A stretch of DNA of 22,460 nt from a virus: the IMG/VR virus record IMGVR_UViG_3300037247_001834, positions 1-22,460 of that record; one strand, given 5' to 3'. The notes beneath the pieces were generated by a model. That model was not told where the DNA came from, did no database searches, and saw only the letters and a program-made list of their open reading frames with translations. Of this stretch, positions 1-22,460 are shown piece after piece. Within the stretch, counting starts at the first letter, position 1; each line of letters opens with the position of its first letter. The translations under genes were made by a program, and so were the position numbers.

Positions 1-238
1 GTGAGGTCTGTTTGATATATTTCCATAACATCACTTTCGCCTCTGCCTGAATAGCTAGTTCCTTCCACAACTGAGATGGTCGGATAAACGCGCCCTGATC
101 GCGTAGTATGTCGGATATTCCGGGGAAGCGAGGTCCATTGTCTTCCAACGGACTGCCGCATCCAAGACATATCAATACTTTTCTCGGCCTCTGCGTAGTG
201 CTGCAATATTCACACGTGACGTAGTGTTTGATTTCCAT
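1..238 (-). CDS. zinc-ribbon-like protein, partial (cut by window edge)
   Basis: I read an open frame from an ATG at 238-236 to the window edge, 79 codons with no stop. The start overlaps the TAA of the large glycosyltransferase gene (TAATG), so it continues the same operon. The N-terminus holds C9-x2-C12 and C24-x2-C27, the pattern of a small zinc ribbon. After it the chain is mixed, with a helical stretch rich in Glu, Ala and Lys near residues 60-75. Function is unknown. Small Cys-pair proteins are common in phage genomes. The C-terminus lies outside the window, so family and length cannot be judged. Confidence 0.7.
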   Translation of the reverse strand, partial: MEIKHYVTCEYCSTTQRPRKVLICLGCGSPLEDNGPRFPGISDILRDQGAFIRPSQLWKELAIQAEAKVMLWKYIKQTS

Positions 239-3198
239 TATTCAAGCCGCTCCTCCAAAATCTTGATCGCGCCCTTGCGATTATTGCCAACTTGTTCTTG
301 GGCCAGCCAATCCTTCACTAGGTTTTCATCCGCGTCCTTCAGTGCTTTACGGAGCTCAGTGATAGTCATCTGCTGACTGTCGGCCGCGGGCATCTCCGGG
401 AATTCCTGATCAGATACTTCCACCGTCTCGGCCACGGGCAATTGACTCTCGGCAAATTGCGGGGCCGTGGCTATCACGGTCTCGGCAGGCTCGGGCTCAG
501 AGACGGTCACAAAATCTGATATACCCTTGCGAGTCCTATTCATGAGTACATCCGCGTCGGACTTCATGATGTACTTCTGCTGACCCTGTTGGAAGGTGTA
601 GCGCGTATTGGTGACTGGACCACGAACGCTGACCTTGCCCATTCTGGGTCCCTGGTATTCGACTTTGATCATGGCCTCGGGATCTTCGATTTGGGCCGGA
701 GCGGTGCTGGCCGTCGCTTGACTGCGGCTAGGACTCACTCCGCGTTTCTTATCAGGACATGAACCGCAGGGCATGTGCTTTCTCCCTTCGTAATAATCAA
801 TCCACTTCGCCCTGATCGCGGGGAGGATTTCCTTGCGTAGGCCAAAGCTCTCTTCCCTGATCGTTCCAGCCCGGAAGCGGTAGACGAATCCTGGCTGATC
901 TGCTTTATAGCTGCAGAGGCCCGCGGCTTGCAAAGCTATGAGATAATCCCAATCTTCCCAACCTGCGAACCCCTCATCGTAGCCGCCGATCTCCTCGTGC
1001 GCCTGCCTCGGGAGCAGGCACATCATGCTATGCCTCATCCGTTGCAATACGGCACCGCACTCAAACTCTGGGGCCTCGTATGGCGTGAGCGGCTTATTCG
1101 GATCGCCATCGCTGCGCAGCCAACTCGTATAAATCAAGCCGCCAGTACCCAGATATAACGAGACCATTTCCTCCAGAGCATGCGGTAGGAGCAGGTCGTC
1201 GGCATCCAGCCACAGTATAGCATCGCCGCGTGCGTGGCGTGCGCCTATGTTGCGTGCTGCAGCCGGCTTGAAAACTCCATTAGCATCGACGACCTTGGCC
1301 CAAGGCGCTCCAACAGTTGGATGCTCAAATCCATCGGGCCAAATCTTACCCGTGGCATTGACGACTACGGCCTCCCAGTTCTGGAAAGTCTGGGCCACAA
1401 GCGAGTCAAGCGCGTCGATCACATAGCGATCATGGCCCGGGCCAACCGGGATTACTACTGACACCAACGGATCGGCGAAATCAGGAACGGGCCAGAACTT
1501 CATCTTGTGAGGCTTTCCTTGAGCTCCCCACGGAACTAGATCGGGCCGCGGATGTTCTTGGGTCTGTGCCGATTGAAAAGCAGCGCGATTGTGTGTCTCG
1601 AATCCCATGCGCCACGGAAACCATGAAGTCCAGTCTCCGTCTCCAGGTTCGCCCTTGCTCTTGCTATCTCCGCGGTTGCGATAGATGATCGTTGCCGCCT
1701 CCGTAACCTTCTTGATCCTGAATCCAAAACTGGTAGCTCTGATCCAGAATGGCGCGTCCTCAGCCCTCCAGTGTCTGGTTCTGAAACCGCCCGTGCGCTC
1801 CATAACTTCCCGGCGCATCATCGCCGAATAGTGGATCTGATTTAGATGGGACATCTGCCCATACCAAGAATAGGCACTGAACGGCCAAGCATTTCTGGTC
1901 CTTCCGCTGCCGTCCTCAGCCACCATGTCCAGATGACCAGCGGCGATATGGATGTTCGCATCCTCGTCGAGTGCCTGGACCTGAATCAGAAGCGAGTTCT
2001 CGGCCAGCATATCGTCGGCATCTAAGAATAGAATGTAGCGGCCCCTGGCTTGTTGGAAGCCGAAGTTGCGTGCTCCAGGGAGCTTCAGGTTTTCTGGGGT
2101 CCGCACATAGTGAAACTTATCGCCTTTGACGATGTAATTGTGGCCCTCAGTGATCTCTTCCGCTTCATCACCAGGATCAGAGCAGTCGTCTACAACAATG
2201 CACTCCCAGTCATCAAATTCCTGCTCGGTGATGCTGTCCAAACAATCCCCAAGATAGCGGTCCAGATTGTGAGTGGTGACGATGATGCTCACCTTCACTT
2301 CGGGAGCTCTCCACCATTCCATCGTTCGCTTGTAGAGATCCGCATACTGCTCGATCCGCTGCGGCCACGTCCATCGATCGATCACATCCTGTCTAGCGTT
2401 TTCAGATAGCACCTCTCGGTTCTCGATCGCCCAACGGACGCCCTCGGCCAACGCCTTATAGTCATGGGGCTTCGCCAAGAAACCGGTCTCACCGTGAATG
2501 ATGATCTCTCGCTGTCCCCCCCAATCCCACCCGACGACGGGAACGCCACAACTTAAAGCTTCAAGCGTGCCAATTCCGAAGGTCTCCCGAGCAGTACATA
2601 GATACAGACCCGCTTGACTGACGACCTCACGCATAGCCTCGACTGGCATCACTCCCAGGATCTCGATGTTCTTCGCGGCCTTTCCGATTGTGCTTTGGAA
2701 GCGGACATCAGGCATGCTCCCGGCCAGGAACTGCATGTCGCCTGGGTCGCTCACGAAGTCAGCTCGAGCTTTATTCCACAGAACCACTGGCTGGTGATCA
2801 TCGGCTGGGGTCCACAGATTAGGATCGACCCCGTGATAGATGACCTCGGGATAGACCATCATTCCCCTACGAAGCGCATTTGCCACCCACTCAGAAGGGG
2901 CCGTATGCGCAACCGCCTGGATCATGGCTAGCGACACTTGGCGGTTGACCTCATGCGCCCAGTCTGCCCATTCATAGCGATCCCACATAGCGCCGTGATT
3001 CGTGTTGACAATTGGTTTGTTGGAGACTTCTACTCGCGCCGTTCCGTGTGTATTGATTAGGTCGGCATCCCGAATATCTCGCACCACTTCAATGCCGAAA
3101 CGTGGGAGATATTCGTTCTGAGCTTCTACGACCCTTCTGATTCCCCCGTCTGCTTTGTCGGGTCTGTCATACCAATTGGGGATTATGTGTACTTTCAT
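238..3198 (-). CDS. three-domain glycosyltransferase (GT4-GT2-GT2) with phage-type C-terminal modules
   Basis: This 986-residue protein fuses three sugar-transfer domains. Residues about 1-295 look like a short GT4 (GT-B) domain, with the C-half motif GIGTLEALSCGVPVVGW at 208-224 and REII at 230-233. Residues about 302-510 are a GT2 (GT-A) domain with VDDCSD at 336-341 and LDADD at 392-396. Residues about 578-780 are a second GT2 domain with LDADD at 664-668 and GWEDWD at 746-751; where VDDxS is expected it has VVVNATG, so its nucleotide site is atypical. CGSC follows at 811-814. Residues about 844-898 (YQGPRMGKVSVRGPV, then TRYTF) resemble a small module I associate with phage virion proteins, and 943-986 resemble a short helical SAP/HeH-like tail seen in such proteins. 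The ATG overlaps the previous stop (ATGA). It probably builds or extends a glycan in steps; donor and acceptor are unknown. Confidence 0.85.
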   Translation of the reverse strand: MKVHIIPNWYDRPDKADGGIRRVVEAQNEYLPRFGIEVVRDIRDADLINTHGTARVEVSNKPIVNTNHGAMWDRYEWADWAHEVNRQVSLAMIQAVAHTAPSEWVANALRRGMMVYPEVIYHGVDPNLWTPADDHQPVVLWNKARADFVSDPGDMQFLAGSMPDVRFQSTIGKAAKNIEILGVMPVEAMREVVSQAGLYLCTARETFGIGTLEALSCGVPVVGWDWGGQREIIIHGETGFLAKPHDYKALAEGVRWAIENREVLSENARQDVIDRWTWPQRIEQYADLYKRTMEWWRAPEVKVSIIVTTHNLDRYLGDCLDSITEQEFDDWECIVVDDCSDPGDEAEEITEGHNYIVKGDKFHYVRTPENLKLPGARNFGFQQARGRYILFLDADDMLAENSLLIQVQALDEDANIHIAAGHLDMVAEDGSGRTRNAWPFSAYSWYGQMSHLNQIHYSAMMRREVMERTGGFRTRHWRAEDAPFWIRATSFGFRIKKVTEAATIIYRNRGDSKSKGEPGDGDWTSWFPWRMGFETHNRAAFQSAQTQEHPRPDLVPWGAQGKPHKMKFWPVPDFADPLVSVVIPVGPGHDRYVIDALDSLVAQTFQNWEAVVVNATGKIWPDGFEHPTVGAPWAKVVDANGVFKPAAARNIGARHARGDAILWLDADDLLLPHALEEMVSLYLGTGGLIYTSWLRSDGDPNKPLTPYEAPEFECGAVLQRMRHSMMCLLPRQAHEEIGGYDEGFAGWEDWDYLIALQAAGLCSYKADQPGFVYRFRAGTIREESFGLRKEILPAIRAKWIDYYEGRKHMPCGSCPDKKRGVSPSRSQATASTAPAQIEDPEAMIKVEYQGPRMGKVSVRGPVTNTRYTFQQGQQKYIMKSDADVLMNRTRKGISDFVTVSEPEPAETVIATAPQFAESQLPVAETVEVSDQEFPEMPAADSQQMTITELRKALKDADENLVKDWLAQEQVGNNRKGAIKILEERLE

Positions 3199-4031
3199 GA
3201 TGCACCAAAGAGTTCAGGGTACATGCGGAAGATCTGGTCCTCCACGCAGCGGTATTCCTTTGCTGTCTCGATGTTCCGACCAACTGCAGGCAATCTCTCC
3301 GCGTAATCTTGAATGGAAAGCCCCAAGAGAATTTCATCGAGTTCATCGATGTCCTGAAATGTGATGATGCCTTGCATATCGAAATGAGTATCGATCTGTG
3401 GCGAACCCCAGTAGATAGGGACGGTGCCGAGGCAAATGCAGTCGATCAGCTTCTCTGAAAAATAATCCGCCTGTCTACTATTTTCGATCACGATTGAATA
3501 CATGAAGGAGGCCAGCGCTTGGAGCTTCGGCACATATATGTCAAACCCAAAGTCCTCAATCTGATCAGGGTAGCACTCACGCACCGCGTGGCGCAGTTTG
3601 TGGCCCTCAGTCGTGTTCTTCTGTGATCCCAAGATTGAAACAAGCCGACTTTTCTCTTTCAGTCCCCAATCATGCGGATGGATCCAAGATCCACCATAGG
3701 GATAGAACCACCATTTTTCCCTGTGGATATAACGCATATCGAAGGTCAGAATGGCCCCGAAATATTCCTCGAGTTCCAGTGCGTCAAGATAAGGATCAGG
3801 CCTCAATCCATGTGGTTCGAGGATCCACGCTACATTTCGATCAGACCTGCCGAACTCACGCACGGTCTTGATCTGCCCATCGGTGAAGAAGATGGGATCG
3901 TCCCCGTATTCGCCCTTCGTCGGGAATTGATACCACTTTACGAACTCGGGCATCTCACCAGCATTATCACCGCCGAGAGAAGCTGAGAGAGATTGGCCCA
4001 TGAATGCAGAATCGACGATTGTTACTTTCAA
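3195..4031 (-). CDS. GT10 fucosyltransferase-like glycosyltransferase
   Basis: The C-terminal half carries the hallmark of GT10 alpha-1,3/1,4-fucosyltransferases: IENSRQADYFSEKL at about 182-195, then GTVPIYWG at about 202-209, matching the family pattern ENS...DYxTEK...GxVPIxxG. GT10 enzymes usually transfer fucose from GDP-fucose. I chose the TTG at 4031 (278 residues): it overlaps the upstream stop as TTGA, has GGAG about 8 bases before it, and gives an N-terminus MKVTIVDSAF like that of the next gene. A longer in-frame reading to 4094 would run deep into the epimerase gene. It sits between the epimerase and the triple glycosyltransferase with 4-base overlaps on both sides, so the three are probably translated together. 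The donor sugar is inferred from family only. Confidence 0.8.
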   Translation of the reverse strand: MKVTIVDSAFMGQSLSASLGGDNAGEMPEFVKWYQFPTKGEYGDDPIFFTDGQIKTVREFGRSDRNVAWILEPHGLRPDPYLDALELEEYFGAILTFDMRYIHREKWWFYPYGGSWIHPHDWGLKEKSRLVSILGSQKNTTEGHKLRHAVRECYPDQIEDFGFDIYVPKLQALASFMYSIVIENSRQADYFSEKLIDCICLGTVPIYWGSPQIDTHFDMQGIITFQDIDELDEILLGLSIQDYAERLPAVGRNIETAKEYRCVEDQIFRMYPELFGAS

Positions 4032-4924
4032 TCCAAACTCCAGTGAACTATAGTGTGCGCAAGCCCTGCTCTCAGCGTCATTCCAGGTTCCCAATCTAAG
4101 TCCTTATTGGCCTTCGAAGGATCAAGCACGATGTGGCGCTGCTCAGGCACTGGCGGCCCGTGTGGGACTTCATCATCATGACCAGTGATGTTCTGAACAA
4201 TAGCGACCGCCTCATTGAGCGACGTGCCGATTCCTGTTGCGATATTCCAGATGCCACTCTTCCTTGAGTGTGTTAGCGCGATCATATTTGCTCGGATCAC
4301 GTCGCCCACATAAATCCAATCACGGGTTTGCTCGCCATCCCCATTTATGATCAGCTCATCTCCCTTTAGCATGTGATTGATGATGCGCGAGACCACGGCG
4401 TTTTCACCGCTCGACTTTTGGCCGGGGCCGTAGACATTCCCATATCGCAATGCCGCCCAAGACAATCCAGAAGCGGCCAAGTAGTACTCACAGGCCAACT
4501 TCCCCACACCATAGGGACTGGCCGGCCGGGAATCCATGTCTTCCCGCAGCGGGATGATCGATTCAGGATCGTAGAGCGCACAGGTCGAGGCGAACACAAA
4601 GCGACTACAGTTGACTTGTTGCGCCGCGCTGATCATGGCAACCGTTCCCAGCACGTTGGTCCGACAATCCTCATAAGCATTCTTCAGCGAGAATGGCACA
4701 CTGGCGTTGGCCGCCAGGTGGATCACTGCCTCGGGCGTTGAAAGCTCGAACACTCCCCGAATAAGTTGTATGTCTGCGACATCCGCTCTTACGCACTGCA
4801 CCCCATCAAGATCTGGCTGTTCACTATTATGGTCGATCGCCAACACATCATGGCCATCTTCTATGAGCGCCCTGACCATGTGTTGTCCGATAAATCCTGC
4901 ACTCCCAGTTACGCAGATCTTCAT
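4028..4924 (-). CDS. NAD-dependent sugar epimerase/dehydratase (extended SDR, GalE/RmlB-like)
   Basis: A 298-residue extended short-chain dehydrogenase acting on nucleotide sugars. It starts MKICVTGSAGFIG, the Rossmann NAD site GxxGFIG at 7-13. An acidic residue ends strand 2 (D31), FASTCALYD at 111-119 carries the catalytic Ser/Thr, and Y138-x3-K142 is the active pair. YGNVYGPGQ at 161-169 and RDWIYVGDV at 201-209 are typical of UDP-glucose 4-epimerase and related 4,6-dehydratases. Length is normal. I chose the ATG at 4924 because it overlaps the previous stop (ATGA); a longer in-frame reading to 4972 would lie inside the upstream glycosyltransferase gene. The subgroup cannot be told by eye, so the product could be UDP-galactose or another sugar. 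It probably supplies a donor to the adjoining transferases. Confidence 0.88.
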   Translation of the reverse strand: MKICVTGSAGFIGQHMVRALIEDGHDVLAIDHNSEQPDLDGVQCVRADVADIQLIRGVFELSTPEAVIHLAANASVPFSLKNAYEDCRTNVLGTVAMISAAQQVNCSRFVFASTCALYDPESIIPLREDMDSRPASPYGVGKLACEYYLAASGLSWAALRYGNVYGPGQKSSGENAVVSRIINHMLKGDELIINGDGEQTRDWIYVGDVIRANMIALTHSRKSGIWNIATGIGTSLNEAVAIVQNITGHDDEVPHGPPVPEQRHIVLDPSKANKDLDWEPGMTLRAGLAHTIVHWSLD

Positions 4925-5577
4925 GCGCTTTTCATCCTTTCCCTGGCGGCTTTTAAGCCACCGCCTTTCCACTCAATATAGCGTCGGTCCTGGACCGCCT
5001 TGTCTTCGTGTTTCCTATCCATGGAAACGGTCGGCTCATGATGGTGTGGTACATACGAAGCTTGGCAGTACGTGAATCTCTTGAGATCTCGGCTTCTCAC
5101 GGTGAGCTCACTGTCGCAGAAGTGATGGAAATACTCGCTTGGAAAGAAGGGCTCGCCATATACAACTTCGAACCATCGACGCGTGGTCATTCCGTGACTG
5201 GCGTTGCCACCATCATGGATGTCATCTCTGAAAGTCAAGAGGCCAAGGCCGTCCGGAAAGCTTTGCGTGAAGCAATGTTCAGCTTCCTCAAGCCAGCGCT
5301 CATGGAACGTCACATCCTTCCCGAAGTAGCAGAACGGTTCATCCTCAGCTATGGGACAGATCGTGAAGACGTGGTTGAACGACTGCCAGAAGCCGAGGTT
5401 CTTCTGGTTCACGACGGTCTCGATCCCCTTGAAATCATCCAGTGCCAGGACACTCTCCGGATCTTCATCGACGACCACCACAGTTCTATGCGGAATCTTC
5501 TCAGCTGCCATGAGGCTATCAAGGCAACGGATCAGCATATCCGACCTATGGCGCGTCGGGATGATGACCGTTGTCAT
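4921..5577 (-). CDS. GT2-like glycosyltransferase (GT-A fold)
   Basis: A 218-residue protein starting MTTVIIPTRHRSDML, the first strand and loop of GT2-type glycosyltransferases, followed by LIRCLDSL, VVVVDEDP at 33-40 and NQKNLGFWQSFN at 57-68. The usual DxD metal site appears to be replaced by GKDVTF near 86-91, so the metal-binding part is atypical. The chain is shorter than most GT2 enzymes (over 250 residues). His-rich stretches (FHHF, PHHHEP) lie in the C-terminal third. The ATG overlaps the previous stop (ATGA), and the stop overlaps the epimerase start. No membrane segment is seen, so it is probably cytoplasmic. Donor and acceptor are unknown. Confidence 0.75.
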   Translation of the reverse strand: MTTVIIPTRHRSDMLIRCLDSLMAAEKIPHRTVVVVDEDPESVLALDDFKGIETVVNQKNLGFWQSFNHVFTICPIAEDEPFCYFGKDVTFHERWLEEAEHCFTQSFPDGLGLLTFRDDIHDGGNASHGMTTRRWFEVVYGEPFFPSEYFHHFCDSELTVRSRDLKRFTYCQASYVPHHHEPTVSMDRKHEDKAVQDRRYIEWKGGGLKAARERMKSA

Positions 5578-5834
5578 CCAGCATCCTCGCCCTCCAGTGT
5601 GGCGGCGTAGGCATGTAGGGCCTTAGCGCATTCCATCTCATAAAGCGGGGGTTGTTCAACAATGTGTTCCGACCAAAGCTGTGCATACTGCGCACTCAAA
5701 CACTCCACAGCATTCAGGCGGCGTTCTGCTTCCTTCCAATGCAATCGTTCCCCGCAACCTTCTACTTTGCAACGGACGAGAAACGTTCCGCTATACACTC
5801 GCTCTTTGATACGCCACACATGCCTATGTGCCAT
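5574..5834 (-). CDS. small phage protein, paralog of the gene at 10927-11196
   Basis: An 86-residue protein starting MAHRHVW. The ATG at 5834 follows GGAGA at a normal distance; in-frame sequence up to 5891 lacks such a site. C22 and C27 (CKVEGC) could form half of a metal site. It is clearly related to the gene at 10927-11196: both begin MAHxHxW, share RLNAVECLSA in the middle and end ALxAYAATLE or ALKAYAAALE. The DNA matches too, from the ribosome binding site through the first codons and again over RLNAVECLSA, so this is a duplication within the genome. Function is unknown. Its end overlaps the next glycosyltransferase start (ATGA). Confidence 0.75.
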   Translation of the reverse strand: MAHRHVWRIKERVYSGTFLVRCKVEGCGERLHWKEAERRLNAVECLSAQYAQLWSEHIVEQPPLYEMECAKALHAYAATLEGEDAG

Positions 5835-5847
5835 CTTCTGTCTCCTT

Positions 5848-6066
5848 TCACTTATCCACCCATACGACCTGGGTCCTGCCTCCATGTCCATGAATGGCCT
5901 TCAGATCGTACATCGAATCATAGACGGCAACCGAGGTCCTTACCGTGCGCCAGGCCAGCACGACCTTCCCGGTCGAGAAGTGGCAGCCTTCCGCGACGAC
6001 ACCTTTTCCGGACATGCCAGAGACATCCTCTTGGCGATTGAGAACGAAGCGTCGGAAGCCGCTCAA
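5848..6066 (-). CDS. conserved small phage protein of unknown function
   Basis: A 72-residue protein reading MSGFRRFVLNRQEDVSG and ending HGHGGRTQVVWVDK. The start is TTG at 6066, overlapping the previous stop as TTGA; the ribosome binding site before it is weak. The pattern (RFVLxRxEDVSG, GVVAEG, VAVYDSM, then HGHGG) resembles a small protein I have met in many phage genomes, often among genes of unknown function. It looks like a compact beta fold. I know no function. It lies inside the glycan block between a small zinc protein and the duplicated gene. Confidence 0.7.
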   Translation of the reverse strand: MSGFRRFVLNRQEDVSGMSGKGVVAEGCHFSTGKVVLAWRTVRTSVAVYDSMYDLKAIHGHGGRTQVVWVDK

Positions 6067-6257
6067 TGCATGGCCCTAGTAAGGCGCACGGAATAGGCCA
6101 TCAGTGCATCGCTATGGCATTCGCCACATCCTGGACAACCGTCCTTTTCATCATCAACAAAGTAATGCTTATTGGAATCGTGTCCACATTCACATGGGAA
6201 ATGACCATCCCACCAAGCGGCATAATCCTCTTTCCTTAGCTTCTCTAAATCATTCAT
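6063..6257 (-). CDS. small zinc-binding protein (CxCGH type)
   Basis: A 64-residue protein. The ATG at 6257 overlaps the stop of the preceding glycosyltransferase (TGATG); longer in-frame sequence to 6323 would lie inside that gene. FPCECGHDSNKHYF in the middle and CPGCGECHSD after it give a CxCGH-x4-H plus CxxC-x2-C pattern, typical of small phage zinc proteins. The N-terminus is charged and helical (MNDLEKLRKEDY). Function is unknown; DNA or protein binding is possible. Confidence 0.7.
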   Translation of the reverse strand: MNDLEKLRKEDYAAWWDGHFPCECGHDSNKHYFVDDEKDGCPGCGECHSDALMAYSVRLTRAMH

Positions 6258-6994
6258 CAATAGCTTTGCCTTTCTCCCACATGGCCCCACACCGACCACC
6301 CGCCCAGCGAAATCGGCCACCATATTTGCGGCCCGTTCTGCCTATCTCTTACTTGTTGATCGTAGGCCACTTCACAGTTTCCCGGATTGACTGATGGATC
6401 GGTTGGGTATCCATCGTAAAACTCGAAGAACCGCCGATGTCTCAGCGATGGATTTCCGCTGTACTGGTAAGGCGTACTCCATCTCACGCGAAGATAATGA
6501 TTGCCTTTATGCCCCACCGAATAGAGATCCAAATCAATCGCCATGTATCCCATTCGCACCATCCCCACGTCCGGCAGATCCAAAAGCAACCTCACGTAGG
6601 GGCCGATATGCAGTTGCTTTCCCAGCTCCCAATCATCTTCCAGCCACAGGATGATGTCGGCCCACTCAAGGCATCCTTGGATAGCCCTGTTCCATGAGGG
6701 ACCCGGTCCCATACGTTCCGAGTGCTGCCCGATGATCAGTGGCGAGGACTCGCCGTTGCGCCATTCATGGCCGACCTGCGCCATCACCGATTTGAAGTGA
6801 TTTTCAGGACTTCCATCGTCGGCCACGTACCAGCCCAATGCTCCGGTCGGATAGACCAGCCGTTTCCTGATTGAACGGATGCAACTCATCACGTAATCGG
6901 TCCGCGGTGGATAGCCCTCGGCAGTCCCCGTCAAAAGAGCAATGGCCACCCGCGGCCATTCGGTCCCTTGGATGACCTCGATCTTGTCGCTCAT
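6257..6994 (-). CDS. GT-A fold glycosyltransferase (GT2-like)
   Basis: A 245-residue protein with features of GT-A glycosyltransferases: VAIALLTGTAEGYPPRTDY at 16-34, YVADDGSPEN at 56-65 as the nucleotide-binding Asp motif, GPGPSWNRAI at 96-105 and WLEDDWEL at 117-124 as the metal-binding DxD-like site. The C-terminus ends in an aromatic stretch, WWPISLGGWSVWG. It starts with ATG 71 bases after the heptose-kinase-like gene, the largest gap in this block, with only a weak ribosome binding site (GGCGG). An in-frame TGA lies just upstream, fixing the start region. Sugar and acceptor are unknown. Confidence 0.8.
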   Translation of the reverse strand: MSDKIEVIQGTEWPRVAIALLTGTAEGYPPRTDYVMSCIRSIRKRLVYPTGALGWYVADDGSPENHFKSVMAQVGHEWRNGESSPLIIGQHSERMGPGPSWNRAIQGCLEWADIILWLEDDWELGKQLHIGPYVRLLLDLPDVGMVRMGYMAIDLDLYSVGHKGNHYLRVRWSTPYQYSGNPSLRHRRFFEFYDGYPTDPSVNPGNCEVAYDQQVRDRQNGPQIWWPISLGGWSVWGHVGERQSY

Positions 6995-7065
6995 CCGCCA
7001 ACGATCTCAGCCACAGAAACGCAGACGACAAGATCACATCGAAGCAACCGATCCCAGATCCCGGC

Positions 7066-8076
7066 TTAGGGAGTTCCGTTCTTGTCATCAAACATCACCC
7101 GGCTTCCTTCGACCCCCCACTGAACGCGCAGGGGCCGAACTTCGTACATCTGCATTGCCATATCCACTACCGCCGCAGCCTTGAGCGGCACGTACATCAG
7201 CAGGAATCCTCCCGCGCCCGCCCCGCAGAGCTTCCCGCCCAGAGCGCCCGCATCAAGCGCCGCGGCATACATCTCATCGATCACGTCATTAGAGATCCGA
7301 TCACTCAATCGCCGCTTGCGTTCCCATCCCTCACCCAAGATGTATCCGAGGTCATCGAGCTTCCCGCTCACTAAGGCCTCGCGTGCCTGCGTTGCCAACC
7401 CCACCATCGCACCCACTTCGGCTGCAATGTATCGCTTCTCCTTGATGCGCTCAGAGGCATGCTCCAATATCTCCTGACTGTCTCTGATGAATGCCGTCCG
7501 ATAGAGTACTAATCTCTTTGAGAGCTTCTGTTCGGTCTGAGGCGAAAGGTTCAGGGCTTCGACGTTGACATCTCCCGTAGGAAGGAACTGCATGTGATTG
7601 AAGCCGCCGAAGGCACAGGCATATTGATCCTGCTTGCCGCCTGGCCTATCAAGTCGATCAAGCTCTACCTCGCAGGCAGCTTCAGCGAGGTATCTTGCTC
7701 CCGGCGCCTTTCTCCAGATGTGTTTGGCAAGCGCGTGGATCACGCCCACCGTCACGGCACTTGAAGATCCCAATCCCGATCCATGACCAGGCACATCGGC
7801 CAGCGTCGAAATCTCCAGTCCGAACGGAGCATCAAGCCATCTAAGACTTTCTCTGACCAGATCATGTTCCATGCCATTAAGAGCGTTGACGATTTCTGTC
7901 TTGCTGTAACTGAGGCGTATATGATATTCGCTCCAATAGCGGTTGACTGCCACATAGACATAGGCGCCAATCGCCGCGCTTGTGACCGCACCCATCTCGC
8001 CCTTTTCAGTCCAGGCGGGGAGGTCGGATCCACCGCCGGCAAAGCTCACTCTAAGCGGGGTACGTGTGAGGATCAC
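7066..8076 (-). CDS. hddA: GHMP sugar kinase, similar to D-glycero-alpha-D-manno-heptose 7-phosphate kinase
   Basis: A 336-residue GHMP kinase of normal length. RTPLRVSFAGGGSDLP at 5-20 is the family N-terminus, PGHGSGLGSSSAVTVG at 96-111 the ATP loop, GGKQDQYACAFGGFN at 146-160 the active-site region and KLCGAGAGGFLLM at 282-294 the third motif. The wording fits HddA-type kinases, which phosphorylate D-glycero-D-manno-heptose 7-phosphate at C1 on the way to GDP-heptose for S-layer and capsule glycans. Related kinases act on fucose and other sugars, so substrate is uncertain. The start is GTG, overlapping the previous stop as GTGA. No other gene of the GDP-heptose pathway is in the window, so it would depend on host enzymes or genes elsewhere. 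The gene symbol rests on motif likeness only. Confidence 0.83.
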   Translation of the reverse strand: MILTRTPLRVSFAGGGSDLPAWTEKGEMGAVTSAAIGAYVYVAVNRYWSEYHIRLSYSKTEIVNALNGMEHDLVRESLRWLDAPFGLEISTLADVPGHGSGLGSSSAVTVGVIHALAKHIWRKAPGARYLAEAACEVELDRLDRPGGKQDQYACAFGGFNHMQFLPTGDVNVEALNLSPQTEQKLSKRLVLYRTAFIRDSQEILEHASERIKEKRYIAAEVGAMVGLATQAREALVSGKLDDLGYILGEGWERKRRLSDRISNDVIDEMYAAALDAGALGGKLCGAGAGGFLLMYVPLKAAAVVDMAMQMYEVRPLRVQWGVEGSRVMFDDKNGTP

Positions 8077-8681
8077 TCAGTTGCCCAGCGATTGCGGAAC
8101 TTCTTGATCTCCGATGCCAGATAGAAGTGTTTGACCATCTTGCTATCGTAGAGTTCATCAAGCAATTCACTATCGAATTTCGCGGCCTTGATAAACCGAG
8201 CATAGTCATCACCGAATTTCTCACGACCATAGGCGCGGTGGTCCACCGTGAATGGACCTGAAGCTCCGAGGGCTTCCAATCCTTCGGCAAGTGCGCTGTC
8301 TAACTTCTCGGTCTTGATCACCAGCACATTGCCGTAGACCTTCCAGCCTTTAGCTTTGGGGAATGTCTCCGCGTAGACATCGACACCGAGAATCGGCTGC
8401 AACCAATCTTCGAACCATGTCAAATAACCGTGTTGGAAGTTCGCGGTGAAATCTTCGAGTTGTAGAAATCCAGAGTAGGTAGTCTCGAAATACTGGGAGA
8501 TATTACGCGCCATGGGATCTCTGACCATAGTCACGAATGCATCATAGAAATTCAGGTCAAGCTCATAGATGTCATGGATGTTCCCCGGATAGCCGCGGCC
8601 AACCACATGCCCAGCAGATTGAACGGCGCGCATGACCGTCGTCGATCCGACCTTCCCCATCGTGTAAGCCAAGATGTTCAT
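8073..8681 (-). CDS. sulfotransferase-like / capsular polysaccharide synthesis-like protein
   Basis: A 202-residue protein. YTMGKVGSTTV at 6-16 looks like the 5'-phosphosulfate (PAPS) loop of sulfotransferases, and VRDPMARNISQYFE at 53-66 matches the 3'-phosphate motif RDPxxxxxSxY. This pattern is also found in putative capsular polysaccharide synthesis proteins. Such enzymes transfer sulfate from PAPS to a carbohydrate. The C-terminal half is charged and helical. ATG overlaps the stop of the previous gene, itself sulfotransferase-like, so two related enzymes sit side by side. A role in decorating a surface glycan is inferred; activity is not shown by sequence alone. Confidence 0.7.
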   Translation of the reverse strand: MNILAYTMGKVGSTTVMRAVQSAGHVVGRGYPGNIHDIYELDLNFYDAFVTMVRDPMARNISQYFETTYSGFLQLEDFTANFQHGYLTWFEDWLQPILGVDVYAETFPKAKGWKVYGNVLVIKTEKLDSALAEGLEALGASGPFTVDHRAYGREKFGDDYARFIKAAKFDSELLDELYDSKMVKHFYLASEIKKFRNRWATE

Positions 8682-9193
8682 TGTCCTCCTCCATAGTATT
8701 TATCATTCGCATACGCGATCTCGATGTCCGGCTCTTTCAATCCCAACCGGTCTACGAACAGCCAGCGTCTGAATTTCTCGTCGAGGCAGAATGCTTCATA
8801 TGTGATGTAGATAAGTGGGAAATATCTAAATGCTTCAAAGGCTTTAAACAGACCGTGACGAATCTTTACTGCTAGAATGCCAGGATGACGATTTGGATCT
8901 CTTCTTAATACAGATTTGATTGTTGCGTTCCATTCACGAAATATAATGATCGGCACTATGTTATAGCCTGCGATGTCCATAGCCGACGCGATTTCGGAGA
9001 ATTTGGGTGCCTCTCCTGCATGGGGAATGCTACGCCTGAACACAAGCAGATCTGGCATCTCCCCGAATTTGTAATCTTTATGGACACCGTTATGCCAAGA
9101 TTCCCAGTGACAGCCGGCCAACTGGAAAGCCTCGGCCAGCATATATGTGCCAGATCCCTCAGCACCTACGATGAAGAAAGCTCGTCTACTCAC
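8678..9193 (-). CDS. sulfotransferase-like P-loop protein
   Basis: A 171-residue protein starting MSRRAFFIVGAEGSGTYML; VGAEGSGT at 9-16 resembles the PAPS-binding loop of sulfotransferases. FREWNATIKSVLRR at 85-98 could be the 3'-phosphate site (R followed by S eight residues on), and YITYEAF at 129-135 matches a later conserved strand. It is short for the family (usually 250 or more), so it may be a minimal form or another P-loop enzyme. The start is GTG, 8 bases inside the FkbM-like methyltransferase gene, with GGA upstream. Parts of the gene are more AT-rich than its neighbours. It pairs with the next gene. Confidence 0.62.
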   Translation of the reverse strand: MSRRAFFIVGAEGSGTYMLAEAFQLAGCHWESWHNGVHKDYKFGEMPDLLVFRRSIPHAGEAPKFSEIASAMDIAGYNIVPIIIFREWNATIKSVLRRDPNRHPGILAVKIRHGLFKAFEAFRYFPLIYITYEAFCLDEKFRRWLFVDRLGLKEPDIEIAYANDKYYGGGQ

Positions 9194-9791
9194 GTCGTTT
9201 CCAAGCCTGGGCCGTGGATCCGCAATCCCAGATCATCTCGTGGGTCACATCAAGCATCTGTCTCAGCCTCAGCCACTTCTCGGCCGCGGTCTGCACAAAC
9301 AGATGCCATTGACACCAGAAGTATTTGATCTTCGGCATCATGCCCATCCCGATCATATAGGGAAGCAACACGAATTCGCCGCCCTCAATGTTCATCAGGC
9401 AAACGTCGATCTGATCAATGTGTTCTTTGATGAAGAATGAATAGGCATCCACGACCAAGATTGAACGGGTATCCTTGCCTCCGGGGAATGACATGAGTGT
9501 TCCCCCATCTCGGCCAAATTCGGTCAAGGTCATCTCACCGCCGTGAGTCCACAATCCGAATTGGTGGATCTTGGCGTTGTAGCCCTCAAGCTTCTCTTCG
9601 ATCTTCACAGCCGCCCAGTCTTGAGGCTCGAATACATAGAGCTGAGGGTTGTACTTCTCGGCCATCTGTAATGCCCAGCGGCCTTCGTAGCCGCCGATCT
9701 CCCACACTACAGAGTTCTCATCGGTTCCAGGCCAATCCAAAGCCAAGGTGTCATCGCCTCGGGCGGCGAACCAGTCTTGAGGTTCAATCAT
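9186..9791 (-). CDS. FkbM-like SAM-dependent methyltransferase
   Basis: A 201-residue protein. VVWEIGGYEGRWALQM at 28-43 is the SAM-binding first motif, YVFEPQ at 52-57 the acidic end of strand 2, and LMNIEGGEFVLLP at 132-144 matches the FkbM motif (D/N)IEGxE. FkbM proteins O-methylate sugars or other small molecules and are frequent in glycan gene sets. Length is near normal. The ATG lies 8 bases inside the metallopeptidase-like gene. A role in methylating a sugar fits the neighbours but the substrate is unknown. Confidence 0.78.
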   Translation of the reverse strand: MIEPQDWFAARGDDTLALDWPGTDENSVVWEIGGYEGRWALQMAEKYNPQLYVFEPQDWAAVKIEEKLEGYNAKIHQFGLWTHGGEMTLTEFGRDGGTLMSFPGGKDTRSILVVDAYSFFIKEHIDQIDVCLMNIEGGEFVLLPYMIGMGMMPKIKYFWCQWHLFVQTAAEKWLRLRQMLDVTHEMIWDCGSTAQAWKRRE

Positions 9792-10101
9792 TCATCCATC
9801 CATTGCGAAAGAAAGTATCCATAAGCGCCAACGATAGAACACAGAGCGCATCATGACCATCGTCACCCTGAAACAAATTCAATTTAAGTTCCTCATCAAG
9901 GCCATGTAAGATTTCATGGATAATAGTCTCCCAGACATCCTCTTTTGATCGCCCAACATCGTAGATACGAATAGTTCTAGTCCAATAATCAATCTGGCCC
10001 CATAAAGATTTGCGACGATAAATATCAACTTCAGAAGGTTTGTCAACATAGGTAACGGAATACTCAATGCCGAGAATAATTATTTTTTCAGGATATTTCA
10101 T
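9784..10101 (-). CDS. small zinc metallopeptidase-like protein (HExxH)
   Basis: A 105-residue protein starting MKYPEKIIILGIEYSV. I chose the ATG at 10101 because AGGAGG sits 5-6 bases before it, overlapping the stop of the methyltransferase gene; a longer in-frame reading to 10173 lacks this. IIHEILHGLDEEL at 60-72 contains HEILH, an HExxH zinc-peptidase core with a following acidic residue. WGQIDYWTRTIRIY at 34-47 is the beta strand pair seen before the helix in small phage peptidase-like proteins related to ImmA/SprT types. The DNA is more AT-rich than its neighbours. Substrate is unknown; it may be a non-catalytic member. Confidence 0.72.
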   Translation of the reverse strand: MKYPEKIIILGIEYSVTYVDKPSEVDIYRRKSLWGQIDYWTRTIRIYDVGRSKEDVWETIIHEILHGLDEELKLNLFQGDDGHDALCVLSLALMDTFFRNGWMND

Positions 10102-10109
10102 TGTTCCTC

Positions 10110-10670
10110 CTAATGCTCGAAGACTTGGACATTGCTCACCAGCCAGAACATCGGCATCGGAATGGCCATCCAAGCTAGACGTAGCCGATGGGTCAGGTCC
10201 TCCCGATATTTCAAACCGCGCTCATAGAGCTGGTTGCGCCAGTACATGGCCGCACGTAGATGAAGATGATCGTCTCCGCCCTGCCCAGGATGGGCGGCTG
10301 TGAACACGAGTTGACCGCCCTTCTGCACGTGGCTGGTGATGTTGTTCAGGAAGATCCCGGCCTTGGAAGGATTGATGTGCTCGGCGACTTCGATGCACAT
10401 GACTAGGCCGAATGTCCGGCCAAGGTTGAGTGGCTTGGTCAGGTCACGGATGATGTCGGGTTCTTCGTTCTCGATCTGGTCGACCCCTATCGCATCAATG
10501 TTCAATAGCCTCGCGATCTTGACCATGGCCGCAGTCCCACAGCCGACATCCAAGATCGATGGCGGTTTTCCAAACACCGTTAGGTATCCGAAAAGCACCC
10601 GTTCATTCCATACATTGAACTCTTCCAAATGCTTTTCCCAGACTTCAGATGTCATCGATTTCTTAGCCAT
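10110..10670 (-). CDS. class I SAM-dependent methyltransferase
   Basis: About 186 residues. ILDVGCGTAAMVKIA at about 39-53 is the glycine-rich SAM loop, IGVDQIE follows as the acidic strand-2 end, and CIEVAEHINPSKAG at about 92-105 matches motif II of the Methyltransf_11/23 group. Two ATGs are adjacent (10673 and 10670); the second has AAGGAG at the better distance, so I used it. It overlaps the stop of the preceding gene. Substrate is unknown; sugars, small molecules or lipids are possible. The C-terminus is hydrophobic (AWMAIPMPMFWLV) but short for a membrane anchor. Confidence 0.8.
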   Translation of the reverse strand: MAKKSMTSEVWEKHLEEFNVWNERVLFGYLTVFGKPPSILDVGCGTAAMVKIARLLNIDAIGVDQIENEEPDIIRDLTKPLNLGRTFGLVMCIEVAEHINPSKAGIFLNNITSHVQKGGQLVFTAAHPGQGGDDHLHLRAAMYWRNQLYERGLKYREDLTHRLRLAWMAIPMPMFWLVSNVQVFEH

Positions 10671-10930
10671 CATTCTCCTTGTCCCAGCGCCCCCCGCGCT
10701 ATCTGCCGAACAACAGACTGTGCAATCATTGGCCGCTGCTTGTCATCTGAAGCAAAGACAATCCCATCTAGCTCAGATAGACTCTTTAGTGCAGTTTCCA
10801 GCTTGGCGATAGTTGTCAGCGCAATCTTAATGGCGTCATCCACGCGGTTTTGGCGCTCAATCATATCTGCGATGTGTGGTCCCCAACGCATGTCGTGAAG
10901 AGCTTGGCGCGCTTCATCTCCTGGTTTCAT
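10670..10930 (-). CDS. small helical protein of unknown function
   Basis: An 86-residue protein reading MKPGDEARQALHDMRW, followed by a helical stretch (DDAIKIALTTIAKLETALKS) with heptad-like spacing. The ATG has GGAGG 7 bases upstream and overlaps the previous stop (ATGA). A six-G run lies near the 3' end (plus strand 10690-10695). After it a different frame would read GRWDKE, close to the C-terminus GRWDKKE of the gene at 11676-11858. The last codons may therefore be frame-shifted, or the two genes may share a copied end. Confidence 0.6.
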   Translation of the reverse strand: MKPGDEARQALHDMRWGPHIADMIERQNRVDDAIKIALTTIAKLETALKSLSELDGIVFASDDKQRPMIAQSVVRQIARGALGQGE

Positions 10931-11196
10931 TGTCGTTCCTCCAGTGCGGCGGCGTAGGCTTTCAATGCTTCGTGAACAGGCAGCATGTATTCGTTGCCAT
11001 CTTCCGCTATGGTGCGCCGCGCATTCATGGCAAACTCAGCACTCAAACACTCGACAGCATTGAGGCGATTAAGAATTTCGTCGTCAGTCAGCATAGCGTG
11101 GCATTTTGAGTTTGGCCCAACCTGCACAAGACAAATAGGCATCATTACTTCGTGGTAGTCATGCCATTTCATCACCCACTCATGCTTATGTGCCAT
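10927..11196 (-). CDS. small phage protein, paralog of the gene at 5574-5834
   Basis: An 89-residue protein starting MAHKHEWVMKWHDYHE, with AGGAG 7 bases before the ATG. Cys and His residues (H3, H5, H12, H15, C22, C32) could bind metal. RLNAVECLSAEFA in the middle and HEALKAYAAALEE at the end match the second copy at 5574-5834, as does the DNA around the start codon. The middle parts differ, so the copies are old. Function is unknown. It overlaps the preceding gene by 11 bases and the next by 4. Confidence 0.72.
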   Translation of the reverse strand: MAHKHEWVMKWHDYHEVMMPICLVQVGPNSKCHAMLTDDEILNRLNAVECLSAEFAMNARRTIAEDGNEYMLPVHEALKAYAAALEERQ

Positions 11197-11452
11197 CTTC
11201 TATCTCCTGTCTCAGATATTCGGGGAGGGCTTGGTACACTTTGGAATTTAACCATTCCGGGTCCAGCAATACCACATACATGAATTGCACCAGCGCATCC
11301 CTCTCCTCGAACAGCTGCTTTATGTCATCAACGTAGGTTACGGAAAAGCCCCACGGTATAAGTCCGTCACCATAGAAATAGTCCCATGCTCTTTGGAAAC
11401 GCTTCCGTGCCTCATCGGCAGTCCACCATTCCATCTGTTTTTCAGGCATCAT
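11186..11452 (-). CDS. small protein of unknown function
   Basis: An 88-residue protein reading MMPEKQMEWWTADEARKR, then aromatic-rich sequence (AWDYFYGDGLIPWGF) and an acidic C-terminus (LRQEIEDGT). GGGAG lies 4-8 bases before the paired ATGs, which overlap the previous stop. No motif, signal or membrane segment is recognised. It sits in a run of short unknown genes. Confidence 0.6.
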   Translation of the reverse strand: MMPEKQMEWWTADEARKRFQRAWDYFYGDGLIPWGFSVTYVDDIKQLFEERDALVQFMYVVLLDPEWLNSKVYQALPEYLRQEIEDGT

Positions 11453-11664
11453 TCTTCTCCCACCGCCTCGTCAAACCACTTAAGTTTTTCCTCTATCGTC
11501 TTCATGCTTTTTAATTCTGCCCTATGCGATATGTTTGATACCTCCCACGGAGGCAGTTTATGGTAACGGCTTAGATGCCTTTTTAACTGCCGCACTCTAG
11601 AAATATCGCCATCTATAAAACTCGAAAGGGCACAGAACGGACACCTGAGTAATATCTCCTTCAT
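11449..11664 (-). CDS. small zinc-finger protein (C2H2-like)
   Basis: A 71-residue protein starting MKEILLRCPFCALSSF. C8-x2-C11 followed by LKRHLSRYHKLPPWE gives a CxxC...HxxxxH finger with a normal loop. I chose the ATG at 11664 because GGGAG stands 5 bases before it; an ATG at 11679 overlaps the previous stop (ATGA) but has a weak site. It could bind DNA or RNA and regulate nearby genes; this is inference from the finger alone. Confidence 0.62.
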   Translation of the reverse strand: MKEILLRCPFCALSSFIDGDISRVRQLKRHLSRYHKLPPWEVSNISHRAELKSMKTIEEKLKWFDEAVGEE

Positions 11665-11675
11665 GTCGTCTCCCT

Positions 11676-11858
11676 TCATTCTTTCTTATCCCAGCGCCCA
11701 GAAGGCTCCCCGCCCGATAGCCAATCGTCGCCCAGGAGCTTGCGCATCTTCCTCTGTTCCAGCCACATCAAAAAGCCGAGGGGTAATAGGAATAAGCCCA
11801 CGGCATAGAGAACAATCATTTCAATGGCGTTACGCAATTTGCGAAAAACAGATGACAC
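11676..11858 (-). CDS. small single-span membrane protein
   Basis: A 60-residue protein with one clear hydrophobic segment, MIVLYAVGLFLLPLGFLMWL at 14-33, a basic N-terminus (FRKLRN) and a charged C-terminus ending PSGRWDKKE. The start is GTG with GGGAG 7 bases upstream. It is the first gene after the capsid terminator. A holin, a superinfection-exclusion protein or another membrane factor is possible; a single span and no lysis neighbour do not favour one over another. Confidence 0.6.
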   Translation of the reverse strand: MSSVFRKLRNAIEMIVLYAVGLFLLPLGFLMWLEQRKMRKLLGDDWLSGGEPSGRWDKKE

Positions 11859-11901
11859 GCGTGGCTCCCGGCCTTTACGTGGCGCTCCCGGTTAAATTAG
11901 G

Positions 11902-11960
11902 GGATCGGCAACCCGACCGGGAAAATAGGCTGTCCCATCCTTGGAGATGGTTAGCCGACC
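11902..11960 (-). other. imperfect stem-loop in the intergenic leader
   Basis: Plus-strand 11902-11913 (GGATCGGCAACC) pairs with 11949-11960 (GGTTAGCCGACC) over 11 base pairs with two single-base bulges. A smaller hairpin (CCATC/GATGG at 11935-11950) lies at its edge and overlaps it, so the two may compete. On the minus strand this follows the capsid terminator and precedes the membrane-protein gene, so it could be a structured leader. No known riboswitch is recognised. Confidence 0.35.
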
Positions 11961-11963
11961 CCC

Positions 11964-11991
11964 AGTATATAACAAAGGAGGAGGGCGGCAA
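11964..11991 (-). promoter_or_regulatory. weak candidate promoter after the capsid terminator
   Basis: On the minus strand TTGCCG (11991-11986) and TATACT (11969-11964) are 16 bases apart. The -10 matches consensus in five of six positions; the -35 matches only three and lies in the loop of the terminator hairpin. It is placed to restart transcription of the small genes and glycan block. Weak evidence. Confidence 0.25.
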
Positions 11992-12001
11992 ACCCTCCTC
12001 C
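11971..12001 (-). terminator. rho-independent terminator after the major capsid gene
   Basis: Plus-strand 11977-11985 (GGAGGAGGG) pairs perfectly with 11993-12001 (CCCTCCTCC) around a 7-base loop. On the minus strand the stem is followed by TTTGTT, a modest U tract. It lies 26 bases after the capsid stop codon, where a strong head transcript would be ended or thinned. Confidence 0.75.
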
Positions 12002-12026
12002 AGAATTTCTCAATCAGTCTCCTTGT

Positions 12027-13463
12027 TTATCCGTTCCAGTCGCCGAAGAGGCTAGGCGGTGGGGGATCAGTTATCCCGCCATCCACGAAGTATGGATCAT
12101 CCGGCTGCGGGTCCCGCGGGTGCTGCAGCGGGCAATAGCAGACGTTCGTGAGCCGTGCGGCGATCTGCGGTGTTCGCAGGATCACTCGTGGCTCGATCTT
12201 GGCCTCGTGAAGGACGCACCAGTTCTGCGTATCCCAGGTCCAGAGATATTGACCGGCATCGGTCCAGAACATATTGGTGAGGCGCCCATTCGCTACCGCC
12301 TGCATCGTTCCTGTGCGGTAGTCGAAATGCTGCCAGAAGGTTACGGGGATCCCGCCCTTCACCGTCAAAGGAACCAGATAGATGTCTGAGGCAAAGCAGC
12401 CGACGGGGATCGCGCTGTTGTCGCCCGAGGACTCTTCAACAATGTTGTCGTCGAGCAGCACCGGCACTCTCACGCCATCGATCAGCAGGAAGTTGCCGTT
12501 GCGCATCTCATCCCGCATCCTGACGTTCTCGCGGCCATCGACGAAGATCTCTCGGTTGTCGGTGGCACTGGAGAAGGTGCAGCGGTAGGTCTGGTAAGCG
12601 CAGGGCCATACATCAGTGAGCTCCCAGAAGAGCGCGGTCCGCATGGCGAAGATCCAGCGCGCAGGATTCAGGTTCGTATGCTGCGCGATGTGATTGACGA
12701 TCCGCCAGATGGTGAGTAGAACCCTCACGATGTCTGGATCTGCATCTTCTTCCTGCACGCAGGAGTAGTTGAAGTCCTTGACATCGGAGTCGAGCGTCGG
12801 GCAGTCATCGCCCGTGATCGCGTCCACCTTGGTCGTACCGATCAAGATGTCCAGTCCCTGGAACTCCATGTGGCCGCCGCCCGCGGAGTTATTCGCGGGT
12901 GTTGCGGTATAGAGCTGGCGCCCCAACCGGTTAGCAAATGCCACGCCGAGTTCAAGCATCCTCGCCAGCACCTCAGCGCCAGCCGATAGCTGCTTGTTGG
13001 GATCGATATTGGGGAAGATCGTCTTTCCCAATTCAGGGGCGATCGGATCGTTGACAACCCGAAGGTCATCAAACTCGCCGCGATTGATCAACTGCCCCAC
13101 GCGGTTGATCTCCAATTCACGCGTGCGGAAGCTGTAGCGGCCAAACGGGAAGGTCTGCAAGCAGCGCTTTTCAGATCCCGCCACCTCTGGGTCATCGCAA
13201 ACCCCATCGGGGACTGACCCGCTCACATCCTGGTATCCGGTGATCACACCGAATAGAGGATGAGTTAGGTTGGTCGCGAAGACTGGCAGCGCCGTTGCGA
13301 GCCCTGAGCCCTCAATCCGGGTATGGAATAGGTCACGTTCGATCCCTTCCTGCCCGAATAGCCCGCCAGGGCCGTGAAGGTAGGGCGTGCTGGGCGTACC
13401 AGTCGCCGTCACCTTCGATTGAATCATTGATGCAAGTGCATCGAGAACCTGCTTGTTATCCAT
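12027..13463 (-). CDS. major capsid protein (probable, HK97-like)
   Basis: A 478-residue protein directly after the protease/scaffold gene, the usual place of the major capsid gene. The ATG has AGGAGGG about 10 bases upstream, one of the strongest ribosome binding sites here, as expected for an abundant protein. The N-terminus MDNKQVLDALASMIQSKV is helical; the rest is mixed with many short strands (LLIDGVRVPVLLDDNIVE at 326-343, typical of capsid folds). It has ten cysteines (89, 101, 221, 235, 288, 295, 356, 416, 442, 444), unusual for a capsid protein. The C-terminus is Pro- and Asp-rich (DPQPDDPYF, DPPPPS). Identity rests on position, size and expression signals more than on a known motif. 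Confidence 0.8.
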   Translation of the reverse strand: MDNKQVLDALASMIQSKVTATGTPSTPYLHGPGGLFGQEGIERDLFHTRIEGSGLATALPVFATNLTHPLFGVITGYQDVSGSVPDGVCDDPEVAGSEKRCLQTFPFGRYSFRTRELEINRVGQLINRGEFDDLRVVNDPIAPELGKTIFPNIDPNKQLSAGAEVLARMLELGVAFANRLGRQLYTATPANNSAGGGHMEFQGLDILIGTTKVDAITGDDCPTLDSDVKDFNYSCVQEEDADPDIVRVLLTIWRIVNHIAQHTNLNPARWIFAMRTALFWELTDVWPCAYQTYRCTFSSATDNREIFVDGRENVRMRDEMRNGNFLLIDGVRVPVLLDDNIVEESSGDNSAIPVGCFASDIYLVPLTVKGGIPVTFWQHFDYRTGTMQAVANGRLTNMFWTDAGQYLWTWDTQNWCVLHEAKIEPRVILRTPQIAARLTNVCYCPLQHPRDPQPDDPYFVDGGITDPPPPSLFGDWNG

Positions 13464-13478
13464 GATGATTATTCCCTC

Positions 13479-15440
13479 CTATGATCTGGGTACAGCATCA
13501 GCCGCGGGGATTTCGTGAGCTTCGGCGAGCCAGCTGCCGTCCGCCTTGTCCCCAGGCTTGCTGTCACCCAGCTCCTTATCTTTCTCATCATCTTTATCGA
13601 GGATGTTGTCCTCTGACTTCGATGCGCCTTCGAGCCAGAACAGCCCGCTCTTCGCTGCCTTGGGCGTCATCTTCTTGGCGATCTTCTCGTCGTCGGTCTT
13701 CGACAACTCTGCGATCTTCTCGGTGAGCGCTTTGATGGTCTCATCCTGCTTTTGCAAGAGGTCGCTCAGCGCGACAAGACCTATCTTCTCAATCAGTTCG
13801 TCGGTGTCAACATTGACATTGACAACGGATGTGCCTTTCGCGGCTTCTTTCTCCTTTTCCTTGGGCTTTTCGTCTTCGGCTTTCTCCTTGAATTCAATTC
13901 CCATGGCTTTCAACTCCTTCGCCATTTCCCCGGTCGATTCCTCAAGTTCAGAAACTCTCTCTTCACCGAGCGCATCAATCAGGAATTTGCGTCTCTCTTC
14001 TGAAAACATTTCCTTATCCTCCTTGCTAAACGTCGCGAAATCCGTCCATTCATTCGCCACGTGTTCGCGCGGTAGGACGGAACTTTCAAATGATCGGTAT
14101 TGGGTAATTACGCCGGTTTCCTTATCGTAGCCCAAACGCAAGAATGAATGAGACATAGCCAGATCATATTCATCGGCCATCTTCGTGAGCATTACTGCTT
14201 CAGCTTCAGTGAGCTTGCCCGATTCCAGCAGATAGCCATCTGCATAATCCAGCCAATCGGCACCGCTTTTCATGGCCGTGCCGAATGTGTGCCAAAGCCA
14301 CAACTCCGGCATTCGCTCATCAGCCTTTTCATAGACCCAATCAATGAATTCCTTATGGGAGGCTTCAGCGAGAATTTCACCTTGTGGATGAGCTTTAATA
14401 TCCCGATCACGCCATTTATTGGATACCCATCCAAGCCAACGAAAATTTCCTTGCAGGTCTTTCTCGATCACGAAGCCCGTAGACTTGACCTTCGCCAGTC
14501 TCTCGCGCAATGTCCGCTTCTGATCAGGGGTTGCGCCCTTGATCTTGTTGATGGCCCCAGAAATCTTACTGGCCACACTTGACTTCGCTGTACCCAGCTT
14601 TACTCTCTGCCCTCTAAAGCCTGATGGCTGCATGGCGGTGATCGCCCTCGCTACCTGGGCCACTGTGAAGTTGCCTGATTGCCCCTCTGCAAGTCTCAGC
14701 TTCCACGTCGAGGGCTTGGCCGCATCTGGTACATCGGCGAAGTCCGAAGCCTTGAAGTTCGCCCCGGCCTCGCGCTTGGTTACTTGCTTGACCCCGATCT
14801 TGGCTAGGATGCTATCCACTAGGCCCGGATCTTCGAGTTCTTTGTTGGCCTCGGTAGTCGCATCTACCTGGCTGGGGAAGCCCTCAGCCAGAGACGCGAT
14901 CATATTGCCTTTGTCATCCATCTCTAGTTCGGGATCTTCAAGGATGTTATCGACCATCTTCCTGAACTCGAACTCCGTCTGCCTGACGGCTTCGGTCTTG
15001 TTCTGACCAGTTCGGAATTCGGCGAGATCATCCCAGCTCTGTGCGCCACCAAAGTGCATGTGGCCCGAAGGCATCTCCACTAGATGGCTGCTCTTCGACT
15101 TCTCAGGCTCTTCCTCATATTCCTCTTCAGCGATTTCCTCGATCGCCTCCAAAACTTCCTGCTGCTGTTCTGGATTGTCAATCGGAGCGAAGGACTCTTC
15201 CACCTCGGCCAGCGCCTTTTCCTTGGCCCTACCGATTGCCTGGAGATCCTTACGCTTGCTCGCCCTTCGTTTCTTGCGCGCACTTTTCGAGCTGCTCATT
15301 CCTATCTCCTTGCCCACGATTGAGTTGAAGCAGATGGCGATCGCCTGTTTCTTGGTGCGACCTTGCCGCTTCACATCCTGAACGCATCTTTCCATCGCCA
15401 CCATTTTTTTAGGCGGCACATTTCTAAATTGTTTCTCCAT
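13479..15440 (-). CDS. prohead protease fused to scaffold
   Basis: About 653 residues. I chose the ATG at 15440, with GGAG 5 bases upstream; an in-frame GTG at 15446 lies on top of that site. The N-terminus has a Cys/Lys motif (MERCVQDVKRQGRTKKQA), then a basic-acidic linker (about 48-115). FADVPDAAKPSTWKLRLAEG at about 234-253 and GFRGQRVKLG are typical of phage protease proteins. The protease domain spans about 323-475: H384 in LWLWHT and S430 in AMSHSF are the likely catalytic pair, followed by YRSFESSVLPRE. Residues about 495-600 are Lys/Glu-rich and coiled-coil-like, as in scaffolds that are cut out during capsid maturation. A second start with AAGGAG lies at 15299. Confidence 0.82.
   Translation of the reverse strand: MEKQFRNVPPKKMVAMERCVQDVKRQGRTKKQAIAICFNSIVGKEIGMSSSKSARKKRRASKRKDLQAIGRAKEKALAEVEESFAPIDNPEQQQEVLEAIEEIAEEEYEEEPEKSKSSHLVEMPSGHMHFGGAQSWDDLAEFRTGQNKTEAVRQTEFEFRKMVDNILEDPELEMDDKGNMIASLAEGFPSQVDATTEANKELEDPGLVDSILAKIGVKQVTKREAGANFKASDFADVPDAAKPSTWKLRLAEGQSGNFTVAQVARAITAMQPSGFRGQRVKLGTAKSSVASKISGAINKIKGATPDQKRTLRERLAKVKSTGFVIEKDLQGNFRWLGWVSNKWRDRDIKAHPQGEILAEASHKEFIDWVYEKADERMPELWLWHTFGTAMKSGADWLDYADGYLLESGKLTEAEAVMLTKMADEYDLAMSHSFLRLGYDKETGVITQYRSFESSVLPREHVANEWTDFATFSKEDKEMFSEERRKFLIDALGEERVSELEESTGEMAKELKAMGIEFKEKAEDEKPKEKEKEAAKGTSVVNVNVDTDELIEKIGLVALSDLLQKQDETIKALTEKIAELSKTDDEKIAKKMTPKAAKSGLFWLEGASKSEDNILDKDDEKDKELGDSKPGDKADGSWLAEAHEIPAADAVPRS
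15299..15311 (-). promoter_or_regulatory. strong internal ribosome binding site in the protease/scaffold gene
   Basis: AAGGAG at 15311-15306 on the minus strand stands six bases before an in-frame ATG at 15299-15297 (residues MSSSKSARKK). It is stronger than the site at the gene's own start and would give a protein about 47 residues shorter, without the N-terminal Cys motif. It may be a second start or the main one. Confidence 0.45.
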
Positions 15441-15468
15441 TTGCACTCCGAGCAGGTCGCGCTAGAAT
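15441..15468 (+). promoter_or_regulatory. weak candidate promoter of the HNH gene
   Basis: TTGCAC at 15441-15446 and TAGAAT at 15463-15468 are 16 bases apart. The -10 matches consensus in five of six positions, the -35 in three. Transcription would begin at or next to the ATG at 15475, giving an almost leaderless message. It sits directly beside the protease start codon, so the two divergent genes share these bases. Confidence 0.28.
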
Positions 15469-15501
15469 TAAGGTATGGCTACCAACATCTGCGCGACCTG
15501 C
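15452..15501. repeat. 11 bp perfect inverted repeat around the HNH start
   Basis: GCAGGTCGCGC at 15452-15462 and GCGCGACCTGC at 15491-15501 are exact reverse complements with 28 bases between, including the candidate -10 box and the HNH start codon. The right arm encodes the first zinc motif (CATC). It could be an operator or an RNA hairpin hiding the start; it may also be chance. Confidence 0.5.
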
Positions 15502-16062
15502 CATCGCGCCTATTACATTCGTCCTTGCAACATCAAGCGTAGCAATTATTGCTCACGTTATTGCGCTCGTGGTTCAAATCCTTTACTCCTACGAAACTGC
15601 ATATTTTGTGGTTCAAAATATAAGCCCAAAAACCAAACTTCAAAATATTGCTCACGAGCATGTCACCAATTATCACGACGCATTCGGATCAAAAAGCAAT
15701 GCGCGACCTGTGATCAAGAATTCGAAGTTACACCTGCCAAAAACGCCACCCGTCACTGTTCTATGAAATGTCGAACTCAACTAGATTCCAATAATCCGAA
15801 CTATAAGAATGGACACTTCTCTGGCCGCAGCAATTCATATCCTTATGGTGGCAAATGGCCGACAATTCGCGAGAGAGCGAAAAAGCGGGATGACCATAAG
15901 TGTCAATGGTGCAGTTCAACAAAATCATTAGAGGTTCACCATATCATTCCATTCAAAGCGTTCTCTACAAAGCAAGAGGCAAATAAGCAATCCAATCTCA
16001 TCACCCTTTGCAGAAAGCCGTGTCATCAAGAAGCAGAGTATTTCGACGTTGCTTCTGCATAA
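15475..16062 (+). CDS. HNH endonuclease with three zinc-finger repeats (free-standing homing type)
   Basis: A 195-residue protein on the opposite strand to all its neighbours. It has three repeats of CxxC followed by CSxxC: C6/C9 with C26/C30, C42/C45 with C59/C63, and C76/C79 with C95/C99. A linker with NNPNYKNG follows, then an HNH nuclease domain: DDHKCQWC, LEVHHIIPF with the catalytic His pair, NLITLC and CHQ. Such proteins cut DNA and can spread their own gene; zinc repeats usually bind the target. The gene is visibly AT-richer than the head genes around it, a sign of separate origin. The ribosome binding site is weak (AAGG very close to ATG). Its stop overlaps the U tract of the minus-strand terminator, so it appears inserted between that terminator and the protease gene. 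Confidence 0.88.
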   Translation: MATNICATCHRAYYIRPCNIKRSNYCSRYCARGSNPLLLRNCIFCGSKYKPKNQTSKYCSRACHQLSRRIRIKKQCATCDQEFEVTPAKNATRHCSMKCRTQLDSNNPNYKNGHFSGRSNSYPYGGKWPTIRERAKKRDDHKCQWCSSTKSLEVHHIIPFKAFSTKQEANKQSNLITLCRKPCHQEAEYFDVASA

Positions 16063-16094
16063 AAAAAGCCCCAACGGGCCTGACCCGGTGGGGC
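16061..16094 (-). terminator. strong rho-independent terminator of the packaging/head operon
   Basis: Plus-strand 16068-16078 (GCCCCAACGGG) pairs with 16084-16094 (CCCGGTGGGGC), 11 positions with one A-G mismatch and a 5-base loop. On the minus strand the stem is followed by seven T (16067-16061). It lies 15 bases after the stop of the 61-residue gene. On the plus strand there is no T run after the stem, so it mainly acts leftward. Confidence 0.88.
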
Positions 16095-16109
16095 GCGTAA
16101 TGAGTACGA

Positions 16110-16295
16110 CTAGCGTTCAGCCACTCTCAATGGGGGACTGGCCTCGTGTATCTGCCACGCGAGACCATCCCACCTCGCAATTAGCATACATGGTTTGCCA
16201 CGTTTCCGCAATTCTCTCGACATGAGAACCATCTCGGCCTCGGCCCTTGAGAGCTTGCCTACCTTGTTGATTATATCCTCTGGCGTGACTACCAT
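16110..16295 (-). CDS. small protein of unknown function at the end of the head operon
   Basis: A 61-residue protein, MVVTPEDIINKVGKLSRAEA onward, helical and charged at the N-terminus and ending ARWDGLAWQIHEASPPLRV. The ATG follows the previous TAA after one base. It is the last gene before the strong terminator. No family is recognised; position next to the gp10-like gene suggests a head or neck role, but that is only context. Confidence 0.6.
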   Translation of the reverse strand: MVVTPEDIINKVGKLSRAEAEMVLMSRELRKRGKPCMLIARWDGLAWQIHEASPPLRVAER

Positions 16296-16296
16296 T

Positions 16297-16797
16297 TTAC
16301 CGTCTCAATGACCTCAGGAATGCCAATCGAGTTAGATTTCTCAGATTGCGAAGGCGCCGCTTGGCGATTGTCAGGGAGAACTCACGAGCCTTGATTCCAG
16401 GATGTATTACGCGACGTCTATGAACGAATGGTCCAGATGCGCCACCACCTCGTGAGCCAATCACGCGAACGCGGGTCTTGGCTGTATAGCCAGAACGAAA
16501 CCGCAGATTGGCTGTTCCTGATTTCGGAATAGGATAATTCTTTCTAGTACCCTTATCTAAAAATAGATAAATCTCGCTGTTCGTGCTGACCTTTGCTTCG
16601 ATATTATCTATTTTCTGTATCGGCCCTCGCTTGGCGAATGCTGCCTTGGTCCTCCAGGTTCTCACAGTCCTCTTGAAGTCATCCCGCACGATGTTCGCGG
16701 TCTGATCAACAGCGCGCGTCAGATTGCGCCGAATGACTCTAGGGTCGATGATCTTCTTGTCAAACCCTTCGATCTTGATTCCAATGTTTATTGGCAT
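16297..16797 (-). CDS. gp10-like head-tail connector / neck protein
   Basis: A 166-residue basic protein starting MPINIGIKIEGFDKKI. I chose the ATG at 16797, two bases after the MuF-like stop; longer in-frame sequence to 16866 lies inside that gene. The pattern IYLFLDKGTRKNYPIP, later VIHPGIKAREF, and helices at both ends fit HK97 gp10-like proteins, which form part of the neck or tail completion. The C-terminus is very Arg/Leu-rich (RRLRNLRNLTRLAFLRSLRR). The family call is from pattern, with moderate certainty. Confidence 0.65.
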   Translation of the reverse strand: MPINIGIKIEGFDKKIIDPRVIRRNLTRAVDQTANIVRDDFKRTVRTWRTKAAFAKRGPIQKIDNIEAKVSTNSEIYLFLDKGTRKNYPIPKSGTANLRFRSGYTAKTRVRVIGSRGGGASGPFVHRRRVIHPGIKAREFSLTIAKRRLRNLRNLTRLAFLRSLRR

Positions 16798-16799
16798 GA

Positions 16800-17420
16800 C
16801 TAAAACACGTATACCCAGCCACCCTGTACGAAGGATTGGAGCGTGCAGTTGCAATTGCTGTGACATTGATCCGATCCATCGGCCGGCAATCCCCCAGTGA
16901 AGGCCAGCATCTCATCCCAGCTCCCATACTCACCAGCCTTTGGTGGACAGGTATCGCAATGCTTCGATCGTGGATCCAGCAGCCGCCTCACCCGGATCTG
17001 CTTGGTCGCTTCCGGCCCAAATACTTTGATCAGGGCCGCGCCGAAGCCCACCCACACCATTGTCCAGAACAGCCCTGCATAGAGACCGCCCCTGTTCAAG
17101 CTGAACGGAACGCTATCGGCGACTGCTTGGCTGAATGGAGGCGGCTCTACATCAACAGCACCTTCCATTGCCAACTGTATCCGGTTGGAGATGGATGGGA
17201 TCAAGCTGGTCTGGAGAAACACCCGATTGGATTCGAGCGCCGCGTCGATCTTGCGAAAGTCATCTTCATCTAAGAGCCGATTGCCAACGCCCAGTTTATA
17301 AGCTTTGGGAATGTGTCTTTGAGCGGCATTCTGCAGACGTGCTTCAAGGATCAGCAATAGGCCCGCTAGATCCTCGAACCCCCCGGTCTCAAGTTCGGCC
17401 ATCCAGGCCGCGATGATCAA
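16800..17420 (-). CDS. Mu gpF-like head morphogenesis protein
   Basis: A 206-residue reading from TTG at 17420. C155-x2-C158 in KHCDTCPP, then GGLPADGSDQCHSNCNC at 176-192, is the C-terminal metal-like motif of Mu gpF/SPP1 gp7-type minor head proteins, which bind the portal and act in head assembly or DNA entry. The start is doubtful: the frame stays open upstream to a TGA at 17561-17559 and encodes plausible protein (ERIFRGFTGRPIFLEREQKR) but has no ATG, GTG or other TTG. The N-terminus may therefore be longer, through a rare start or a frameshift from the portal gene. Confidence 0.78.
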   Translation of the reverse strand: MIIAAWMAELETGGFEDLAGLLLILEARLQNAAQRHIPKAYKLGVGNRLLDEDDFRKIDAALESNRVFLQTSLIPSISNRIQLAMEGAVDVEPPPFSQAVADSVPFSLNRGGLYAGLFWTMVWVGFGAALIKVFGPEATKQIRVRRLLDPRSKHCDTCPPKAGEYGSWDEMLAFTGGLPADGSDQCHSNCNCTLQSFVQGGWVYVF

Positions 17421-17500
17421 CTGAAGTTCATCGCGGTATCTCTTTTGCTCTCGTTCCAGGAATATGGGTCTGCCGGTGAAGCCCCGGAATATCCGTTCGC

Positions 17501-18931
17501 CTACTTGCTTTGCCAGAGCGAGAAAGGGAAGCGCGGCCCGACCCCCCGGCGAGCTTTCTCAAATTCCTCGACCGATGGACCTTCTCCCTCGTCTGGGTTC
17601 TCTCCCTGTTGGAGCATCATGTCAGGTGTCAGGTCCTGCTCGCCCAGCAACTCAAGGAACCTGATGTCCAGATCACCTTCATCCTGAGCGATCTGCCTGG
17701 CAATGATCGGATCGATCTCGCCCGATTCGATGCGGATCCCGCGCTCCTCGGCCCGGATCCTTTTAACCTTGGCTTCCCTCTCTTCAAGGTCGATGTCCTG
17801 CTGAATGAACTCGAAGGTCACGTTGCCAGGCATCACAAAGACATTCATCGCGTGGCTGATGAGTGCCATGAATGTCGCTGGACCTTTACCGCGGGTCTTC
17901 AGATGCAGAACTTCACTCTGAGCTCCGGATCCCAATTGGCCGCGGGGGAGCGGCGCGAACTCCTGGTAGTCTCGACCCAGACCCAAAGCTATCTGGGCGA
18001 TGTACCATTGAAATTCCTCATCTATGTTGAAGCCCTCGGGCAGTGCCTTCATCTCGATTGTCACTGAGCTGGGTGGTGTTTGGGGATCCAGACTTCCAAT
18101 TATCAGAGGTTCCAGATAGCGGAGGGTGTGTTGGTTGTCGGCCAGTTCCTGTTGGCGTTTCTTTACATCATCAATGGCCTGCTGCGATACGCCTCCGACA
18201 ATATGCACAGCCTCAGTGAACCTGCCTCCTACCTTCTCACCGCGGAAGATCGAGATGTCACGCATGATCTGAGCCATGCGGAGGACCCGCGTTACCGCGC
18301 AATACTGAACGTCGAACATCTCCTCGATAGGACTTGGGAACTCCTCCAGAAGGACAATCGAGTACCAAGGCATCTTGTGCCTGACGCTGCGGGTGTCTGT
18401 GAAGATGACCGGAAACTCTTGGTCGCCGGTTCGTTGGCAGCGCAGAGATTCAAGATGGTTGATTCCAAGGATGGGAGCCGAAGGCGAATCAGATTGTCGG
18501 ATGATCTCGAAGAATGCCCCATTGTCCTGCGTATAAAGATCGATGCTAACCTTCTTCAGGAAGTTGGCCCAGCCCTTCCCCTTGTTGGCCATCTGCAAGA
18601 TGTCCTGGACCGCCTCAGTCGTCTTCGGCTCTCCGGTGAGCTTCCATTCGAATGACGAATTGCTGGCAGTGACCGTGTAGATGGCAGACGCCAAAAGCGA
18701 TTCGGTGTGCCACCAGTCGCGCATCTCCCGATCACGTTTCTCGACTAGGGTCCCCCACTTAGTAAAGGTGTCGGCGATGCTCGCAAACCACATGACGAAT
18801 GACTCACCTGCACCCGGCCCCTGATGAATCGATAAAGGTTCCTCGGTGACCGACCGCGTCTGTATCTGAGTCTGCGGTGGGGGAGCAGGTGAGCTGATTG
18901 CTTTAGATTGGGACTTGGATTTCTTTGCCAT
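17501..18931 (-). CDS. portal protein
   Basis: A 476-residue protein in the standard place between terminase and head protein genes. After a Ser/Pro/Gln-rich N-terminus come helices and strands typical of portals: WWHTESLLASAIYTVTASNS near 73-92, DLYTQDNGAFFEIIR near 131-145, GINHLESLRC near 155-164, then a long helical C-terminal part with YIAQIALGLGRDYQEFAP and a Glu/Gln-rich end. Portals form the dodecameric ring through which DNA enters. The ATG lies 29 bases inside the zinc-ribbon gene. Near its 3' end is a six-G run (plus strand 17542-17547) where the MuF frame becomes open. Confidence 0.85.
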   Translation of the reverse strand: MAKKSKSQSKAISSPAPPPQTQIQTRSVTEEPLSIHQGPGAGESFVMWFASIADTFTKWGTLVEKRDREMRDWWHTESLLASAIYTVTASNSSFEWKLTGEPKTTEAVQDILQMANKGKGWANFLKKVSIDLYTQDNGAFFEIIRQSDSPSAPILGINHLESLRCQRTGDQEFPVIFTDTRSVRHKMPWYSIVLLEEFPSPIEEMFDVQYCAVTRVLRMAQIMRDISIFRGEKVGGRFTEAVHIVGGVSQQAIDDVKKRQQELADNQHTLRYLEPLIIGSLDPQTPPSSVTIEMKALPEGFNIDEEFQWYIAQIALGLGRDYQEFAPLPRGQLGSGAQSEVLHLKTRGKGPATFMALISHAMNVFVMPGNVTFEFIQQDIDLEEREAKVKRIRAEERGIRIESGEIDPIIARQIAQDEGDLDIRFLELLGEQDLTPDMMLQQGENPDEGEGPSVEEFEKARRGVGPRFPFSLWQSK

Positions 18932-19355
18932 ATTCAGACTCGTTCTCCCAGGCGTAGCCCGCGACCTGGCCCTGGTTGGTCACTTCGATGACCCTCCTGC
19001 CAAGTCGTCGGACAAGAATCTTATGGATGAAGTTGGGTAGTCTCCAAATGAAGGCCGCTGACTTACTGAGTTCCGGGGGTTCCGCGTAGAGCCGTGCCCC
19101 AGGCGTGCATTCAAAAGCGTGTTTGTATTGCTCGCCGATCTTCACTAATGTCCCAGCACCAGTCCCACAGAAGACACAATCGACCGATCGGTAGGTCTGC
19201 TGCACTGCCCTGAGTTCAAGGACCGTCCCGCATCTGGCGGGTTCGTTCGGTTGGATCGGATGCGGCGGGATACAGAATGGACATGAAATTATCGGAGGAC
19301 CATCTTTGGCCTCCAGGATCTTCGGCTTCTGCCTTCGTTTCTTTCCCGGTTTCAT
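18903..19355 (-). CDS. zinc-ribbon protein of unknown function
   Basis: A 150-residue protein with a basic start (MKPGKKRRQKPK). CPFC at 25-28, C42, then CVFCGTGAG near 60-68 and C82 could bind one or two zinc ions. The C-terminal part (FIHKILVRRLGRRVIEV) is basic and helical. ATG has GGAG upstream; its end overlaps the portal start by 29 bases. Its place between virion-protein genes and the portal suggests an assembly or DNA-handling role, but no family is recognised. Confidence 0.6.
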   Translation of the reverse strand: MKPGKKRRQKPKILEAKDGPPIISCPFCIPPHPIQPNEPARCGTVLELRAVQQTYRSVDCVFCGTGAGTLVKIGEQYKHAFECTPGARLYAEPPELSKSAAFIWRLPNFIHKILVRRLGRRVIEVTNQGQVAGYAWENESEYGKEIQVPI

Positions 19356-19370
19356 TTACTCTCCACGTTA

Positions 19371-19955
19371 TTATGGCGCAAGGACCGCAGCCTTCTTCCG
19401 CAGGAGAACACCTTGCACCATCATGCGGAATGCAGTCAGTCCGCTGAGATTATCACGGACCGTGACACGGAATGTCCAGCCTGGAAACATCGTCATGAAG
19501 TTACCGCTCTTGAAGATGCTGAAGCGAACTGGGAACGCGTCATCGCCAGCTGCAAGTATCAAGATAGCATCTGCTCCAGCCAAGGCAATGAAATCCTCAT
19601 TGGTCTGAATCGGCCTCTGACCGGTCCCGAAGTTCTGTTGGACCACGCCATCAACATCCATTATTTCAAACAACAATCCGTTGGTCAGGGCCGCTCCCAG
19701 ACCTCCGAATTGTCCCCAGCGTATACTGCCATCTACCAAAACGACATCGAGCCTTGAGAGACGAAAGCGGGAGAAGTCGGTTCCGCGCGGCACCACATAA
19801 TCGAAACTCTCGTCACCGCCAGAGCCATCGACATCCATATCAATGACACCATCCGCCGCACGCGCGAGATAGGCATAGACGTGATCCTGCGGAATGCTTT
19901 GGAAAGCGGTACGTTGCTGAATTAGCTTGAGAGAGACCTCGGCACTTGGAGGCAT
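19371..19955 (-). CDS. probable virion structural protein
   Basis: A 194-residue protein, mostly beta-rich. Stretches such as FSRFRLSRLDVVLVDGSIRW and FRVTVRDNLSGLTAFRMM, with a Gly-rich loop (QFGGLGAAL), look like a phage head or decoration protein. The ATG shares one base with the previous stop (TGATG), so it is translated together with the 110-residue gene. Cysteine is absent. The call rests on place and general look, not on a named family. Confidence 0.58.
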   Translation of the reverse strand: MPPSAEVSLKLIQQRTAFQSIPQDHVYAYLARAADGVIDMDVDGSGGDESFDYVVPRGTDFSRFRLSRLDVVLVDGSIRWGQFGGLGAALTNGLLFEIMDVDGVVQQNFGTGQRPIQTNEDFIALAGADAILILAAGDDAFPVRFSIFKSGNFMTMFPGWTFRVTVRDNLSGLTAFRMMVQGVLLRKKAAVLAP

Positions 19956-20287
19956 CAGTTACCCCAGACGAAGGAAAGAGTTGCGGTCGCAGCTTCCTCA
20001 AGGAACTTGAGTATGGTGTTCGGGCCGATGGTGAGCGTTTCGGGATCACCAGTCGCGGTCAGCCGGAAGCCAAAGCCCGCTGTTGGATCCGATCCGTCCA
20101 GTGTGTAGCGGATATTCTGATCGAACGCTTGGATGATGATCTTGCTGATCGGGAGATTTACGATTGGCGGGGTGAGAGTCCTCACAACCGTCAGGTCGGC
20201 TCGCTGCGTGTGCGAGCCCATCGGATTGAACGGGGCGACAGCAACCCTCTCGTCAGGTCCGCCTCTGGTCTTTCTTCCTCCAGCCAT
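19955..20287 (-). CDS. probable small virion protein
   Basis: A 110-residue protein. The start MAGGRKTRGGPDERV follows AAGGAG at a normal distance, 24 bases after the terminase. IRYTLDGSDPTAGFGFRL near 59-76 and LEEAATATLSFVWGN at the end give a beta-rich pattern like small phage head or tail proteins. It overlaps the next gene by one base. Function is inferred from place. Confidence 0.58.
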   Translation of the reverse strand: MAGGRKTRGGPDERVAVAPFNPMGSHTQRADLTVVRTLTPPIVNLPISKIIIQAFDQNIRYTLDGSDPTAGFGFRLTATGDPETLTIGPNTILKFLEEAATATLSFVWGN

Positions 20288-20311
20288 CGTCTTTCTCCTT
20301 CTTCCCGGTGA

Positions 20312-21784
20312 CTACAGATTAAGTCTGAGACATTCGTGACTCGCCATTGAGAGGCACACTGCCAGATCGATCTTCAGCGCGTCCTCTCTCTTGACTATTC
20401 TAAGGCGGCGGCCATCGCTGTCAAGTTTGCGGTCGGCATTTAAGATGTGATCGCGTAGGTCCGGATCTCCATTGTGCCATATTCTACGTTCGAGGATCAG
20501 GTCAAGCAACTGGCGGTCCGCCTCAAGTCTGCGTTTCCCCTGGCTGAACTCAAAGAACCATGAGAGGTTCTCCTTGTTGAGTGCTTGCATCATATCGTGC
20601 AACTGAGTGGGATCATAGCAGACCTGGACCACACTGAACTCCTGGCACAGCCTGCGGATCTCTTTACGTGGCTCATCGAAGTCGATCTTCCCACCACGCG
20701 GCGCCTTCCATGTGTTTGTATATCTAACGAAGAGCTGGCTAGATCGGTGCTTGGGATCGGGATGTCTAGTCACTCCGACAAGTCCGAATAGATCGGCGAT
20801 GCCGCTCACACGCCCAACCGCCGCGTCCACGCCCAGCACCATCGGCTGCTTCGGGTCCATCGCCGGCAGGTCAGCCTTGCACAGATCCCAAAGAGTAGTT
20901 GAGGGGAGGAAGCGTTGTCCCTCTTCGATGTCTTCCCAGGCCGCTTCTAAAAGCACGCGCGCCTCTGCTTCTGTAAGTGATTGTCGGCGCTTGCTAACGA
21001 AGTCCTCCGATAGATTGTCCTGGTTATCAAGCGTGAGTAGCGTCATGGTGAACGAATCGTTCTTGAATGCTTCGCGAGGATCCTTATCTAACATCGGCCC
21101 GAAGAATTCAAAGAGCCAGTGTTTGCGGGGGGTGGTGGTGAACCAGAGCTGCGGAGGGATTCCATTGTGGGCTATTCGGACACGGCCATCCAGCACCTTC
21201 AGCGCAACGGCTGTCTTGTGCCTGCGGCATTCGTCGAAGTGAGCCCAGTTGACATTTGGCCCCTCCCAGCCCATGACATCGTTTTCCTTCATGCCTCCAC
21301 AATAGACGACGGCGCCAGTATTGAAAGCCATCTGGAAGGGCTTGAAAGGTTCCCAGTCAAAGCTCTTGCGATACTGCTGGCGATCAACCACAGCTTCCCA
21401 CGGACACCAGCGCCGAAACTCGGGCCATAGACTTCTTTTGAAGTGCTCAAAGTCAGGGGAGACCATGATGCCTGAAGCACCATGGCGGACGCGCTCAAGG
21501 TTTCGGATGATGCCGGCGACCGATTTGCCCCCACCCTCGCCGCCCTTCGCCAGAAGATAGCGATGGGTGTCATTCTCAACCCATTGCGCTTCAGCATCAT
21601 GATGAGGTTGATAGGGTTTCAGGGTTTCGGAATTGCGATATTCTTCAGGCCACCGCGGAGGTCGATTAGCTAGGCGTCTGAGCTTCTCCGCTTTCGCTAA
21701 TCGATAAGCCTGCGGAGATAAAAAGTTCTTCAGCGAGATCGTATCCGAGTTCATCGATGGCGATCTGTGGGTCGAGTTGTCCAT
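20312..21784 (-). CDS. terL: terminase large subunit
   Basis: A 490-residue DNA-packaging motor. GGEGGGKS at 81-88 is the ATPase Walker A motif, WAHFDE at 180-185 the Walker B with catalytic Glu, and LWFTTTPRK at 213-221 the coupling motif. The C-terminal nuclease has an RNase H-like triad: D320 in VLGVDAAVG, D391 in VCYDPTQ and D473 in KIDLAV. Length is normal. The start is uncertain: ATGs at 21784 and 21754 both lie well inside the small-subunit gene (about 90-120 bases of overlap), and neither has an ideal ribosome binding site. It cuts and pumps concatemeric DNA into the prohead with TerS and portal. Confidence 0.93.
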   Translation of the reverse strand: MDNSTHRSPSMNSDTISLKNFLSPQAYRLAKAEKLRRLANRPPRWPEEYRNSETLKPYQPHHDAEAQWVENDTHRYLLAKGGEGGGKSVAGIIRNLERVRHGASGIMVSPDFEHFKRSLWPEFRRWCPWEAVVDRQQYRKSFDWEPFKPFQMAFNTGAVVYCGGMKENDVMGWEGPNVNWAHFDECRRHKTAVALKVLDGRVRIAHNGIPPQLWFTTTPRKHWLFEFFGPMLDKDPREAFKNDSFTMTLLTLDNQDNLSEDFVSKRRQSLTEAEARVLLEAAWEDIEEGQRFLPSTTLWDLCKADLPAMDPKQPMVLGVDAAVGRVSGIADLFGLVGVTRHPDPKHRSSQLFVRYTNTWKAPRGGKIDFDEPRKEIRRLCQEFSVVQVCYDPTQLHDMMQALNKENLSWFFEFSQGKRRLEADRQLLDLILERRIWHNGDPDLRDHILNADRKLDSDGRRLRIVKREDALKIDLAVCLSMASHECLRLNL

Positions 21785-22238
21785 TCCTCAGTAATTCTAC
21801 AATATCAGATTGCCAATCCAGTGTCACCTTGTGCTTCTTTTCCCGATCGCCCATCTCGGCAGCGATGTCCGCCAGCAGTCCGCGATATTCCCTGATGGCT
21901 CCAGGTTGGAGCGCACCTACCTCCAGCAGCTTAAAGAATCTCATCGCAAGCACGCCAAGATCGTGAATGCGCTGCTGATAGATCGCATATCCGGTACTTG
22001 TGGCAGTCGCTTTGATGTGCGCCATTTGCGCATCGGCGATCTCTTGATCGCGCTGTCTGACGCGTTCTTGCCAGCCGTGTGTGGTAGACCAAGCTGCTAG
22101 GGTTCTGAACCTTTTTGTTGGCGGTTTGTTGGCGGTTTGTTGGCAGTATAGAGCAAGCAAGACCCGCAGGGAACGAGGAGGCCCCATCTGATAATAGTCC
22201 TCAAAGGCTTTTCTCGCCTTGTTCGTTTCCCTCACCAA
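21666..22238 (-). CDS. terS: terminase small subunit (probable)
   Basis: A 190-residue protein just before the large subunit. The N-terminal part (RVLLALYCQQ, then FRTLAAWSTTHGWQERVRQR) looks like the helix-turn-helix DNA-binding head of small terminases; long helices follow (AIYQQRIHDLGVLAMRFFKL, IREYRGLLADIAAEMGDREK), the oligomer core. The start is TTG at 22238, directly after the previous stop and 8 bases behind GGAG; GTG at 22235 is the alternative. Inside it, 22114-22146 is a three-copy 11 bp repeat. It recognises phage DNA for packaging. Confidence 0.78.
   Translation of the reverse strand: MVRETNKARKAFEDYYQMGPPRSLRVLLALYCQQTANKPPTKRFRTLAAWSTTHGWQERVRQRDQEIADAQMAHIKATATSTGYAIYQQRIHDLGVLAMRFFKLLEVGALQPGAIREYRGLLADIAAEMGDREKKHKVTLDWQSDIVELLRNGQLDPQIAIDELGYDLAEELFISAGLSISESGEAQTPS
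22114..22146. repeat. three tandem 11 bp repeats inside terS
   Basis: TTTGTTGGCGG occurs at 22114-22124 and 22125-22135, and TTTGTTGGCAG at 22136-22146, with one mismatch in the last copy. Three times 11 keeps the reading frame, coding a short Gln/Thr/Asn/Lys/Pro stretch beside the putative DNA-binding part. In P22 and SPP1 the pac site lies inside the small-terminase gene, so this could be the recognition site. Confidence 0.75.
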
Positions 22239-22460
22239 TCAGTTGTCTCCGCCGGCCTGTTCATCGCTTTTTCCAATACCGTAGCCACCCTCAGCTGTAC
22301 TTACTTCAATGCGATGTTTATTGAGATGATCGAACTTCCCGAAGTGTTCCCGTCTATGCTCTGGGCATAATCCTAAGTTGAGATGATTGATAGTTCTTGC
22401 TTCGAACTGCTGCCTACAAACGCGACATGTACTACTAATTGGTTGAATTCGATTTTTTGG
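22239..22460 (-). CDS. Cys-rich (zinc-finger-like) protein, partial (cut by window edge)
   Basis: The last 73 codons of a gene whose start lies beyond the right edge; it ends in TGA at 22241-22239. CRVCRQQFEARTINHLNLG is followed by LCPEHRREHFG, giving CxxC plus C-x2-H, a treble-clef-like zinc site. The tail is Gly- and Asp-rich (EGGYGIG, EQAGGDN). The stop touches the TTG start of terS, so they are in one operon. It could be an HNH-type or a DNA-binding protein, but the catalytic part is not seen. Confidence 0.65.
   Translation of the reverse strand, partial: PKNRIQPISSTCRVCRQQFEARTINHLNLGLCPEHRREHFGKFDHLNKHRIEVSTAEGGYGIGKSDEQAGGDN

Follow-up and report, generated by a model that had tools for sequence, protein, structure and literature searches.

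Organization of the locus

Within the window, i.e. the whole stretch of 22,460 nucleotides of viral DNA that was analysed, the glycan genes of a 10 kb block (238-10670) all lie on the minus strand, next to the following features.

238..3198, minus strand: triple glycosyltransferase, 986 aa (Pfam; catalytic residues unchanged in 23 homologues)
238..774, minus strand: predicted nested in-frame gene, 178 aa (start codon and Shine-Dalgarno-like site in 23/23; stand-alone homologues)
3195..4031, minus strand: GT10-like glycosyltransferase (Pfam E 9e-5; profile to FucT E 9e-16)
4028..4924, minus strand: NAD-dependent nucleotide-sugar epimerase, GalE-like (Pfam, NCBIfam, PDB)
4921..5577, minus strand: stand-alone GT2 glycosyltransferase (Pfam E 4e-7)
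5574..5891, minus strand: small zinc-ribbon-like protein (ORF; profile match to the ORF at 10927-11196)
6063..6323, minus strand: small Cys-rich ORF (ORF only)
6257..6994, minus strand: GT-A type glycosyltransferase, conserved core (14-member alignment; chondroitin synthase match E 1e-6)
7066..8076, minus strand: GHMP sugar kinase, HddA-like (NF049969 E 9e-51; 4n3o E 3e-43)
8073..8681, minus strand: NKWYS-family, sulfotransferase-like protein, accessory (PF10364 E 7e-13; motifs)
8678..9193, minus strand: sulfotransferase-like protein, accessory (motif-based)
9186..9791, minus strand: FkbM-type methyltransferase, accessory (TIGR01444 36.6 bits, cut-off 37.7)
9784..10101, minus strand: HExxH protein, phrog_1233 relative (PHROG E 2e-13)
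10110..10673, minus strand: class I SAM methyltransferase, conserved core (Pfam; 40-52% identical in relatives)
11977..12001, minus strand: terminator-like hairpin, 10 pairs, just after the capsid gene (pattern scan only)
12027..13463, minus strand: major capsid protein (inferred), adjoining the block on its 5' side (relatives; fold matches)

The open reading frames are positioned as given in an earlier sequence-only reading, and the stop and start codons of most block neighbours overlap or abut, as that reading had stated. It overlooked the HExxH protein, several small zinc-ribbon-like ORFs, of which 5574..5891 is a paralogue of 10927-11196, and the nested start. The hairpin behind the capsid gene may lower expression of the block; the total of hairpins in the scan is no higher than in shuffled sequence. 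The promoter signal in the window is no better than chance, and no tRNA or Rfam element was found there.

The capsid gene has no family match, and its product is 46-68% identical in the G1-G5 relatives. Its model matches almost exclusively HK97-fold shells (capsids and encapsulins), a fold search that is only supportive as the model is of low confidence (pLDDT 50, E 5e-3 or worse). The block had been thought to take the place of connector and tail genes; in relatives, it instead precedes these genes, which in this contig fall beyond its end.

Identities of the enzymes

The triple glycosyltransferase is composed of a GT4 module (about residues 1-295), two GT2 modules (about 300-530 and 575-800) and a C-terminal small-protein domain, with Pfam matches at E 7e-45 (GT2) and 3e-20 (GT4). 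Residues E205/E213, D393/D395, E480/D481, D665-D668 and E748/D749 are invariant among the 23 homologues, i.e. a phage-encoded glycosyltransferase with intact catalytic motifs is present. The PHROG match to GtrB in the block reflects the GT2 module only. The epimerase (E 2e-57) has UDP-glucose 4-epimerase (4zrm) as its best solved relative, and the SAM methyltransferase matches Pfam at E 5e-9. As a single sequence, the GT10-like protein falls just under the Pfam cut-off, while its seven-member profile reaches alpha-1,3-fucosyltransferase FucT and matches the GT10 C-terminal domain; its gene likely starts with the TTG at 4031, overlapping the epimerase stop, within a longer ORF extending to 4094. 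The protein at 6257-6994 has no Pfam match; a profile built from 14 members, in which EDDW is invariant, finds GT-A chondroitin synthase. No homologue of the stand-alone GT2 protein was found among the relatives.

Two methyltransferases (the FkbM type less firmly, scoring slightly below the NCBIfam cut-off), the heptose-kinase-like GHMP kinase, the epimerase, the GT10-like enzyme, the triple transferase and both stand-alone glycosyltransferases (that at 6257-6994 less firmly) are upheld. Sulfation would depend on a single Pfam family and on motifs: motifs of the sulfotransferase type are conserved in four sequences of the NKWYS protein, and the 8678-9193 protein displays P-loop-like motifs and an EGSG motif conserved in four sequences. 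The latter has no match in the family libraries, and neither family matches a solved sulfotransferase in a PDB search by sequence.

The GDP-D-glycero-D-manno-heptose pathway consists of GmhA, HddA, GmhB and HddC. The window kinase is HddA-like, with HddA as its best family and best PDB match (4n3o, also 3k85), but it scores 173 bits against an equivalog cut-off of 600, and no GmhA, GmhB or HddC family was found among the block proteins. The block does not amount to a complete sugar-precursor pathway, the kinase being unaccompanied by an isomerase, phosphatase or nucleotidyltransferase in the window, so that host precursors would be needed. An HddA-like kinase is annotated also in Caulobacter phage Cr30.

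Conservation of the block among relatives

Relatives were gathered by the capsid gene alone, without reference to glycan genes, yielding 76 distinct loci. The triple glycosyltransferase lies between capsid and connector in all 19 loci that reach the next head gene, and at least two glycan genes are present in 38 of the 39 loci with 3 kb or more downstream of the capsid gene. This capsid-ascertained synteny strongly supports a coherent glycan-building set, as opposed to random cargo, and the core of the block is kept in related phages. The single exception, and thus the only informative relative combining the same head genes with unrelated cargo, is L109. The connector alignment was too divergent for use in scanning.

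A core of methyltransferase, HddA-like kinase, GT-A protein, epimerase and triple transferase is accompanied by swapped accessories, here FkbM, the sulfotransferase-like pair, GT10 and GT2, elsewhere aminotransferase, formyltransferase, radical SAM or other enzymes. As genes of the relatives are greedy ORF picks that small genes may escape, accessory counts are lower bounds. Identity of the triple transferase to the window copy falls to 32% (range 32-60%) with invariant catalytic residues, which indicates from the alignments that the glycan core is old. The capsid-connector interval is interspersed with homing-type HNH genes, and the gene downstream of the triple transferase is usually that of a DUF1360 membrane protein with about two hydrophobic segments.

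A predicted nested gene in the triple glycosyltransferase

The C-terminus of the triple transferase is a small CxxC/beta domain, which in deeper relatives is a stand-alone gene located between the transferase and the connector. In all 23 aligned fused copies, an in-frame start codon (21 ATG, one GTG and one TTG; in the window the ATG at 774-772, minus strand) and a Shine-Dalgarno-like site precede this domain, and the same arrangement is found in 13 of 14 further fused tails with the Cys motif. The predicted product comprises the CxxC, a linker that is Ser-rich in many members of the family, the beta domain and a three-helix LEM-like end. The duplex energy averages -8.2 kcal/mol at the nested start and -2.4 kcal/mol over a comparison set of 525 further in-frame ATGs (p 3e-14). 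From these start signals, the gene probably makes two products.

Alternatively, the internal methionine and the purine-rich stretch may be protein-level features, i.e. a linker before a metal-binding CxxC, with only the fused protein being made. The Glu, Gly and Lys codons account for part of the Shine-Dalgarno signal, as synonymous recodings alone reach a mean of -6.4 kcal/mol, and some other methionine columns are conserved in 80% of the copies. We nevertheless judge this unlikely, since none of 300 recodings attains the observed energy, both exceptions to ATG are start codons as well, the start codon stays while the spacing to the first cysteine varies, and L102 has a free protein that begins with the same MxCxC.

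The beta domain is modelled well (pLDDT about 94), and the nested protein has no significant fold match despite this good local model. The C-terminal domain of lambda gpFI (2lsm) appears in its fold list (TMt 0.60, match E 2.6, not significant); this likeness and that to the GINS B-domain are weak and were dropped as homology evidence.

Discussion

Considering conservation, position, catalytic motifs, the fusion and the start signals, we propose, with somewhat better than even confidence, that the block represents a virion-glycosylation module in the head operon of an uncultured siphophage family. The two products, the virion target and the sugar identity are what we infer from these genes. 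Late in infection, the core enzymes would assemble a short glycan in the cytoplasm, using activated sugars supplied by the host, and the accessory enzymes would trim this glycan in a phage-specific manner. From its internal start, the triple transferase gene would encode the small CxxC/beta-domain protein too, and the domain would then probably tie the transferase to the assembling head, or be a small protein of the head itself that may accept the glycan. More tentatively, the free product of a dual-product gene might be the same head-associated protein that forms the C-terminus of the full-length enzyme; it might become part of the capsid or attach to its surface, and there either carry the glycan, given the Ser-rich linker of many members, or recruit the enzyme.

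Whether virion or host surface is modified was left open earlier; the location in the head locus, the soluble look of the enzymes and the link to a small protein speak for the virion. Serotype-converting gtr clusters alter the host cell-surface glycan, and it is conceivable, albeit rather improbable, that the block likewise remodels the surface of the infected cell, excluding other phages or freeing progeny, with DUF1360 as membrane anchor. This would agree with DUF1360 directly following the triple transferase in many relatives, with a kinase and an epimerase that are typical of envelope sugars, and with the same reading given to pelagimyophage glycosyltransferases in the account of PMC7029224. 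However, the block shows no flippase, polymerase, GtrA/GtrB-like protein or polyprenyl-phosphate transferase, its enzymes look soluble, and because DUF1360 is the sole recurring family that is regularly membrane-like, nothing points clearly to a lipid-linked surface pathway. Moreover, its surroundings are late head genes, and only 7 of 25 relatives have integrases, arguing against a lysogenic-conversion locus in most of them.

Several observations weigh against the proposed module with its two products: the DUF1360 neighbour, which could point to the envelope; L109, without glycan genes after its capsid gene; the nested protein, without a significant fold match; the purine-rich codons, which account for part of the Shine-Dalgarno signal; and the fused tails of several deeper relatives (e.g. 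L101, L102 and L117), from which the Cys motif is absent.

Glycosylation of modified bases in the phage DNA, as virus glycosyltransferases perform elsewhere (Pyle 2024, cited in PMC12619734), is very improbable, as homologues of thymidylate synthase, the one family tested among those able to make a hydroxymethylated base, occur in 0/25 relatives as opposed to 9/14 control genomes, the position is the head operon, and sulfotransferase, kinase and epimerase would be superfluous. Also very improbable is that the block is random cargo, i.e. morons at a tolerant site behind the capsid gene. In favour of this, accessories vary freely, HNH genes are interspersed and L109 carries unrelated genes there; against it, the triple transferase is common to all complete intervals with its catalytic residues kept.

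For a virion-glycosylation module, the predicted nested gene would offer a direct molecular handle, one mutation separating enzyme from small protein. If the more tentative dual-product reading is true, these phages would have an apparatus of their own for coating virions, complete in itself and with a sugar chemistry that can be exchanged. A conserved core with varied decorations is what one would expect of a surface that is under pressure from recognition, here outside any animal immune system, and the module, if confirmed, raises the question of what recognizes phage coats in nature.

Comparison with known systems

The host is probably a member of Anaerolineae, and no close cultured relative was found in INPHARED: megablast with the whole window, and tblastn with the capsid, connector, tail and GT-A proteins, gave no match there, while the kinase matched 12 records. 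TerL patterns revealed no viral relatives. tblastn with the triple transferase matched 56 INPHARED records, none from Mycobacterium, and in that search no homology to Che8 gp110 or Corndog gp38 was seen.

In phage lambda, gpFI is a small protein encoded between the capsid gene E and FII, the same gene position as that of the small CxxC/beta protein. The two differ in that there is no sequence similarity and gpFI itself is not fused to an enzyme.

Pelagimyophages and cyanophages, as described in PMC7029224, likewise combine several glycosyltransferases with sugar-precursor enzymes in LPS-type clusters of one phage, there in a tail-fibre hypervariable region and small scattered clusters, whereas here one fixed capsid-connector slot holds a conserved core. 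Glycans on the capsid and tail tube of mycobacteriophages are established (Freeman 2023, cited in PMC12619734 and PMC12363180), and Che8, Corndog and Myrna resemble the present phage as tailed phages with their own glycosyltransferases. In contrast to these, the enzyme set here, recognized from genes alone, is far larger, and a three-module transferase is fused to a small head-locus protein. Virion glycosylation has so far been known from a small number of actinophages in culture, involving one or two transferases; new here are a whole uncultured phage family, probably on Chloroflexota, with a putative glycan factory at a fixed place of the head operon, and a triple transferase whose tail is a small domain preceded by an internal start, i.e. 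a predicted nested gene.

Gene content of the block

Nearly all genes of the window, a linear IMG/VR virus contig of 22,460 bases, lie on the minus strand, with small and large terminase, portal-like, gp10-like, protease/scaffold-like and capsid genes followed by some small ORFs and the glycan block. The features discussed are:

238-10670, minus strand: glycan-building block
238-3198, minus strand: triple glycosyltransferase (GT4-GT2-GT2, 986 aa) ending in a small CxxC/beta tail domain
774-772, minus strand: in-frame ATG, predicted nested start of a 178-aa product
5574-5891 and 10927-11196, minus strand: paralogous small Cys/His-containing proteins, one within the block, the other just upstream
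6257-6994, minus strand: GT-A protein
9784-10101, minus strand: small HExxH protein (phrog_1233) in the block, absent from the relatives examined
12001-11977: hairpin with T-rich tail directly 3' of the capsid stop, strong-looking as a pattern match only; hairpin sites overall are no more numerous than in shuffled sequence
15475-16062, plus strand: lone HNH endonuclease-like gene amid minus-strand head genes; by eye, zinc-finger-like repeats precede its HNH motif, and it is probably a homing element

Most block neighbours have stop and start codons that overlap or nearly abut. Searches of Pfam, PHROGs, NCBIfam and PDB clearly identify the triple glycosyltransferase, the epimerase, the HddA-like kinase, one methyltransferase and one GT2; the GT10 and GT-A identities became clear only once family profiles were used, and that of FkbM is marginal. 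Two proteins had been read as sulfotransferase-like from sequence alone; this reading is based on NKWYS (PF10364) for one and motifs for both. Profile searches of the pair against solved structures matched no sulfotransferase.

Conservation of the block among relatives

The first capsid searches recovered five relatives (G1-G5), and a glycan block directly follows the capsid gene in G1, G2, G3 and G5, the G4 contig stopping inside its capsid gene. Further on, G1, G3 and G5 share the order triple glycosyltransferase, DUF1360 gene, connector (a conserved 414-424 aa protein named from its position before the tail genes), propeller-bearing putative tail protein and tape measure. A search with the triple glycosyltransferase returned 27 viral loci with the same gene order.

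The sequence-only reading proposed a glycan-building set, and a capsid-only search is a fair test of it, since the loci were not chosen for glycan content. This search used 17 diverse capsids, mostly from loci that the triple-glycosyltransferase search had found, and took the best 80 of 96 loci (76 after removal of duplicates), so that distant relatives are under-sampled; here the triple glycosyltransferase lies between capsid and connector in all 19 loci whose contig includes the connector, the interval spanning 3.0-9.6 kb (median 7.3 kb). At least two glycan genes are present in 38 of the 39 loci that lack the connector but extend at least 3 kb downstream of the capsid. On these counts random cargo is rejected. 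The exception is L109 (IMGVR_UViG_3300042876_000418): of the informative capsid relatives it alone has no glycan genes following the capsid, and most of the genes at that place lie on the other strand.

Further features were seen on the head and tail side. A YCF48-like beta-propeller (Pfam E 4e-7) is part of the putative major tail protein (L009:3-1490 in G1, and equivalents); as a decoration of the tail tube it is unusual, and the whole family conserves it. Relatives encode much longer orthologues of three window proteins, namely the 206-aa protein, the portal and the terminase:

L009:14588-16261 (G1): orthologue of the 206-aa protein, with Hint/intein matches
L010:960-3224 (G1): portal orthologue
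G3: portal of 1037 aa
G5: TerL of 841 aa

The Hint/intein matches in the first of these suggest that inteins may occur widely in this phage family's head genes.

Core and accessory genes

All complete capsid-connector intervals contain the triple glycosyltransferase, and many loci also have the GT-A protein, methyltransferase, kinase, epimerase and a second epimerase/dehydratase, which is PseB-like. Varying between phages are the sulfotransferase-like pair (window, L025, L026 and L050), GT10, FkbM, a DegT-type aminotransferase, formyltransferase, PIG-L-like deacetylase and radical SAM protein, some of these accessory enzymes having been assigned from sequence by eye. The overall picture is of a constant machine with exchangeable decoration. 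Other proteins encoded in or beside the block include a 135-284 aa protein (12 ORFs, among them L019:19477-19884 in G5), receiver-domain-like by eye and often encoded between kinase and epimerase; a signal-peptide-like, cohesin/dockerin-like protein within the G3 block (L014:253-963, by eye); and the DUF1360 membrane protein (L009:3391-3723 in G1, and equivalents), immediately after the triple glycosyltransferase in many relatives.

The triple glycosyltransferase and its predicted nested small protein

The 23 triple-glycosyltransferase homologues examined share 32-60% identity with the window copy and fall into 21 clusters at 70% identity. None of them departs from the GT4 Glu pair, the two GT2 Asp sets, the two Glu-Asp motifs or the C-terminal Cys pair. 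The tail domain forms its own 74-92 aa gene between glycosyltransferase and connector in L088, L090, L092, L095 and L096, and L102 has one fused and two free copies in tandem.

All 23 fused genes contain an in-frame start codon 1-3 codons ahead of the first Cys. It is ATG in 21 genes, GTG in one and TTG in one, and the GTG and TTG substitutions are hard to explain other than by a start site. Nearly all are preceded by a purine-rich Shine-Dalgarno-like site, weakest in L034. Predicted pairing with the anti-Shine-Dalgarno sequence averages -8.2 kcal/mol, compared with -2.4 at 525 other in-frame ATGs (Mann-Whitney p 3e-14, a value that overstates independence owing to shared ancestry). Synonymous recoding of the seven upstream codons gave a mean of -6.4 kcal/mol and none of 300 trials reached the observed value, so the signal exceeds the amino-acid effect. 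The same start and site occur in 13 of 14 further tails that keep the Cys motif. The beta domain of the predicted nested product is modelled with a pLDDT of about 94, and the model has no significant structural match.

Probable acceptor of the glycan

Among the recurring families of the block, DUF1360 alone looks membrane-bound with any regularity, and the block showed no flippase or polymerase; assembly of the glycan therefore probably takes place in the cytoplasm, on a soluble acceptor. The virion is the likeliest acceptor, since the block lies among late head genes and the glycosyltransferase is linked to a small protein whose gene lies between capsid and connector. The enzymes may instead modify the host surface, a less likely reading for which the frequent DUF1360 membrane protein is the best argument. 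DNA glycosylation is disfavoured, as thymidylate-synthase homologues, the base-modifying enzymes searched for, occur in none of 25 relatives versus 9 of 14 control genomes.

Host and comparison with known phages

When 84,980 species genomes were scanned for the capsid, the sole match was an Anaerolineae MAG, and within this class 8 of 396 genomes had a match, four of the eight contigs carrying capsid, triple-glycosyltransferase-profile match and DUF1360 in that order. These contigs may be prophages, or phage contigs that were co-binned, and Anaerolineae is the only class sampled this way, so it is a probable rather than proven host. Integrases in 7 of 25 relatives suggest that some members may be temperate.

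Searches of open-licence papers, where absence is weak evidence, and of cultured phages did not find a block of this scale, its fixed slot, a fused and nested small protein, or the phage family itself. As a kind, phage-encoded virion glycosylation is already known, with capsid and tail-tube glycans of Che8, Corndog and Myrna as precedent (as cited in PMC12619734 and PMC12363180).
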